The notes under the pieces: model-generated
Databases searched by the model: none
What the model saw: the letters and a program-made list of their open reading frames with translations, nothing else
What the model was told of the DNA's origin: nothing
Assembly (NCBI GenBank): GCA_026713825.1
Contig: JAPONS010000033.1
Span: 1-63,254 of the forward strand
Source of the DNA: Chloroflexota bacterium
GTDB lineage: Bacteria > Chloroflexota > Dehalococcoidia > Lucifugimonadales > UBA1127
Length of the DNA: 63,254 bases
Direction of reading: 5' to 3'
Position numbers and translations under genes: made by a program
In this document: piece by piece, positions 1 to 63,254 of the stretch
Layout of the letters: each line of letters starts with the position of its first letter
Numbering within the stretch: position 1 is the stretch's first letter

Positions 1-137
1 AGGCGCGCAGGCGTGCAGTCGGGTTCGGGAATCTCCTCCGACAGCATGACCGGCACCCAGAACCGCCGGAACAGCTCGCCCATCGGCGTCCCCGGGCCCG
101 TCCTCACCAAGAGTTCATTCTCTTCCTGTGTCAGCAT
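1..137 (-). CDS. Rieske ring-hydroxylating oxygenase, N-terminal fragment cut by window edge
   Basis: The first 45 codons of a Rieske oxygenase alpha subunit, reading leftward out of the window. It begins MLTQEENELLVRTGPGTPMG, the same opening as the complete oxygenase at 278-1567. By hand count 118 of 137 bases match the start of that neighbour, so the two look like a tandem duplication. Only the N-terminal arm is present; the Rieske and mononuclear-iron motifs would lie outside the window. The truncation is the window boundary, not a mutation. It lies downstream of its paralogue on the same strand, with a hairpin terminator between them. Confidence 0.85.
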   Translation of the reverse strand, partial: MLTQEENELLVRTGPGTPMGELFRRFWVPVMLSEEIPEPDCTPAR

Positions 138-237
138 CAGTCCCCTCTTCCCGTCGTATATCCTCTTGTCTGTCCTTTGGGCGGACGCTGCTGCAAGGCC
201 AGACTCCTCACCTCAACCCACCAAGCCGCTAAAGAAG

Positions 238-264
238 AACCCCGCAGCTAAAGCTGCGGGGTTT
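238..264 (-). terminator. Rho-independent terminator after the Rieske gene
   Basis: A 12-bp perfect inverted repeat (238-249 with 252-263) with a very short loop. On the minus strand it is followed by TTCTTCTTT. It lies 14 bases past the stop of the oxygenase at 278-1567 and separates it from the paralogue at the left edge. Confidence 0.8.
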
Positions 265-277
265 CTCTTTGGGTTCG

Positions 278-1567
278 TTATGCTGGCGCCAAATCCTTCA
301 GCGCTTCCTGCAAGACCTGCATTGCCGGCTTGCCCTTCGGCGCCTGGACGGTACTCCTTCGCACCTTGAAGAGCTCCGGCCGGTGGGGTGCCGCCGGTTC
401 CTGCCCTTCCTGCAGGTCCCGGGCCGCCTTGATGAGCTGGTGCCGGATATGGATGTTCAGCGTGTCCTGGCTCGTCAGCCGTTCCCGCGTCCGGTCCATG
501 ATTGGCCCGCCCTGGTCCTCGATCTGGCAGATGTCCTGCAGCGGGAAGTTGTTGATGCCCGAGTAGTTGTAGTCTCGCTGCATTTCCCGGTCGACCAGGT
601 AGTCGTTGGCCTTGTTGGCGACCGGCTTGTACGTTCCCGGGATCTTCTCCGGCACCAGCCACGCGTTGTGCGCCTCCCGGAACTCCTCCAGCAGCGGCTC
701 GTACGGGTTCCACCGCACCCGCAGCACCATGCACGTCACATCGTCGATCGGCACGCGCATCCGCTGATACCCGAGGGGGAACTTACCCCCTCCGAGGTTG
801 TTGTATGAGGGCGAGGGGTCAAAGTTCGGAATGATGAAGTGGTCGATGCTGACCCGCTGCTCTTCTTCTTCGTTGTTCCACACCGTGGCGAAGCTGATGC
901 CGAACTCCGTGTCGACGACAGCCGCCGGCAACCGCACGCGTGAAATGGCGCTGCCGCTGTTGAGCCCCATCTGGACGCCCGGCCCACCCTCGGTCTTGTC
1001 CCGGAAGCCGTGGGTGAAATAGAGGTGGCTCGGGTCGTTCTGCCCTTCCATCGACTGGAGCCAGTTGCACTCGCAGACGATCTTCCAGTTCTCCCGGTGG
1101 CTCTCCGGGATCGCCGCAAAGTCGAAGTCCGGGAACGGCGGCTGCAGCTCTGCAGGCCCCATGTACGCCCAGATGAACCCACCCTTGTCCAGCGCCGGGT
1201 AGGACTTGAGCTTGATCTTGCTCTTGAAGGACTCGCCCTCAGGGATGAAGGGGATGTCCACGCACTGTCCCGTGTAGTCGTACTTCCAGCCGTGGTACAG
1301 GCACCGCAGCCCGCTCTCCTCGTTCATCCCGAAGAACAGCGGCGAGAACCGGTGGGCGCAGTAGGCGTCGATGATGCCCACGTTGCCGTCGCTGTCCCTG
1401 AACGCGATGAGGTCTTCGTTCAGAACGCGCAGGCGCGCGGGCGTGCAGTCGGGTTCCGGGATCTCCTCCGACAGCATCACCGGCGTCCAGAAACGGCGGA
1501 AAAACTCGCCCATCGGGGTCCCGGGCCCCGTCCTGGTCAACAGTTCATTCTCTTCCTGGGTAAGCAT
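278..1567 (-). CDS. Rieske (2Fe-2S) aromatic ring-hydroxylating oxygenase, alpha subunit
   Basis: Catalytic subunit of a Rieske non-haem iron oxygenase, 429 residues, cytoplasmic. The Rieske cluster ligands are C70, H72, C89 and H92 (CxH, 16 residues, CxxH). The mononuclear iron site is D178-x2-H181-x4-H186 in a Gln-Asn-Asp-Pro-Ser-His context. The overall arrangement resembles phthalate 4,5-dioxygenase-like oxygenases. The ATG is preceded by GGGAGGAAGG at good spacing. No reductase or ferredoxin gene is nearby, so electrons must come from elsewhere. It is divergent from an MFS transporter at 1834 that may carry a related substrate (inference). The substrate cannot be read from sequence. Confidence 0.93.
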   Translation of the reverse strand: MLTQEENELLTRTGPGTPMGEFFRRFWTPVMLSEEIPEPDCTPARLRVLNEDLIAFRDSDGNVGIIDAYCAHRFSPLFFGMNEESGLRCLYHGWKYDYTGQCVDIPFIPEGESFKSKIKLKSYPALDKGGFIWAYMGPAELQPPFPDFDFAAIPESHRENWKIVCECNWLQSMEGQNDPSHLYFTHGFRDKTEGGPGVQMGLNSGSAISRVRLPAAVVDTEFGISFATVWNNEEEEQRVSIDHFIIPNFDPSPSYNNLGGGKFPLGYQRMRVPIDDVTCMVLRVRWNPYEPLLEEFREAHNAWLVPEKIPGTYKPVANKANDYLVDREMQRDYNYSGINNFPLQDICQIEDQGGPIMDRTRERLTSQDTLNIHIRHQLIKAARDLQEGQEPAAPHRPELFKVRRSTVQAPKGKPAMQVLQEALKDLAPA

Positions 1568-1721
1568 ATGGTCCTTCCTCCCGTAGCTGAGTCCTACGCT
1601 TATGCCTTTGGGCTGACGCTAACATAAAGCCGACCGAGTTACAATACCTCTACTCCATATGGTAATAATTCACATCCGAGGGGATCGAGTCCCCATTTGG
1701 CCGAGTCTACGCATTGTCCGC

Positions 1722-1740
1722 CTCCCTGAACGTCAGGGAG
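1722..1740. promoter_or_regulatory. Perfect palindrome between Rieske gene and MFS gene
   Basis: CTCCCTGAACGTCAGGGAG is an 8-bp inverted repeat around a 3-base centre. It sits in the divergent intergenic region, 94 bases upstream of the chosen start of the MFS gene. It could be an operator or a leader hairpin. No regulator gene is adjacent. Confidence 0.4.
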
Positions 1741-1833
1741 TGTGATACAGTCCTGACACCCAAGGCCCGTGCGCAGAATTCGAAGGGGTCCTTTCAGATA
1801 GCGTCGACCTCGCACCGACGGGAGCCACGAGCT

Positions 1834-3114
1834 GTGCAGAACGAACCCGAAAAAAGCTCCGGGCCTCCCATCCTTACCGCCAAGACATTTCCAATCTATG
1901 TCACGTTCTTCGCATGGGGGCTGGGCACCGGTTCCCTTCAGCTAGCCCGCCCTCTCTTCGCCTTCAAGGTCACCGGCGACATCTTTCTTGTCAGCTTCCT
2001 CGTGGGCAGCAGCTCCGTCGCCCGCATCATCGCCGGCCCCCTCACCGGCTACCTGACCGACCGCTGGGGCCGCAAGCCGCTGGTGATCGCCGGGGCCGCC
2101 CTCCGCGGGCTCACCACGCTGGGCCAGTTCTACACCGAGAGCTACCTTCCCTTCTTCATCCTGGAGTTCATTGGCCAGATGGGCGTCTCCATGTGGACCA
2201 CCAGCACCGGGGTTCTCGTGGGGGATGTGACCACCCCGGAGAACCGGGGTCGAGTCATGGCGGTGCGCACCATGTCCTCCCGCATCGGATTCGTGGCGGG
2301 CCCGGCCATCGCCGGCGCCCTGGCGGTGACCCTGGGGCTCCGCTACGTCTTCCTCTTCAGCACGTTGACCAAGCTCATCAACCTTGGCGTCATGTTCTGG
2401 ATCTCCGAGTCGCGGCCTGAAGAGGCGCGACAGCGTGCCCAAAAGAAGCAGGAGGAGGAGGACGCCGAGAAGAAGCCCAGCCTTTTGGCATCGCTGTTCC
2501 TGACGAAGACCTTCATCGCCCTGGCGCTGGTCACCTTCGGACTGAGCATGATGCAGATGGGCGTCTTCCAGACACTCGTCCCGGTCCACACCCAGGAGGA
2601 GGTCGGCCTCAACGAGTTTGAGATCGGCAACCTCGTCAGCTTCGCGAGCATCATCGCGCTGATCGTAGCGTTCCCGAACGGTATGGTCTCCGACCGGTTC
2701 GGACGCAAGGCCTCGCTGGTGCCGGGCATGCTGGTCCTGGGCGGCTCGGCCATCCTGCTGGCGATCAGCGGCAACTACCTGGGGATCGTTCTCATGATGC
2801 TCCTGTACGGCATCGCCGAGGGCATGGTGCAGGGCTCCACCCAGGTATACGCGGTGGACCTGGCGCCCGCCGACCGTCGAGGGACCGTCGTGGGCGTCTG
2901 GTCAATCTTCATGAGCCTGGGCGGGATGGTGACGACCCTGTTGGTGGCGACGCTCTACACGGCTTTCGGCGCAATGATTGCATTCAACGGCGTCGCCGGC
3001 TTCCTGATTGCGAGTGCGCTGGTGCTGGCGTTCATGGCAAAGGAAACCGCAGGGCGCCGCAGGCTCGCCGGCCCCTCGTCGGAAACACCTCCACCATCGC
3101 CGGAAACCACGTAA
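1834..3114 (+). CDS. Major facilitator superfamily transporter
   Basis: A 426-residue, 12-helix secondary transporter of the inner membrane. Both halves carry the MFS cytoplasmic loop motif: G68-P-L-T-G-Y-L-T-D-R-W-G-R-K in the first half and GMVSDRFGRK in the second. A highly charged Lys/Glu-rich loop joins the two six-helix halves. The frame stays open upstream to a TTG at 1714, but the GTG at 1834 is preceded by GGGAG at 9 bases and begins just before the first hydrophobic segment, so it is the better start. It is divergent from the Rieske oxygenase; uptake or efflux of an aromatic substrate is an inference from that position only. Confidence 0.88.
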   Translation: MQNEPEKSSGPPILTAKTFPIYVTFFAWGLGTGSLQLARPLFAFKVTGDIFLVSFLVGSSSVARIIAGPLTGYLTDRWGRKPLVIAGAALRGLTTLGQFYTESYLPFFILEFIGQMGVSMWTTSTGVLVGDVTTPENRGRVMAVRTMSSRIGFVAGPAIAGALAVTLGLRYVFLFSTLTKLINLGVMFWISESRPEEARQRAQKKQEEEDAEKKPSLLASLFLTKTFIALALVTFGLSMMQMGVFQTLVPVHTQEEVGLNEFEIGNLVSFASIIALIVAFPNGMVSDRFGRKASLVPGMLVLGGSAILLAISGNYLGIVLMMLLYGIAEGMVQGSTQVYAVDLAPADRRGTVVGVWSIFMSLGGMVTTLLVATLYTAFGAMIAFNGVAGFLIASALVLAFMAKETAGRRRLAGPSSETPPPSPETT

Positions 3115-3150
3115 CCGCCGCTCCCGAACGATGCCGCCACCGCAGGCAGG

Positions 3151-4671
3151 CTACATGAGCCCAAGCACCTCGATCCGCGGGTAGCCGTTGCCGCCGAGGT
3201 TGGTCTCGAGGATGTGGAGCACCGGCGGCGCCTGCCCTGTCGGCGTCAGCGCCAGCATCTCGCGCTGCACGTCCGCTCCAAATGCCGCGTCTCCCACGAA
3301 CGCCGTCACCTGCGTTACGTTCGCGAAGCTGCCTCCGCCGTCGCGGAACATGGCATCCACGTTCGCGAAGACCATCGCCGTCTGCTCGGCGAGCCCGCCC
3401 TCGCGGCTGCCCGTCACCACGCGCGACGACGTCACGAGGCTGCCCGTCAGCGCGCCCATGGACATGGGGTCATTGTGGACGACGCCGGGCACCTCCAGGC
3501 ACTTCCTCGGGCCCGCACCCACCAGCGCGATCACGTTCGCGGCCATGAGCACGCCCGACGGGAGGGCGCTGGGCACGTACTTGTGCGGAGGACGGTCGTC
3601 GGGGTCCGGGTACCACTCCATCCACGGCGGATTGAACTTCAGCCGCTCCGACAACTCCGGCAGGAAGTGGGTGAAGCGTGCCATGTCGTCCAGCCCCAGT
3701 CCGTTGACGCTCAGGAAACGCTCCACCTGGCCAAACATCGCGGCAAGCTGGCCGTCGAAGTCCGGGGCGGCCAGCGCGCCGCTGCACGGGTCGACGGGCT
3801 CCAGCAACGGCGCAACGACGACGTCCCCGATGCGCGCGCCGGACGGCTTGGCGTTGCCCTCCTCGCACGAGTAAACCTCGACGAACGGCTCGCCGGACGG
3901 CCCGCCGATGTCCGGCAGCATCGCCATCATCTCGATGGCGATGCTCATCCGCGACGAGACGACGTTCACGAGCTGGTGCAAGACGGGCCGCGTCGCCGGG
4001 TCGGGGAAGCGCTCCTCGAAGATGCGGCGAGCGACCTCCTTGTACGAGTCGTCGCGGCCGAACATGTTGATCTGGACGATGTTGTCCACGCTTCCGCCGG
4101 CCAGCCCCACCAGCGTCGTCAGGTTCTCGAGCGTCTGGCGCGCCTCCGCCTCCACGCCGCCCTCGACGATCTCCCCCGTCGTCTGGTCGTTGCCGTGGCA
4201 GCGCGACGTGAAGTAGACGTTGCCCACCACCACGCCGGGGTCGCGGGCGTGGACGTTGGGGATGTCGATGCGCGTCCGCTTGCCGCCAACGAGCCCGTAG
4301 GCGTCCAGGTGCACCAGATGCCCCTCCGGCAGCGGAGAGATAAGCGCCTTGAGCGCGGGGCGGTCCGCCGCGTCCGGGAAGAGGTTCTCCCACGGCCCGT
4401 AGATGGTCTCGCGGTCCTCCATGTCGGTCACGTACGCTGCGCAGCGCACGACGCCGTCGAGGTTGCCGCCCGCCGACTCCATCAGCCGCCGCAGGTGCGA
4501 GAGGATGACCCACATCTGCGCCTCGATGCCCGCAGCGGGTGCGCCGGTGACCGGGTCGACGCCCGCCAGCCCGTTCGCGTAGACGACGTCGTTGATGCGC
4601 ATGCCCAGGGGCCTCGTCGCCCGCGTGTCGGCGGGGTAGATCTCGAAGAACTGCCGGAGTTGCTCAGCCAT
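3151..4671 (-). CDS. Four tandem RidA/YjgF-type domains in one polypeptide
   Basis: A 506-residue protein made of four consecutive RidA (YjgF/YER057c/UK114) domains, at about residues 1-128, 132-253, 262-386 and 391-506. Single RidA proteins are about 130 residues and work as trimers. Each unit shows the pattern of a conserved strand near RP, followed by a hydrophobic strand ending in a small or acidic residue (DRPALKALIS, TRPVLHQLVN, DRPPHKYVPS, APPVLHILET). The arginine that follows RPA in deaminating RidA enzymes is Leu, Leu, His and Leu here, so imine deaminase activity is doubtful. The ATG at 4671 overlaps the stop of the upstream two-domain gene by 8 bases (ATGGCTGA), so the pair is translationally coupled. 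Confidence 0.85.
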   Translation of the reverse strand: MAEQLRQFFEIYPADTRATRPLGMRINDVVYANGLAGVDPVTGAPAAGIEAQMWVILSHLRRLMESAGGNLDGVVRCAAYVTDMEDRETIYGPWENLFPDAADRPALKALISPLPEGHLVHLDAYGLVGGKRTRIDIPNVHARDPGVVVGNVYFTSRCHGNDQTTGEIVEGGVEAEARQTLENLTTLVGLAGGSVDNIVQINMFGRDDSYKEVARRIFEERFPDPATRPVLHQLVNVVSSRMSIAIEMMAMLPDIGGPSGEPFVEVYSCEEGNAKPSGARIGDVVVAPLLEPVDPCSGALAAPDFDGQLAAMFGQVERFLSVNGLGLDDMARFTHFLPELSERLKFNPPWMEWYPDPDDRPPHKYVPSALPSGVLMAANVIALVGAGPRKCLEVPGVVHNDPMSMGALTGSLVTSSRVVTGSREGGLAEQTAMVFANVDAMFRDGGGSFANVTQVTAFVGDAAFGADVQREMLALTPTGQAPPVLHILETNLGGNGYPRIEVLGLM

Positions 4672-5458
4672 CAGCAAGCCCCCTTGTACGGGTTTCCTCG
4701 TCGATTGACGCCAACACCTCGATCATCACCTGCAGCGCACCGCCGCCATAGCGCAGGTGGTGCAGCACGGGCCGCGTCGCCGCGTCCGGGTAGAGCTGCG
4801 TCCACCGGTCGGTGACCAGCGGCAGGTTCGCGGGGTCGGCGACGAATGCGCGTCCCTGCTTGACGTTGCTCCAGTCCATGCCGCCGGTTCTCAGCAGCGC
4901 CTCCGTGTTGCGGAACAGGTGCTCCGCCTGCGACTGCACGTCCTCCGGCGGCCGGCCCGTCGTCGGATCGTAGGGCAGCACGCGTGAGGAGAAGAGGTAG
5001 GGGCCCATCCGCACGCCGAGGGGGATGGGGTTGGTGTGTGCAACGCCCTCGACGCTGAGCGTCTGCCGCGAGTGTCCCAGCACCGCGAAATAGTCCATGT
5101 ACACCAGCATGTCGCCGGGGAGGTCGGCCGTCAGGAACTTGTACGTCGGGCGGTCGTTCTCGTCCGGGAAGGCGTCAACCCACGGCGGGTTCATGGCCTC
5201 CCGGTCACGGGCGAAGTCCTGGAAGTACATACTGACGTGGGCGATGTTGGCGCGGCTGCCGCCGGCGCTCTCGATGCTGCGGCGCATGTGCTCGTGGGCG
5301 AACCGGAGCTGCGCGTCGATGCCGTCGCCGAAGACGCCCGTGTCCGGGTCAGTGCCGACGATGCGGAAGCCGCGCACCAGGTCGCCGGAGCGCACTGCCA
5401 CGGGCAGCGGGCTGACGCCCTGGTCGCCGAAGACTTCTGTGAGCATGTCGTTGGCCAC
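4664..5458 (-). CDS. Two tandem RidA/YjgF-type domains
   Basis: A 264-residue protein with two RidA-like domains, about residues 8-128 and 134-255. As in the downstream four-domain gene, the catalytic arginine position is not conserved (RPTYKF and RPVLHH). The GTG start at 5458 has GAGG six bases upstream and lies one base after the stop of the GlcG/HbpS-like gene. An internal ATG at 5446 has no ribosome binding site. The three genes 5942-3151 therefore form one compact operon. The role is unknown; non-canonical Rid proteins are often found in catabolic clusters. Confidence 0.85.
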   Translation of the reverse strand: MANDMLTEVFGDQGVSPLPVAVRSGDLVRGFRIVGTDPDTGVFGDGIDAQLRFAHEHMRRSIESAGGSRANIAHVSMYFQDFARDREAMNPPWVDAFPDENDRPTYKFLTADLPGDMLVYMDYFAVLGHSRQTLSVEGVAHTNPIPLGVRMGPYLFSSRVLPYDPTTGRPPEDVQSQAEHLFRNTEALLRTGGMDWSNVKQGRAFVADPANLPLVTDRWTQLYPDAATRPVLHHLRYGGGALQVMIEVLASIDEETRTRGLADG

Positions 5459-5459
5459 G

Positions 5460-5942
5460 TTAGGCCTCGTACTCAGGCGTGTACCGGAACATGGACTCGG
5501 CATGCGTAAAACCCTCGCCGAGGGCCTGCAGGCCGATGGCGACGTAGTCCCAGTCGCCCCTGCCCTCGCCGCCGCCACCGCCCGCAACCGCGATGCCGCC
5601 GACCATCTTGCCGTCGTAGATGATGGCGTAGCCGCCGGGCAGCGTCGTGAGCATGGGGTCGTTCCAGTCGGCGGGCCCGCGGTGGCCCTCGGCCTGCTGG
5701 CGGTCCCAGAATGCGATGATGCCGCTGGTGTCCATGTCGAAGGAGGCCGCGCTGTAGGCCTTCCGCCACGCGGCCTTCATGAACCGGTACGGCCGCCCGT
5801 CCATGCGGCACCCCGCGATGAGGTCGCCGTGCTGGTCGACGATGGCGACGGCTAGCTGCGAGCCCCGCTCCTTGGCCTCCGCGATGACGGCCGCGATGAC
5901 CCGGTTCGCTTCATCCAGACCAAGCCGCTTCTCCACGAGCAT
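5460..5942 (-). CDS. GlcG/HbpS family protein
   Basis: A 160-residue protein of the GlcG/HbpS (DUF336) family. It has the typical N-terminal LGLDEANRVIAAVIAEA helix, the AVAIVDQHGDLIAG strand pair, and a glycine-rich loop (residues about 125-133) after VGGIAVAGG. Some family members bind haem and others are accessory genes in glycolate or catabolic operons. No signal peptide is seen, so it is likely cytoplasmic. GGAGG lies eight bases before the ATG. It is the first gene of the operon leading to the two RidA-fusion genes. Confidence 0.85.
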   Translation of the reverse strand: MLVEKRLGLDEANRVIAAVIAEAKERGSQLAVAIVDQHGDLIAGCRMDGRPYRFMKAAWRKAYSAASFDMDTSGIIAFWDRQQAEGHRGPADWNDPMLTTLPGGYAIIYDGKMVGGIAVAGGGGGEGRGDWDYVAIGLQALGEGFTHAESMFRYTPEYEA

Positions 5943-6084
5943 AGCGTCACCCTCCGGCGGTGGAATGTGCCGCTAGGCTACCATAGCCATCTACCGCGTC
6001 AAGCGGTTGCGAGGGATCGCCGCTGGCAGTACGCTCTGCACGCTTGGGTGGCTACCCCCGTTCTCCCTGACCCCTCACTTCAGC

Positions 6085-6109
6085 ATACCGGCGAATGCCG
6101 GTATCCAGA
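6085..6109. repeat. Dispersed hairpin repeat, copy 1
   Basis: ATACCGGC-GAAT-GCCGGTAT forms an 8-bp stem and is followed by CCAGA. A 22-base core differing by one base recurs at 63117-63138, and a related hairpin lies near 62336. It sits in the leader of the SDR gene. Confidence 0.7.
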
Positions 6110-6144
6110 GGGGCTGTGGCAAATCGACCGGAAAGGACTTGGAC

Positions 6145-6975
6145 ATGGACAAACCCCTGACCGGCAAGGTGGCGATGGTGACGGGCGGCTCCCGGGGCAT
6201 TGGGCGCGGCATCGCGCTCTGCCTCGCAGACGAGGGCGCGACGGTCATCGTGTGCGCCCGCAGCGACGACTCGGCCGCCAACCCCTACGGCTCCATCGAG
6301 CAGACGGTGCAGGAAGCGCGCGACCTGGGCGGCGAGGCGGTCGCGATGAAGCTCGACGTCACGGACGACGACGAGGTCCGGGATGTCGTCGAGCGCATCC
6401 AGCGCGACTTTGGCCGCATGGACATCGTGGTCAACAACGCCGCGCGCATGGGCCAGGGCGGCGGCGACTTCTGGGGCAGCTCGCCGGAGAACCTCGACGC
6501 CTACTACCGCACCAACGTCCGCGCGCCATACCTCATCACGACGCTGGTGGGGCCGCACATGGAGGAGCTGGGCGGCGGCGCCATCATCAACGTCACCTCG
6601 GCCGGGGCGAGCCTTCCCCCGCCGCCGGGGCCGGACTGGAAGCTCTCGCCCGGCCGGACGTACGTCGGCTACGGCATCACCAAGGCCGCGCTGAACCGAT
6701 GGGTCGCTGGCGTCGCGGGCGAACTGCGGCTGCGCAACATCGCTATCGTCGCCGTCGACCCTGGCCGGACGGTGGTAGAGCGCAACATCGTCAACCCCAT
6801 CGCCGGCGTCGACTACACCACGGCCAACTCGCCAGAGGTCACGGGCCGCGCCGTAGCCTACATCTGCCGCGACGCCATGGCCTACACTGGCCGCGTCATA
6901 GAGTCCAAAGCGCTCGTCGACGAGCACGGCATCACGATGACCGGCATCGTCCCGCGCAACGCCGCGCGGGCGTAG
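6145..6975 (+). CDS. Short-chain dehydrogenase/reductase
   Basis: A 276-residue NAD(P)-dependent oxidoreductase of the SDR superfamily. It has the Rossmann motif TGGSRGIG (13-20), NNAA (97-100), catalytic Ser152 and Y176-x3-K180. The ATG at 6145 is used because the SDR fold starts directly there and AAAGGA lies upstream; the open frame before it is a dispersed repeat. The insert with PPPPGPD before the active-site Tyr is longer than in minimal SDRs. It is divergent from the GlcG/RidA operon and may belong to the same catabolic locus. Confidence 0.9.
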   Translation: MDKPLTGKVAMVTGGSRGIGRGIALCLADEGATVIVCARSDDSAANPYGSIEQTVQEARDLGGEAVAMKLDVTDDDEVRDVVERIQRDFGRMDIVVNNAARMGQGGGDFWGSSPENLDAYYRTNVRAPYLITTLVGPHMEELGGGAIINVTSAGASLPPPPGPDWKLSPGRTYVGYGITKAALNRWVAGVAGELRLRNIAIVAVDPGRTVVERNIVNPIAGVDYTTANSPEVTGRAVAYICRDAMAYTGRVIESKALVDEHGITMTGIVPRNAARA

Positions 6976-7296
6976 GGTCCCGAATGCGCCCTCGGTACGC
7001 TCCGCTCCAACACACCCTGACACGGCCCCATTGCGCCTAGACTCTTCCCTTCGCTACCCTCGTCCCATGAGCAGCAAAACCAGGGCAGAACATGGTGCGG
7101 TGGCACAGTCCCCGACCGGCGCGCGTTTGCGCCCGCTACAGATACGAATTGTTTCCCATATCACAAGTATTCTTCGTAGCTGTACGAATCCTTAACAGCT
7201 ACGGATTGACTTTCGAAAACAATTCCTCGGCCGCGTGATGCTGCAAAACGGGGAAATCTGGGAATGGAGAAGGGCACCTTGCCCGGAGGCGAGAAG
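6976..7296. other. Non-coding stretch between convergent genes
   Basis: No gene is visible. The stretch holds one hairpin at 7175-7203 (9-bp stem CGTAGCTGT/ACAGCTACG, 11-base loop) without a U tract, and an AT-richer segment around 7140-7240. It separates the 3' ends of the SDR and permease genes. Confidence 0.5.
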
Positions 7297-8343
7297 CTAC
7301 CGCGCCCGCGGGTTCAGCACGTCGTTGAGCGCGTCGCCGAGGAGGTTCCACGCGAACACCAGCAGCCCGACAACGACCACCGGCGGCAGGATGAGGTGCG
7401 GCTGGTTGCGCAGGATGGAGACGTCCTGCCCCTCGCGGATCATGCTGCCGAGGCTCGGCACCGGGTGCTGGATGCCGATGCCCAGCCAGCTCAGCACCAC
7501 CTCGGCCCCCGCGATGGCCCCCATGCCCATCGTGACCACGACGATGACCGGCGGGAGCGCATTCGGCAGCAGGTGCCGCAGGATCAGCCGCGGCGCCGTC
7601 GCGCCCGTCGTCCGCGAGGCCTCGACGAAGGGCATCGCCTTCAGTTGGATGACCTGCCCGCGCACCAGCCGAGCCACGCCCACCCAGCTGAACACCGCCA
7701 GCGCGCCGAAGACCACGAGGTAGTCGGCGATCCCCCACTGCGCGAGCCCGTAGATGCCCGTCGCGTCCTCCAGCGAGCGCACCCAGTCGAGCACGCGGGG
7801 GCGCACCGTCGCCGCCAGCAGGATGACGAGCAGCAGCCCAGGGAAGGCGAGGAAGACCTCGCCAACGCGCATGACGACGGTGTCCACGCGCTTGCCGAAG
7901 TAGCCCGCCATCAGCCCCAGCGTGATCCCCAGTGCCAGGCTGCCCGTCGCGACGGCGGTCGCCGTGACGATGAGGTTGGTGCGCAGGCTGTAGATGACGC
8001 GGCTCAGGACGTCGCGGCCGACGAAGTCGGTGCCGAGGAGGTGTTCGGCGCTTGGGCCCTCGCGAGCCGCCAGCAGGTCCTGGTCGTCGAAGCCGTAGGG
8101 CGCGAGCAACGGCGCGAGGATGCCGCCGCCGTAGAGCAGCACGATCACGGTGATGCCGAACACCGCTTTCGGGCGGCGCAGGAGCTGGAGCGCGGCGCGC
8201 ACCCACGGCCCCCGCGAGTGCGGTCGGCCCTCGTCCTCCGATGCCCTGGCGTTGCCGGAGGGAGACTGCCGTTCGTCCTGAGGGAAATCGAAGGATGAAC
8301 GGCGGGCCCCCGGGCCGGCGGCGTTCGGGTCAACGTGCGCCAT
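7297..8343 (-). CDS. ABC transporter permease, DppC/OppC type
   Basis: A 348-residue inner-membrane permease of the peptide/nickel ABC family (BPD_transp_1). It has an N-terminal helix (about 57-78), then the periplasmic LLGTDFVGRDVLSRVIYSLR segment typical of DppC, and the EAA loop EASRTTGATAPRLILRHLLP near the C terminus. The start overlaps the DppB-type gene by 14 bases. Residues about 14-25 (RRSSFDFPQDER) are encoded by a dispersed hairpin repeat lying inside the frame. No ATPase gene is found in the window. A partner binding protein is likely the one at 10224-11873. Confidence 0.9.
   Translation of the reverse strand: MAHVDPNAAGPGARRSSFDFPQDERQSPSGNARASEDEGRPHSRGPWVRAALQLLRRPKAVFGITVIVLLYGGGILAPLLAPYGFDDQDLLAAREGPSAEHLLGTDFVGRDVLSRVIYSLRTNLIVTATAVATGSLALGITLGLMAGYFGKRVDTVVMRVGEVFLAFPGLLLVILLAATVRPRVLDWVRSLEDATGIYGLAQWGIADYLVVFGALAVFSWVGVARLVRGQVIQLKAMPFVEASRTTGATAPRLILRHLLPNALPPVIVVVTMGMGAIAGAEVVLSWLGIGIQHPVPSLGSMIREGQDVSILRNQPHLILPPVVVVGLLVFAWNLLGDALNDVLNPRAR
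8269..8302. repeat. Hairpin repeat inside the DppC-type gene
   Basis: CCGTTCGTCCT pairs with AGGATGAACGG (10 of 11 bases). It is read in frame as part of the hydrophilic N-terminal tail of the permease. A related but degraded sequence lies at 29948-29975. Confidence 0.6.
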
Positions 8344-9280
8344 ACGCCCCCAACTCCTGCCGGGTTCTCGGGTCAATGAAGCCGTAAAGCAGGTCGACGA
8401 GCATGTTGGCAAACACGAAGGCGGAGGCCACGATGAGCACCAGCGCCATGATGACCGGGTAGTCGCGGCTGAATATGGACTCCACCGCCAGCTTGCCGAT
8501 GCCCGGGATGCCGAAGATGGTCTCCGTGATGAACGCGCCCTCGACAAGCGTCGCAAGGCTCAGGCCGAGGACGGTGATGAGCGGCGTCAGGGCGTTGCGC
8601 AGGACGTGCCGCGCCTGCACCGTCGCCTCCGAGAGCCCCTTGGCGCGCGCCGTGCGGACGTAGTCCTGCCCGAGCACGTCGATGGCGCTCGCCCGCGTCA
8701 GCCGCACGACCCCCGCGACGCCCGGAAGCCCCATGACGAGCGCCGGCATGACGATGCTCAGGCTGAAGAGTCCGTCCCACCCGCTGACCGGCAGCAGTCC
8801 AAACTGCACGGCGAAGAGCAGGATGAGGAAGGGCGCGGAGATGAAGACGGGCGTCGAGAGAAAGAAGAGCGTCAGGCTCACCAGCGCCGTGTCCAGCCAC
8901 CGTCCCTGTTGGTACGCGGCAATCAGCCCCAGCGGGATGCCGATGCTCACGGCCAGCAGCATCGCAGCGAGGCCCAGCTGCACCGACACCCACATCCTTG
9001 GGAGGATAAGCTCGGCGACGGTGCGCCCGCGGTAGGAGAAGCTGTCGCCGAGGTCGCCGCGCACGACGTCGGCCAAGTACGAGCCGTATTGCACGAAGAA
9101 GGGCCGGTCGAGGCCGAGCTGCTCGCGGACGAGGGCCAAGGCCTCCGGCGTTGCGCGCTCGCCGAGGCGCACTTCGGCCGGGTCGCCGGGGCCGTAGTGG
9201 CCGAGCACGAACGTCACGAAGCTCACGATCACCAGCAAGACCGGCAACCACAGGAGCCTTCGGACGACAAACGTTGGCAT
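8330..9280 (-). CDS. ABC transporter permease, DppB/OppB type
   Basis: A 316-residue permease. It opens with a membrane helix (RRLLWLPVLLVIVSFVTFVL) followed by GPGDPAEV and an LGLDRPFFVQYGSYLADVVRGDLG segment, the DppB signature. The EAA loop DYVRTARAKGLSEATVQARHVLRNAL precedes the last helices. GAGAGAGG lies just before the ATG at 9280. It is first in a two-gene unit with the DppC-type gene. The substrate class is peptides or other small polar solutes by family; the actual substrate is unknown. Confidence 0.9.
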   Translation of the reverse strand: MPTFVVRRLLWLPVLLVIVSFVTFVLGHYGPGDPAEVRLGERATPEALALVREQLGLDRPFFVQYGSYLADVVRGDLGDSFSYRGRTVAELILPRMWVSVQLGLAAMLLAVSIGIPLGLIAAYQQGRWLDTALVSLTLFFLSTPVFISAPFLILLFAVQFGLLPVSGWDGLFSLSIVMPALVMGLPGVAGVVRLTRASAIDVLGQDYVRTARAKGLSEATVQARHVLRNALTPLITVLGLSLATLVEGAFITETIFGIPGIGKLAVESIFSRDYPVIMALVLIVASAFVFANMLVDLLYGFIDPRTRQELGAYGAR

Positions 9281-9348
9281 GCGGCCTCTCTCGGGCGCCC
9301 AGTGTGGCGGGGCGCCAGGGATGATTCTACTACGCTGACGCCGCTCCA

Positions 9349-9379
9349 TTGCCGCATCGCCTCGCGGCGGATGTATACT
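9349..9379 (+). promoter_or_regulatory. Possible promoter of the hydrolase gene
   Basis: TATACT at 9374-9379 is a good -10 match. TTGCCG at 9349-9354 is a weak -35 at 19-base spacing. It lies 31 bases before the start codon. Confidence 0.35.
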
Positions 9380-9410
9380 GGCGCCGCAGACAGCATTGGG
9401 AGGGTATGCC

Positions 9411-10208
9411 ATGGCGGACGTGAGAGTTGAGCAGGACGTGACGGCGGTCTCCGTGGGCGGCCGTGACCTGAAGGTGGACATCTTCTACCCGGGCGACAAC
9501 GCGAACGGAGCATGCCTGCTGTTCCTGCCCGGCGGCGGTTTCCGGACCGCCAACAAGGCCGGCCTGCACGAGCGGTACGCGCCCCGCATCGCCGAGCAGG
9601 GCTACGTCTTCATCGCGACGGAGTACCGCGTGATGGAGGAGGCCATGTGGCCCGCGCAGATCCAGGACGCCAAGGCGCTCATCCGCTGGACGCGCGCCAA
9701 CGCCGAGCGGCTCGGCATCGACCCGGACCGCATCGTGCTGGGCGGCGCGTCTGCGGGCGGCAACCTGTCGACGCTCGCGGGCGGCACGCAGGGCAACGCG
9801 TACTACGAGGGCGACGGCGGCAACGAGGGCGTCAGCAGCGACGTCGCGGCCATTATCGGCGTCTACCCCGTGACCGACGTGACGGAGCGGGCCTACGGTG
9901 AGGGGCGGGAGCAGCTCTACGGCGTGAACCCGAGCGCGGACTTCGTGCGCGCCGCGAGCCCCATCCACCAGGTGAACCCCAGCTACCCCCCGACGCTGCT
10001 CATCCACGGCACGGGCGACTCGACGGTGCCCTACTCGCACTCGACGAGCCTTTTCGATGCGCTGGAGGCCGTCGGCGTGCCCGTCGAGCTGCACCTGTAC
10101 GCCAAGCAGGAGCACATCTTCGACCGGGAGCCGGCGTTCGCGGAGTCGGTGTCGGCGGTCATGGCGCTGTTCATGGACCGCTACGTGCCCGCGGCGGTGC
10201 CGGCGTAG
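9411..10208 (+). CDS. Alpha/beta hydrolase (esterase/lipase-like)
   Basis: A 265-residue alpha/beta-hydrolase of the esterase-like group. It has an oxyanion PGGGF segment (40-44), nucleophile elbow G-G-A-S114-A-G-G, Asp203 in GTGDSTVPY and His235 in KQEHIF, so the triad is complete. No signal peptide is visible. GGGAGG lies 7 bases before the ATG at 9411. It stands on the opposite strand between the two permease genes and the binding-protein gene, so it interrupts an otherwise collinear transporter set. Confidence 0.88.
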   Translation: MADVRVEQDVTAVSVGGRDLKVDIFYPGDNANGACLLFLPGGGFRTANKAGLHERYAPRIAEQGYVFIATEYRVMEEAMWPAQIQDAKALIRWTRANAERLGIDPDRIVLGGASAGGNLSTLAGGTQGNAYYEGDGGNEGVSSDVAAIIGVYPVTDVTERAYGEGREQLYGVNPSADFVRAASPIHQVNPSYPPTLLIHGTGDSTVPYSHSTSLFDALEAVGVPVELHLYAKQEHIFDREPAFAESVSAVMALFMDRYVPAAVPA

Positions 10209-10223
10209 GGAGGCGGGGCCGGG

Positions 10224-11873
10224 CTAGCGGCCCTCGATCCAGACGTCCTTGAGCTTGGGGACGATGAGCGGCGTGAGTGCATAGCCCTTGACGTACGGCT
10301 TCAGCAGGACGATGTTCTCGCCGCTGAACCAGAGGAGCACCCACGGAACGTCGTCCACGATGAGCTGCTCCGCCTCGTTGTAGAGGGCCTTGCGGGTCTC
10401 CCAGTCCTGCTCCACGCGGGCGGCCTCAAGCAGGCGGTCGACCTCGGGGTTGCTGTAGCCGCTCTGGTTCAACTGGCTTTCCGAGTGGAAGAGGATGTCC
10501 AGGAAGTCCTGCGGGTCCGGGTAGTCGGCCTGCCAGCCGAGTCCGGCGAAGGCCTGCAGCCGTCCGTCGTTGAGGTCATCCCAGTAGGTGGCGGTCTCCA
10601 CCTGCTGCAACTCCACCGTCAGCCCCAGCGTGTCCTCCCACATCTCCAGGATCGCCTGCAGGTCCAGGCCCGCCGAGCCGCCGGTGCCCGGGATGGTCAC
10701 AATGATGCGGGACGCGCTGTCCGCGTACTTCGACTGGGCCAGCAGCTCCTGCGCCTTCACCGGGTCGAAGCCCGGGGCCTGCACGGCCGGGTTGTAGCCC
10801 GGGAATTCCGGCGGCAGGATGCCCGTCGCGGGCGCCACCAGCTCCAGCAGCACCCGGTGCGCAATGGTCTCCTTGTCGATGGCATAGGCCAGCGCGCGCC
10901 GGAAGTTCACGTCATCGAAGGGCGGCTCCGACAGGTTGAAGCCGATGTAGGCCAGGCTGAACCCCGGCGGCGCGACCACTACCTCGGCGTTCAGCGGCTC
11001 CAGCGGGTTGCTGACGCGGTCAAGCTCCGAGAGGCCGACGCCCGTGATGTCAATCTCGCCATTCTCGTACATCGCCATCGCGGAGCCGCCGGAGAGGATG
11101 AGCTCCACGCGGTCCAGCAGCGCGGGCCCACGGTAGTAGTGCTCGTTCCGCTCCAGCACGATGATCTGGCCGACGCGGTACTCGGCCAGCTTGAACGGGC
11201 CGGTGCCGTTGGGCTTGAACACCCAGTTGTCGCCCTCCGCCTCCAGGTTCTCCTTGTCCAGCACAAAGGACGTGGGGTAGGTGAGCTTGGCGAGGAAGTA
11301 GGGCTTTGGCGCGTCAATGGTGATCTCAATGGTGTTGGCGTCGATGACCCGGACGCCGGTGACCTCGTCCGCCTGCCCGGCGAGCTTGGGCAGCACGCCG
11401 ACGATGTCGTCCAGGTACGCCGAAACCTCCGGCGACTGATACTCGGCATCGGTTGCCCGCTCGAAGGAGTACTTCACGTCCTCGGCGGTGACCGGCTTGC
11501 CGTTGTGGAACTTGGCGTCGGAGCGAAGGTGGAAAGTATAGGTCAACCCGTCATCGCTGACGTCCCAGCGCTCGGCCAGGTCCGGCGTCACCTGCAGCGC
11601 CGTGTTCAGGGCCACAAGCCCGCTGAACACTTCCACAAGAATGCCCGCCGACGTGGTGTCGCCCGCCTCATGCGGGTCGAGGGTGGGCGGCTCCTGCCAC
11701 AGTCGTCGGAAGACGCCCTCGCCGCCTGCGCTGCCACTGTCACCTCCGAGGGTCAGGTCGTCGCCGCCCGAGCCGGTGGAGGACGCGGGCTCTTCCTCGC
11801 CGCCGCACGCAAGCGTGAGGGCTCCGAGGGCCAGGGCAGCGAACAATACCGTTATGTTGAGCCAACGTCGCAT
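10224..11873 (-). CDS. Lipoprotein solute-binding protein, family 5 (peptide/nickel ABC type)
   Basis: A 549-residue extracytoplasmic binding protein (SBP_bac_5). The N terminus is a lipoprotein signal: two arginines, a hydrophobic stretch, and lipobox L-T-L-A-C23, followed by a Glu/Ser/Gly linker. The mature part has the family order WDVSDDGLTYTFHLRSDAKFHNGKPVTAEDVKYSFER, then an EPPFDDVNFRRALAYAIDKE block. It presumably feeds the DppBC-type permeases at 7297-9280, with the hydrolase gene between them on the other strand. The substrate is not determinable. Confidence 0.92.
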   Translation of the reverse strand: MRRWLNITVLFAALALGALTLACGGEEEPASSTGSGGDDLTLGGDSGSAGGEGVFRRLWQEPPTLDPHEAGDTTSAGILVEVFSGLVALNTALQVTPDLAERWDVSDDGLTYTFHLRSDAKFHNGKPVTAEDVKYSFERATDAEYQSPEVSAYLDDIVGVLPKLAGQADEVTGVRVIDANTIEITIDAPKPYFLAKLTYPTSFVLDKENLEAEGDNWVFKPNGTGPFKLAEYRVGQIIVLERNEHYYRGPALLDRVELILSGGSAMAMYENGEIDITGVGLSELDRVSNPLEPLNAEVVVAPPGFSLAYIGFNLSEPPFDDVNFRRALAYAIDKETIAHRVLLELVAPATGILPPEFPGYNPAVQAPGFDPVKAQELLAQSKYADSASRIIVTIPGTGGSAGLDLQAILEMWEDTLGLTVELQQVETATYWDDLNDGRLQAFAGLGWQADYPDPQDFLDILFHSESQLNQSGYSNPEVDRLLEAARVEQDWETRKALYNEAEQLIVDDVPWVLLWFSGENIVLLKPYVKGYALTPLIVPKLKDVWIEGR

Positions 11874-11917
11874 TTCACCTGTCCTGCCAACGTCGATTGT
11901 TACCCAAGAGAACGCCG

Positions 11918-13028
11918 CTAGCCCTCGCCGCCGTTCCCGACCGTGCGCATCAGCTCGGCGCGCAGCAGGCCGTCCAGCTCGCCGTCCAGCACCGCCTGCG
12001 GGTCCCGGGTCTCGAAGCCGCTGCGGTGGTCCTTGACCATGCGGTAAGGGTGCAGCACGTAGCTGCGTATCTGGTTGCCCCAGCCGGCCGTGACGTGCGC
12101 GCCCTTCAGCCGGGCCTGCTCTTCGGCGCGCAGCAGCTCCTCGCGCTCGATGAGGCGCGCTTGCAGGATCCTCATGGCGACGTCGCGGTTTTGCCCCTGC
12201 GAGCGCTCGTTCTGGCAGGTCACCACGATGTCCGTGGGGATGTGGGTGATGCGCACGGCAGTCTCGACTTTCTGCACGTTCTGGCCGCCGTGCCCGCTGG
12301 CCCGGAAGGTGTCCACGCGGATGTCCTCGTCGCGAATCTCGATTGCTCCGCTGTCGGCGGGCTCCGGGAGCACCTCCACCAGCGCGAAGGAGGTGTGGCG
12401 CATGTGGTCGGCGTCGAAGGGCGAGAGCCGCACCAGCCGGTGGACGCCCCGCTCTACCTTGAGCCAGCCGTAGGCGAAGGGGCCCGTGACCTCGACCATG
12501 GCGCTCTTGATGCCCGTCTCCTCACCCGGCGATGTCTCCAGCACAGAGGTGCGGCAGCCCTTTCGCTCCGACCAGCGGAGGTACATGCGCAGGAGCATCT
12601 GCGCCCAGTCCTGGGAGTCGGACCCGCCGGCCCCCGCGTGAATGGCGAAGATGGCGTTCTGGTCGTCGTGCGGGCCTGAGAAGACGAGCTCGAACTCCAT
12701 GTCGGCCACCCTGGCGGCAAGCTCCGCCGTCTCCCGGCCGATGTCCTCGGTCAGGTCGGAGTCGCCTTCGTGCAGGCTCATGGTAACGAGTTCGGCCAAG
12801 CCGGCCGCTTGCGCCTCGACGCCCCGCCACGCGTCAATCTCCTGCCCCAGCGTCGACAACCGTTGCATGACGCCCTGCGCGCGCATTGGGTTGTCCCAGA
12901 ATGCCGCCGCCGAGGACTGCCCGTGAAGCCGGGTTACTTCCTGCTCTTTGCCGGTAACGTCAAAGACGCTCCAGGAGATAGGAGATTCTCCCTTGAAGCG
13001 ACTCGATTTGTGACCGCAGGTCCAGCAT
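11918..13028 (-). CDS. prfB: Peptide chain release factor 2, with +1 programmed frameshift
   Basis: RF2 recognises UGA and UAA and releases the peptide. The main frame (start of the zero-frame part excluded) runs from 12961 to 11918. It contains SPF (202-204 of the joined protein) for stop-codon reading and GGQ (247-249) for hydrolysis. The first 22 codons lie in another frame: ATG at 13028, then MLDLRSQIESLQGRIS and so on to CTT-TGA at 12965-12960. Shifting +1 at CTTTGAC continues as DVTGKEQEVTRL...FWDNP, the expected RF2 N-terminal helix and FWxDP motif. The joined product is 369 residues, the usual length. GAGAGG lies six bases before the ATG. It follows endonuclease V by 23 bases. Confidence 0.93.
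12959..12972 (-). promoter_or_regulatory. prfB programmed +1 frameshift site
   Basis: The minus strand reads GGAG-CGT-CTTTGAC. An internal Shine-Dalgarno-like GGAG lies three bases before the CTT codon, which is followed by in-frame UGA and C. This is the classical autoregulatory arrangement: low RF2 slows termination at UGA and favours the shift. Confidence 0.93.
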
Positions 13029-13051
13029 CCCAGCCCTCTCCCAGCCTGTTT

Positions 13052-13792
13052 TCATTGTCCGCACCGTTGCGACTGTTGGCGCGACGGCGCTGCTCCACTC
13101 TCAATGATACCGTAAAAGCCCTCCGCGAATCTGCCCGCTGCGGCAAAGTGTGCAAGCCGGGTCGGCTCGGGGACGCGGTAACGGCCGCAGCAGGTGAGCG
13201 CGAAGGCTATAGCCCCGTCCAGAGTTACGCGGTGCCCGACGGAGACGTAGATGGGCGAAACGCCCGTCCTCGACCGCACGGCAGCTCCGACGACCTCGCC
13301 CCTGTCGACGAGCGGCGCCGAGCTTCCACGCTCCTCGCCCAACTCCTCGAAGCGGCCGAGCAGGCGCGACTTGGCGCAGCCGATGGTCGGGACGCCGGCT
13401 GTCAGCCCCAGGTGGCAGGCCAGCCCGAATCGCCGCGGATGCGCCATGCCCTGCCCGTCGACGAGAATGACGTCCGGCACAGTCTCCAGTCGTTCGAGGG
13501 CGTCGGAAACGGCGGGAACCTCGCGGAAGGCGAGGTAGCCGGGGATGTAGGGCACGGGGGGCTTGTCGCGCCCGACGCGGACCTCGGCGAGCGTCAGCTC
13601 GGGCCAGCGGAGCACGGCGACGGCGCCGCGCACCCAGCCGTCGGCGTCGGGCGGCGAGACGTCCACGCCGGCGACGTAGCGGGGCAAAGCGGGGATGTCG
13701 TTGTGGGTGGAGACCATGCCGGCGAGGGCCTGCTGCAGGGCCTTCGCGGCCTCTAGAGTGCCCGGCCAATCGTATGTGGCTGCCAGCTTCAC
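13052..13792 (-). CDS. nfi: Endonuclease V (deoxyinosine repair)
   Basis: A 246-residue endonuclease V, which nicks DNA 3' to deoxyinosine. Hallmarks are AGVDVSPPDADG near residues 41-52 (catalytic Asp), PYIPGYLAFREVP, DGQGMAHPRRFGLACHLG and GCAKSRLLG. The N terminus KLAATYDWPGT is normal for the family. The GTG start at 13792 lies only six bases after an extended -10 element, so the mRNA is probably leaderless. It is followed by prfB on the same strand. Confidence 0.92.
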   Translation of the reverse strand: MKLAATYDWPGTLEAAKALQQALAGMVSTHNDIPALPRYVAGVDVSPPDADGWVRGAVAVLRWPELTLAEVRVGRDKPPVPYIPGYLAFREVPAVSDALERLETVPDVILVDGQGMAHPRRFGLACHLGLTAGVPTIGCAKSRLLGRFEELGEERGSSAPLVDRGEVVGAAVRSRTGVSPIYVSVGHRVTLDGAIAFALTCCGRYRVPEPTRLAHFAAAGRFAEGFYGIIESGAAPSRQQSQRCGQ

Positions 13793-13798
13793 GCAGCT

Positions 13799-13807
13799 AG
13801 TATATCA
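13799..13807 (-). promoter_or_regulatory. Extended -10 promoter of the nfi-prfB operon, probably leaderless
   Basis: The minus strand reads TGATATACT, an extended -10 (TGn before TATACT). Six bases separate it from the GTG start, placing the transcription start at or next to the start codon. No convincing -35 is seen, as is common with extended -10 promoters. Confidence 0.6.
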
Positions 13808-13847
13808 ACTTGACATGCAAGCTGAGCGCCACCTACCATGAAGGCAC

Positions 13848-13919
<72 letters not shown>

Positions 13920-14029
13920 CGCTCCCTGTTTGCCCCTTGGTTTGAGTCACGCTTCACGCATCCAACCGCAGTGTTCCTGAACCACTCTTAGACAGCGCAG
14001 GCGGGCGGCAAACACTGAGGTCTCCAGCA

Positions 14030-14953
14030 TTGGTCAGCAACACAAAGGGTGTCGTTGCCTTCGTCCTCCTCGCCTACGGGTTAGCATGGACTCTGTGGGA
14101 GGCCGTGCTGCTGCTGGGCCTGCCCGCCGACAACCCCGTCTTTCAGCTTGCAATCCTGCCGGGCGCCATGGCTCCGGCGGCTGCCGCAGTCGTTGTGCGG
14201 AAGTGGGTAACCCGAGAGGGGTTTGCGGACGCAGGGTTCCGGCTGAACCTGGTCCACTGGCGTTACTACGCCGCCGGGTGGACCATGCCCCTCTTTGTAG
14301 TCACGGCGATTGTGCTCTTGACCGTGGCCTTCGGCGTCAGCGACCCGGACTTTACCCTCGACCGCGCCCTGCGCGAGCTGGCGCCCGAGGGCACGGAAGT
14401 ATTCGAGTTGCCAACGGGCATCTTCGCGGTTGTGGTCGTGCAGGTGATGGTCTCCGCCGTTTTCGTCACACCCATCCTGTTCGGCGAGGAGTTCGGCTGG
14501 CGCGGCTACCTGCAGCCACGGTTATTCTGCGACCGGCCGCTGCTGGGCGCCGTCGCGACCGGCATCATCTGGTCGCTCTGGCACCTGCCCATCAACCTGC
14601 GAGGCTACAACTTCCCTGACGACCCGCTGCTGGGCATGTGCGTCTTCACGGGAAGCGCGATCATGCTGTCCATCATCTTCGGCTGGCTCCGCGCGAGGAC
14701 AGGGAGCATCTGGGCGGCCAGTCTTGGGCACTCCGCGACGAACGCCATCGGAGGCGGCCTGACGCTGTTCCTCTTTCTCGGAGCCCCGAACTGGCTGTTC
14801 GTCAGCTACGTGGGCATCCTCGGATGGGTACCGTTGGGCGCGATTTGCGTATGGATAGTGCTGACCGGACAGCTCGACGGCAAGGGTCCCGGACAAGCCG
14901 AACAGACCACACTCAATCCGCCGAAGACCATCGACCCCGATACCGGGGTGTAA
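14030..14953 (+). CDS. CPBP family intramembrane metalloprotease
   Basis: A 307-residue membrane protein of the CPBP/CAAX-like (Abi) protease family, with about eight hydrophobic segments. The motifs are E153-E154-x3-R158 in FGEEFGWRGYLQPRL, H185 in WSLWHLPINL, and H234 with N238 in GHSATNAIGG. In bacteria such proteins are linked to bacteriocin immunity or membrane protein processing; the role here is unknown. The start is TTG at 14030 with GAGG nine bases upstream; no better start is visible. It converges with the NHL gene 19 bases downstream. Confidence 0.88.
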   Translation: MVSNTKGVVAFVLLAYGLAWTLWEAVLLLGLPADNPVFQLAILPGAMAPAAAAVVVRKWVTREGFADAGFRLNLVHWRYYAAGWTMPLFVVTAIVLLTVAFGVSDPDFTLDRALRELAPEGTEVFELPTGIFAVVVVQVMVSAVFVTPILFGEEFGWRGYLQPRLFCDRPLLGAVATGIIWSLWHLPINLRGYNFPDDPLLGMCVFTGSAIMLSIIFGWLRARTGSIWAASLGHSATNAIGGGLTLFLFLGAPNWLFVSYVGILGWVPLGAICVWIVLTGQLDGKGPGQAEQTTLNPPKTIDPDTGV

Positions 14954-14972
14954 ACAGCCTAGCCCCCCGGAT

Positions 14973-15920
14973 TTACCCCACCAGCTTCAGCTTGCGGAAG
15001 CACCGGAACGTCTGCGGCGGGGCCAGGCGCCGGCCGTAGACCGTGTGCGACACCTCTCCCACGTACAGGTTCCCCTTCGAGTCCACCCCGAAGCCGTGCG
15101 GCGCGATGAACTGCGTCGGGCCGTCGCCGAGCAAGGGGTCGCCGATGCGGGCGAGGCGCTCGCCCTTGTTCGTGAAGGCGTTGAGCCGGTGGCCCACCAT
15201 CGGGTAGTCGGCCAGGTCCGGCTCCATGAGCATCTCGCCCACATAGATGATGCCCTTCTGGTCCATACAGAGGGCCTGGGGCCGGTAGATGTTCTGCCAG
15301 ATGGCCTGCAAGTTGCCGTTGCGGTCGAAGACCTGCAGACGGTAGTTCTCCCGGTCGGTGACGTAGACGTTCTCGTCGCTGTCCACCACGACGTTGTGCG
15401 GGATCTGGAACTCCCCCGGCTCCACGCCCGGCGCCCCCCACGACACGATGTGCTTGCCCTCGGCCGTGTAGCGGTGGACGCGGCTGTTGCCGTAGCCGTC
15501 GGTTATGTAGATGTCTCCGGTGTTGGGGGACACCGCCATGTTGGTGGGGCGGTGGAACGGGGTGCCGCTCCACTTCTCGGCCGCCTGGTTCTCATCGCCG
15601 ATGACCATGACCAGCACGCCCTCGGTGGTGTACCTCTTGATGCAGTGCTGGCTGTCGTTGACGGTGTAGATGAAGTTGTCCGGGCTGCAGTGGATGCCGT
15701 GGGCGCGCTGGTCGAACTCGCCCTCGCCCCAGGAGCGGACGAAGTTGCCGTCCTTGTCCAACACGATGACAGGGTGGGCGCCCCGGTTGAGGATGTAGAC
15801 GTTGTCGTCCTTGTCGACAGTGACGCCGGAGGCATCCGGGAATTCGTATCCGGCCGGGATTTTGTCCCAGCCCTCCTCGGTCTCGTAGGTGAAGCGGTCG
15901 ACGCCAATCCGATCGGCCAT
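14973..15920 (-). CDS. NHL-repeat beta-propeller protein
   Basis: A 315-residue six-bladed NHL propeller. Repeated blades follow the pattern G-x-x-V-D-x-x-x-N-V-Y-V/I-x-D-x-x-N-x-R-V-x-x-F/Y, for example DASGVTVDKDDNVYILNRGAHPVIVLD, PTNMAVSPNTGDIYITDGYGNSRVHRY and PHNVVVDSDENVYVTDRENYRLQVF. No signal peptide is visible. Similar proteins are annotated as peptidylglycine-monooxygenase-like or gluconolaconase-like but often lack the enzyme domain, as here. GGAGG lies five bases before the ATG. It is a single gene. Confidence 0.85.
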   Translation of the reverse strand: MADRIGVDRFTYETEEGWDKIPAGYEFPDASGVTVDKDDNVYILNRGAHPVIVLDKDGNFVRSWGEGEFDQRAHGIHCSPDNFIYTVNDSQHCIKRYTTEGVLVMVIGDENQAAEKWSGTPFHRPTNMAVSPNTGDIYITDGYGNSRVHRYTAEGKHIVSWGAPGVEPGEFQIPHNVVVDSDENVYVTDRENYRLQVFDRNGNLQAIWQNIYRPQALCMDQKGIIYVGEMLMEPDLADYPMVGHRLNAFTNKGERLARIGDPLLGDGPTQFIAPHGFGVDSKGNLYVGEVSHTVYGRRLAPPQTFRCFRKLKLVG

Positions 15921-16119
15921 GGCGGCCTCCTTCTGCGTGTTCGCCGCCCTCGCGAAGGCGGCCCGGTGGGTGTGGCAAGACTATAGTTGCGGAGACACCC
16001 AAGGGCAAGCGTGGGAGCCGCAGAATCGTTGACAGCCATCGCGGGCGCTGGCTACACTTGCCCTATAAACACACCTTGCTATGGCGCGGTGCGCCAATGG
16101 CGTCGGAAGGGAGCAACAC

Positions 16120-16539
16120 ATGGCAATCGAAATCACTGAGGAAATGGTGGAAGGCGTAAACACCGCGTTGGCCAACCGGGTGCCCTGCATCCTGGCCACC
16201 GCCGGCAGCGACGGCTGGCCCAGCATGGGCTACCGCGGCAGCATGATGGTCTTCGACGACACCAGCCTGGCTTTCTGGGAGCGCTCCTACAAGGACGGGA
16301 TCGCCCACATCAAGGAGAACCCGCAGGTGTTGGTGATGTTCCGAAACCCGGAGACGCGCCAGGCCTGGAAGTTCTACGGCACCGCCACCATCCACGAGGA
16401 CGGCGACACCCGGGAAGCCGTGTGGGGCAAGACCGTGGAGCAGGAGCGCAACGCGGACCCGGAGAAGAAGGGCTACGGCGTGGTGATCGCACTCGACCGG
16501 ATCACCAACTACGGCGGCGCCGTCATGTCAGAGAAGTAG
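16120..16539 (+). CDS. Pyridoxamine 5'-phosphate oxidase family (split-barrel flavoprotein) protein
   Basis: A 139-residue split-barrel protein of the PNPOx-like family, which binds FMN, F420 or haem. It has RVPCILATAGSDGWPSMGYRGSMMVFDD near the N terminus and IKENPQVLVMFRNPETRQAWKFYGTATI in the middle, the expected strand order. The ATG at 16120 has GGAAGGGAG six bases upstream; an earlier ATG at 16081 lacks one. Because cofE is encoded at 29984, F420 is a possible cofactor (inference). Confidence 0.82.
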   Translation: MAIEITEEMVEGVNTALANRVPCILATAGSDGWPSMGYRGSMMVFDDTSLAFWERSYKDGIAHIKENPQVLVMFRNPETRQAWKFYGTATIHEDGDTREAVWGKTVEQERNADPEKKGYGVVIALDRITNYGGAVMSEK

Positions 16540-16564
16540 CCCACCCATAGCTGATTGACAGTAC

Positions 16565-17389
16565 CTACGATATTCCCATATCGAACACCTGGGTCCGGGA
16601 GTATCGTAGGTATTGTTCTGTAATGAAGTTGAGCGCCTTGCGCGCCACTGCAAAGTTGTCCCGCAGCAGCTCCATCGGCTCCGCCATTCCCGCGGCGTGG
16701 GCCGTCGGGTGCTCCATGGCCGTCCCGTAGTGACGGCGGCCGATCTCCGCGTATTCCTCCACCGTCCTTCGCCCTCGACGCCCTGGCCGCATCCCGCGCT
16801 GCGCCGCCTGCGCTGCGCTGTTGGGGAAGATGCCGAGGATGAACAGGCAAACGTCCGCGATGCGCTTGAAGTACCGGAACCGGTGCTCCTCGTCCACCGA
16901 CGCGGCCAGCCTGCCCAGGCTGTCGATGTCCATGTCATTGAAGCGCACCCTGCGCCACGTGCCGCGCCGGACGCGGACTGGCATGACGTAGCTCTCGACG
17001 CGCGTGAACGACGCCAGCATGGCCGCAAGGTAGTCGGTCACCGTGGGCTTTCCAAGGAAGCCGCTGACGTCGTCGGTATCGAAGACCACCACCGTGTCGG
17101 CGCCGGAGCGCTCCAGAGTGTGGCTGACCTGGCCCAGGTCCTTCTGCGCGCGGCGCAGCAGCACGCCGAAGTAGAGGACGGGCGAGATGCGGAGTAGTTC
17201 TTCGTCCGAGGCTGCCGCCTTGGAGAAGACGCGGCCGTCAGCGAGGGCAGCGTCGCGAAAACTGGGATCGCTGCGCACGAGCTGCTTGAGACGCTCCGGG
17301 TCGAGGCCGCCCGCTTCCACTTCGTCGACGACGAAGCGCAGATCGGCCTCCGTCAGCTCCAGTTCGTGGCGGCCGGGTTCCACCAACAT
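16565..17389 (-). CDS. Conserved-looking protein of unknown function
   Basis: A 274-residue protein I do not recognise. It appears soluble, with an acidic N-terminal third (LTEADLRFVVDEVEAGGLDPERLK), a central beta-rich part (DTVVVFDTDDVSGFLGKPTVTDY) and a helical C-terminal half with a Pro-Gly-Arg-rich linker near residue 205. Base composition and codon use match its neighbours, so it is probably an old resident gene. A long inverted repeat (16563-16572 with 16602-16611) spans its last codons. Confidence 0.6.
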   Translation of the reverse strand: MLVEPGRHELELTEADLRFVVDEVEAGGLDPERLKQLVRSDPSFRDAALADGRVFSKAAASDEELLRISPVLYFGVLLRRAQKDLGQVSHTLERSGADTVVVFDTDDVSGFLGKPTVTDYLAAMLASFTRVESYVMPVRVRRGTWRRVRFNDMDIDSLGRLAASVDEEHRFRYFKRIADVCLFILGIFPNSAAQAAQRGMRPGRRGRRTVEEYAEIGRRHYGTAMEHPTAHAAGMAEPMELLRDNFAVARKALNFITEQYLRYSRTQVFDMGIS

Positions 17390-17484
17390 TCACCTGCGTC
17401 GATTGGTATAGGGGAGACGCCGGTGCCCCCGCGATGCACTAGCATACCAGAGGCGTCCAGCATTGCCCTGAGTCGAGAGGGCAA

Positions 17485-17518
17485 GCGGCCCGCCCTCCGG
17501 TCAAGGAGAACGGGCCGC
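17485..17518 (-). terminator. Possible terminator after the NMT1-like gene
   Basis: GCGGCCCG (17485-17492) pairs with CGGGCCGC (17511-17518), and an inner CTCC/GGAG pair extends the stem. It lies 25 bases past the stop of the gene at 17543, but no clear U tract follows. Confidence 0.4.
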
Positions 17519-17542
17519 CGCCACCTTGGTCGCTACCGGTGG

Positions 17543-18478
17543 CTAGGCGAGGTTGACCGTGCTGGGCGCGAAGACGTCCTCCACGGCGACCCTGTTCGGG
17601 ATGACCTTCTGGTCCAGGCAGGCCTGGATGATGGCCTCCATCGTGGTGCGGTTGGCCTCGATGCCGTAGGGGAGCGGGTCGCCACCGACGTCCGCGCCGT
17701 TGCGCACCAGGGCCTGGTCGGCGTCCGACAGGTCCACGCCCGCATCGAGCTTGGCGATGTAGGAAGCCTTGGCCGTCTTGAAGGTGTTGTACAGCTCCTC
17801 TGCCAGCCACGGGTTTGCCGCGAGGTGCTCGTCCTTGACGACGACGGTGTGGTTGATGGGGTAGACGCCGGTGTCGTTGAAGAACTTGACCGCCGCGTCG
17901 CGTGCGCCGCCGATGAGGGGCTTCACGTCCTCGGAGTCCACGTTGCCGACGCCGATTCCCGCCGCAAGCTCGCCGGAGGCCAGCATGTCGGGCAGGCTTG
18001 AGCCCTCCGGGGCGGGCTGCACGTTCGGTGGGTACTCGTACTCGGCCACGTGCTCGTCGCCTGCGAGAACCCATGTGATCTTGTCGATATCCACGCCGTA
18101 GCCCTGCGCCAGGATCCCGCGCACCCAGACGCCGGTGGTCACCGTCCACCCTCGAACGCCGACCTTCTTGCCCTCGAGGTCCTTGGGGCTGGAGACGCCG
18201 GCCTTGGTGTTGTGGACGATGGCCCCGTGGTGGAAGCCGCGCACAGGGAAGATCGGGATCGCCGTAATGGGCTTGTTGAACGACTTGGCGCAGAGGTACG
18301 TGGAGATCGCCATCTCTGAGACGTCGAACTCCAGGCCGCGGATCATGCGCCGGAAGGCGTTGATGATGGGGCTGACCTCCACCCATTCGAGGGCTAGCTG
18401 GTCATTGTTCAGTGCGCCATCAACGATGTCCTTGGTGTGGCCGTAATTCCCGGTGGCGGTCGTCAGTGTGAGGGCCAT
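17543..18478 (-). CDS. NMT1/PhtD-like substrate-binding fold protein
   Basis: A 311-residue protein with the type-2 periplasmic-binding fold of the 4,5-dihydroxyphthalate decarboxylase / NMT1 group. Diagnostic stretches are FDVSEMAISTYLCAK, IFPVRGFHHGAIVHN and PKDLEGKKVGVRGWTVTTGVWVRGIL. It has no signal peptide, which favours an intracellular phthalate-type decarboxylase over a transport protein. If so it would act downstream of Rieske dioxygenases on aromatic carboxylates (inference). It is a single gene; an 11-bp perfect hairpin (18504-18534) lies in its leader. Confidence 0.78.
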   Translation of the reverse strand: MALTLTTATGNYGHTKDIVDGALNNDQLALEWVEVSPIINAFRRMIRGLEFDVSEMAISTYLCAKSFNKPITAIPIFPVRGFHHGAIVHNTKAGVSSPKDLEGKKVGVRGWTVTTGVWVRGILAQGYGVDIDKITWVLAGDEHVAEYEYPPNVQPAPEGSSLPDMLASGELAAGIGVGNVDSEDVKPLIGGARDAAVKFFNDTGVYPINHTVVVKDEHLAANPWLAEELYNTFKTAKASYIAKLDAGVDLSDADQALVRNGADVGGDPLPYGIEANRTTMEAIIQACLDQKVIPNRVAVEDVFAPSTVNLA

Positions 18479-18503
18479 GGTTATTCCTCCTTCGCAGCAT
18501 GGG

Positions 18504-18534
18504 ACAAGGGCAAGTGTTCAGGCCTTGCCCTTGT
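18504..18534 (-). promoter_or_regulatory. Leader hairpin upstream of the NMT1/PhtD-like gene
   Basis: ACAAGGGCAAG (18504-18514) pairs perfectly with CTTGCCCTTGT (18524-18534) around a 9-base loop, 25 bases before the start codon at 18478. A second hairpin with a 9-bp stem (18564-18572 with 18579-18587) lies further upstream. A role in attenuation or operator binding is possible. Confidence 0.4.
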
Positions 18535-18594
18535 GTAGCAGAAACGCAGTATGGGGTCAACCCGCAGGCTTGCGGGCACAAGCCTGCCCGCTCG

Positions 18595-18624
18595 TTTACA
18601 GCCGACTACGGTTTGGCCCATACT
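18595..18624 (+). promoter_or_regulatory. Possible promoter of the DAHP synthase gene
   Basis: TTTACA (18595-18600; 5/6) and CATACT (18619-18624; 4/6) are separated by 18 bases. They lie about 40 bases before the start codon. Confidence 0.4.
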
Positions 18625-18665
18625 ACAAGCAATCTACTGGCAATACTGTCTGAAGGAAGTGTCCC

Positions 18666-19712
18666 ATGATCGTGGTCATGCAACAGGGCTGCACCGACGA
18701 GCAGATCGAGCGAGTGCAGGAGGCCATCGAGAGCAAGCCGGGCTTCAAGGCGCCCGTTTGGCGCGGCGAGGAACGCTCCGTCATCGGTGTCATCGGCAGC
18801 ATCTACCCGGAGTTGCAGTCGGAGTTGGAGCTGCTCCCCGGTGTGGTGCAGGTGTTGCGAGTCTCGAAGCCGTACAAACTGGCTGGACGGGAGTTTCACC
18901 CCGACGACACGCGGATCACCGTCAGGGACGTGACCATCGGCGGCAATGAGATGGTAGTGATGGCGGGCCCGTGCTCCGTGGAGGGCGAGGAGCAGCTTCT
19001 CTCGACGGCGCGCATTGCGAAGGAATCAGGGGCCCGCATCCTCAGGGGCGGCGCGTTCAAGCCGAGGTCGTCGCCGTACAGCTTCCGCGGCATGGGCGTC
19101 GAGGGACTCAAGCTCCTGGCGGAGGCGCGCGACGAGACGGGGCTCCCCGTGGTCACAGAGGTGATGACGGCGGAGGACGTCGAGGTCGTCGCGGAGTACG
19201 CCGACATCCTGCAGGTTGGCGCACGGAACGTTCAGAACTTCATCCTCCTGGACGAGGTGGGCAAGTTGCGCAAGCCCGTGCTGCTGAAGCGCGGTTTCGC
19301 CACCACGTACGAGGAGTTGCTCCTCTCCGCCGAGTACATCATGGCCGGGGGCAACAGCGAGGTCATCCTCTGCGAACGGGGCATCCGCACGTTTGAGGAG
19401 TACACCCGCAACACCCTTGACCTTGCGGCCATTCCCGTCATCAAGCGGCTGAGCCACCTGCCCATCGTCGCGGACCCCAGCCACGGGACAGGGCGCTGGC
19501 ACCTGGTGCCGTCGATGGCGCTGGCCGCTGTGGCCGCGGGCTGCCACGGCCTCATCATCGAGGTGCACCCGAACCCGGACAAGGCGTTGTCGGACGGGCC
19601 GCAGTCGTTGACCTTCGAGAATTTCCAGACCCTGATGAACGGCATCCGCGCCGTCGCCGACGCGATTGGCCGCGAGGTGGCGCCGCCCGTGGAGGCGGCC
19701 GCCGGGGGCTAG
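18666..19712 (+). CDS. aroF: 3-deoxy-7-phosphoheptulonate synthase (DAHP synthase)
   Basis: First enzyme of the shikimate pathway: phosphoenolpyruvate plus erythrose 4-phosphate to DAHP. The 348 residues comprise an N-terminal ferredoxin-like domain (about 1-70) of the type-I-beta class, then a TIM barrel. Motifs are [52 protein letters not shown] and [19 protein letters not shown] lies upstream of the ATG. It is not clustered with the other shikimate genes in the window (28288, 49516, 52232). The symbol follows the common annotation of this class. Confidence 0.93.
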
Positions 19713-19846
19713 CGTTTGTACGGGCGGTCCGGATGACGCCAATGGGGAACCGCGGGCCATACGCCTGCGTTGACCCTCTCGTAGGGCCATGCTAGGATTC
19801 GCCAACTACGCCGTGGAGCGGCCCGCCAACGCCACGTAAGGCGCAT

Positions 19847-20794
19847 ATGACCGTACTCGACGAACTTGCCCGGCTGCACTCGGACAACCCCACCGTCGTC
19901 ACTGTCGGCATGTTCGATGGCGTGCACCGGGGGCACCAGCACCTCATCGAGCGGCTCAAGGAGGCCGCCGCCCGGAAGGGCTGCGCCAGCGCCGTCATCA
20001 CCTTCACCAACCACCCCCGTTCCGTCATGCGGCCGGACGCGCGCGTCCCGCTGCTCAACACCCCCGAGGACCGGCTGCGGCTCATCAGCGAACAAGGCGT
20101 CGACCTCGTTGTGCCGCTGAGCTTCACCCTGGAGTTCTCCTACCTGCGGGCCCGGGAGTTTGTACAGGTACTCCAGAGCAGCCTCAATATGCAGGGTCTT
20201 GTCGTTGGCCCCGACTTTGCCTTTGGGTACCAGCGGGAGGGCACTGTGGAGGTGCTGTCGGCGCTCGGTGATGAGCTCGGCTTTTCGGTGGAAGTGGTAC
20301 ACCCTGTCACCTTCGACGACCTCGTGGTGAGCAGCACCGAGGTGCGCAAGTGCGTCGAGGCCGGCGACATGTCGCACGCCGCCGAGATGCTGGGGCATGC
20401 TTTCACCATCTCCGGGTTCGTCATCGAGGGCGATAGGCGGGGACGGACCATCGGCTTCCCCACCGCGAACATTGCTGTGGACCCGGGGTGCATCGTGCCG
20501 GGGCACGGCGTCTACGCCACGTGGACGCAGGCGGACGGCCGGTCGCACCTCTCGGCGACGAACATCGGCGTGCGGCCCACCTTCGGCGGCGGCGGCCGGC
20601 AGATCGAGACGCACCTGCTGGACTACGACGGCGACCTGTACAACGCCAAGCTCTGGGTCGCCTTCGCGCGGAAGCTGCGCGACGAGCGGCCGTTCAGCGG
20701 CATCGACGCGCTCGTGGAACAGCTGCGCCGCGACGTGGCGGCCGCGCGGGAAGCGCTGGAGGAGGACCGGGCGCTGCTGCCGGGCGGCTGGTAG
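19847..20794 (+). CDS. ribF: Bifunctional riboflavin kinase / FAD synthetase
   Basis: Converts riboflavin to FMN and FMN to FAD. The 315 residues begin with the nucleotidyltransferase domain, GMFDGVHRGHQ at 21-31, continue with VVGPDFAFGYQREG and SSTEVRKCVEAGDM, and end with the flavokinase domain (DRRGRTIGFPTANI, YNAKLWVAFARKLRDERPF). Length is normal for the family. It supplies flavins for the redox enzymes of the cell. No FMN riboswitch-like leader is visible. Confidence 0.95.
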   Translation: MTVLDELARLHSDNPTVVTVGMFDGVHRGHQHLIERLKEAAARKGCASAVITFTNHPRSVMRPDARVPLLNTPEDRLRLISEQGVDLVVPLSFTLEFSYLRAREFVQVLQSSLNMQGLVVGPDFAFGYQREGTVEVLSALGDELGFSVEVVHPVTFDDLVVSSTEVRKCVEAGDMSHAAEMLGHAFTISGFVIEGDRRGRTIGFPTANIAVDPGCIVPGHGVYATWTQADGRSHLSATNIGVRPTFGGGGRQIETHLLDYDGDLYNAKLWVAFARKLRDERPFSGIDALVEQLRRDVAAAREALEEDRALLPGGW

Positions 20795-20950
20795 GGAAAG
20801 CGCTCCCATCCCGGCTCCGTAAACTCCCCTCCATTCGCCCTCGCCGACACTCTCCCTTCCCCAGCACGTGATGGTCGTCCACTTCTCTGCAGACTCCCCA
20901 ATCGTGTCTTACAATGGACACCAAGATTGCCACTGACGGAGAGGTGTCCC

Positions 20951-22216
20951 ATGGCCATATCGCAAGAAGACCTGCGGACCGTAATGGACCGGGGCGTCGC
21001 TGAGATCATTGACCGCAACGAACTTCGCCGGATGCTGGAGCGGGACACGCCCCTCCGGCTGAAGATGGGTTTCGACCCCTCGAGCAAGGACATCCACCTG
21101 GGCCATGTGGTCGGGCTGCGGAAACTGCGGCAACTCCAGGACATCGGGCACAAGGTCGTGCTCATCGTCGGGGACTGGACGGCGCAGATCGGCGACCCGA
21201 GCGGGGTATCGGCCACGCGCCCCGTGCTCACCCACGAGCAGGTGCAGGAGAACGCCCAGACATACATGCGACAGTTCTTCAAGGTGGTGGACCGCGATCG
21301 CACGGAAGTTTTCTGGCAGAGCGAGTGGTTCGGCAAGTTCACGCTGGCGGACGTTGTGCGCCTCACCGGCAGCTTCACCGTCGCGCAGATGATCGCGAGA
21401 GAGGACTTCCGGCGGCGTTGGGACGCCAACCGCCCCATCGCCATCACGGAGCTGCTGTACCCGCTGCTGCAGGCGTACGATTCCGTCATGGTGGAAGCGG
21501 ACGTGGAGTTCGGCGGGACGGACCAGAAGTTCAACCTGCTGATGGGCCGGGAGCTGCAGGAAATGCGCGGCCAACGCCCGCAGCAGTGTTTCATGGTGCC
21601 CATCCTGGAGGGCACGGACGGCGTCCAGAAGATGAGCAAGAGCCTGGGCAACTACATTGGCGTGGATGAGCCGCCGGAGGAGCAGTACGGCAAGGCGCTC
21701 TCGCTGCCAGACAGCCTCATCATTCCCTACTTCAGCCTGCTCAGCGACCTGCCCACACCGGAGGTCGACGAGATGAGCGAGGCGATGGAGCACGGCGCGA
21801 ATCCCATGGAGTTCAAGAAGCGCCTGGGCCGGGAGATCGTCTCGACATTCTGGTCGGACGAGGACGCCGCAGCAGCGGAAGCGCACTTCGAGCAGACTGT
21901 GCAGCGGGGGCAGGCCCCGGACGAGGCGCCCACGCTGTGGTTCACGCGCCCGGACGGCGTGTCCGAGGCCGTCGCCGTTTCCGGCGAACCGGGCGGCGTG
22001 AAGACGCTCGTGTCCCTTGCAACGGTCGAGTTCATCTTCCACCACCACGCGGAGCTGGGGCTCAACCAGAGCCGAACGGCCGCCAAGCGGATGGTGTCGC
22101 AGGGAGCCGTGGAGGTGGACGGGGAGCGCGCGGGCGACGTGATCGCGTTGCGGGACGGCGCCGTGGTGCGCGTAGGCAAGCGCCGCTACCTGCGGCTGAG
22201 GGAGGACAGGGGTTGA
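20951..22216 (+). CDS. tyrS: Tyrosyl-tRNA synthetase
   Basis: Charges tRNA-Tyr. The 421 residues carry the class-I HLGH motif (49-52) in GFDPSSKDIHLGH, KMSKS (227-231), and a C-terminal S4 RNA-binding domain (SRTAAKRMVSQGAVEVDGERAGD). The ATG at 20951 has GGAGAGG six bases upstream; an in-frame TTG at 20927 does not. A TACAAT at 20910-20915 may be the -10 element. No T-box leader is seen. Confidence 0.95.
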   Translation: MAISQEDLRTVMDRGVAEIIDRNELRRMLERDTPLRLKMGFDPSSKDIHLGHVVGLRKLRQLQDIGHKVVLIVGDWTAQIGDPSGVSATRPVLTHEQVQENAQTYMRQFFKVVDRDRTEVFWQSEWFGKFTLADVVRLTGSFTVAQMIAREDFRRRWDANRPIAITELLYPLLQAYDSVMVEADVEFGGTDQKFNLLMGRELQEMRGQRPQQCFMVPILEGTDGVQKMSKSLGNYIGVDEPPEEQYGKALSLPDSLIIPYFSLLSDLPTPEVDEMSEAMEHGANPMEFKKRLGREIVSTFWSDEDAAAAEAHFEQTVQRGQAPDEAPTLWFTRPDGVSEAVAVSGEPGGVKTLVSLATVEFIFHHHAELGLNQSRTAAKRMVSQGAVEVDGERAGDVIALRDGAVVRVGKRRYLRLREDRG

Positions 22217-22340
22217 CGACGGATTTCGCAGCGTAGCCGGCGTCAGCAGCGCAGACTGGCCCGATTCCGCCTTTCAACGCTGCGGGGCCTATGCTACCAT
22301 CGAAACGGCGAATCTTTTGAACACACCAAGGAGGCCCGTA

Positions 22341-23444
22341 GTGAACTTGCGCATACCCGGCCCCACGCCCTGCCCGGAGGACGTGCTGCTCGCCGGGGCC
22401 CAGCAGATGATAGACCACCGTGGTCCTGAGTTTGCTGAAATCATCGACCGGGTACACTCCGGCCTCCAGACCATATTCTCCACCAAGAACGACGTCGCAA
22501 TCCTGACCTCCTCCGGCACGGGCGCCATGGAGGGGGCCATCGTCAACACGCTGTCTCCGGGCGACCGGGTGATGAACGTCAGCATCGGCGTCTTCGGCGA
22601 CCGCTTCGGGCAGATCGCAGAGGCCTACGGCGCGGAGGTCGTGAAGCCCCACACCGAGTTTGGGACCGCGGCGGACCCGGACATGGTCAGCTCCATGCTG
22701 GCCGATGACCCCGGCATCAAGGCGGTGCTGGTCACTCACAACGAGACCTCCACCGGCGTCACCAACGACATCGCCTCAATCTCCAAGGTGGTCCGCAGCC
22801 ACGACAGGCTGCTGCTTGTCGACGCCATCAGCAGCGTCGGCTGCATCCCCATGGAGACCGACGCGTGGGACCTGGACGTGGTGGTGACGGGCTCGCAGAA
22901 GGGCTTCATGGTGCCGCCCGGCTTGGCGTTTGCGGCGGTGGGCCCGCGGGCGCGAGAGGCAGCCAAGACGGCGACGATGCCCCGCTTCTACTTTGACTTT
23001 GAAAAAGCCTTCAGCTACTTCCAGCAGGGCCAGACCCCCTTTACACCGGCGGTGTCCGTAATCTTCTCGCTGGACCTCGCCATACGGAAGCTCCTGGACG
23101 ACGGCATGGAAGCCGTCTACACCAAGCACGCAAAGATCGCATCGGACGTTCGGACAGGCGTAAAGGAACTGGGGTTGGAACTCTTCCCCAAGGACGAGGC
23201 CACCGCGTCCAACACGGTCACTGCAGTAAAGGTCCCGGAGGGCGTCGATCTTGCGAAGTTGCGCGGCCTCCTGCGCACTGACCGGAACGTCGTGGTCGCA
23301 GGCGGACAGGGTTCCCTGAGCGGCAAGATCTTCCGCGTAGGCCACATGGGCCACATCACGGAGGACGACGTGGCCGACGTGATGGAATCGCTGGCGGCGG
23401 TGCTGCCCAGGGCCGGCTTCCCCGTGGGTGCATCCGCCGGGTAG
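22341..23444 (+). CDS. Class-V aminotransferase (alanine/serine-glyoxylate or phosphoserine type)
   Basis: A 367-residue PLP enzyme of class V. The Schiff-base lysine is K187 in VVTGSQKGFMVPPG. Other marks are NLRIPGPTPCPEDV, SSGTGAMEGAIVNTLSPGDRV and HNETSTGV. The GTG start at 22341 has AAGGAGG at ideal spacing. It lies 85 bases before serA on the same strand. In organisms without serC, a class-V enzyme beside serA can act as phosphoserine aminotransferase, so that role competes with serine-glyoxylate or alanine-glyoxylate transamination here. Confidence 0.9.
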   Translation: MNLRIPGPTPCPEDVLLAGAQQMIDHRGPEFAEIIDRVHSGLQTIFSTKNDVAILTSSGTGAMEGAIVNTLSPGDRVMNVSIGVFGDRFGQIAEAYGAEVVKPHTEFGTAADPDMVSSMLADDPGIKAVLVTHNETSTGVTNDIASISKVVRSHDRLLLVDAISSVGCIPMETDAWDLDVVVTGSQKGFMVPPGLAFAAVGPRAREAAKTATMPRFYFDFEKAFSYFQQGQTPFTPAVSVIFSLDLAIRKLLDDGMEAVYTKHAKIASDVRTGVKELGLELFPKDEATASNTVTAVKVPEGVDLAKLRGLLRTDRNVVVAGGQGSLSGKIFRVGHMGHITEDDVADVMESLAAVLPRAGFPVGASAG

Positions 23445-23529
23445 GTCCTCGCGCGGCTAGCGGAATAGGTAATGTGGGAGCGCCGACCGGCAGGGCGGTC
23501 ATAGCCAACTGAGAGAAAGCCAGGCTCAC

Positions 23530-25110
<1,581 letters not shown>

Positions 25111-25158
25111 TCTTCTCCTTGGTACAATCGCCGCACCGGGAGCGGAGGTAGTCCCACC

Positions 25159-26628
25159 ATGCCTGACGGCATCCAGTACATCTGCCCCGATTGCGGCACG
25201 GGCCACAGCCAGTGGATGGGCTTCTGCTACGCGTGCGGCTCCGGTCAGCCCCTTGTGGAGGCGGCGCCGCAGCGCTCCGCCTTCGCGCCATCGCGCGGCG
25301 GCAGGGCGTCGACTTCGAGGCAGCCAAGCGACACGCACGGCCCCGTGGAGCTCGCGGGCGTCTCCCTCGACGACGACCCGCGTATTGTGCTGCCCTACCC
25401 GGAGCTGGACCGCGTGCTCGGCGGCGGGCTGGTGCCCGGCTCCGTCGCGCTAATTGCGGGCGACCCGGGCATCGGCAAATCGACGCTGATGCTGCAGGTG
25501 GCCGGGGCGCTGGCGCCGGCGGTCGAACTCGCGGACAACCGCGGCGGCGTGCTGTATGTCGCGGGCGAGGAATCGGCCGCGCAGATCCGCATGCGCGCCC
25601 AGCGGCTGGGTGTCAACGGACGCAACCTGCTGCTGCTGAACGAGACCGCCGCGCCGGACGTCCTCGGCTGGATGGACCGGGTACAGCCGTGCGCCGTGCT
25701 GATCGACTCCATTCAGACGCTGCACTCGGACGCGAACTCCGCCGCGCCGGGCAGCGTGGTGCAGATCCGTGAGTGCGCGCGGCTGCTCATCGCGTGGGCC
25801 AAGACCACGCGCACGCCGGTCATCATCGCGGGCCACGTAACCAAGGAAGGCGACGTCGCCGGACCGCGCGTGCTGGAGCACATGGTCGACGTGGTGCTCT
25901 ACTTGGAGGGCGAGCCGATGAGCGCCCTGCGGCTGCTGCGGAGCGAGAAGAACCGCTACGGCTCCACCAACGAGGTGGCGCTGTTCCAGATGGAGGCCGC
26001 CGGGCTCGTGGAGGTGGCAGACCCGTCGCGGCAGTTGCTCGCGAACCGGAGGGGGCCGCTGGTGGGCTCCGTGCTGGCGCCGGTGCTGCAAGGCACACGG
26101 CCCATGCTCGTCGAGGTCCAAGCGCTCACGGCGCCCGTCGTTGGGCCGACGCCGCGCCGGGTGGCGAACGGGCTGGACGGCAGCCGGCTGGTGATGCTGG
26201 CGACAGTCCTCAGCCGGCGCTCCGGCGTCCCGCTGGGGTCGCAGGACGTGGTGGTCAACGTCACCGGCGGGCTGCGCGTCAGCGAGACCGCCGCCGACCT
26301 GGCGCTCGCCCTCGCGATGGCGTCCAGCTTCCGCGACCAGCCGCTCGACGCGGGCGTGGCGGCCGTCGGCGAGGTGGGCCTTGGAGGCGAGGTCCGGCCG
26401 GTGTCGCAGATGGGACGGCGGCTGCAGGAGGCGGCGCGCCTGGGCCTGAAGCGCGTGGTCGCTCCGGAGTCCTCCGAGGTGGACTCCGCCGAGACGAACG
26501 GCCTGGAGGTCGTGCGCGTGAGCACGGTATCGCAGGCCATCCGCGCGCTCTTCCCGCGGCGCGCCGTGCCGGGCGTGATGGAGGCCGGCCGCCCGGCAGA
26601 TCCTATGAACGTGGAGACCCCCGCATGA
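25159..26628 (+). CDS. radA: DNA repair protein RadA/Sms
   Basis: A branch-migration helicase of recombination. The 489 residues have an N-terminal zinc finger with C9, C12, C23 and C26, a RecA-like ATPase with Walker A GDPGIGKST (101-109), the family motif KNRYG in place of the more usual KNRFG, and a C-terminal Lon-type domain. The stop overlaps the start of larE (ATGA), so translation of the two genes is coupled. Confidence 0.95.
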   Translation: MPDGIQYICPDCGTGHSQWMGFCYACGSGQPLVEAAPQRSAFAPSRGGRASTSRQPSDTHGPVELAGVSLDDDPRIVLPYPELDRVLGGGLVPGSVALIAGDPGIGKSTLMLQVAGALAPAVELADNRGGVLYVAGEESAAQIRMRAQRLGVNGRNLLLLNETAAPDVLGWMDRVQPCAVLIDSIQTLHSDANSAAPGSVVQIRECARLLIAWAKTTRTPVIIAGHVTKEGDVAGPRVLEHMVDVVLYLEGEPMSALRLLRSEKNRYGSTNEVALFQMEAAGLVEVADPSRQLLANRRGPLVGSVLAPVLQGTRPMLVEVQALTAPVVGPTPRRVANGLDGSRLVMLATVLSRRSGVPLGSQDVVVNVTGGLRVSETAADLALALAMASSFRDQPLDAGVAAVGEVGLGGEVRPVSQMGRRLQEAARLGLKRVVAPESSEVDSAETNGLEVVRVSTVSQAIRALFPRRAVPGVMEAGRPADPMNVETPA

Positions 26629-27467
26629 TGGAGCTTAAAGCCAAGCGCGACCGGCTGCACACAATCCTGGAGGAGATGGGCTCCGTCATGGTGGCCTACT
26701 CCGGCGGCGTCGACAGCACGCTGCTGGCCGTCGCGGCGTGGGACGCGCTGGGCGAGCGTTCGCTGGCCGTCACAGCGGCGTCGCCGTCGCTGGCCCCCGA
26801 GGAGCTTGAGGACGCCCGCGCGTACGCCGGGCAGTTCGGCTTCGCGCACCGCATCGTCGAGACGCAGGAGGTCGACGACCCGCGCTACGCCGCCAACGAC
26901 GGCGCTCGCTGCTACTTCTGCAAGGTGAACCTGTACAGTGTCCTGCAGCCGCTGGCGGTGGCTGAGGGCTACGCCTGGATCGCCAACGGCACCAACTTGG
27001 ACGACCTCGGCGACTACCGGCCGGGCATCGCGGCGGGTAAGGAGCACGGGGCGCGGAGCCCGCTGGTCGAGGCGGAGCTGACCAAGGCAGACGTGCGGGC
27101 GCTGTCGAAGGAGCGGGGGCTGCCATCGTGGGACAAGCCGGCGCAGGCGTGCCTCTCGTCGCGCATCCCCTACGGCACCACCGTCACCGTGGAGGCGCTC
27201 ACCCGCGTCGCCCGCGCCGAGTCGTACCTGCGCGCGCACGGCTTCCGGCAACTCCGTGTACGGCACCACGATACCATCGCCCGCATAGAGCTTGGCCCGG
27301 AGGACTTCGGACGGCTGGCGGACGGCAACGTGCGGCGCGGCGTCGTGGAGCGCCTGCGGTCGCTGGGGTACCTTTATGTCACGCTCGACCTTGCGGGCTA
27401 CGAGATGGGCAGCCTGAACAAGGCGCTTGGGAACCATAAAGAAGCCGAGCGGCGGCATCCGACCTAG
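26625..27467 (+). CDS. larE: ATP-dependent sacrificial sulfur transferase LarE
   Basis: LarE adenylates the carboxylates of the nickel-pincer cofactor precursor and donates sulfur from its own cysteine. The 280 residues show the PP-loop SGGVDS (26-31) and Cys176 in KPAQACLSSRIPYGT, matching the sacrificial Cys176 of Lactobacillus LarE. An extra C96YFC99 pair is present. The ATG overlaps the radA stop by four bases and GGAG lies 8 bases upstream. larC is encoded 15 kb away (42193-43407); larA and larB are not in the window. Confidence 0.92.
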   Translation: MMELKAKRDRLHTILEEMGSVMVAYSGGVDSTLLAVAAWDALGERSLAVTAASPSLAPEELEDARAYAGQFGFAHRIVETQEVDDPRYAANDGARCYFCKVNLYSVLQPLAVAEGYAWIANGTNLDDLGDYRPGIAAGKEHGARSPLVEAELTKADVRALSKERGLPSWDKPAQACLSSRIPYGTTVTVEALTRVARAESYLRAHGFRQLRVRHHDTIARIELGPEDFGRLADGNVRRGVVERLRSLGYLYVTLDLAGYEMGSLNKALGNHKEAERRHPT

Positions 27468-27496
27468 TGGTAGAATGAGAGTGAGGCAAAACACCA

Positions 27497-27781
27497 ATGA
27501 TGACAGTAAAGGACGCCGTCGAGACGGCGAAGAACCATGTGCTCCTGCTCTTTGGGGCAGAGGACATTGGCGACTTGGGTTTGGAAGAGATCTACTTTGA
27601 CCCTGACGCCGATTGCTGGAACATAACCATCGGCTTCACGCGCCCCTGGGACCGAAAGTTGCCCTTGGCCACTTCACTATACGAGAAGACGCTCGCCCGT
27701 TCCTACAAGACTGTGAGCATCAATACTTCCAACGGCGACGTGCTGTGGGTAAAAGACCGGATTCTGAAAGCGTGGGACTAA
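27497..27781 (+). CDS. Small protein of unknown function, upstream partner of a PIN gene
   Basis: A 94-residue acidic protein (MMTVKDAVETAKNHVLLLFG...). It ends in a beta-rich part (CWNITIGFTRPWDR, YKTVSINTSNGDVLWVKDRIL). No helix-turn-helix, ribbon-helix-helix or AbrB fold can be seen. It ends four bases before the PIN gene and is presumably cotranscribed. Its base composition is clearly less GC-rich than the flanking larE and aroKB genes, which suggests a transferred cassette. It could be an unusual antitoxin, but that rests on position only. Confidence 0.65.
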   Translation: MMTVKDAVETAKNHVLLLFGAEDIGDLGLEEIYFDPDADCWNITIGFTRPWDRKLPLATSLYEKTLARSYKTVSINTSNGDVLWVKDRILKAWD

Positions 27782-27785
27782 ACTA

Positions 27786-28247
27786 GTGCCGTTCAGAGGC
27801 ATCTACGTCGATACTAACTTGCTTTTGCTCTACGTCGTGGGTAGAACTGGCCACGAATACATCGCCAAACACCGTCGTCTCAGTCAGTACACTGTCGGTG
27901 ACTACCACACCCTCCTGAACGTTGTGAACCGTGCGGAGGCCGTCTACGTAACGCCAAACACACTGACGGAGACCACCAACCTGTTGGGACAACACCGTGA
28001 ACCAGAGCGGTCACGCTTCATGATTATGTTGCGCCACATCATCCATGACAGCCAGGAGGTATACGTGGCCAGTTCCCAAGCCTCTTCCCGGCAGGATTTC
28101 CTTCAGTTCGGCCTCACTGATGCTGTCTTGTTGGACGCCGCGTCAGAGGAAACGCCATTGCTGACCGTAGATCAGAGATTGCACTCCGCCGCCCTCGCAA
28201 AGGGGGACGGCGCGGCGTTGAATTTTCTTGAGTTGCGTAGCTTCTAG
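27786..28247 (+). CDS. PIN-domain ribonuclease-like protein
   Basis: A 153-residue protein with a PIN-domain layout. It has D9 in YVDTNLLLLY, E62 in TPNTLTETTNLL, D112 in FGLTDAVLLDAA and D129 in LLTVDQRL; together these form the expected acidic metal site. PIN proteins commonly act as toxin RNases. The start is GTG, four bases after the 94-residue gene. The lower GC of the pair and the lack of a known antitoxin fold in the partner are notable. It ends 40 bases before aroKB, which has its own promoter. Confidence 0.78.
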   Translation: MPFRGIYVDTNLLLLYVVGRTGHEYIAKHRRLSQYTVGDYHTLLNVVNRAEAVYVTPNTLTETTNLLGQHREPERSRFMIMLRHIIHDSQEVYVASSQASSRQDFLQFGLTDAVLLDAASEETPLLTVDQRLHSAALAKGDGAALNFLELRSF

Positions 28248-28252
28248 CCCCT

Positions 28253-28281
28253 TAGACAACCCCCGTACCCGCGACTACACT
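28253..28281 (+). promoter_or_regulatory. Promoter of aroKB, probably leaderless
   Basis: TAGACA (28253-28258; 5/6 to TTGACA) and TACACT (28276-28281; 4/6) are exactly 17 bases apart. The ATG starts six bases after the -10, so transcription likely begins at the start codon. No Shine-Dalgarno sequence precedes this gene. Confidence 0.6.
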
Positions 28282-28287
28282 ATCTCC

Positions 28288-29937
28288 ATGGACAACATCT
28301 TCCTCACCGGCTTCATGGGCGTGGGCAAGACGTCCGTCGGGCAGGCCGTGGCGCGGCAGCTTGGGTGGGCGTACGTCGACACTGACGACGTGCTGGAGCG
28401 CATCGCGGGCAAGTCCATCGAGGCCGTGTTTGCCGAGGACGGCGAGGACGCCTTTCGCCTGCTGGAGTCGCAGGCGCTTGCACAGGTCTGCGAGGGCGAG
28501 CGGCAGGTGATTTCGACCGGCGGGGGCATGGTGAAGTCGACCGCCAACCGCGGGCTCATGCGGGCGTCCGGGTTCGTGGTCTGCCTGGAGGCGGCGCCGG
28601 AGACCATTGTGCAGCGGCTCTACCCCAACGGCGTTGGGCAGGGGACGGTCCGGCCCCTCCTCAGCGGCCCAACCGGCGAGACGCCTCTGGAGCGGGCGCA
28701 CACCCTGAAGGCCGAGCGGGCCGCCGCCTACTCGGATGCCCACTGGACGGTGCACACAGACGCCCTCACGGTCACGGACGCGGCGCAGGAGGTGCTCCGC
28801 GCGGCAAGGACCGTCGGCGGCGTGGACAACGGGCCATCGCGGGACGCGCCGGAGCTTGCCGCCATTGTGCGCTCCTCGGCGCACTCGTGCCCCATCTTTG
28901 CGGGCACCGGCGTCGTGGACCGCCTTGGCGAGCTCTGCCGCGGCGTGGGGCTGACGACGACGGCCTACCTCATCTCCGACAGCAACGTCTTCTACTCGCA
29001 CGGCCGCCGGGCGCAGATTGCGCTGGAGTCGGCGGACATCCCGGTGCACACCTTTGTCGTGCCCGCGGGCGAGAACTCCAAGAGCCTGGAGACGCTGGAG
29101 TCGGTGTACCAGTGGCTGGCTGAGCAGCGGGCCGAGCGGGGGCACTTCATCGTCGGACTCGGCGGCGGCGTTGTTGGCGACCTCGCGGGCTACGCGGCGG
29201 CGACGTTCAACCGGGGGCTGCCGCTGGTGCAGGCCCCGACGTCGCTGGCGGCCATGGTGGACGCGTCCATCGGCGGCAAGACGGCGGTAAACCTGCAGGC
29301 GGGCAAGAACCTGGTGGGCGCCTTCCACCAGCCGCGGCTCGTCGTCGCGGAGGTGGACGCGCTGCAGTCGCTGCCGGAGCGCGAGCTGGCGTCCGGCTGG
29401 GCGGAGGCGATCAAGCACGGCCTCATCCTGGACGAGGACCTCTTCCGCACCTTCGAGGAGCACGCCGAGGCCATCTGCCGGCTTGAGCGCCCCCTGTCCG
29501 ACGACGTCGTGCGGCGCAGCATGGCGGTGAAGGCCGACGTGGTCAGCCGCGACGAGCGCGAGACGCTGGGGCTGCGCATCCTGCTGAACTACGGCCACAC
29601 CATCGGCCACGCACTGGAGGCGGCGACGGCCTACGGCGAGCTGCTTCACGGCGAGGCCGTCGCCATCGGCATGACGGCAGCGGTGCGCATCAGCCGCTCG
29701 ATGGGCCTCATCGACGACGACCTCGTGGCGCGGCAGGACGCGCTGCTGCGCCGCTTCAACCTCCCCACGTCGCTGCCCGGCGCCGACCGCGACGCCGTGC
29801 GCCAGGCGATGAGTGTCGACAAGAAAACGGCCGCGGGCTCGATCCGGTGGGTGCTGCTCGAGGGCTGCGGACGCTCGACCACGCGCAACGACGTGCCGGC
29901 GGATATCGTCGAAGACGCGCTGGCGGCGGTCACCTAG
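28288..29937 (+). CDS. aroKB: Fused shikimate kinase / 3-dehydroquinate synthase
   Basis: Two shikimate enzymes in one 549-residue chain. Residues 1 to about 175 are shikimate kinase with P-loop GFMGVGKTS (8-16), the VDTDDVLE and ISTGGGMV motifs, and RPLL. From about 195 the AroB domain follows: VVPAGENSKSLETLE, GLGGGVVGDLAGYAAATFNRG, PTSLAAMVDASIGGKTAVN and LNYGHTIGHALE with metal-binding His residues. The two steps are not consecutive in the pathway (steps 5 and 2). The start ATG lacks a ribosome binding site, consistent with leaderless translation. Confidence 0.94.
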   Translation: MDNIFLTGFMGVGKTSVGQAVARQLGWAYVDTDDVLERIAGKSIEAVFAEDGEDAFRLLESQALAQVCEGERQVISTGGGMVKSTANRGLMRASGFVVCLEAAPETIVQRLYPNGVGQGTVRPLLSGPTGETPLERAHTLKAERAAAYSDAHWTVHTDALTVTDAAQEVLRAARTVGGVDNGPSRDAPELAAIVRSSAHSCPIFAGTGVVDRLGELCRGVGLTTTAYLISDSNVFYSHGRRAQIALESADIPVHTFVVPAGENSKSLETLESVYQWLAEQRAERGHFIVGLGGGVVGDLAGYAAATFNRGLPLVQAPTSLAAMVDASIGGKTAVNLQAGKNLVGAFHQPRLVVAEVDALQSLPERELASGWAEAIKHGLILDEDLFRTFEEHAEAICRLERPLSDDVVRRSMAVKADVVSRDERETLGLRILLNYGHTIGHALEAATAYGELLHGEAVAIGMTAAVRISRSMGLIDDDLVARQDALLRRFNLPTSLPGADRDAVRQAMSVDKKTAAGSIRWVLLEGCGRSTTRNDVPADIVEDALAAVT

Positions 29938-29947
29938 CCCCCTCTAA

Positions 29948-29975
29948 TCGCCTGAGCCTGTCGAAGGGTGAATGG
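29948..29975. repeat. Degenerate dispersed repeat
   Basis: The segment contains CCTGAGCCTGTCGAAGG followed by GTGAAT. It resembles the hairpin repeat at 8269-8302 but has lost most of the stem. It lies between the convergent aroKB and cofE genes. Confidence 0.45.
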
Positions 29976-29983
29976 GGGCGTAC

Positions 29984-30760
29984 CTAGCGGAAGAGGTCCA
30001 TAGACGCCTCGCGGATGATGACGTCCGCCCCCTCCTCGGACACATCGTAAGGCAGCCCGCGCACGATGGTCACCGGCACGCCGATGGTCTTGCGCGTCAC
30101 AAGCTCCGCCGCGCCCGCGGCCTCGTCGGCGACGGCCGCCACGGAGACCTGCAGCGTGCGCCCGTCGCGGTCCACCATGCCGCGGTAGTCCTTGAGCGGC
30201 GCAATCCCCGCGCAACCGATGGCGATGTCCGTCGTCCCCACGCGCCACGGGCGTCCAAATGTGTCCGAGATGATGACGGCCACCGTGCGGCCCGCGCGCT
30301 CCCGGACGGCGTCGCGGATGCGGCGGGCCGAGGCGTCGGGGTCCTTCGGCAGCAGGCAGAGCACGTCGTCGCCGGTGACGTTGGACGCGTCGACGCCCGC
30401 GTTGGCGCAGATGAGGCCGTGGTGCGTTTCGGTGATGAGCACGCCCCGCTCCATGCGGACGATGCGGCGGCTCTCGCGCAGCACCACCTCGACGTGGCGC
30501 GGGTCCTTCATCTCCCCGGCGATGGTCAGCGCGAGCGGGCTCGGCTCCACGTCCGCCAGGTTTACGAGGGCGCCCTCCGCCTTGGAGACCACCTTCTGGG
30601 TGACGACGACGATGTCGCCGTCCTCGACCGGCGTACCCTGCCCCTCGGCGGCGGCGAGGATGATGCCGGGGAGATCGTCGCCCACCTGTATCTCCGGCAC
30701 GCCCGTTATGCCGATGACCCGGAACTCCGGGAATCGGGTCTGATTCTGCGCGTCTGTCAT
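29984..30760 (-). CDS. cofE: Coenzyme F420-0:L-glutamate ligase
   Basis: Adds glutamate residues to F420-0 using GTP. The 258 residues show VPEIQVGDDLPGIIL, GDIVVVTQKVVSKAEG, RGVLITETHHGLICANAGVDASN, SDTFGRPWRVGTTDIAIGCAG and KDYRG, all typical of CofE. It lacks the C-terminal FMN reductase domain of actinobacterial FbiB. The organism therefore probably makes F420, and F420-dependent oxidoreductases are expected elsewhere in the genome. No clear ribosome binding site precedes the ATG. Confidence 0.94.
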   Translation of the reverse strand: MTDAQNQTRFPEFRVIGITGVPEIQVGDDLPGIILAAAEGQGTPVEDGDIVVVTQKVVSKAEGALVNLADVEPSPLALTIAGEMKDPRHVEVVLRESRRIVRMERGVLITETHHGLICANAGVDASNVTGDDVLCLLPKDPDASARRIRDAVRERAGRTVAVIISDTFGRPWRVGTTDIAIGCAGIAPLKDYRGMVDRDGRTLQVSVAAVADEAAGAAELVTRKTIGVPVTIVRGLPYDVSEEGADVIIREASMDLFR

Positions 30761-30933
30761 GCGTTCACTACCCTGCCTGCGATGGCACAGTCCATGTGCG
30801 ATTGGCCCGACATTGGCACAGGAAGGGTACCACGCAATGGGGGGCGCAGGGAGTCATGCGTACGTGTCCGGCGGCGCGCGTGGTACGATTGTCGGGATGG
30901 CCTGTAGCTGAGACGGATACCCGGAGGGCTGGA

Positions 30934-32976
30934 TTGACGGCGATTGTGGTGGGGGTGGACACAGGCGGGACGTTCACGGACCTCGTGCTGATGGGGCCCG
31001 GCGGACTGCGCGTCCACAAGGTCCCGTCCACGCCCAATGACCCGTCGCGGTCCATCCTGCGGGGGCTGGCGGAGCTGGGCGCGTGGCGCGACGGCACATG
31101 GTCGCAGCGCGACACCGAGCTCGTGCACGGCACCACCGTCGCGACGAACGCGCTGCTCGAGCGCAAGGGCGCGCGGACGGCGCTGGTCACTACGGCGGGC
31201 TTTGAGGACCTGCTGGAGCTGGCGCGGCAGACCCGCCCCTCGCTGTACGACTTCATGCAGCAGAAGCCGCCGCCGCTCGCGCCGCCGGAGCTGTGCTTCG
31301 GCCTCGAGGAGCGCGTGCTGGCCGACGGCAGCGTCGAGCGCGCGCCCTCGGCTGAAGCTGTCCGCCGCGTCGTCGAAGCCGTGCGCGACGCGGGGGCGGA
31401 GGCCGTCGCGATCTCCCTGCTGTTCTCCTTCCTCCACCCGGCGCACGAGGAGCTGGTCGCCAAGGCGCTGGGCGAGCTTGATCCCCCGCCGTTCATCTCC
31501 GTCTCCAACCGCGTCCTGCCGCAGTACCGGGAGTATGAGCGCACAAGCACCGTGACGGCCAACGCCTACGTGGGCCCGGTCATGGCCGGCTACCTGAGGC
31601 GGCTGGAGGCGGCCCTCGGCGCCGAGGGCGCAATCCCCGGCCGCGGCCGCGTCATGCAGTCCTCGGGCGGGAGCGTCTCGCTGGGGGCGGCGGCGCAGGA
31701 GCCGGTGCGCACCGTGCTGAGCGGGCCCGCCGGGGGCGTCGTCGGGGCGCTGGCGGTAGCGCGGTTGGCGGGCTACCCGGACATCATCACGCTGGACATG
31801 GGCGGCACCTCCACCGACGTCTCGCTGTGCCCGGGGAGGATGCAGGAGACGGTGGCGGCGTCGCTGGGCGGCGTGCCCATCGGTGTGCCGATGCTGGACG
31901 TGCACACCGTCGGGGCCGGCGGCGGATCCATCGCCCACGTCGACGCCGGCGGCGCGCTCACGGTGGGGCCGGAGTCGGCGGGCGCCGACCCGGGCCCGGC
32001 CTGCTACGGCGTCGGCGACGCGCCCACTGTCACAGACGCCAACCTCGTATTGGGGCGCATCCGGGCGGAGGACTTCCGCGGCGGGCGGATGCCCCTCGAC
32101 CGCGGCGCGGCGGGCGCGGCCCTGGCGCGGCTCGCCGAGGCGATGGGCGCGGACGCCGCCGCGGCGGCGCTGGGCGTCGTCCGCGTGGTGAACGCGACGA
32201 TGGAGCGGGCCGTCCGTGCCATCTCGCTGGAGCGCGGCTTCGACCCGCGCGAGTTCACGCTGGTGGCCTTCGGCGGGGCCGGGCCGCAGCACGCCTGCGA
32301 GCTGGCCGAGGGACTCGGCATCACCCGCGTGCTGGCGCCGACGACGCCCGGCGCGCTGTCTGCGTACGGCGTGGCCATCGCCGACATCACGAAGGACTAC
32401 TCGCAGACGGTGCTGCTGCCGCAGGACGAGGTCACCGCGGACCGGCTGCGGCAGGGCCTCGCGGGGCTGCGCTCCCGCGCGATGGCCGAGCTCCGCGACG
32501 AGGGCGTTCCCCGGCGCCGCATCCGGCTGCAGCCGCTGCTCGACATGCGGTACGTGGGGCAGTCCTACGAGCTGACCGTCGACTGCCCACGTCTCGGCGT
32601 AGCGGTCGCGGCGAGCGCGGCGCGGGCCTTCCACGCCGCCCACGCGCAGCGGTTCGGGTACGCCGACGACCGCGCGCCGATCGAGGTGGTGAACCTCCGG
32701 CTCAAGGCCGTCGGCGTCTCGGCCGTCGAGCAGCCGGGCGCGGCCCCGCCGACCGTCAGCGCCGACGGCGACGCGCTCGTGGCCGAGGACACCGTCGTGT
32801 TCGCGGACGGGCCGCGTCGGACGCCGTTCTTGCGCCGCGAAGCGCTGCGAACTGACGCTGTCGTGGCGGGGCCTGCCGTCGTGCTGCAAATGGACGCGAC
32901 CACCGTCGTGCCGCCGGGGTGGACGGCGAGGGTGGACGGCTACGGGAACTTGGTGATCTCGCACGTGTCGAGGTAG
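30934..32976 (+). CDS. Hydantoinase A / N-methylhydantoinase A family protein
   Basis: A 680-residue ASKHA-type ATPase subunit of the hydantoinase/oxoprolinase family. It shows the N-terminal phosphate loop GVDTGGTFTDLVLMG, HGTTVATNALLERKGARTALVTTAGFEDLLELARQ, LDMGGTSTDVSLCPG and FGGAGPQHACELAEGLG. The TTG at 30934 has GGAGG six bases upstream and precedes the conserved start; the longer open frame has no site. These subunits normally pair with a HyuB protein, but no hyuB gene is adjacent, so the partner must be elsewhere. Confidence 0.9.
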   Translation: MTAIVVGVDTGGTFTDLVLMGPGGLRVHKVPSTPNDPSRSILRGLAELGAWRDGTWSQRDTELVHGTTVATNALLERKGARTALVTTAGFEDLLELARQTRPSLYDFMQQKPPPLAPPELCFGLEERVLADGSVERAPSAEAVRRVVEAVRDAGAEAVAISLLFSFLHPAHEELVAKALGELDPPPFISVSNRVLPQYREYERTSTVTANAYVGPVMAGYLRRLEAALGAEGAIPGRGRVMQSSGGSVSLGAAAQEPVRTVLSGPAGGVVGALAVARLAGYPDIITLDMGGTSTDVSLCPGRMQETVAASLGGVPIGVPMLDVHTVGAGGGSIAHVDAGGALTVGPESAGADPGPACYGVGDAPTVTDANLVLGRIRAEDFRGGRMPLDRGAAGAALARLAEAMGADAAAAALGVVRVVNATMERAVRAISLERGFDPREFTLVAFGGAGPQHACELAEGLGITRVLAPTTPGALSAYGVAIADITKDYSQTVLLPQDEVTADRLRQGLAGLRSRAMAELRDEGVPRRRIRLQPLLDMRYVGQSYELTVDCPRLGVAVAASAARAFHAAHAQRFGYADDRAPIEVVNLRLKAVGVSAVEQPGAAPPTVSADGDALVAEDTVVFADGPRRTPFLRREALRTDAVVAGPAVVLQMDATTVVPPGWTARVDGYGNLVISHVSR

Positions 32977-32984
32977 AGCGAGGC

Positions 32985-33770
32985 CTACCCTCTAGCGGCC
33001 TCTGCGCGCTTGGCCTCGTCCCACAGGCCGAGCTTCTCGTCCATCGACGCCGCGCGCAGATCGAGGCCCGAGGCGCGGGCCGCCGACTCCACGCGGGTGA
33101 AGCGGCCGTAGAAGCGCGCGTTCGCCTGCCGCAGCGCGGTCTCGGCGTCGACGCCCATCCACCGAGCGGCGTTCACAAGCGCCAACAGCGCGTCGCCGAG
33201 CTCTTCCTCCTGCCGCTGCGTCCCTTCCGCCTGCTCCAGCTCCACCAACTCCTCGCGGACCTTGGCCATCACGTCGGTGAGGCCCGCCCACTCGAAGCCC
33301 GCGTGGGCCGCGCGGTTGGAGATGGCCTGCCCGTAGCCGAGCGCCGGCATGCCCCTGGCGACGCCGTCGAGGGCGGACACGTCGTCGCCGCGCTCCTGCC
33401 GCTTGGTCTGCTCCCAGTTCGACTCGACCTCGCGGGCATCGCGCACGGTCACGTCGCCGAAGACGTGGGGGTGGCGGCGCACGAGCTTCTCGCAGATGTG
33501 GCGGAACATGTCGTCCTGCGTGAACGTGCCGTTTTCCTCGGCGATCTGGCAGTGGAAGACGATCTGCACGATGACGTCGCCGAGCTCCTCGGCAAGCGCG
33601 CCGGGCTGCTCGGCATCCAGCGCCTCGAGGGCCTCGTAGCACTCTTCGAGGAGGTTGCGGCGGAGCGACTGGTGCGTCTGCTCGCGGTCCCACGGGCAGC
33701 CGCCGGGCGCCCGCAGCCGGTTGACGATGTCCCACAGCGCCTGGTACGTGTGCTGCCCGTGCTCCTGCAT
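32985..33770 (-). CDS. mazG: Nucleoside triphosphate pyrophosphohydrolase MazG
   Basis: Hydrolyses NTPs to NMP and pyrophosphate. The 261 residues carry two MazG domains: GGCPWDREQTHQSLRRNLLEECYEALEALD with ELGDVIVQIVFHCQIAEE, and a second EELVELEQ...EELGDALLALVNAARWMGVDAETALRQANARFYGRF. It has AGGAG before the ATG and a perfect TATAAT -10 at 33803-33798. It converges with hyuA-like (8-base gap) and diverges from the DUF1461 gene. Confidence 0.93.
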   Translation of the reverse strand: MQEHGQHTYQALWDIVNRLRAPGGCPWDREQTHQSLRRNLLEECYEALEALDAEQPGALAEELGDVIVQIVFHCQIAEENGTFTQDDMFRHICEKLVRRHPHVFGDVTVRDAREVESNWEQTKRQERGDDVSALDGVARGMPALGYGQAISNRAAHAGFEWAGLTDVMAKVREELVELEQAEGTQRQEEELGDALLALVNAARWMGVDAETALRQANARFYGRFTRVESAARASGLDLRAASMDEKLGLWDEAKRAEAARG

Positions 33771-33845
33771 GCGCGTTACTCCTGTAGGGATGCGCCCATT
33801 ATACTGGTGAGAGCAGCCACCAGACAGGCGAGAAAGGTTGACGCT

Positions 33846-34574
33846 TTGGACGCATGGATCGAGAGGTGGTCACGGGTCTCGCCCGGAGTGTTCCGGTGGG
33901 CGGGCGTGGCCGTGCTGGTCGCCCTGCCGATCTTCCTGGTCACCCTCAACGTGCGGGCGCTCTTCAACGCGCCCCTGGTGTACAACACGGGCTTCGAGCG
34001 CAACCGCATCGCGGAGAACACCGGATTGCCGGCGAGCGAGATAGAGCGCGTGGGCGACGAGATCCGCGAGTACCTCGGCAACGAACAGGAGTACATGACC
34101 ATATTCCTCCACGCTCGCCCGCTGTTCACGGCGCGGGAAGTCGAGCACATGCGCGACGTGAAGGCGCTGCTGGGGCTGGTGTACACGGTCACGTACGTGA
34201 CCGGCGCGGCGGTTTTGGTCTACGCCGCGTGGGGTTTCCGCCGCGAGGGGGTGCGCTTCCTGCGCCGGACGTCGATGGCCGGTGCGGTGGGCGGAGTGGG
34301 GCTCGTCGCGACGGGCATCGTGCTGGCGCTGGGCTTTCCCGTGTTCTTCACGCTCTTCCACCAGATCAGCTTCAGCAATGACTACTGGATCCTGAACCCA
34401 AGCGAGCACTTCCTTGTGGTGCTGTTCCCCTACCGGTTCTGGCTTGAGGCTACGGTGTTGCTCGCCGTCCTGACGGTCGCGGAGGCGGCGGCCATCTGGG
34501 GCGTGAGCCGCTACCTGCACCGCCGGCTCGCCTCTGGGCCGGAGGACGCCGAAACTCCGAACCCGACAGCCTGA
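33846..34574 (+). CDS. DUF1461 (TIGR01906-type) integral membrane protein
   Basis: A 242-residue membrane protein with four main hydrophobic helices, starting at WAGVAVLVALPIFLVTLNV. It has the large extracytoplasmic loop after helix one (NAPLVYNTGFERNRIAENTGL...) and the FHQISFSNDYWILNPSEHFLVVLFP stretch characteristic of this family of unknown function. The start is TTG at 33846 with AAAGG eight bases upstream. It ends at a bidirectional terminator shared with the FmdB gene. Confidence 0.85.
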   Translation: MDAWIERWSRVSPGVFRWAGVAVLVALPIFLVTLNVRALFNAPLVYNTGFERNRIAENTGLPASEIERVGDEIREYLGNEQEYMTIFLHARPLFTAREVEHMRDVKALLGLVYTVTYVTGAAVLVYAAWGFRREGVRFLRRTSMAGAVGGVGLVATGIVLALGFPVFFTLFHQISFSNDYWILNPSEHFLVVLFPYRFWLEATVLLAVLTVAEAAAIWGVSRYLHRRLASGPEDAETPNPTA

Positions 34575-34591
34575 CATCCAGCGTGAGGAAC

Positions 34592-34630
34592 AAAAAGCAG
34601 AAGCCCCGGCAGGACCGGGGCTTCGTAGTG
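34592..34630. terminator. Bidirectional terminator between DUF1461 and FmdB genes
   Basis: GAAGCCCCGG (34600-34609) pairs with CCGGGGCTTC (34615-34624) around a 5-base loop. An A-run on the left serves the minus-strand gene. It lies between convergent stops at 34574 and 34651. Confidence 0.8.
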
Positions 34631-34650
34631 TCTTGCGTTATGTCTTGTGA

Positions 34651-34875
34651 TTAGTGACAGCCGCAGGCGCCCCCGCAGCATCCGCCCCCGCCGTCCGCCA
34701 TGGGCATGGAGGACTCGCCGGGGCCGCCGGCCGTGATGGCCGCGAAGACGGAGAGCACGCGCCGGCCCGCGCCGCGGCAGGTTGGGCATGTCGCCGGGTC
34801 GTTGCCCTTGGACATGGGCCGCAGGACTTCAAAGCGCTCGTTGCAGGGCTCGCAGTGGTACTCGTACAGCGGCAT
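34651..34875 (-). CDS. FmdB-family zinc-ribbon protein
   Basis: A 74-residue protein beginning MPLYEYHCEPCNERFEVLRP, with C8xxC11 and C30xxC33 forming a zinc ribbon. The tail is glycine- and cysteine-rich (GGGGCCGGACGCH) and may bind another metal. The family is named for a regulator near formamidase genes, but most members have no proven function. GAGGAGG lies five bases before the ATG. Confidence 0.88.
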   Translation of the reverse strand: MPLYEYHCEPCNERFEVLRPMSKGNDPATCPTCRGAGRRVLSVFAAITAGGPGESSMPMADGGGGCCGGACGCH

Positions 34876-35053
34876 GGCGCCCTCCTCAGTCTCGGTGACG
34901 GGGTTGATTGTATCGGCGCGGAGGAGGTTGGTCAACAAGGCAGGGCTTGGGGGCATGCCCTCGCCGAGACAGGAGGGATTACACAACGACGCGCTCAACG
35001 GGTACAATGGCGGGTACGAATTGCGTAATTCTCGAATAGAGGTCGCCGCCAAT

Positions 35054-36070
35054 ATGCCCACTTCTCCAAAGCACATCCAGGAAATGCTCACCGCCTTCTG
35101 GATGTCCAAGACGCTCTTCACCGGCGTGGAGCTCGGCGTGTTCGACGAGCTCGCGAAGGGACCCGCCAGCGCCGAGGTGCTGGCCTACCGGCTGCGGCTG
35201 CACCCCGGCGCGCTGGAGCGGCTGATGAACGCGCTGGTGGCGCTGGAGCTCATCCAGAAGGAGAACGGACGCTTCAGCAACACGGAGGAGGCCGCGCTCT
35301 ACCTGGTCAAGGGGCAGCAGGGGTACCTCGGCGCGCAGGTGGAGCACCTGAGCCAACTGCACTGGCGGCTGTGGCAACTGCTGCCGGGCGCGGTCCGGGA
35401 GAACACGCCGCGGGTGAAGGAGGTCTTCGGCCCCGGTTTCGACATGCTGGCCGCCGTCTACGCCGAGCCTCGGCAGCTCCGCGGGTTCGTGCAGGGCATG
35501 CACAACCTGACCGTTCCAGACGCGCAGGAAATTGTCGACGCCGTGGACTTCACGCCATACCGCTGCCTGCTGGACGTGGGCGGCACCTCCGGCGCGCTGG
35601 TCATCGCCGCGCTGCGCAAGTACCAGCACCTGCACGGCATCGTCTTCGAGCAGCCGGCCGTCTGCGCCATCGCCGACGACTACCTGCGCCAGTACGGCGT
35701 CGATGACCGAGCGCGCACGCACCCCGGCGACTTCTTCGAGCAGGGCAGTCTGCCGGCGGAGGCCGACGTCATCGCCCTCGGCTGGATCCTGCACGACTGG
35801 CCGGATGAGCAATGCCACACCATTCTGCGCCACTGCTTCCAGGCGCTGCAGCCGGGCGGCGCCATCCTGGTGTGCGAGAAGCTGCTGGACGAGAGTGGCA
35901 CGGGCCCGCTGCTGACCACGCTGATGGACCTTCACGCGCTGGTGTCGACGGGCGGGCAGGAGCGCTCCGCCGCGGTGTACGGCGCATGGCTAGAGCAGGC
36001 AGGGTTCCGGGACGTGGATGTGCGGCTCCTGGAGGGCAGCAGGGACCTCGTCATCGCGTACAAGCCCTAA
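35054..36070 (+). CDS. SAM-dependent O-methyltransferase (acetylserotonin/CrtF-like)
   Basis: A 338-residue methyltransferase of the AdoMet-dependent O-methyltransferase-2 group. It has an N-terminal winged-helix dimerisation domain (FTGVELGVFDELAKGPASAEVLAYRLRLHPGALERLMNALVALELI) and a Rossmann domain with LLDVGGTSGALVIAAL. The WILHDWPDEQCHTILRHCFQALQPGGAILVCEKLL segment holds the catalytic His. An AGAGG lies 11 bases before the ATG at 35054. The substrate is unknown. It is followed by a D-2-hydroxyacid dehydrogenase 77 bases downstream. Confidence 0.87.
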   Translation: MPTSPKHIQEMLTAFWMSKTLFTGVELGVFDELAKGPASAEVLAYRLRLHPGALERLMNALVALELIQKENGRFSNTEEAALYLVKGQQGYLGAQVEHLSQLHWRLWQLLPGAVRENTPRVKEVFGPGFDMLAAVYAEPRQLRGFVQGMHNLTVPDAQEIVDAVDFTPYRCLLDVGGTSGALVIAALRKYQHLHGIVFEQPAVCAIADDYLRQYGVDDRARTHPGDFFEQGSLPAEADVIALGWILHDWPDEQCHTILRHCFQALQPGGAILVCEKLLDESGTGPLLTTLMDLHALVSTGGQERSAAVYGAWLEQAGFRDVDVRLLEGSRDLVIAYKP

Positions 36071-36084
36071 CCGGCGCCCGCTCT

Positions 36085-36121
36085 CCGCGCCGGCGTCGCG
36101 CCCCCGCGCCGGCGTCGCGCC
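36085..36121. repeat. Short tandem repeat, two copies
   Basis: CCGCGCCGGCGTCGCGCC occurs twice (36085-36102 and 36104-36121) with a 19-base period, just upstream of the ribosome binding site of the dehydrogenase gene. Confidence 0.7.
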
Positions 36122-36147
36122 TCTCAGCCGCCCGCAAAGGAGCGCCC

Positions 36148-37143
36148 ATGACAAACGCACCTGAAAGTACGCTGCGCATCGTCGTGCCGGACGACGAACC
36201 GCCGGCCATTGGCGGCTCGCCGCAGGAGCAGAAGCTCCGTGACCTCGGCGAGCTCCGCGTCCACGACTCCCTCGCGCTGGGGCAGGAGATGCTGCTCGAA
36301 CGCATCCGCGACGCGCACGTCGCCATCTGCATCCGCAACTCCAGCCAGTTCACGGCTGAGGTGCTGGACCAGTGCGCGGACATGCGGCACATCGTGGTGT
36401 TCGGCATCGGCGTGGACATGGTGGACCTGGAGGCTTGCAGGCGGCTGGGGATCCTGGTCACCAACACGCCCGGCTACTCCGCGCCCGCCGTCGCCGAGCA
36501 CGCCATCGCGCTTGCGATGGCCGTCGCCAAGCGCGTGGTCACAAACGACCGCCTGGTGCGCGAGGGCGGGTGGGCAAAGGACGCGGTGGGGCAGCTCTAC
36601 GGCAAGACGCTCGGGGTTGTCGGGGCTGGGCCCATCGGCAAGCGCGCGGCAGAGCTGGGCCGGGGCATCGGCATGAACGTCATCGCGTGGACGTACCATC
36701 CCGACGAGGACTGGGGCGAGCGCGCCGGCGTCCGTTGGGCTCAGCTTGATGAGGTGATGCGCACCGCCGACATCGTAACCGTGCACCTGCGGCTCTCCGA
36801 CCGGAGCCGCGGGCTGCTGGACCGCTCCCTGCTCGAGTCAATGAAGCCGGGCGCGATCTTCGTGAACACGGCGCGCGGCGCGATCGCGGACGAGGAGGCG
36901 CTGCTGGAGCTGCTCGCCGCCGGGCGCATCGCCGGGGCTGGGCTGGACGTGTTCAGCCGGGAGCCGCTGCCGCCGGGGCACCCGTTCACGGCACTCGACA
37001 ACGTCGTCCTCGCGCCCCACGTCGCCTCATCCACGCCGGAGGCGGACGCCGACGGCCTTGAGATGGTGGTGGACAACATCCGGCAGTGGCTGGCGGGCAC
37101 GCCCGTCCACATGATGACGCAGGACGTCGGCTTCCCTACGTGA
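36148..37143 (+). CDS. D-isomer-specific 2-hydroxyacid dehydrogenase
   Basis: A 331-residue NAD-dependent dehydrogenase. It has the Rossmann motif VVGAGPIGKRAAELG, the Arg motif FVNTARGAIADEEALLELL and catalytic His in LAPHVASSTPEA. Unlike serA at 23530 it has no ACT or regulatory domain. AAAGGAG lies five bases before the ATG. The reaction is interconversion of a 2-oxo acid and a D-2-hydroxy acid; the substrate is unknown. The 3' end overlaps the TgpA-like gene on the other strand by 8 bases. Confidence 0.9.
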   Translation: MTNAPESTLRIVVPDDEPPAIGGSPQEQKLRDLGELRVHDSLALGQEMLLERIRDAHVAICIRNSSQFTAEVLDQCADMRHIVVFGIGVDMVDLEACRRLGILVTNTPGYSAPAVAEHAIALAMAVAKRVVTNDRLVREGGWAKDAVGQLYGKTLGVVGAGPIGKRAAELGRGIGMNVIAWTYHPDEDWGERAGVRWAQLDEVMRTADIVTVHLRLSDRSRGLLDRSLLESMKPGAIFVNTARGAIADEEALLELLAAGRIAGAGLDVFSREPLPPGHPFTALDNVVLAPHVASSTPEADADGLEMVVDNIRQWLAGTPVHMMTQDVGFPT

Positions 37144-39715
37144 ACGGAATGTGCAGGACCGCTCGGCGGAAGAGCAGCTTCCGCACGTGCGTCCAGGCGC
37201 GTCCGACCTGTTCAGACTGGAGCTGCGAGAGCGACCGGCGACTGTAACGCTCGACGGCGTGCGCGTTGCCGAGGATGCGCAGGTCCCCTGAGGCGCCGGG
37301 GAAGACCCGGGCCAGGCGCGACGTGTACTCGGCCGGCGTCTGGTTGCGGTGGTGCGGCAAGCCCGCCCACGCGCCAAGCCAGCACATGCGCTCGAACACC
37401 GTCGTCGGCACGCTCACCTTGACGAAGGTGCGACGGTAGCCGTACCACGTTGCCCATACCACGAAGAGGACCGCCAGCGACCACGCCATCACGGTCCCGC
37501 TGATGAACGGGTCTTCCTCTACGTCCAGGTCCCCGACGGTCAGAAAGGCATCTTCCTCAAAGAACTCGTCTTCATCAAAGAAGTCCTCGGCGCCGGTCGC
37601 GGTGACGTTGGCGCCCTCGAAAAGGAAGGATTCCGGTGCGGCGGGAAGCTGCCAGTTCGGCGTCGGCTCGAACTCCACCCAGCCATAGCCGGGGAAGTAG
37701 GCCTCCGCCCAGCCGTGGCTGTCGGCCTCTCGCACGATCCAGTGGCCGGCGTTCGGGTCGTACTCCCTCGGCGTGTAACCGACGACCATGCGCGCCGGCA
37801 CCTCGACCTCGCGCAGCAGCACGGCCATGGCTGACCCGAAGTACTCGCTGTAGCCGCGTTCCAGCTCAAAGATGAAGTGCTCAACGCCGTCCACGTCATA
37901 GGGCGGGGCTGGAATCTCCTGGTCGTATCCCAGGGTATGGAGGAAATTCTCGATGGCCTTGGCCTTGTCGTAGGGGTTGGTGATGCCCAACGTGATCTCC
38001 CTGGCCAGGTCGCTCACGCGCTTCGGTTGATCGGCCGGGAGCTGCAGGTAACGGTCGCTCACCCAGCCGGGGTAGTCGTTGCCGGCCGCGCGCAACTGGT
38101 CGGGCGACGCCGTCGACAGGGACGACGTGATGGAGTACGTGTCGCCAGGGTCAAGTTTGCCCGCGCTGCGGAGCGCCACGATGTCCGGCGGGTCTGGCGG
38201 CCGCCGCGACACCTGCACCCAAGTCAGCGAGCGGATGTCGCGGCGCAGCGTCGCCTCCAGGGCCTCGCGCTCCGTGGCCGCCTCGCCCGCCTCCGGCTCC
38301 GCGACGCGGTAGGCCCGCTCGTTGCCCCCCTCCGGCGTGTCGCGGAAGGCCACCTGCGTGACGACGGAATCCTCCGGGACCATTGCCAGGATGACATCGG
38401 CCTGCGTGGTCACGTCCCGCTCATAAAGGCGCGCCGCCTGCAGCACCGGGACAATGAGCTCAATATCGGCGGGAAGGCCGGGGTCAGCGTTCAGGTGCCC
38501 GGCCAGCGGCAGCCAGAATGTGGGCGCCGGCAGCGCCTGCACCTTCACGGCGGCGTCTCCTTCATGGAGGAGCGGCAGATTGGAGACCGGCATGGTGTCC
38601 GTGCTGAAAAGCGGGACAACGCTGTGTTCCAGTTCCTGCCGCTGCTGATAGCCGCGAGGCCGGCTCCAGGGCAGGTCGTCGTCAAAGGTAACGGTCTGCA
38701 TCTGCCCGGTCGTCCAGCCTTGCGCGGTGTAGACCGGGTAGGCGCGGGCGCGCAGATAGGCCGGCTGCGGCGACTCGAACAGGAAGAGGGGCTCGTCGCT
38801 CAGGGAGATGGAACCCTGGAAGGGAAGGTGCGTCCCAAAGTTCAGGTTGAGGCCGCCCTTCCGGTCGGGCAGGGCCGCGAAAAGCCGGTCGAGGTCCTCC
38901 TCGATGGTGTCGAGCGGGGCGCGCGTCCACTCCCAGGCGGTGTCCAGCCACGGCGACTGCCACGGCCTCGACGGCAGTATGAAGGCGATGAGCAGCACCG
39001 CCAGAATGTACCAACTCCCGCGGAACAGCGCGCGCAGCCCGTAGGACGGTAGTATCGAGAGCCCGTCCCCGGACCACGCGGTCCACTGGTTCAGGGAATT
39101 CATCCGCACGATGAGCAGCATGGCGAATGCCAGGTAGATGAACATCTGGAAGCCGAACTGCTCCGGCAGGTAGCTCAGGTTCGAGAACATCGCCAAGCCG
39201 CCGGGGACCACGGAGAGCCACACGCTGCGCCGCCGGAACGCCGCCCACGTCGACACGTAGGCGATGACCCACGCCATCGCCGTCAAGAACAGGGCGAACG
39301 GCATGGTGTCCGTGCTGATGCCGCCCTCGGTAGCAGTCTCGCCCCACTCAGCCAGGCGCATGTTGAGGACGCGGAAGGGCTCGACCCACCCGGCGGCTTC
39401 CGTGAGGGTGGAAAGCTGCCAGTAGACGAAGGCCGCTCCCACCAGGACGGCGCCGGCGTGCCAGGCGGTCTGCCAGCCGGGCGCCTTTGCGACGCCGAGC
39501 CCGATGAGCGCGCCGACGAGGAGCACGTATTGCAGCGACGGCGTCTCGGCCCAGGCCGCTTCCGAGATGGTCCACGCGATGACGAAGAGCGGCGCCAGCA
39601 CGGCCACCAAGGTCAGCCAGCCCTCGGAGGGCGTGAACTGCCGCAGCGGATGGAATGAGAGCCGCCCTCTGGCCAGGAGGTCCCCGGTGGTCCGCACGGA
39701 AGCGGCGGTCGTCAT
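37136..39715 (-). CDS. TgpA-like membrane protein with transglutaminase core, catalytic Cys replaced by Ser
   Basis: An 859-residue membrane protein of the DUF3488/TgpA type. The N-terminal part (to about 230) has several membrane helices, a large extracytoplasmic region follows, and a transglutaminase-like core lies near residues 560-690. Another helix is near residue 745, with a DUF4129-like cytoplasmic tail. In the core the usual GxCxxF reads G-Y-S623-E-Y-F (codon AGC), so the nucleophile Cys is Ser. His667 (DSHGWAEAYF) is kept and the acid is Glu683 (EFEPTP). It overlaps the DUF58 gene by four bases in an operon with MoxR. Confidence 0.9.
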   Translation of the reverse strand: MTTAASVRTTGDLLARGRLSFHPLRQFTPSEGWLTLVAVLAPLFVIAWTISEAAWAETPSLQYVLLVGALIGLGVAKAPGWQTAWHAGAVLVGAAFVYWQLSTLTEAAGWVEPFRVLNMRLAEWGETATEGGISTDTMPFALFLTAMAWVIAYVSTWAAFRRRSVWLSVVPGGLAMFSNLSYLPEQFGFQMFIYLAFAMLLIVRMNSLNQWTAWSGDGLSILPSYGLRALFRGSWYILAVLLIAFILPSRPWQSPWLDTAWEWTRAPLDTIEEDLDRLFAALPDRKGGLNLNFGTHLPFQGSISLSDEPLFLFESPQPAYLRARAYPVYTAQGWTTGQMQTVTFDDDLPWSRPRGYQQRQELEHSVVPLFSTDTMPVSNLPLLHEGDAAVKVQALPAPTFWLPLAGHLNADPGLPADIELIVPVLQAARLYERDVTTQADVILAMVPEDSVVTQVAFRDTPEGGNERAYRVAEPEAGEAATEREALEATLRRDIRSLTWVQVSRRPPDPPDIVALRSAGKLDPGDTYSITSSLSTASPDQLRAAGNDYPGWVSDRYLQLPADQPKRVSDLAREITLGITNPYDKAKAIENFLHTLGYDQEIPAPPYDVDGVEHFIFELERGYSEYFGSAMAVLLREVEVPARMVVGYTPREYDPNAGHWIVREADSHGWAEAYFPGYGWVEFEPTPNWQLPAAPESFLFEGANVTATGAEDFFDEDEFFEEDAFLTVGDLDVEEDPFISGTVMAWSLAVLFVVWATWYGYRRTFVKVSVPTTVFERMCWLGAWAGLPHHRNQTPAEYTSRLARVFPGASGDLRILGNAHAVERYSRRSLSQLQSEQVGRAWTHVRKLLFRRAVLHIPFT

Positions 39716-40962
39716 GCCGGCGCCTCCGTCTTCCGGGGCGTGAGGATCCGGCCGGATGGAAGGTAGAGCGGCCGGGCTAGCGCCTGCGACAGCGCGTCGC
39801 CCTTGCGGACGGCGTAGGTGCGGACGCCGCCCGACGCGAGCCGGTCCGCCACCGCCGGGACCTCGCCCTCGCCGCCGAAGGACGCCGGGTCAAGCAGCAC
39901 CGTGCTCACCTGCGAGCCGTGGCGGAACAGCCAGTTGGCCGCCTCCGGCCATCTTGGGTCAACGGAGGGGGTGATGATGACCATGGTGCTCTGGTCCAAT
40001 CCCAGGCGCCGCCCCTCCTCCAACGCCGACTCCAGGGGCCTGCCGCCCATCGCCCGCGCCGTCGCCAGCGAGCGGAAGATGCGGTCCTGGTGGGCGTAGC
40101 CACGTCCGGGCAGCATGTGAATGGGCTCCTCGCCGAATGCAAACAGCCCCACGGCGAGGCCGGAGTCGAGGAGGCGGTGCGCCAGGGACGCCGCTATGGT
40201 GACGCCGTACTCCTCGGTGGAATCGTCGCCCTCACCGGCCTGCACGTTGCGGTGAAGGTCAAGCACCAGCCACACGTCGCTGCCGGTGTCCTGCTCAAAC
40301 TGCTTCACCATGAGCTGGCCGGTGCGGGCCGTCGACGGCCAATGGATGCGGCCAAAGGTGTCCGACGGCAGGTATTCACGGACGCTCGTCACCATTGGGC
40401 TGGTGCTCGAGAAGGGGCTGCGCCGTTCGCCCTCGCCCGGCGAGCCCCGGCGCGGCAGCGCGAAGAGCGGCAGCGGCACCGTCGCCGGGTACACCATCAC
40501 CTGCTGCGCCGTCCCGAAGGTGCGCCGGTGCCGGAAGATGCCGAGGGGATCGCTGGAAGAAACGGTAATGGGGCCAATGATGTAGTCGCCCCTGCGGGTG
40601 GCAATGATGCGGTTGGCCCACATCTCGGTCGAGTGCGTGCTGAGGTTGATGACGCGGCCGCCGCCGGGGCCGGGGAAGGTCGTATGCTCCTGCACCACCA
40701 GCAACGGCTTGGGGCCGGCCGAGTTGGTGACGCTGATCTGCGACACGAAGTTGCCGCCGACCTCTCGATAGCCCAGCCGCCGCTGTACCCGCACGTCCAG
40801 CCCCCACAGGCCAACCTTCCCCCAGACGTACGTGCCGGCGAGCGCAAGGACCAGCGCGTAGCCGACCCGGTAGTACACCGTAAACCCCGTGGCCATGGCG
40901 TACAGGACTGACAGGGCCAGCAGCAACAGGACGACCTGAAACCGCGTCGGGCGATAGCTCAT
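39712..40962 (-). CDS. DUF58 domain protein
   Basis: A 416-residue protein with two N-terminal membrane helices (about 8-45), a beta-rich middle, and the DUF58 signature SVREYLPSDTFGRIHWPSTARTGQLMVKQFEQD, which leads into a vWA-like domain (DVWLVLDLHRN). Such proteins are usually encoded between moxR and a TgpA-like gene, exactly as here. MoxR ATPases are thought to act on these partners in assembly or stress at the envelope. The stop overlaps the next start (ATGA). Confidence 0.9.
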   Translation of the reverse strand: MSYRPTRFQVVLLLLALSVLYAMATGFTVYYRVGYALVLALAGTYVWGKVGLWGLDVRVQRRLGYREVGGNFVSQISVTNSAGPKPLLVVQEHTTFPGPGGGRVINLSTHSTEMWANRIIATRRGDYIIGPITVSSSDPLGIFRHRRTFGTAQQVMVYPATVPLPLFALPRRGSPGEGERRSPFSSTSPMVTSVREYLPSDTFGRIHWPSTARTGQLMVKQFEQDTGSDVWLVLDLHRNVQAGEGDDSTEEYGVTIAASLAHRLLDSGLAVGLFAFGEEPIHMLPGRGYAHQDRIFRSLATARAMGGRPLESALEEGRRLGLDQSTMVIITPSVDPRWPEAANWLFRHGSQVSTVLLDPASFGGEGEVPAVADRLASGGVRTYAVRKGDALSQALARPLYLPSGRILTPRKTEAPA

Positions 40963-40970
40963 GACCGTCC

Positions 40971-41948
40971 CTACCGTGCCGGGGCTCTTTGTCCCGATCT
41001 CACGCCAGGGACCGCCACCTCCTCCAACGCGCCTTCAACAATGGTCCTGCCGTCGATGCCGCGCATTCGGGCGGAGGGCGGCACGATGACCCGGTGGGCA
41101 AGCACGGGGACCGCCATCTCTTTGACGTCGTCCGGGAGCGTGTAATCGCGTCCCCGCAACAGCGCCAGCGCCTGGCTCACGCGGAAGAGCGCCAGCGAGC
41201 CGCGCGGCGACGCCCCAAGCTCCGCCTCAGGGTGCCGTCGCGTCACCTGCGCGAGGCTCACGGCGTATTCCATGATTGCCCGGTCGGCATGGATCTGCCG
41301 CACCGCGTCCTGCAGCTCGATCACCTCTTCAGGCGACACCACCGGCTCAAGCGCCTCGATGGGGTGCTGGGTCACCTGGTGCTCCACCACCGACACCTCC
41401 GTCTCGAGGTCCGGATAGCCCAAGTTGATGCGCAGCATGAAACGGTCGAGCTGGCCCTCCGGCAGGGGGAACGTGCCCTCGTACTCGATGGGGTTGAGCG
41501 TGGCCAGCACCATGGCCGGACGGGGCAGCGCGTGCGTGGTGCCGTCCACGGTGACCTGGTGTTCCTCCATCGCTTCCAGCAGCGCCGACTGCGTCTTGGG
41601 CGTGGTGCGGTTCAGCTCATCTGCGAGCACCATCTGCGCCATGATTGGCCCGGCCCGGAACTCGAACTCGCCCGACTGCTGGTTGTAGACGGACACGCCG
41701 GTGATGTCGCTGGGCAGGAGATCGGGCGTGAACTGGATGCGCCCGAAGCTGCAGCCGGTCGACCTCGCGACGCTGCGCGCGAGCATCGTCTTGCCGACGC
41801 CCGGCACGTCCTCTATGAGTATGTGTCCGCCGCAGAGCAGCGCGATGACCGCATGCTCCACAGACTCGCGCTTGCCCAGGATCACGCGGGACACGTTGTC
41901 GATAAGCCTGGTTATTTTCGTCTGCGCGCTTGCGCCGTCCTGCACCAT
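40971..41948 (-). CDS. MoxR-family AAA+ ATPase
   Basis: A 325-residue MoxR-type chaperone ATPase. It has Walker A EDVPGVGKTML, the FTPDLLPSDITG insertion, Walker B MVLADELNRTTPKTQSALLEAMEE and LPRPAMVLATLNPIEYEGTFPLPEGQLDRF. The frame stays open to 42092; the start chosen is ATG at 41948, where conserved sequence begins. AAGGAGG lies only two bases before it, so the GTG immediately after (41945) could also be the real start. It is the first gene of the moxR-DUF58-tgpA-like operon. Confidence 0.9.
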   Translation of the reverse strand: MVQDGASAQTKITRLIDNVSRVILGKRESVEHAVIALLCGGHILIEDVPGVGKTMLARSVARSTGCSFGRIQFTPDLLPSDITGVSVYNQQSGEFEFRAGPIMAQMVLADELNRTTPKTQSALLEAMEEHQVTVDGTTHALPRPAMVLATLNPIEYEGTFPLPEGQLDRFMLRINLGYPDLETEVSVVEHQVTQHPIEALEPVVSPEEVIELQDAVRQIHADRAIMEYAVSLAQVTRRHPEAELGASPRGSLALFRVSQALALLRGRDYTLPDDVKEMAVPVLAHRVIVPPSARMRGIDGRTIVEGALEEVAVPGVRSGQRAPAR

Positions 41949-42192
41949 GACCTCCTTGGGCTGGCGCGGTCCGGGGGCCTGCGGCCCACGGCGCTCCACC
42001 GACACGGTTATCGGATCTGCGTGTCCATTCGGAACGTCTCGAATCATTGGCCCGCCGCATAGCTGAAGCAACGCCGCTGGCCCCATAGGCATTGGGTTCT
42101 ATACAGGATAGCGCAAATGTCCATGTCGGTACAGCGATACCGCCAAATGCGAGCCCTCCTGGGTGGGGTGTTGTTGTGAATGAAGGTTCCGG

Positions 42193-43407
42193 CTACGGCG
42201 CAGGGGACGGCTCGGCCAGCAGCTGCTCCCGCGCCGCCTGGCCCACACGTGCCAGGACTTCCTGCAGCGGCAGCCCCCGCTCGACGGCGATGGCGCGGCA
42301 GGCGTCGTATTCCGGCGCGGCGGCGACGGGCCTACCGTCGAGCAGCTTCACCTTGACCGCCACGGGCCCGAACTCCGTGTGCACGTCGCGCATCTCCCTC
42401 CCGGCCTCGTACCGCTCGACCTCCCGGCGGCGCACGCCGAGGGTCGTCGTTTCACGCAGCAGCATTGCGACGGCGTCAGCCTCCAGGGACGCCGGGACCA
42501 GGACGCTGAGCAAGGTTCCCGGCCGGTTCTTCTTCATCTGGATGGGCGTGTGCCAAACGTCAAGCGCGCCCATTTCAAAGAGCCGCTCCTGCGCGTAGCC
42601 GAGAAGCTGCGGGCTGGCGTCGTCGATGTTGGTCTCCAGCAGCGTGACCTGCCGCCGCGCCGGCACGGCCTCCGCCTCACCCACCCACAGCGCGACGGCG
42701 TTGGGGAAGCTCTCCGGGTTCCGCGTGCCGAGCCCGTACCCGACGCGTTCCAGCCGCATCGCCGGCCGCTCGAAGGTCGCGAGGCCCGTTACGAGCGCCG
42801 CGCCGGTCGGCGTGACGAGCTCGCCGGTGTAGCCGTGGGGCGGCGGAGTGACGGGCGCGTTCGCCATGACCGCGAGGGCCATCGTCGCGGGCGCAGACGC
42901 CGGAAGCGGGCCGTGGGCGGCCTTGATGACGCCGGACCCCATCGGGATGGGGCTTGCGTACAACCGCTCGACGCCCAGCAGCTCAAGCCCCGCCACCGTG
43001 CCGACGACGTCGACGAGCGTGTCCAGCGTGCCCAGCTCATGCGGGTGCGGCGAGGGGTCGCCGGGCGCCGCGCCGTGCACCGACCGCTCCGCCTCCTCCA
43101 GAAGCCGCAGGACGCGGAGGCTCCGCTCAGCGACCGAGGGCGCAAGCCCGCTGCCGTTGATGGCGTCGGCGAAGTCCTGCCAGCCCATGCGGACGGACTC
43201 GGCGCCGGAGCCGCCGGTGTCCAGCGTGACGTGGACGCCGGGCAGGCCGCCCCGGTGACCGCGTGTAGCGGCAATGGCGCAGCCGGGCACCGGCAGCTTC
43301 ATCAGCTCCGCCTCGAGGTCGGCCGGGCTGAGGCCGGCGTCGAGCAACGCGCCCAGCAGCATATCGCCGCTGGCCCCGCCGATCATGTGGATGTACCCAA
43401 CGCGCAT
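42193..43407 (-). CDS. larC: Nickel-pincer cofactor biosynthesis protein LarC
   Basis: LarC inserts nickel into the pincer nucleotide in a CTP-dependent step. The 404 residues show HMIGGASGDMLLGALLDAG at the start, then SPHPHELGTLDTLVDVVGTVAGLELLGV and MGSGVIKAAHGPLPASAPATMAL. The C-terminal half contains ETNIDDASPQLLGYAQERLFEMGALDVWHTPIQMKKNRPGTLLSVL. In Lactobacillus larC is split by a frameshift; here it is one frame. The ATG at 43407 has GAGG six bases upstream; an earlier in-frame GTG does not. It complements larE at 26625. Confidence 0.93.
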   Translation of the reverse strand: MRVGYIHMIGGASGDMLLGALLDAGLSPADLEAELMKLPVPGCAIAATRGHRGGLPGVHVTLDTGGSGAESVRMGWQDFADAINGSGLAPSVAERSLRVLRLLEEAERSVHGAAPGDPSPHPHELGTLDTLVDVVGTVAGLELLGVERLYASPIPMGSGVIKAAHGPLPASAPATMALAVMANAPVTPPPHGYTGELVTPTGAALVTGLATFERPAMRLERVGYGLGTRNPESFPNAVALWVGEAEAVPARRQVTLLETNIDDASPQLLGYAQERLFEMGALDVWHTPIQMKKNRPGTLLSVLVPASLEADAVAMLLRETTTLGVRRREVERYEAGREMRDVHTEFGPVAVKVKLLDGRPVAAAPEYDACRAIAVERGLPLQEVLARVGQAAREQLLAEPSPAP

Positions 43408-43567
43408 CGCGACCCTCACACCCTCAAGACTCTCGCCGCCACACCCGGAACGATGCAGACACTGAGGACGTGATCGCTCCGGGCGCGAAAGAGGTCAGAC
43501 GCCAATTATCCCCCACCGCCCTAGATGCCGCCAACACCCCCGCACGGCGCGGAAGCTGACCAACTGA

Positions 43568-43594
43568 AAGGGAGCCCCTAAGCGGGGCTCCCTT
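43568..43594 (-). terminator. Terminator after the third complete Rieske gene cluster member
   Basis: An 11-bp perfect stem (43568-43578 with 43584-43594) with loop TAAGC. On the minus strand it ends in CCCTTTCAG. It lies 28 bases past the stop at 43622. Confidence 0.8.
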
Positions 43595-43621
43595 CGAGTG
43601 CTCGAGCGAATGCAGGCCTGT

Positions 43622-44917
43622 CTACGCCGGCACGTACTCCGGCGTGTAGGGTGCGCCGTCGTACAGCTCGGACCAGAGGGCGTTACGCCACTCCGTTCCG
43701 AGGGGCAAGACCTTCTCAATTGGCCGAAGCTGGTGTGCGTTGCGGCCCAGTCCCGGCGGCGTCCCGCCGTCCTCGACGCGCCGTACGGCGTCGAGCAGGA
43801 TCTTGCGGGCCATGATGATGGCGCGGTCCGTGGTGCCCAAGTGCTCGCGGGTGCGGTCGCAGATGGGGCCCATGGTGTCCTGCACGGCGCGGTCCTGGGT
43901 GTTGGTGCCCGGGATGCCGGAGAAGGTCTGGGTACGCTGGACCTCACGGTCGATGAGGTAGTCGTTCTCTGCGCTGGCCCTCGATCTGAAGCCCGCTGCG
44001 ACGTCGATGTCTTTGCCGAACTCGTTCCCCGAGCCCGTCTGCCGCCGCTCCGACTCCGCCATCTCGTTGCCGTCGAAGCGGTAGCTGAAGTTCCACACCA
44101 TTGTGTTCTCGTCGTCGATGGGCACCCAGATGTGGCCGGAGGCCCGGCCGTGCCGCCGCTGGAGCTGCCCGCCCGGCCGCAGCTGGTAGAAGGGCGCGAT
44201 GTAGTGGTAGGCGCGGACGTAGTTGCCCTCGTCGTCGCTGACGGTGCGGATGCCGGCGTAGGTGTAGCCGTAGTCGGTCGGCGTGACCTCGACGTGGGCG
44301 GCCAGGGAGTTGGCGCGGGCCCGGTCCATGACGTCCGTGCCGGATCCCGCAAACCGACGGTGCAGGAAGTTGGTGTGCACCGAGTCGATTCCGCCCTCGA
44401 GACCCTGGAGCCAGTTGCAGCGCTGCACCACCTTGGTCGTGCCGCGGTGCAGCTCCGGCACCTGCGTCCACTCGAAGGCCGGCGGTTCCGGCTCCAGTTC
44501 CTTGGGGCCCATGTAGACCCAGACTATGCCGCCGAGCTCGGCGGTGGGGTACGCCGTGATCTTCACCTTGTCCCTGAAATTGCTCTCCACGGGTTCCGAG
44601 GGCATGTCGACACAGTCGCCGCGCACGTCGAACTTCCAGCCGTGGTAGACGCAGCGCAGCCCGCTCTCCTCGTTCCGGCCGAAGAAGAGGCTCGCCCGGC
44701 GGTGCGGGCAGTAGTTGTCGAGGATGCCAACGTCGCCGTCGGTGTCGCGGAATGCGACCAGGTCCTCGCCCAGCAGCCGCACACGGATGGGCGGGCAGTC
44801 GGGCTCAGGCAGCTCCCACGAGAGGACGGCGGGCATCCAGTAGCGGCGCATCACCGCGCCCATCGGCGTGCCCGGCCCGACGCGGGCCAGGGTCTCGTTT
44901 TCCTGAAACGTCAGCAT
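43622..44917 (-). CDS. Rieske (2Fe-2S) ring-hydroxylating oxygenase, alpha subunit
   Basis: A 431-residue oxygenase. The ligands fall at the same residue numbers as in the other copies: C70, H72, C89, H92 for the cluster and D178, H181, H186 for iron (GIDSVHTNFLH). It opens MLTFQENETLARVGPGTPMG. It is more diverged from the others in the C-terminal half (SGIPGTNTQDRAVQDTMGPICDRTREHLGTTD). It lies 79 bases downstream of an orphan family-5 binding protein gene on the same strand, so uptake and oxidation may be linked (inference). No electron-transfer partner is nearby. Confidence 0.92.
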   Translation of the reverse strand: MLTFQENETLARVGPGTPMGAVMRRYWMPAVLSWELPEPDCPPIRVRLLGEDLVAFRDTDGDVGILDNYCPHRRASLFFGRNEESGLRCVYHGWKFDVRGDCVDMPSEPVESNFRDKVKITAYPTAELGGIVWVYMGPKELEPEPPAFEWTQVPELHRGTTKVVQRCNWLQGLEGGIDSVHTNFLHRRFAGSGTDVMDRARANSLAAHVEVTPTDYGYTYAGIRTVSDDEGNYVRAYHYIAPFYQLRPGGQLQRRHGRASGHIWVPIDDENTMVWNFSYRFDGNEMAESERRQTGSGNEFGKDIDVAAGFRSRASAENDYLIDREVQRTQTFSGIPGTNTQDRAVQDTMGPICDRTREHLGTTDRAIIMARKILLDAVRRVEDGGTPPGLGRNAHQLRPIEKVLPLGTEWRNALWSELYDGAPYTPEYVPA

Positions 44918-44996
44918 GGGTCATCCTCCCAAAATGCGATGTCCGGGACACCCCGAAATCGGAGCGCCCCGGACATTGTCTTCAAGCCTGCTTGCC

Positions 44997-46865
44997 CTAC
45001 TGCCGGACTGCCTTGATCAGCTCGTAGTGCGTCCAGAGGTCGGAGATGTTGCCCGGGAAGTTGTAGGACTCAACGTACGTTGGGTTGTAGACCAGCTCCG
45101 CCGGGATCCAGTAGAGGAAGATGCCCATGTGGAGCGGGTACGCCAGGTCGCCGAGTTCCCGCATCAGCCTGGTCTGCTCGTCCAGGTCCAGCGTCATCTG
45201 GATCGTGTCGATCAGGTCCCTGGTCTCCTGGAGCTCCAGCGAGCTGCCCCTGGGGGAGACGTGGGAGTTGTAGACGCGCCAGCCCTGGATGTCGAAGGAG
45301 AAGGTGGCGCCGAATCCGACGTGGTTCTTGTACTGGAACCCGCGGCTTGCCGCCCGGCGAGCCGCCGCGTCGGTCACGTCAAGTCCGGCCTTGATGCCCA
45401 CGTCCTCCCAGAAGCCCGCCAGGGCCTCCAGCACGTCCGCGGACTGGCTGAATTGGGCGTGGGTGGAAATCTGGACCTCAATCTCCAAGGGGTTGTTCTC
45501 GTTGTATCCGGCCTCTGCCAACAGGGCGCGTGCCGCCGCCGGGTCGAAGCCGTACTCGGACTCGAAGTTCTGGTCCCACGCGGGGTTGTGGTACGCGGCG
45601 CCGGGCCGGTGGTGGTTCATGACCATGATCTGGCCCTTGTTGCCGAAGTACGCCTCGTTCAGGAGGTGCCGGTCAATGGCCTTGTTCATCGCCTTGCGGA
45701 CGCGGACGTCCAGGAAGGGCGAGTCACAGTGCGCGTAGCCGCATTCGGTGCCCTGCGCCTCATAGGTCCCCCAGTTTCTGTCCAAGAAGACGCCCTGGAA
45801 GCCCACGAACACGCGTTGCGCCCCGTGCTTGCCCGTCGAGACCACCATGCCCTTGGCCTCAGCCTCCGGCTTCTGGTCCTCGGCCAGCTGGGTCAGGTGC
45901 ACTTCGTCCGTCAGGAGCGCCGCGTAGCGGGTGGACGCCTCGCCTACCCACTTGAACTCCAACTCCTGGAAGTCCGGGTTGGAACGCCAGTGCTGGTAGG
46001 GCACCTTCTCAAACAACATGCCCTGGCCCTGCGTCCGGCTGACAAACTGGTAGGCGTTCGTCCCCGGGAGCGGGGCGCCCGTCAGGTCAGCCTGGTTCCC
46101 GAGGGCATCGGCGGGATCGCCTGCGCTAACGCCCGCGGCGCTTGCGCTCTGGATCTGAATGGAGCCCACCTGCTCGGAGATCATCCGCATGAACTCCGCG
46201 TTTGCCCTGCTGTGGCGGAACACGACCTCGTAGTCGTTCACTTCCTCGATCGTTGCCAGGCGCAGCCGTGAGCGGTGGGGGTGGATGGACTCCGGCTGGG
46301 TGAGCTGCGCGTGCGTGTAGACGACGTCGCGCGAGGTGAACTCACCGTTGTTGCCGTGGAACGGGACGCCCTTTCGCAGCAGGAAGCGGATGGAAATGCC
46401 GTCCGGCTCCACGCTCCAGCTGGTGGCGAGCTGCGGCTCCAGGACGCCAGTGTCAGCGTTGAACCCGACGAGGTTCTCGTAGATCGGCCGGACCTGGAAG
46501 GTGCTCAGCGGGCCGAGGTCCCTGCCGGGGTTGTTCGACTCGTTGCCCGGCGCCGGGTTGGCGATGACCAGCCGTTCGACAAGCGCCGCACCGGTTGGTT
46601 CAGCGGGCCTCTCCATCATCGTACCCTCGGGCTGCGCCGGCGCCTCGGGAATGATGGGCGCGGACGCTACGGACGAGGGCGCCTGCGGGATCGCAGCTTC
46701 CGCCGGAGCCTGCGGCGCCGTGGGCGCTGCTGAGGACGTTGTCGTCGTCGTTGTCGCGGAGCTGCTCGTGTCGTCGCTTCCGCCGCATGCCGCAAGCCCG
46801 AGAACCAGCGCTAACGCGGCCGCGAGAAGCCAAGCGTGTCGTAACCTGTTTCCAATCGTCGTCAT
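44997..46865 (-). CDS. Lipoprotein solute-binding protein, family 5, orphan
   Basis: A 622-residue binding protein of the peptide/nickel ABC type with lipobox LGLAAC near residue 27. A Thr/Ser/Ala/Pro-rich linker follows (about residues 28-90) before the globular part (ATSWSVEPDGISIRFLLRKGVPFHGNNGEFTSRDVVYTHAQL). The mature domain has the usual FLDVRVRKAMNKAIDRHLLNEAYFG block. It is larger than the typical 520-550 residues because of the linker and an insert. The ATG has GGAGGGGG three bases upstream. No permease or ATPase lies near it. Confidence 0.9.
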   Translation of the reverse strand: MTTIGNRLRHAWLLAAALALVLGLAACGGSDDTSSSATTTTTTSSAAPTAPQAPAEAAIPQAPSSVASAPIIPEAPAQPEGTMMERPAEPTGAALVERLVIANPAPGNESNNPGRDLGPLSTFQVRPIYENLVGFNADTGVLEPQLATSWSVEPDGISIRFLLRKGVPFHGNNGEFTSRDVVYTHAQLTQPESIHPHRSRLRLATIEEVNDYEVVFRHSRANAEFMRMISEQVGSIQIQSASAAGVSAGDPADALGNQADLTGAPLPGTNAYQFVSRTQGQGMLFEKVPYQHWRSNPDFQELEFKWVGEASTRYAALLTDEVHLTQLAEDQKPEAEAKGMVVSTGKHGAQRVFVGFQGVFLDRNWGTYEAQGTECGYAHCDSPFLDVRVRKAMNKAIDRHLLNEAYFGNKGQIMVMNHHRPGAAYHNPAWDQNFESEYGFDPAAARALLAEAGYNENNPLEIEVQISTHAQFSQSADVLEALAGFWEDVGIKAGLDVTDAAARRAASRGFQYKNHVGFGATFSFDIQGWRVYNSHVSPRGSSLELQETRDLIDTIQMTLDLDEQTRLMRELGDLAYPLHMGIFLYWIPAELVYNPTYVESYNFPGNISDLWTHYELIKAVRQ

Positions 46866-47053
46866 TGTCCCCCTCCTACTGAATCTGTAAGAGCACCCAA
46901 CCAAATCCGCATGAGGTGTGGTTGCAGTTGCGCATACTACCAGCGCATACTCCCGTAGGTCAATCAGCCTATTGGCCAGTTGTCCGTAGGATATGCGCAC
47001 GGCGCACTCACCTGCCTAGACGCATTCCGAGAAGAATCGGTTCCCTACTGCGT

Positions 47054-47968
47054 CTACTCCGCCTCCGAGAGCCGTCGCTGTGCCTCGGCGTACACGTCCG
47101 GGGGCAGCGGGCCGAGCTCCGCCGTGCGCAGGTTGTCCGCCAGGTGATCGGCGTTCGCCGTGCCGACGATGGTGGTGTGCATGCTCGGATTGGAGATGGT
47201 GTAGCGCAGCATGAACTGCGTGCGCGTCATCCCTTCCAGCAGCTCGTTCAGGTTGGCCTTGTCCCACAGCGCCCACCGGTCGCCGCCGTGGCCGCCGCCG
47301 TCCGGGTCGCCCTTGGCGACGCCGCCGCGAACGATGACGCCCGCGCCCGCCTCGCAGGCCCGCGCCATCGCGTCCTCGTGCTCCCGTTCGACGGCCGAGT
47401 AGGGTATCTGGAAGGCGTCGAACACGCCCAGGCCGATCTGGTCGGGCAGGTTGGGCAGCGTGCCGGACATGCCCAGGAAGCGGATCTTGCCCTCGCGCTG
47501 CAGGTCCAGCAGCGCCTCCACGGCGCCGTGCTGCTCCAGCACTGACGGGGACGGGCTGGCGTGGAACTGCACCAGGTCAAGATGGTCCGTGTTCATCCGG
47601 CGCAGGCTCTGCTCGACGCCGGCGACGATGTTCTTGCGCGTGAAGACGTGGGGGAATCGCCCGCCCGTCAGCGCCGCGTCCGCGGGAGGCTCGCTGTCGC
47701 CGGCCCAGCAGCCGCACTTGGACGCCAGGAAGTACTCGTTCCGGCGGTGCGGGATGTACCGGCCGATGAGCTCCTCGCTCACGCCGTAGTCGATGGACGT
47801 GTCGATCATGTTGATCCCGCCGTCCAGCGCCGCGTTCAGGATGCGCCCGGCCTCCTCCGGGTCGATGTCCCGGCCGCGCGGCGCGCCCCGCAGCTCCATC
47901 GCGCCGTAGGCCAGCGCCGTAACCTCGTATCCGGTGCGCCCCAGGGTCCGTTTCACAATGTCCGCCAT
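47054..47968 (-). CDS. Aldo/keto reductase
   Basis: A 304-residue NADPH-dependent reductase. It begins RTLGRTGYEVTALAYGAMELRG. Active-site residues are Asp and Tyr in INMIDTSIDYGVSEELIG, Lys in EYFLASKCG and His in LDLVQFHASPSP. It has a GDPDGGGHGGDRWALW loop near residue 225 in place of a longer cofactor loop. Its ATG follows directly on the stop of the Cys-rich gene upstream (TAG-ATG), so the two are cotranscribed. The substrate is unknown. Confidence 0.9.
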   Translation of the reverse strand: MADIVKRTLGRTGYEVTALAYGAMELRGAPRGRDIDPEEAGRILNAALDGGINMIDTSIDYGVSEELIGRYIPHRRNEYFLASKCGCWAGDSEPPADAALTGGRFPHVFTRKNIVAGVEQSLRRMNTDHLDLVQFHASPSPSVLEQHGAVEALLDLQREGKIRFLGMSGTLPNLPDQIGLGVFDAFQIPYSAVEREHEDAMARACEAGAGVIVRGGVAKGDPDGGGHGGDRWALWDKANLNELLEGMTRTQFMLRYTISNPSMHTTIVGTANADHLADNLRTAELGPLPPDVYAEAQRRLSEAE

Positions 47969-48463
47969 CTAGTCCTCCCTTTCGTTTGTGATCTCTCTCA
48001 ACGCTTCCTGAAAAAGCTCAGACTCCGGCCAACGCTCCAGCAGCCGCTGCAAGACGGGCGCCGCCCGCTGTTCCCGAAACCCCATCAGTTGCCCCACCAC
48101 TACTTGCGCTATGCCCGGCGAGGTAAAGGGATACCTGTCACGGGAGACAACGTGCGCAAGTCCGTCCAGCATATTCAGCAGCGCGAGCCTGACCTCCTCC
48201 GTGTCGGGCGACTCCACCCACACTTTCCGATTGCCATTGGAATCGCCGGTGAACACCGGCCCAACCGGGACAGGCCCGCCCTCCGGCATGTGGTGCGGGT
48301 GATTGGCGCAGTAGGTGTAGAAGGGAGTCTCGATGGCAAGGCCGCGGATCTCGCAGTGGTCCTTGATTCCCTTGCCTACTCCGGACCGCTCGTAGCCCGC
48401 CGTGCCCTCGTTGACGCGGTTGTACCAGCACGTTCCGCAGCAGTCAGAGCCGCCGTTTGGCAT
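47969..48463 (-). CDS. Cys-rich protein of unknown function
   Basis: A 164-residue protein I do not recognise. The N-terminal third holds many potential metal ligands: C8CGTCW13 and, further on, HCEIRG and YTYCANHPHHMPEGG. The C-terminal part is helical and HEAT-like (RLALLNMLDGLAHVVSRDR, VLQRLLERWPESELFQEALREI). No signal peptide is seen. The ATG at 48463 is followed by the Cys cluster. It is directly fused in transcription with the aldo/keto reductase, so a metal-binding or cofactor-related role is possible. Confidence 0.65.
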   Translation of the reverse strand: MPNGGSDCCGTCWYNRVNEGTAGYERSGVGKGIKDHCEIRGLAIETPFYTYCANHPHHMPEGGPVPVGPVFTGDSNGNRKVWVESPDTEEVRLALLNMLDGLAHVVSRDRYPFTSPGIAQVVVGQLMGFREQRAAPVLQRLLERWPESELFQEALREITNERED

Positions 48464-48533
48464 GAAGTTCCTCCTGTCCCTGCCCCGCGCGCACCGAGGG
48501 CGGGTCCGATGGGTGGTGAGCTGTGTGCGTCCC

Positions 48534-49406
48534 CTAGAACCCCGGCGCCGGAATGATCGTCGCCTCCGAGCCGCCCTTGCGCCGCTCGACGATGGCGTCG
48601 GCAATCTCCAGGATGCGGTATTCCAGCAGCCTCCAGAGGTGGGTGCCTCGCTGGTAGTTGGCAGGGGCAATCTCCTCGACCCGATCGGCCCTGCGCAGGT
48701 TCATGCACTTGTTGAAGGAGTTCTGGTCATCGGGGTCGTAGACGGCCATCGTGTGGCCCTCCATCTGCGTCATCACGGCGAAGCAGGGCACGTCCGTCGG
48801 CCCGTCGCCGATGTACACCATGTTGGCGAAGGGGATGCGGTGCTCCTCGTGCGGCACGTGGTCGTTCACGTCCTTGTGCAGGTCCAGATAGCCCTTGTTG
48901 ACGCGAAAGAGGTACTGCGTCTTCTGCGTGTGGCTGATGGCGCGCTTGGGGAAATAGAGCTTGCCCGCCGCGTCCTCATCAAACTCAGACCCGAAGATCG
49001 ACTTGACGTAGGGACGGATGTTGCTGCCCTCGATGATCTCGCGCAGGCCGGAGGTGATGATGTAGTGCTCCACCGTCACCCCCTGCTCGTGGTACCTGGG
49101 CTGGTCGACGACGGCCGAGAGCTCATTGAAGACCTCTGGCACGCCGGGATAGAAGACGAGGGACATCCCCATGTGGCGAAGGTCCTGGTTGGAGAGTTGC
49201 CGGAACGCCTCGTTTTCCAGCAGCAGGCGCATCCACGCCAGCTCCGCCTCGTACGTGGTCTCCGCGACCAGCCGGTCCGTCTCCTGCCAGAACGACGCCG
49301 GGTTGAGCCCAAGTCGGGGCAGCACGGTGTCCTCGTGCATGGAATGGGGGCTCAGCGTCTTGTCGAAGTCGTAGACGATGCCGATGATGTTCTGCGGCTG
49401 CGGCAT
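48534..49406 (-). CDS. HAD-superfamily phosphatase (phosphoserine phosphatase-like)
   Basis: A 290-residue haloacid dehalogenase-like hydrolase. It has motif I D13-F-D15-K-T-L, a cap region that looks helical (residues about 25-85), motif II in VTVEHYIITSGLREII, and motif IV FANMVYIGDGPTDVPCF. The extended C-terminal region ends with HLWRLLEYRILEIADAIVERRKGG. It would remove phosphate from a small metabolite. A role in the serine branch is conceivable given serA and the aminotransferase in the same window, but they are not adjacent. Confidence 0.86.
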   Translation of the reverse strand: MPQPQNIIGIVYDFDKTLSPHSMHEDTVLPRLGLNPASFWQETDRLVAETTYEAELAWMRLLLENEAFRQLSNQDLRHMGMSLVFYPGVPEVFNELSAVVDQPRYHEQGVTVEHYIITSGLREIIEGSNIRPYVKSIFGSEFDEDAAGKLYFPKRAISHTQKTQYLFRVNKGYLDLHKDVNDHVPHEEHRIPFANMVYIGDGPTDVPCFAVMTQMEGHTMAVYDPDDQNSFNKCMNLRRADRVEEIAPANYQRGTHLWRLLEYRILEIADAIVERRKGGSEATIIPAPGF

Positions 49407-49494
49407 GTTCCCCCGCCATTACGAACGCCTGCCTGCGTTCGCAGCTGCGATTCTCCCGCTTGGACAGTCCCTCGACCGCCAGTCCCTAGAACGC

Positions 49495-49523
49495 CGTTCT
49501 TTAGAACGCCGGGCTTTAGCCCG
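49495..49523 (-). terminator. Two back-to-back hairpins at the end of aroC
   Basis: CGTTCT/AGAACG (49495-49508) and CGGGCT/AGCCCG (49510-49523) are adjacent 6-bp stems with TT/AA loops. The aroC stop codon lies in the loop of the second. On the minus strand the cores read CTAAAG, like the terminator at 238-264. Confidence 0.5.
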
Positions 49524-50724
49524 CCGCCACCGGCCACGACCGGGGGCCAATGGTCTTCTGGTACGCCTCGAAGTTGCGCCGGGTCTCCTCGATGTGGTCG
49601 CCGCCGAATTTCTCGAGGAAGGCGTCGGCCAGCACGAAGGCCACGGCGGCCTCGCCGATGACCCCGGCGGGCGGCACGTTGCACACGTCCGAGCGCTCGT
49701 AGTGGGCCTGCACGGTCTGGCCCGTGACCAGATCGACGGACGGCAGCGGCTTGGCCAGCGTCGCGATGGGCTTGATGGCGAACCGCGCCACCACGGGCAT
49801 GCCCGTGCTCATGCCGCCCTCGATGCCGCCCGTGCGGTTGGTGGCGCGGTGCCACGGCCCGCTGGCGCTTGGGTACGGCCGCTCGGCGGCGTGCCCGTTG
49901 GACTCGATGGGTTGCAGGATGTCGTGGTACTGGGAGCCGAGCAGCTCCGCGGCCTCCCACCCGTTGCCGATGGCCACGGCCTTGCACGCCTGGATCGACA
50001 TGAGGGCCAGCGAAATGCGGGCATCCAGCTTGCGCTCGTAGTGGACGTGGGCGCCGAGGCCGATGGGCACGCCCGTCGCGACCACCTCCACCATGCCCCC
50101 CACGGTGTCGCCGTCCTCCTTGGCCTTGTCGATGAGCTTGATCATCTCGGCCTCGGCCGCCGGGTCGGCGCACTGCACCGGGGACTCGACGACGCGCGCC
50201 CAGTCGACGGGGTGGTCGTAGTTGGCCCAGACGCCGCCGATGCAGACGATGTGGGAGTGCACCTCCACGCCGAACTCGCGCAGAAAGTGCTTGGCAACCG
50301 AGCCCGCGGCAACACGGGCCGCCGTCTCGCGAGCGGAAGCGCGCTCGAGGATGTTGCGGACGTCGCTCTGGCCGTACTTGATGGTGCCCGGCATGTCGGC
50401 GTGTCCGGCGCGGAGGCGCGTGACCGTGTTGCCCGGCTCCTCGACGGGCTCCGTGCTCATCACCTTGTGCCAGTTGGCAAAGTCCTTGTTCTCCAGCCAC
50501 ATGGAGATGGGCGAACCCATCGTCAGGCCGTGGCGGACGCCGGAGAGCAGCTCGGCCCGGTCCTTCTCGATGAGTTGCCGGCCGCCGCGTCCGTAGCCGC
50601 GCTGCCGCCGGGCCAGGTCCTCCTGGATGCCGTCCTCGCTGATGGCGAAGCCCGCGGGGAAGCCCTCGACAATGATCGTGAGCCCCTTGCCGTGCGACTC
50701 GCCCGCCGTCATGTACTTGACCAC
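49516..50724 (-). CDS. aroC: Chorismate synthase
   Basis: Makes chorismate from EPSP with reduced FMN. The 402 residues carry [20 protein letters not shown] at the start, then [49 protein letters not shown] (RAGHADMP here) and [30 protein letters not shown] near the C-terminal part. The GTG at 50724 has AAGGAG six bases upstream and is four codons before the conserved Met, so it is chosen over an upstream start. It is monocistronic and followed by tandem hairpins. Confidence 0.94.
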   Translation of the reverse strand: [402 protein letters not shown]

Positions 50725-50808
50725 AGGATGCTCCTTCTGAGGTGATTCATCAGCCCACTTCAGGCCCACGACAAAGATGGCCCCTAGCTAGGCTTGCAAT
50801 CCACCACA

Positions 50809-51150
50809 CTACAACAGAGGGTCGTCCCCCACTGCTTCTCTATCGTGCATCTGTTCCGCCGTATCCGACCAAACTTGCTGAGTTTCGTCCCAATGCGCGA
50901 ATGTGAGCTCTGTATCCTTTATAACCGTGTAGTTTATGCCTCCCCTCACGTGCCACGTTCGCATCCTTGTCTCCCTATGCGGTGCAATCATAGTGCTTCT
51001 TATCCACGCATAGCTGTTTGGGACATCCCGAATCTTCGCCTCCAAGTGTAGATAGTAGTCATAGGCTGCTTTGGCCATCGACTCGATAATTATTTCTGGC
51101 TCGTCATCGGACAATTCACTAGGGTGTTTCCATGGATACGCCTGATTCAT
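50809..51150 (-). CDS. Small protein of unknown function
   Basis: A 113-residue protein I do not recognise (MNQAYPWKHPSELSDDEPEIIIESMAKAAYDYYLHLEAK...). It is acidic at the N terminus and beta-rich towards the end (RTWHVRGGINYTVIKDTELTFAHW). AGGA lies seven bases before the ATG. Its base composition is less GC-rich than that of aroC and aroE, suggesting acquired DNA. It is not obviously coupled to a partner. Confidence 0.55.
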   Translation of the reverse strand: MNQAYPWKHPSELSDDEPEIIIESMAKAAYDYYLHLEAKIRDVPNSYAWIRSTMIAPHRETRMRTWHVRGGINYTVIKDTELTFAHWDETQQVWSDTAEQMHDREAVGDDPLL

Positions 51151-51227
51151 TGCTTCATCCTGCTAAAGTCGTGCGGACCGACCCTTGTCTGGTCGGCGGT
51201 CCACAGTGGCATTATAGCGGAAGCTGG

Positions 51228-51800
51228 TCAGGGGAACAGGGCCGCGGGCCGCGCGGCGGGAAAACGCCCATGGCTCTCTCCCAGCGACTCCACAGCCTCG
51301 GCTGCGCCGCCGCTGCCCACTGGCTCGACGCCGTGTTCCAGCAGCAGGTGCGCCAGGAACTGCTCGATGGTGACGAGGCCGCTCGGCAGGTGCAGGCGGT
51401 CCATCGGGGCGGCGGTGTGCTTGTGGACGGCGTTGACGTGGAGGTGGGCGTGGGGCTGGCCGGGGAGGGGCGTCAGGCTGAACTCATAGCGGAGGACCCA
51501 GGCGTCGTCATGACGGAGGTCAGAGGAGGTGGAGAAGCGGTAGTTGCAGGTGTGGAGGATGATTTCATCATTGTCGACACGGATACGCTGCTGGAAGAAC
51601 AGGAAGGTTCCAAGGGGCCGCAATTCCAACGGCAAAGAGCTAAAGCCCTGTTGCCTGCGTTCTACGATCCAGCCGCCCTGGCCGTCCCGATCCGACACAG
51701 CCAATCGGCTTTCCGTGACTGTGGTGTTGAGCATCCTATTCAAACGGTCCACATAGCGCTGCACGAGCGATCGGGGTCTCCGTCCCACCGGCGAGGTCAT
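51228..51800 (-). CDS. Protein of unknown function, second gene of a pair
   Basis: A 190-residue protein I do not recognise. The middle contains EIILHTCNYRFSTSSDLRHDDAWVLRYEFSLTPLPGQPHAHLHVNAVHKHT, a run rich in His that could bind metal. It vaguely recalls small toxin-like families with an RY...HHxH pattern, but I cannot confirm this. It begins 13 bases after the stop of the 109-residue gene at 51814, so the two are probably cotranscribed. Confidence 0.55.
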   Translation of the reverse strand: MTSPVGRRPRSLVQRYVDRLNRMLNTTVTESRLAVSDRDGQGGWIVERRQQGFSSLPLELRPLGTFLFFQQRIRVDNDEIILHTCNYRFSTSSDLRHDDAWVLRYEFSLTPLPGQPHAHLHVNAVHKHTAAPMDRLHLPSGLVTIEQFLAHLLLEHGVEPVGSGGAAEAVESLGESHGRFPAARPAALFP

Positions 51801-51813
51801 GCGACGGACTTAC

Positions 51814-52143
51814 CTACTTGCTTCGCCGCGTGATGTTTGGCCTCACGCTATAGGCGCCCGGCGCTGAGGGGCCTTCAGCGCATTCTTGTCCGCTCTTCGC
51901 CTCTGTCATCTCACGCAGCATCACTCGTGCGGCGGGTCGTTCATCCTCGTTGACCATGCTATAGAGTGACCACACCCAGTGGTCATTGAGGCCGCGGCCC
52001 AACTCACCCGCCTCGGCCCGCGTGACGAACTCAATGCCGCTCATGTCCGTGAGGAACCGGGCCTCCTGGTCAAAGCGATTGAGCCACTCTTCAAGCGTGT
52101 AAGTAACCACTTCCACTTGTTTAGCTTCTTTTCGCTTTGCCAT
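51814..52143 (-). CDS. Protein of unknown function, first gene of a pair
   Basis: A 109-residue protein (MAKRKEAKQVEVVTYTLEEWLNRFDQEARFLTDMSGIEFVTRAEAGELG...). It is basic at both ends and helical in the middle, with a low-complexity Pro/Arg tail. GGGAG lies nine bases before the ATG. It may be a small regulator or antitoxin-like partner of the following 190-residue gene, but this is only inferred from the two-gene layout. Confidence 0.5.
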   Translation of the reverse strand: MAKRKEAKQVEVVTYTLEEWLNRFDQEARFLTDMSGIEFVTRAEAGELGRGLNDHWVWSLYSMVNEDERPAARVMLREMTEAKSGQECAEGPSAPGAYSVRPNITRRSK

Positions 52144-52231
52144 AGCCGCCCGCTCCCGTGGGCCGTTTTCGCAAGAACGTTTCCGTTATACCGCAGAGGC
52201 CATCAGATGGCAAGGGCGGCCACCCCGTCCC

Positions 52232-53098
52232 CTACCCGCCCTCCACGGCCTTCCGCGCCGCCGCCATCATGACGTCCACCGGCGCGTCGAGGCCCGTCCA
52301 CAGCCGAAAGCCCCTGGCGCCCTGGTAGACGAGCATCGGCAGGCCGTTCAACATCCGGGCGCCGGCGCCCCGCGCGAGCTCCATGATTGGCGTCACCGGC
52401 GGGTTGTACACGAGGTCGTACACGAAGGCGTCGGGCGGAATGAGCGCCGCCGAGATGGGCGACGCGCCCTCGGCCGGCCCGTGCAGCATGCCCATCGACG
52501 TGCAGTTGACGATGAGGCCGACAGGCCCCCGATTGCCCAGCGCAGACGCGATTGCGGCGTCGTCGAGGGCGACGGACTGCACGGGAACGCCGTGGCGGTC
52601 GATGTCCGCAAGCAGTGACTCGGCGCGGGAGACGGTGCGGTTCGCGAGCGTCAGCGACGCCACTCCCTCGCGCAGCAGGACGCCGCACACGGCCCGCGAC
52701 ACCCCGACCGCTCCCAGCACGAGCACGTCCTGTCCCCGGACGTCAAACCCCCCTTCCTGCTGCAGCGCGTGCAGGAAGCCGTAGGTGTCCGTGTTGTAGC
52801 CGACAAGCCCGTAGTTTTCGGTGACCACGACGGTGTTCACTGCGCCTACCGAAGCCGCGTCCTCGTCCACATGGTCGAGCACCTTGATGATCTCCGTCTT
52901 GTGCGGCACGGTGACGCCGAATCCGAGCAGGTCCGAGCGGTCCTGGCTCCAGACCCATTTCGATAGCTCATCGGGCGCGACCTCCCACGCCGTGAACGTC
53001 GCGTCGACGCCGCAGTGCTGGAGGGCCGCGTTCTGGAACGCCGGCGAGGCCGAGTGCCGGATGGGGTAGCCTATGATGCCAACGCGCTTGGCCGCCAA
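52232..53098 (-). CDS. aroE: Shikimate dehydrogenase
   Basis: NADPH reduction of 3-dehydroshikimate. The 288 residues have SxS substrate motif in GYPIRHSASPAFQNAAL, catalytic Lys67 in VTVPHKTE, NTDTYGF (Asp) and C-terminal LVYQGARGFRLWTG. The nucleotide-binding loop reads LGAVGVSRAV where GAGGAARA is usual, so cofactor contacts may differ. It lies 178 bases from the start of a divergent RidA gene. Confidence 0.93.
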   Translation of the reverse strand: MAAKRVGIIGYPIRHSASPAFQNAALQHCGVDATFTAWEVAPDELSKWVWSQDRSDLLGFGVTVPHKTEIIKVLDHVDEDAASVGAVNTVVVTENYGLVGYNTDTYGFLHALQQEGGFDVRGQDVLVLGAVGVSRAVCGVLLREGVASLTLANRTVSRAESLLADIDRHGVPVQSVALDDAAIASALGNRGPVGLIVNCTSMGMLHGPAEGASPISAALIPPDAFVYDLVYNPPVTPIMELARGAGARMLNGLPMLVYQGARGFRLWTGLDAPVDVMMAAARKAVEGG

Positions 53099-53276
53099 GT
53101 GGGCCTCCTGTTTCGTAGTCGGGTCACATTGCGCGGGGGGCGACGTGTTTGTCTGCCGCTGGAGAGTATATCAGCCCTTCCGGTCGGGCCGCCGCGTTGT
53201 ACCGACAGCGCGCCGTGCCGTAGTATGTCGCTTGGCGTTTGCGTAAACCCATGTATTCGATTGAGGAGGACTCGCC

Positions 53277-53738
53277 ATGCAGGTCGAGGCAAAGATTGAG
53301 GAGCTGGGACTGACCCTGCCCACCCCCGGCACGCCCATGGGCAACTACGTCCCCGGCGTCCGCACCGGCAACCTGGTGTTCCTGAGCGGCGTCGGGCCCG
53401 GACAGGCCGGCGGCCAGCAGTGGTCGGGCAAGGTTGGCCGCGACTACACCACCGAAGAGGGTTACGAGGCCGCCCGCGGCTGCGCCCTGAACCTCCTCGG
53501 CAACCTGAAGAGCGTCATCGGCGACCTCGACAAGGTGACCCGCGTCCTCAAGGTGCTCGGCATGGTCAACGCCGACCCCGAGTTCACGTCGCCGCCCGCG
53601 GTCATCAACGGCTGCTCGGACCTGCTGGTGGAGCTCTTCGGCGAGCGCGGTCGCCACGCACGTTCCGCCGTCGGCATGGCCGCGCTCCCCAACGCCATCC
53701 CGGTCGAGATCGAGATGGTCGTGGAGGTCGAGGACTAG
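53277..53738 (+). CDS. RidA-family protein with canonical arginine
   Basis: A 153-residue single-domain RidA/YjgF protein. Unlike the six RidA domains at 3151-5458, it keeps the catalytic arginine: R129 in GRHARSAVGMAALPNAIPVEIE. It opens with a slightly longer N terminus (KIEELGLTLPTPGTPMGNYVPGVRTGNLVFLSG). It probably hydrolyses 2-aminoacrylate or a related imine. GAGGAGGA lies six bases before the ATG. It is followed by a TIM-barrel isomerase 22 bases downstream and likely cotranscribed. Confidence 0.9.
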   Translation: MQVEAKIEELGLTLPTPGTPMGNYVPGVRTGNLVFLSGVGPGQAGGQQWSGKVGRDYTTEEGYEAARGCALNLLGNLKSVIGDLDKVTRVLKVLGMVNADPEFTSPPAVINGCSDLLVELFGERGRHARSAVGMAALPNAIPVEIEMVVEVED

Positions 53739-53760
53739 CCCAGCCACAGAAGGAGGAGTC

Positions 53761-54567
53761 ATGGACTTCAAAGACCGCATTGGCAACGATTCCGGCGGCA
53801 CGCGGCTCGAGGACGCCCTGGCGTGGGCCGCTGCCAACGGCATCCGCTTCCTCGACTTCAGCGCGGACCTCGGCCCGAACGTGCTCGGTTCGTGGGACGA
53901 CGAGCGCATTGCGGGCGTGCGGGCCGCATGCCGCGAGCACGACATCCACATCGGCCTGCACACGCTGTCCGGCGTCAACGTCGCCGAGTTCTCGCCCTAC
54001 ATCTCGGACGCCGTAGACGCGTACCTCCGCGCCTACATCGACCTCGCGCAGCGCATGGCGTGCGAGTGGACCATCGTGCACGGGGGACTCCACTTCGGCT
54101 CCAACATCCAGCAGCGCTTCGACGCCTCGCTGGCGCGGCTGCAGCGGACCACTGAGTACGCCGAGTCCAGGGGCGTCCGGCTGCTGCTGGAGAACCTGAA
54201 CTTCGAGCCGGACGACGCGGAGGTGCACTACCTGGCCCACAACATCGAGGAGTGCAAGTACTACTTCGACGCGATCCAGTCGCCGAACTTCGGCATGGCC
54301 TTCACCGTGAACCACGCCAACTTGGTGCCGGAGGGGATCGACGGCTTCCTTGACGCCTTTGGCGTCGACCGCGTCGGCGAGGTGCGGCTGGCGGACAACA
54401 ACGGCGACAAGGAAGTGCACCTCCTTCCCGGTGAGGGCAACATCGACTTCCCCGCCGTCTTCCGCCGCATAGAGGGCCTCGGCTACACCGGCCACTACTC
54501 CATGGCGTTCGGCAACCTCGACGACCGCATCCGCGCGCGTGACGAGTTCGCGGGATACGCGGGGTAG
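53761..54567 (+). CDS. Sugar phosphate isomerase/epimerase-like TIM-barrel protein
   Basis: A 268-residue TIM barrel of the AP-endonuclease-2 / xylose-isomerase-like superfamily. Metal-site candidates are H in HIGLHTLSG, E in RLLLENLNFEP, H in FTVNHANLVPEG, D in LADNNGDKEVHLLPGEGNIDF and E/H near the end. AGGAGG lies shortly before the ATG. It follows the RidA gene. The substrate is unknown; such enzymes are common in carbohydrate or inositol breakdown. Confidence 0.85.
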   Translation: MDFKDRIGNDSGGTRLEDALAWAAANGIRFLDFSADLGPNVLGSWDDERIAGVRAACREHDIHIGLHTLSGVNVAEFSPYISDAVDAYLRAYIDLAQRMACEWTIVHGGLHFGSNIQQRFDASLARLQRTTEYAESRGVRLLLENLNFEPDDAEVHYLAHNIEECKYYFDAIQSPNFGMAFTVNHANLVPEGIDGFLDAFGVDRVGEVRLADNNGDKEVHLLPGEGNIDFPAVFRRIEGLGYTGHYSMAFGNLDDRIRARDEFAGYAG

Positions 54568-54637
54568 GCTTGGTCAACGCCATCCGGGGCGGAAGCGGCC
54601 CACACCGCACGGCGTCGTCTTGGCGCGCCGGAAGGGG

Positions 54638-55519
54638 GTGCCCATAGACTCGCTCGCGGGAATACTCTGGGGCGCCGTCGGCCTGCTCTGCTGGGGCACG
54701 GGCGACTACCTTGCACGCTTCGTCGCGATGCGCGTGGGCAGCCTCAGCACGGCGTTGCTCATTCAGGTGCTCGGGCTCTCCGTCCCCCTCGCATTCGTCC
54801 TCGCCTACCTCGTCGCAGGCTCCCTGCCCGAGGTCGACTGGCGCTCCGTCGCCGTCTGGGCGCCCCTGAGCGCCGCCTTCCTTGGCGGCGGCTATGCCTC
54901 CTTCTACACGGGCCTCCAGCGCGGGACCGTGACCATTGTGTCGAGCGCCTCCTCCGCGTGGCTCGCCGTCACGGTCGTCGTGGCCGTTCTCCTGTTCGGG
55001 GAACGGGTGTCCGCCGGACAGGCCCTGCTGCTGGCGATGGTGCTGGGCGGCATTCTCATGCTCTCCGCCCACCCCTCCACCCGCACCGGGCAGAGCACGG
55101 GGATGCTCTGGGGCCTGGGGGCGACGGTCGGCCTCGGCATGGCCCTCGCGTTCCTCGACCAGGTGACGGAGGCCGCGGGACCCATGCTCGCCGTGCTGGT
55201 TGTGCGAGCCCTCTCCACCGTCCCCATTGCCGCGCTGATGCGTACCCAGGGCGAGTCCCTGCGCCTGCCGAGCGGGGGCAAAGCGCTGCTGTTGCTCGCC
55301 GCCGTCGCCGTACTGGACGCCGGGGGCTTCGTCGGCTTCAACCTCGGCGTCGATGCGGCGCCCGTGTCCGTCGTCGCGCCGGTCGCCTCCGCGCATCCCG
55401 TCGTGACCGGCGGCCTCGCCGTCCTCCTCCTCCGTGAGCGCCCGCGAGTGCTCCAATGGACGGGCGCCGCCGTCACCGTCGTGGCGGTCGTTGCCCTGAG
55501 CGCGTTCACCGGCGCATAG
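54638..55519 (+). CDS. EamA/DMT-family transporter
   Basis: A 293-residue membrane protein with about ten helices and two EamA repeats; the first opens GILWGAVGLLCWGTGDYLAR and the second TGMLWGLGATVGLGMALAF. The end of each half has the VVVAVLLFGERVSAGQ and VLLLRERPRVLQW motifs. The frame is open back to 54539 but conserved sequence starts at the GTG 54638; GGAAGG lies very close to it, so the exact start is uncertain. It probably exports metabolites. It ends at a strong bidirectional terminator. Confidence 0.85.
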   Translation: MPIDSLAGILWGAVGLLCWGTGDYLARFVAMRVGSLSTALLIQVLGLSVPLAFVLAYLVAGSLPEVDWRSVAVWAPLSAAFLGGGYASFYTGLQRGTVTIVSSASSAWLAVTVVVAVLLFGERVSAGQALLLAMVLGGILMLSAHPSTRTGQSTGMLWGLGATVGLGMALAFLDQVTEAAGPMLAVLVVRALSTVPIAALMRTQGESLRLPSGGKALLLLAAVAVLDAGGFVGFNLGVDAAPVSVVAPVASAHPVVTGGLAVLLLRERPRVLQWTGAAVTVVAVVALSAFTGA

Positions 55520-55549
55520 CGGATGGAGGCGGCTTCCTGCGCGAAAGAG

Positions 55550-55585
55550 AAGCGCCCCCGGGTCGTGTGTGACCCGGGGGCGCTT
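55550..55585. terminator. Strong bidirectional terminator
   Basis: AAGCGCCCCCGGGTC (55550-55564) pairs perfectly with GACCCGGGGGCGCTT (55571-55585), a 15-bp stem with a GTGTGT loop. It lies between the convergent EamA and amidohydrolase genes. Confidence 0.85.
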
Positions 55586-55620
55586 GATGTCCTGTTCCGG
55601 CAGACCTGCCGGCCTGCGCC

Positions 55621-56613
55621 TTAGACGAGTTCGCCCACCTTGGTGAATACCTTGAGCGGGTTGCTGTGGAAGATGGTCTTCTTGTCGTCGTCCGTCAGAA
55701 ACTCCAGCCCGTCGATGGTGCGCACCAGGTCGTCGCCGGGCCGCCCCGTCTCCGGTCGAACCGCGCGCCCCGAGCCGGGCACCTCGGTGCCGAAGCACAT
55801 CTGGCTCACCCCGCGCTGCTTGATGGCGGCCTCCAGGAACACCGGGTCCAGCGCGTTGCTGTCGTAGAAGAGGTTCTCGCTGAAGTCCTTGTCCGGCCCC
55901 GAGTGCTGGTAGTCCGTCGGGATGAACCGTTGCAGCGCGCCGCCGCAGTGGCAGATGCACACCTTCAGCTCCGGGTACCGGTCGAAGACGCCGCCGTACA
56001 TGTACAGCATGCTGGCGATGTACTCCTCCACCACGTTGTTGATCTGGTAGTTGGCGGGGACCACCTGCAGCCTGGGGTCCTCCGACGGGCACGGGTGTAC
56101 CAGGACCTGGACGCCCAGCTCCAGGCACTTCTCGTACAGGTCGAACCAGTATGGCTCGTGAACGCCGGGGGCCGTGCGCTTGCCGTCCGGGTCGGGGTTC
56201 AGGTAGCAGCCGACGAAACCCAGCTCGTTGACCGTGTACTCCAGCTCCTCGAGCGTGTGCTTGGTGTCCGGCGCGCTGGCGTCCTGCGGCAGGTGCGTCA
56301 TCCCCGCGAACCGGTCCGGGTGCAGCCGCACCGACTGCGCAATGTGGTCGTTCGTGGCCCGCGCCCACGATCGCTGCAGGAACATGGGCATCCACTGCCA
56401 CTGGTCGACGGGCCGCGGCCCGACGAGCTGGAAGTCGATCAGCCGGTCGTCCATGTCGGCGAGGTGGCGCTGGAAGGCGGGCTCCGCAACGTCGTCCGGA
56501 ATGTTCATCTTCGCCGGCGTCCGGTTGGACATGAGCCCGGCCGCGAACTGCCGCACCTGCGGCGGACGCGAGACATGCCCGTGAACGTCGACTACCTTCA
56601 TTCCGTTCCACAT
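55621..56613 (-). CDS. Amidohydrolase-2 family protein (ACMSD-like)
   Basis: A 330-residue metal-dependent TIM-barrel hydrolase or decarboxylase. Ligands are HxH in KVVDVHGHVSRP, His in VLVHPCPSED, His in CICHCGGALQRF and Asp in FYDSNAL. The pattern matches the amidohydrolase-2 branch that includes aminocarboxymuconate-semialdehyde decarboxylase and resorcylate decarboxylases. In this oxygenase-rich window a role in aromatic breakdown is plausible. AGGAG lies eight bases before the ATG at 56613; a GTG nine bases further up lacks one. The 63-residue gene upstream is on the same strand. Confidence 0.87.
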   Translation of the reverse strand: MWNGMKVVDVHGHVSRPPQVRQFAAGLMSNRTPAKMNIPDDVAEPAFQRHLADMDDRLIDFQLVGPRPVDQWQWMPMFLQRSWARATNDHIAQSVRLHPDRFAGMTHLPQDASAPDTKHTLEELEYTVNELGFVGCYLNPDPDGKRTAPGVHEPYWFDLYEKCLELGVQVLVHPCPSEDPRLQVVPANYQINNVVEEYIASMLYMYGGVFDRYPELKVCICHCGGALQRFIPTDYQHSGPDKDFSENLFYDSNALDPVFLEAAIKQRGVSQMCFGTEVPGSGRAVRPETGRPGDDLVRTIDGLEFLTDDDKKTIFHSNPLKVFTKVGELV

Positions 56614-56680
56614 AGGAAACACTCCTATGGGCGGCTGCCCGCCCTGTCAGTTACGGGTGATGATGAGGGATGGGCCTCGA

Positions 56681-56872
56681 CTAGGTCTTGGTGCCGACCA
56701 ACTCACCGGCGGTGATGTAGGCCTCGCCCATGGACTTGAACGTGTGCGTCTCGCCGCCGCAGACGACCTCGTAGGAGGGCTGCGGGCCGCCGTCGTTCGC
56801 CTCGAACAGCTCCGCCGTGCCCTTCGGGCCCTCGACGGTGGTAAGGAGCGTCCGGTTGGATCCGCTGGTCAT
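56681..56872 (-). CDS. Small protein of unknown function
   Basis: A 63-residue protein (MTSGSNRTLLTTVEGPKGTAELFEA...). It looks beta-rich with a hydrophobic end (EAYITAGELVG). AAGGAG lies six bases before the ATG, which supports it being real despite its size. It precedes the amidohydrolase gene and diverges from the tandem Rieske pair. Confidence 0.6.
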   Translation of the reverse strand: MTSGSNRTLLTTVEGPKGTAELFEANDGGPQPSYEVVCGGETHTFKSMGEAYITAGELVGTKT

Positions 56873-57031
56873 CTCTGTCTCCTTCCGCAATGTTTTCTCG
56901 GCTGCCTCCGGCATACGGGACACAGCAACCCCAAAGCCGGAGGGGGGCCTCGGCGCCGCATGATATTCGCGGCCCTTGCCCATGTCAAGGGAAACAGCCC
57001 GCTATCCCCGCATACGCGTGCGCCGCGCGTG

Positions 57032-57060
57032 TTGACATAGTCACCCCCAGTGCATACCAT
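57032..57060 (+). promoter_or_regulatory. Promoter of the tandem Rieske genes
   Basis: A perfect -35 TTGACA (57032-57037), 17-base spacer, and TACCAT (57055-57060; 4/6) as -10. The likely transcript start leaves a leader of about 45 bases before the ATG at 57113, with GAGG eight bases upstream of it. Confidence 0.75.
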
Positions 57061-57112
57061 CCCGAAAATCGCCGTATTTGTACCTTCTCAACAACAGAAA
57101 GAGGGAAGCACC

Positions 57113-58414
57113 ATGCTCAGTCAGCAGGAAAACGAGTACCTCACGCATACCAACCGGGGCACCCCCATGGGCGAGCTCTTCCGCCGCTACTGGCAGCCCT
57201 TCCTCCTCTCGGACGAGTTGCCGGACAACGACGGCGCTCCCGTCCGCGTCAGACTCCTCGGCGAGGACCTCATCGCCTTCCGCGACTCCGATGGCCGCGT
57301 CGGCCTGGTCGCCGAGTCTTGCCCGCACCGCGGCGCCTCGCTCTTCTTCGCCATCAACCAGGAACGCGGCCTGATGTGCATCTACCACGGCTGGAAGTAC
57401 GACGTCGACGGCAACTGCGTCGACATGCCGTCAGACATGCCAGGCAGCGCCTTCAAGGAGAAGGTGCACCTCACCTCCTACCCCACCATCGAGTCGGCCC
57501 GCGTCATCTGGACCTACATGGGGCCGCCGGACAAGCAGCCGCCGCCGCCCAACTACTACATGAACATGCTCCCGGAGGAGAACGTCATCGCGCAGCGGAC
57601 GCCCATCTACTGCAACTACCTCCAGAGCATGGAGGGCAACCTCGACTCCACCCACCTCGGCACGCTGCACATGTACTACGACAACCTCATCCCCGCCGAC
57701 CTCGAGTACGACAAGCCGGGCCACCCGACGCCGCGCTTCTCGCAGTACATCACCGGCACCGAGAAGTACGCCCGCATCGACGTGCAGGACACCGACTACG
57801 GCTACCGGCTCATCGCCGTCCGCAAGACGCCCAACGGCAACCAGCACGTCCGCATCAACTGCCTCGCGCTGCCCATCATGTCGTGGATCGCCGCGCCGCG
57901 CGGCCTCGGCAGCATCTTCACGCAGCTCCCCATCGACGACTACAACTGCATGCGCATCGGCTGGCGCTGCAGCCCGGACCGCCCCTTCTCCCAGCAGGAC
58001 CGCACCAGCGCCGCCTCCCAGAGCATGATGATGGACCCCAACAACCCCAAGCTCCGGCTCAAGCGGCTCGACAACGACTACCTGCAGGACCGCGCCGCCC
58101 AGAAGTCCAAGCACCCGCCGGGCATCTGGCCGGGCGCCGAGCAGGACTACTGCGTCACCGAGACCATGGGCCCCATCTACGACCGCACCAAGGAGCACCT
58201 CTACCACGGCGACGCCGCCATCGTCCGGCTGCGCCAGATGCTCGGCAAGGCCTCTCGCGACCTCCAGGAGGGCATCGAGCCCCCGGGCGTCAACGGCGAG
58301 ATCGCCTACCACAAGATCCGCTCCGAGGACATCGTCATCGGCCCGGACGACGACCCGTGGCTCGTCGCCGCCGACGCCGGTGAGTCCGCAACGCGCGGCC
58401 AGCGGCTGCGCTAG
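57113..58414 (+). CDS. Rieske (2Fe-2S) ring-hydroxylating oxygenase, alpha subunit, tandem copy 1
   Basis: A 433-residue oxygenase. Cluster ligands are C70, H72, C89, H92 and the iron site is D178-x2-H181-x4-H186 in EGNLDSTHLGTLH. It opens MLSQQENEYLTHTNRGTPMG and is highly similar along its whole length to the next gene, 30 bases downstream, including the C-terminal ADAGESATRGQRLR. It belongs to a different branch from the copies at 278 and 43622, which have NDPSH and IDSVH iron-site contexts. Driven by the promoter at 57032. Confidence 0.93.
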   Translation: MLSQQENEYLTHTNRGTPMGELFRRYWQPFLLSDELPDNDGAPVRVRLLGEDLIAFRDSDGRVGLVAESCPHRGASLFFAINQERGLMCIYHGWKYDVDGNCVDMPSDMPGSAFKEKVHLTSYPTIESARVIWTYMGPPDKQPPPPNYYMNMLPEENVIAQRTPIYCNYLQSMEGNLDSTHLGTLHMYYDNLIPADLEYDKPGHPTPRFSQYITGTEKYARIDVQDTDYGYRLIAVRKTPNGNQHVRINCLALPIMSWIAAPRGLGSIFTQLPIDDYNCMRIGWRCSPDRPFSQQDRTSAASQSMMMDPNNPKLRLKRLDNDYLQDRAAQKSKHPPGIWPGAEQDYCVTETMGPIYDRTKEHLYHGDAAIVRLRQMLGKASRDLQEGIEPPGVNGEIAYHKIRSEDIVIGPDDDPWLVAADAGESATRGQRLR

Positions 58415-58444
58415 CGCAAGAGGAAATCCAGTAGGAGGAAGCCA

Positions 58445-59749
58445 ATGCTCACTCAGCAGGAAAACGAGTTCCTGACGCAGACCGATCGCGGCACCCCGAT
58501 GGGGGAACTCTTCCGCCGCTACTGGCAGCCCTTCCTCCTCAAGGAAGAGTTGCCGGTGAACGACGGCGACCCCGTCCGCGTCCGCCTGCTCGGCGAGGAC
58601 CTGCTCGCGTTCCGCGACACTGAGGGCAAGGTCGGGCTAATCCAGGAGGCCTGCCCCCACAGGGGAGCCTCGCTCTACTACGGCCTCAACCAGGACTGCG
58701 GCATCATGTGCATCTACCACGGCTGGAAGTTCGATGTGGCGGGCGACTGCGTAGATATGCCCTCGGACATCCCCGGTAGCCGCTTCAAGGAGAAGGTGCA
58801 CATCACGTCCTACCCGACGCTGGAGTCGGCGGGCGCCATCTGGGCCTACCTTGGCCCGGCCGACAAGCAGCCCCCGCCCCCAAGCTACTGGATGAACCTG
58901 CTGCCGGAGGACGAGGTCGTCGCCAACCGCACGCCCATCTACTGCAACTACCTGCAGAGCATAGAGGGCAACCTCGACTCCACCCACCTCGGCACCCTGC
59001 ATCACTTCTACGACAATGAGATCCCGGAGGACCAGGAGTACGACAAGCCGGGCCACCCCAGCCGCCGGTTCTCCCAGTTCATCACGGGCACAGAGAAGTA
59101 CGCCCGCATCGACGTGCAGGACACCGACTACGGCTACCGGCTCATCGCCGTTCGCAAGACGCCCAAGGGCAACCAGCACGTGCGCATCAACTGCTTGGCG
59201 CTGCCGGTCATGTCGTGGATCGCCTCCCAGCGCGGCCTCGGCGGCATCCTCACGCAGCTCCCCATCGACGACCACAACTGCATGCGCATCGGCTTCCGTG
59301 TGCGTCCCGGCCAGCCCTTCACCGAGGAGGAGCGGCAAGCCATCCGGGAGGAGCGCAAGGCCCTCTTCGACCCCGTGGACCCGAAGCTGCGCCTCAAGCG
59401 CATGGACAACGAGTTCCTGCAGGATCGAGAGGCCCAGAGGGCGGTCCACCCGCCGGGCATCATGCCCATCGCGGAGCAGGACTACTGCGTTACGGAGACC
59501 ATGGGCCCCATCATGGACCGCACCAAGGAGCACCTCTACCACGGCGACGCCGCCATCGTCCGGCTGCGCCAGATGCTCGCCAAGGCCGCCCGCAACCTGC
59601 AGGAGGGCATCGAGCCCCCCGGCGTCCAGGGCGAGATTCCCTACCACAAGATCCGCTCCGAGGACATCGTCATCGGCCCCGACGACGACCCGTGGCTAGT
59701 CGCCGCCGACGCCGGCGAGACGGCAACCAGAGGCCAACGCCTGCGCTAG
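58445..59749 (+). CDS. Rieske (2Fe-2S) ring-hydroxylating oxygenase, alpha subunit, tandem copy 2
   Basis: A 434-residue oxygenase with all metal ligands at the same positions as its neighbour (C70, H72, C89, H92; D178, H181, H186). Differences cluster in residues about 295-320 (FTEEERQAIREERKALFDP versus FSQQDRTSAASQSMMMDP), a surface region that may set specificity. AGGAGG lies a few bases before the ATG. Being 30 bases behind the first copy, it is cotranscribed; together they may form a hetero- or homo-oligomer. Confidence 0.93.
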   Translation: MLTQQENEFLTQTDRGTPMGELFRRYWQPFLLKEELPVNDGDPVRVRLLGEDLLAFRDTEGKVGLIQEACPHRGASLYYGLNQDCGIMCIYHGWKFDVAGDCVDMPSDIPGSRFKEKVHITSYPTLESAGAIWAYLGPADKQPPPPSYWMNLLPEDEVVANRTPIYCNYLQSIEGNLDSTHLGTLHHFYDNEIPEDQEYDKPGHPSRRFSQFITGTEKYARIDVQDTDYGYRLIAVRKTPKGNQHVRINCLALPVMSWIASQRGLGGILTQLPIDDHNCMRIGFRVRPGQPFTEEERQAIREERKALFDPVDPKLRLKRMDNEFLQDREAQRAVHPPGIMPIAEQDYCVTETMGPIMDRTKEHLYHGDAAIVRLRQMLAKAARNLQEGIEPPGVQGEIPYHKIRSEDIVIGPDDDPWLVAADAGETATRGQRLR

Positions 59750-59771
59750 CCCGCACGTCATCCGCGCATTC

Positions 59772-59810
59772 GAAGGGGCCTCCGCCGCGGCGGAGGCCCC
59801 TTCCCTTTCA
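59772..59810 (+). terminator. Terminator of the tandem Rieske operon
   Basis: A 15-bp stem (59772-59786 with 59789-59803) with a 2-base centre, followed by CCTTTCACT. It lies 22 bases after the stop at 59749. Confidence 0.8.
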
Positions 59811-59918
59811 CTCACATTGCAAGCCGCCAACGGCCCAAATCCCCAACGCAAGGACCCTGGTGTACGAGAGAACCCTCTGAGCCTTCGCCGATATCTAGTT
59901 CTGGATTCTCATGCCCGA

Positions 59919-61994
59919 CTAGAGTACCCGGATCCGGGCATAACTAAGCAAGTCCAGGTTTTCCCCGATGGTTGGAGTTCGGTCAGGATCTTGGAATCCC
60001 CACACAGCGACGACGTAATCCGAAGGGAGGCCCTTCAGCCTGTGCGGGAATGGGAACTCGATGATGAATGACCTAGTAGCTGGGTTGATTAGATACTTGC
60101 CGGCGACCGTATCGCCGGGGTCATCAAGCGACCATTTCCCGCTTGTAAGACCGGGAAGTATGCTGCCGACCCATTCCCCGTCCGCCGTGTACAAACTAAA
60201 GTTTGCGTACCCTCCTTGCGTAGGAGCGTTGTTTACCAACACCGCATCGTCCAGCAATACCCCTTCGAAGCTGACTGAACGGCTCCCGTCGTACGTTGGT
60301 GGTTGGGTCCACTCAATCAGTGCGTGGTTTGTCCGATCGCGGCCCTCATCGAAGGGCCGGTTTTCCGGTGCGTTCATCTTTCCCGACCAGTGGCGGTCGA
60401 TAGTGGCGTCCTGTCCCGCGAACGCTTGGCGGACTTCCGCTATACCGGGGGTAGAGTTCGACTCCTGTGCTTCTAGCGATAGCCGATAGAATTCTTGGAG
60501 GCCCGCGGTAAATGCCTCGGCGTCCATGCTTGCGTTCAGGTCCTGAAAGAACAACTGGCCCAAGTAGTAGGCACAGTGATGGCCGTCCCGTTCTCTCGAA
60601 TCCGGGTCCCACACTGCGAGCATCTCGAGGTCATGGGCCTCGCATCCTTTGCGCATAGTTTGCAGCTGCCCGTGGCTCAGGCCCATCTGTAGACCAAACC
60701 GATACTCATAGAGATTGGCCAGGCCCTCGTCTATCCAGTTCTCATTGCCGCGCCAGAAATAGTGAGCGATTTCATGGACAAGGCCCAATCGAAGTTGCCG
60801 CCACTCGCGGGAACCATGCTGCGTCACCTCGTATTTGGGCAAGTAACTGACCGCGAAACCGTAATTTGTGCCAGCGTATTTGTCTGTGACTGCATTCTCG
60901 TCGAGCATGATGATGACGTGGTCCACCGGCAGCGCCAAGCCCGTAGTATTCTCCACAAACTGAATCGTGTCCCGCGTAGCCTCGACGGTTCCCGGCCGGG
61001 ATTGGCTGTCAGTACGGACGATGCTGATCTTGAGATGGGGCGTCAACTCCGTGCCGAGGGTGACCGTCTCAACGGCTGCGCCTCCAGGGGCTAGCACCTG
61101 CGGAATCTCGTCCGCGTCGCGAAGGGTGCCCACGGCGGCGATCAACGTGGTCTCGTCTTCAGTGACGCCGTCCTCGAAAACGGAGTGGTCTGTGAGAGCC
61201 GCAAGACGGCCTCGATCGGCCAAGTTCTCCATTCCCCGGATGGCTAGTGCATCGGTGGTGTCAGGGGAGAGCAAGAACGGCATGGAAAGGAGTTGGAAAA
61301 CCACATCTGTAGCGTCAAAGTCCAGTGCGCCAAGCGAATCTATGATGGCGTACTCGGTCTCGGTCATTTCATCTTGCACCCATGGCAAGTTGAGGGCCAA
61401 ATACAAATTTGCCGGATTCGGACTGTCCAGATAACCGAGCTTGTCCAATGCTTGGTACTCTGCCTCTTGAATGTCGTCTTGCACCCAAGACAGACGTAAG
61501 GCCGCTTCCACATTAGCGACATTTTCAACTGCGATGTAAATTAACTCGTCAACGGCTAAGCGTTCTAGGCCGGAAAGGCCGTCCTGCACCCAGGTGAGCG
61601 TCTGGATTTTCCGGGCCAAAGCTGGGTAGTTTCTAACTAGCCATCTCGTGTTGACTGTGTCATACATTGACTGCAACGTAGGAGGCGCCGGAGTTGGTGT
61701 GGGCGAAGGGGTTGGTGTTGGAGTGGCAGTAGGAACGGGGGAGGGCGTAGGCGTCGGTGGCGGGGATGGGTCCACTTCCGTAAGAGTGCTCACATTAGCC
61801 GTAGCGGTCGCCGTCGCCGGCGGGGCATAGGAAGGCTGCTGAGTCGGTGTTGCTGCTGGACTGGTTGTAGACGACGGAATCTGTGTGCCGACGTCGGTGG
61901 CTGTAGGCGCGGTCAACTCCCCGAGCATGGTATCGGATGCTTCGTTTGAGCAGGCTAAGAGAATTACGGCAAGAGCTATAGCGGTACACTTCAT
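59919..61994 (-). CDS. Lipoprotein metallopeptidase with 35-residue WVQD repeats
   Basis: A 691-residue predicted lipoprotein: signal with lipobox I-L-L-A-C15, then a Thr/Pro-rich linker (about 30-105). Five helical repeats follow with a 35-residue period; the first three start LTWVQD (133), LSWVQD (168) and LPWVQD (203), with two degenerate ones at about 238 and 270. A zinc peptidase site is HEIAH (407-411) with a downstream glutamate E423 in WIDEGLA, the gluzincin arrangement. A beta-rich C-terminal domain (about 555-690) ends the protein. Base composition is lower in GC than the neighbours. I cannot name the family. Confidence 0.8.
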   Translation of the reverse strand: MKCTAIALAVILLACSNEASDTMLGELTAPTATDVGTQIPSSTTSPAATPTQQPSYAPPATATATANVSTLTEVDPSPPPTPTPSPVPTATPTPTPSPTPTPAPPTLQSMYDTVNTRWLVRNYPALARKIQTLTWVQDGLSGLERLAVDELIYIAVENVANVEAALRLSWVQDDIQEAEYQALDKLGYLDSPNPANLYLALNLPWVQDEMTETEYAIIDSLGALDFDATDVVFQLLSMPFLLSPDTTDALAIRGMENLADRGRLAALTDHSVFEDGVTEDETTLIAAVGTLRDADEIPQVLAPGGAAVETVTLGTELTPHLKISIVRTDSQSRPGTVEATRDTIQFVENTTGLALPVDHVIIMLDENAVTDKYAGTNYGFAVSYLPKYEVTQHGSREWRQLRLGLVHEIAHYFWRGNENWIDEGLANLYEYRFGLQMGLSHGQLQTMRKGCEAHDLEMLAVWDPDSRERDGHHCAYYLGQLFFQDLNASMDAEAFTAGLQEFYRLSLEAQESNSTPGIAEVRQAFAGQDATIDRHWSGKMNAPENRPFDEGRDRTNHALIEWTQPPTYDGSRSVSFEGVLLDDAVLVNNAPTQGGYANFSLYTADGEWVGSILPGLTSGKWSLDDPGDTVAGKYLINPATRSFIIEFPFPHRLKGLPSDYVVAVWGFQDPDRTPTIGENLDLLSYARIRVL

Positions 61995-62384
61995 ACTGGC
62001 CGTTACCCCTGCCTAGTCAGCGGGCGTACCCGCCATGCCAAGCACCTTACGGTGCAATGATTGCTCTCGCCCTTGAATGCGCATCACGTTCCCAACTGTC
62101 TGGGGCTTTAAGTCCAGCCGAACGCTGCGCCTGGGAGGGTCGTTGGTTTCACTCTAACATACCAAACAAAGCGCCGTGTCGAAGCCGGCCGCTAGGCCTG
62201 AATGATGCGTCGTGACAGATCCAGGCTGGCGAGGCACGCTGAGTCCATTTCACTACGCTTGGCCCAACCTAGGTGCTATAGTGTCACAGCCCAAGAGTAT
62301 CTGAAGACGTTCAGCAAATTGCCTCGTCGGAACCGTCATTCCCGCGGAGGCGGGAACCAGAGGGGCGGGGCTATGAGGGGATAT
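61995..62384. other. Non-coding stretch with a dispersed hairpin repeat
   Basis: No gene is supported. The stretch is less GC-rich than average and contains, near 62336-62363, a hairpin of the form TTCCCGC-GGAG-GCGGGAA followed by CCAGAGG, related to the repeats at 6085 and 63117. Confidence 0.5.
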
Positions 62385-62417
62385 GCGTAGGGGCAACCCT
62401 CGTGGTTGCCCCTACGC
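62385..62417 (-). terminator. Hairpin at the end of hicB
   Basis: GCGTAGGGGCAACC (62385-62398) pairs perfectly with GGTTGCCCCTACGC (62404-62417), a 14-bp stem with a 5-base loop. The hicB stop codon lies inside the right arm. No U tract is seen, so it may be a mobile hairpin repeat rather than a pure terminator. Confidence 0.55.
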
Positions 62418-62840
62418 AGGCGGGTCGCCGGCGGCCGTGGCCGTCACGTGCAACCGCCGCCCGATGGCCCCCAGAGCCGCGTCCATGTGCTCCAGCCTTG
62501 ACCGGTGTTGAACGTCCAGCGCCCGGTCCACCTGCGGCATGTGCCACCCCAGACGACGGGCCAACTCCGCCTTGCCGATGCCCTGGTCCCGCATCCCCTG
62601 GTACAGCATCACCTTCACTGAGGTCAGCGTCGGCAGTATGGCGTAGGTTGCGCCCTCTGACGGCGTGGGGATGTCCTTCCGGTCGTGGATGCGGGCGGCA
62701 ATCGCCTCTTCCAGTGCGTCGACGGCCCGGGCGATGGCCTCCTCGCGGTCCTCCCCAAAGGTGGTCAACTCCGGGAAGTCGGGAGAGGTCACCAGCAGGG
62801 TACCGTCGTCATCCTGCAGCGTTATTGGATAGGCAAACAT
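62412..62840 (-). CDS. hicB: HicB-family antitoxin
   Basis: A 142-residue antitoxin (counted from the ATG at 62840). The N-terminal HicB fold reads FAYPITLQDDDGTLLVTSPDFPELTTFGEDREEAIARAVDALEEAI, followed by a C-terminal helix-turn-helix (GIGKAELARRLGWHMPQVDRALDVQHRSRLEHMDAALGAIG) that likely autoregulates the operon. The start overlaps the hicA stop by one base (TGATG); a GTG three bases earlier is also possible. Confidence 0.9.
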   Translation of the reverse strand: MFAYPITLQDDDGTLLVTSPDFPELTTFGEDREEAIARAVDALEEAIAARIHDRKDIPTPSEGATYAILPTLTSVKVMLYQGMRDQGIGKAELARRLGWHMPQVDRALDVQHRSRLEHMDAALGAIGRRLHVTATAAGDPPA

Positions 62841-63028
62841 CACTCCAACCCCAAATCCTTCTTGATCTTGGCTACCAGACCCCGACCGAGTTCTTTGCCC
62901 CCTCCGTGCATCGGAAGCTGGCTCGTGCGCTCTCCCAGCCGGACGGTGAGATGTCCGCTGCCGCCCTTATGGGTTTGAAAGGTGCAGCCCTGTCGCCTCA
63001 GCCAGCGTCGAAACTCCCGTGCGTTCAT
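62840..63028 (-). CDS. hicA: HicA-family mRNA interferase toxin
   Basis: A 62-residue toxin of the HicA double-stranded-RNA-binding-like fold: EFRRWLRRQGCTFQTHKGGSGHLTVR with the catalytic-type His, then LPMHGGGKELGRGLVAKIKKDLGL. Its stop overlaps the hicB start, so toxin and antitoxin are translationally coupled in the usual hicA-hicB order. Confidence 0.9.
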   Translation of the reverse strand: MNAREFRRWLRRQGCTFQTHKGGSGHLTVRLGERTSQLPMHGGGKELGRGLVAKIKKDLGLE

Positions 63029-63116
63029 CCGTACAGATTATACGCAACATCTGTGTTGCAGGCAACGTTTGTGTTGTCTTTGATGGAGGTTTTCGATGCC
63101 CACCCCCCTCGTCTCC

Positions 63117-63138
63117 CCGGCGCATGCCGGTATCCAGA
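63117..63138. repeat. Dispersed hairpin repeat, copy 2
   Basis: A 22-base core beginning CCGGCGCATGCCGG and ending TATCCAGA differs by one base from the copy at 6088-6109. Confidence 0.65.
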
Positions 63139-63159
63139 AACGCCGCATCCAGCGGTGCC

Positions 63160-63254
63160 CCCGCACCCCCCCCCCCCCCTCCCCCCCCCCCCCCCCCCCC
63201 CCCACCCCCCCCCCCCTCCTCCCCCACAAAACAGACCCCCCACAAAACGACCCC
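63160..63254. other. Poly-C low-complexity end, probable assembly artefact
   Basis: Almost pure C with isolated T, A and G. It is not protein-coding and most likely reflects poor sequence at the end of a contig. Confidence 0.8.

Follow-up and report, generated by a model that had tools for sequence, protein, structure and literature searches.

The Rid oligomers described in the papers cited here are homotrimers or homohexamers, and among the described systems closest to the locus that we have analyzed are the 3x-RidA proteins, such as EF_0115, in which three RidA domains are carried on one chain that presumably forms a covalent trimer (Niehaus 2015, PMC4433059). Gene B, the subject of this study, shares with these proteins the tandem arrangement of RidA domains and a similar interdomain spacing but has four domains and a separate two-domain partner, gene A; neither chain contains exactly three domains, and whereas the three-domain chains found here in the Chloroflexota keep Arg105 in nearly all of their domains, A and B have it in none. 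Two- and four-domain Rid fusions also occur but are rare, and they were set aside undescribed by the same authors (Niehaus 2015, PMC4433059). The earlier note on this DNA had raised the question of whether four-unit fusions are known at all, and since rare examples were noted in 2015, the architecture is not a new kind; B is one instance, for which an origin, a partner, and a residue pattern are given here. Both gene products have the RidA domain of the Rid family (YjgF/YER057c/UK114, PF01042) by sequence and by fold, and all six of their domains lack both Arg105 and Glu120, by which the imine-hydrolyzing RidA/Rid1-Rid3 proteins are recognized. The Rid4-Rid7 proteins resemble A and B in lacking the catalytic arginine and in probably having no imine hydrolysis; they keep the glutamate, however (Niehaus 2015), whereas A and B are without Glu120 as well and do not have the pattern of absent Arg105 and retained Glu120.

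More-distant comparisons can be made with proteins that put the same fold to other uses. The 2-aminomuconate deaminase AmnE (6izh) has the RidA fold and six domains arranged in two trimers stacked on each other (PMC6742747), but its six subunits are identical single-domain chains that retain the cleft arginine (Arg117). The chorismatases FkbO/Hyg5 (4bps, 5ag3, and 5a3k) are multidomain chains with RidA-like domains and provide the best structural match to the two domains of A, but their identity is 13-17% and their chemistry is different. The gene directly upstream of A belongs to the family of DUF336/HbpS-like sensors, represented by HbpS, EfgA, and the C-terminal domain of PduO; the family includes the formaldehyde sensor EfgA together with heme and cobalamin binders, and the passages cited here describe no link between HbpS, EfgA, or the PduO C-terminal domain and multidomain RidA proteins (PMC8153426).

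The window, that is, the whole stretch of 63,254 nucleotides that was analyzed, contains the following features of the locus.

278..1567, minus strand: LigXa-type Rieske oxygenase, a probable pathway neighbor; relatives show the same combination
3151..4671, minus strand: gene B, 506 aa, four RidA domains in the order B1N, B1C, B2N, B2C
3889..3918 (approximate), minus strand: fusion junction between B1 and B2, LPDIGGPSGE, located by comparing the junction DNA with split relatives
About 4664..5446, minus strand: gene A, about 260 aa, two RidA domains (AN and AC)
5463..5942, minus strand: HbpS-like gene (PF03928/DUF336), 160 aa, ending 13 nt before A
6097..6975, plus strand: short-chain dehydrogenase, a divergent neighbor kept in the genus

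The reading frame of B runs on the minus strand from an ATG at 4671 to a stop at 3151-3153. The claim of the earlier note that it encodes four RidA domains in one chain was borne out by both profile searches: Pfam returned PF01042 in four stretches (E 5e-33 and 114 bits; cutoff, 27.3), and a Rid model built here gave four domains scoring 141, 126, 122, and 112 bits. Matches to NCBIfam TIGR00004 scored below that model's own cutoff. The full-length chain was also found in two other assemblies, at 94% identity in G695 (contig L044, OX638292, the single-contig chromosome of an uncultured member of the Dehalococcoidia) and at 89% identity in G529 (contig L045, JAPPNT010000071), so B arose from neither chance nor assembly error; in the order and class searched, fused B was confined to these two genomes and to that of the window (G000), and the contig scan gave no fused relatives beyond the window other than those two. 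Every domain of B is under purifying selection (dN about 0.01-0.09 and dS about 0.19-0.49), as is A, and part of one loop has been lost from B2C. In a search of annotated plasmids, none of 31 records covered 80% of B. Elsewhere in the genome that carries B, there is a pseudogene-like remnant of its last 56 residues (G000:C7:8498-8677, equivalent to L059:8498-8677, plus strand), 64% identical and with no other domains, and the window contains, at 53277-53738 on the plus strand, a single-domain RidA in which both the canonical Arg105 (RHARS) and the Glu are present.

Gene A, directly upstream of B on the same strand, went unnoticed in the earlier note, and the HbpS-like gene was likewise overlooked. 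Two RidA domains are assigned to A both by Pfam, as two PF01042 stretches, and by the Rid profile; its stop lies at 4664-4666, and its start, placed from relatives, would be the ATG at 5446. The stop of A and the start of B share 8 nt, ATGGCTGA, an overlap that is also present in both other fused genomes, and wherever A occurs, A, B1, and B2 adjoin. The HbpS-like gene matches PF03928 with 81.8 bits against a cutoff of 25, and the nearest solved relatives of its product are 4nkp and EfgA. The earlier note had seen a puzzle in a chain of four units that could not form a simple trimer, and this puzzle largely dissolves because the two domains of A bring the total to six (4 + 2, or 2 + 2 + 2 in relatives).

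The history of the locus can be read from genomes in which B is split. In two genomes of the genus, G514 and G447, and in one from a different family of the class, G298, A is followed by two adjacent two-domain open reading frames, B1 and B2. In the split genomes of the genus, B1 ends in TAA and B2 begins with ATG after a spacer that contains GGAGG; the fused genomes have CCG at the position of the TAA and lack 22-23 nt, among them the ribosome-binding site and the ATG. The fusion is recent, and the two independent assemblies together with the junction DNA rule out an assembly artifact. In a tree of 73 domains, whose 124 columns do not resolve the deeper branching or how the three-domain chains join it, AN, B1N, and B2N form one clade (99/94) and AC, B1C, and B2C form another (96/96); therefore, one two-domain N-C ancestor was triplicated to give the tandem paralogues A, B1, and B2, and B is the fusion of two of the three.

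The association of multidomain RidA proteins with HbpS-like proteins extends beyond this cluster. Of sixteen three-domain RidA chains in the phylum, fourteen have an HbpS-like domain adjacent or fused; Pfam identified a single chain with one HbpS and three RidA domains in G357 (L054:4476-6122) and another with two HbpS and three RidA domains in G038 (L051:6258-8342), and Arg105 is retained in 40 of the 42 domains of the fourteen HbpS-linked chains. In G013, a LigXa-type Rieske oxygenase, HbpS, and a three-domain RidA form a cluster on one strand with short gaps. The HbpS-like gene is directly upstream of A in the genome of the window and in G695, G529, and G298 (three copies in the last); it is about 1.4 kb from A in G447, with a Rieske gene between, and about 4.3 kb away in G514, and the G571 locus showed none near its RidA genes. 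The pairing of RidA with HbpS, by fusion and by adjacency elsewhere, is well supported. In G298, the three tandem HbpS-like genes are followed by three two-domain RidA genes and then by three small Rieske proteins (L049:7510-11323), so that the 3 + 3 counts are possibly matched. Two chains of 395 aa (L100:1671-2855 and L101:1566-2750), whose three RidA domains are very divergent and score 11-40 bits, are unlike the HbpS-linked chains. The rule that the RidA domains of a locus sum to three or six holds in the sampled HbpS-associated family, but it is broken by a lone two-domain RidA of another type in G571 (L098:1313-2125, on G571:C36), which lies away from the studied cluster and has by eye no arginine at the 105-like position; domain totals are thus not always a multiple of three.

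LigXa-type Rieske oxygenases lie near the cluster in the genome of the window, G514, and G447; open reading frames that begin like such oxygenases do so in G695, and the small Rieske proteins adjoin it in G298. The 20-kb contig of G529 showed no Rieske gene. Other neighbors of the cluster are SDRs and family-5 solute-binding proteins or Opp-type permeases. The window contains a second LigXa-type Rieske oxygenase at 43622-44917 (minus strand), and its open reading frames at 57050-58414 and 58445-59749 begin like one.

We infer that A and B most likely assemble and that their six RidA domains would then complete two rings of three domains each, which may be stacked, as in the AmnE hexamer, or separate. 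A and B overlap in translation, and this 8-nt overlap speaks for a partnership of the two chains, as does the adjacency of A, B1, and B2 wherever A occurs. The preferred division of the domains is {B1N, B1C, B2N} plus {B2C, AN, AC}. A model of A built from a nine-row alignment (pLDDT 82.5, pTM 0.82) places its N and C domains side by side, and both domains can be superposed on the chorismatase 5ag3 (Z 18.4 over 226 residues at 3.5 Å, with 13% identity). Structure prediction of B, which the earlier note had proposed for monomer and oligomers alike, was run on the monomer and yielded a poor, low-confidence model (pLDDT 59.7, pTM 0.46), in which B1N-B1C match the chorismatase 4bps (Z 16.9 over 218 residues at 3.3 Å); against RidA structures, the models of A and B give Z values of 16-18. 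The N-to-C spacing is 27-31 residues, about that of the three-domain chains (29-33), and the spacing from B1C to B2N in the fusion is 35. In G571, A is missing and B2 has been shortened to its N domain, which leaves B1N, B1C, and B2N, the three domains that a single ring of that composition would need; the locus in this genome may be in decay. The side-by-side models, the spacing, and the G571 remnant slightly favor the preferred division, a ring composition that rests on linkers and on models of single chains, for which prediction may itself favor side-by-side packing.

An alternative is a heterotrimer of two-domain units in which an N-ring (AN, B1N, and B2N) is stacked on a C-ring (AC, B1C, and B2C) and the fusion links two of the three subunits. 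Separate N and C clades would be expected of a two-domain homotrimer turned heteromeric by triplication, AmnE provides a precedent in the family for stacked double trimers, and three equal two-domain copies would fit these rings just as well as the preferred ones. Nevertheless, the models of A and B1 resemble chorismatase in the side-by-side placement of N and C, the N-C spacing equals that of three-domain chains, and the domains kept by G571 would leave open rings; we regard this arrangement as possible but on balance improbable.

The likely activity of the assembly was judged from its pocket residues, with E. coli RidA (1qu9, sequence verified) as the reference and the Arg105 column read from the alignment. 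The earlier note was right that B is without the canonical arginine: the column aligned with Arg105 reads L, L, H, and L in its four domains, and Y and L in A. Three of the motifs that it gave (RPAL, RPVL, and RPPH) are correct, and the fourth, which it had as RPV, reads PPVL (PPV). Arg105 and Glu120, the two key residues of the pocket between domains, are likewise absent from every A, B1, and B2 domain compared, in up to seven genomes, and of the other pocket residues conserved in the family (Tyr17, Gly31, Asn56, Asn88, and Pro114, besides Arg105 and Glu120 [Burman 2007, PMC1884159]), most have also been lost throughout the six domains of the locus. Arg occupies position 31 in 25 of 25 AN, AC, B1C, and B2C sequences; B1N has Gly or Ser there, and B2N varies. 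Position 106 is Lys in N-type domains and mostly His in C-type domains. A side chain at position 31 would clash above all with Glu120 (Burman 2007, PMC1884159), so that the loss of Glu120 and the gain of Arg31 are at least sterically compatible. Since Arg105 is essential for imine hydrolysis in the RidA proteins tested and Arg-to-Ala mutants are inactive (Niehaus 2015, PMC4433059), imine hydrolysis has probably been lost in the A/B assembly. The pockets seem to have been rebuilt around other conserved residues, notably Arg31, which may bind a ligand.

The same residues could be taken to indicate that the RidA fold of B has acquired a new enzymatic activity, Arg31 and Lys or His at position 106 having replaced Arg105 and Glu120 and the substrate being an intermediate of the Rieske pathway. 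The invariance of Arg31 in four domain types, the Lys or mostly His at position 106, and the operon-like context with a Rieske oxygenase, transporter proteins, and an SDR are in accord with this proposal, and chorismatase and 2-aminomuconate deaminase demonstrate that the fold supports other chemistry, but the domains present no recognizable known catalytic set, and we consider a new enzyme rather unlikely. It is very improbable that B alone is a conventional RidA-type deaminase working through some other residue: the RidA fold, membership of PF01042, and an E122-type acidic residue retained in most domains are set against the absence of Arg105 and Glu120 from six of six domains and the inactivity of Arg-to-Ala mutants of RidA (Niehaus 2015). 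That B is a decaying remnant, a chance fusion of functionless degenerate RidA copies, is scarcely credible, as the lost catalytic residues, the shortened B2C loop, and the true pseudogene fragment of B elsewhere in the genome are outweighed by dN/dS values that denote purifying selection in all four domains, by the presence of this fusion in two further genomes (94% and 89% identity), and by the conserved A/B overlap.

Our working reading of the locus is that a ligand-binding or scaffolding RidA assembly and an HbpS-like protein would act in an oxygenase-driven catabolic pathway, the ligand and the role being suggested by sequence and gene neighborhood. A ligand-binding or sensing role for B, which the earlier note had also thought possible, gains plausibility from the HbpS-like partner. 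The six-domain assembly, without imine deaminase activity, might, jointly with the HbpS-like protein encoded beside it, bind a small carboxylated or carbonyl metabolite or act as a scaffold, and the pathway would be fed by the LigXa-type Rieske oxygenase. We give an even chance of being correct to this explanation as a whole, namely, triplication and fusion leading to a heteromeric, six-domain, non-deaminase RidA that operates with HbpS in a Rieske pathway. A more specific proposal, which we would entertain without expecting it to hold, is that the locus encodes a RidA pseudoenzyme that is obligately heteromeric: the products of two or three genes would contribute six divergent domains to two rings that lack a classical active site and carry a new arginine at position 31, formerly glycine, and these rings would be stably bound to an HbpS-like sensor by which a reactive product of the Rieske oxygenase is handled or sensed.

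Our search, which covered open-access papers, turned up neither a RidA-HbpS pair with a name of its own nor any description of a four-domain Rid protein beyond the report of Niehaus (2015). Within that scope, the partner gene, the history of triplication and fusion, the complete disappearance of the pocket residues, and the association with HbpS appear to be undescribed. If paralogous two-domain units became mutually dependent and were then fused, with their catalytic residues lost along the way, the locus would be a clear case of evolution from homomer to heteromer and of pseudoenzyme formation. Rid proteins without the arginine have been called mysterious (Niehaus 2015, PMC4433059), and the repeated link between multidomain RidA and HbpS-like proteins, including outright fusion, offers a testable approach to the functions of the two partners as well as of these Arg-less members of the family.
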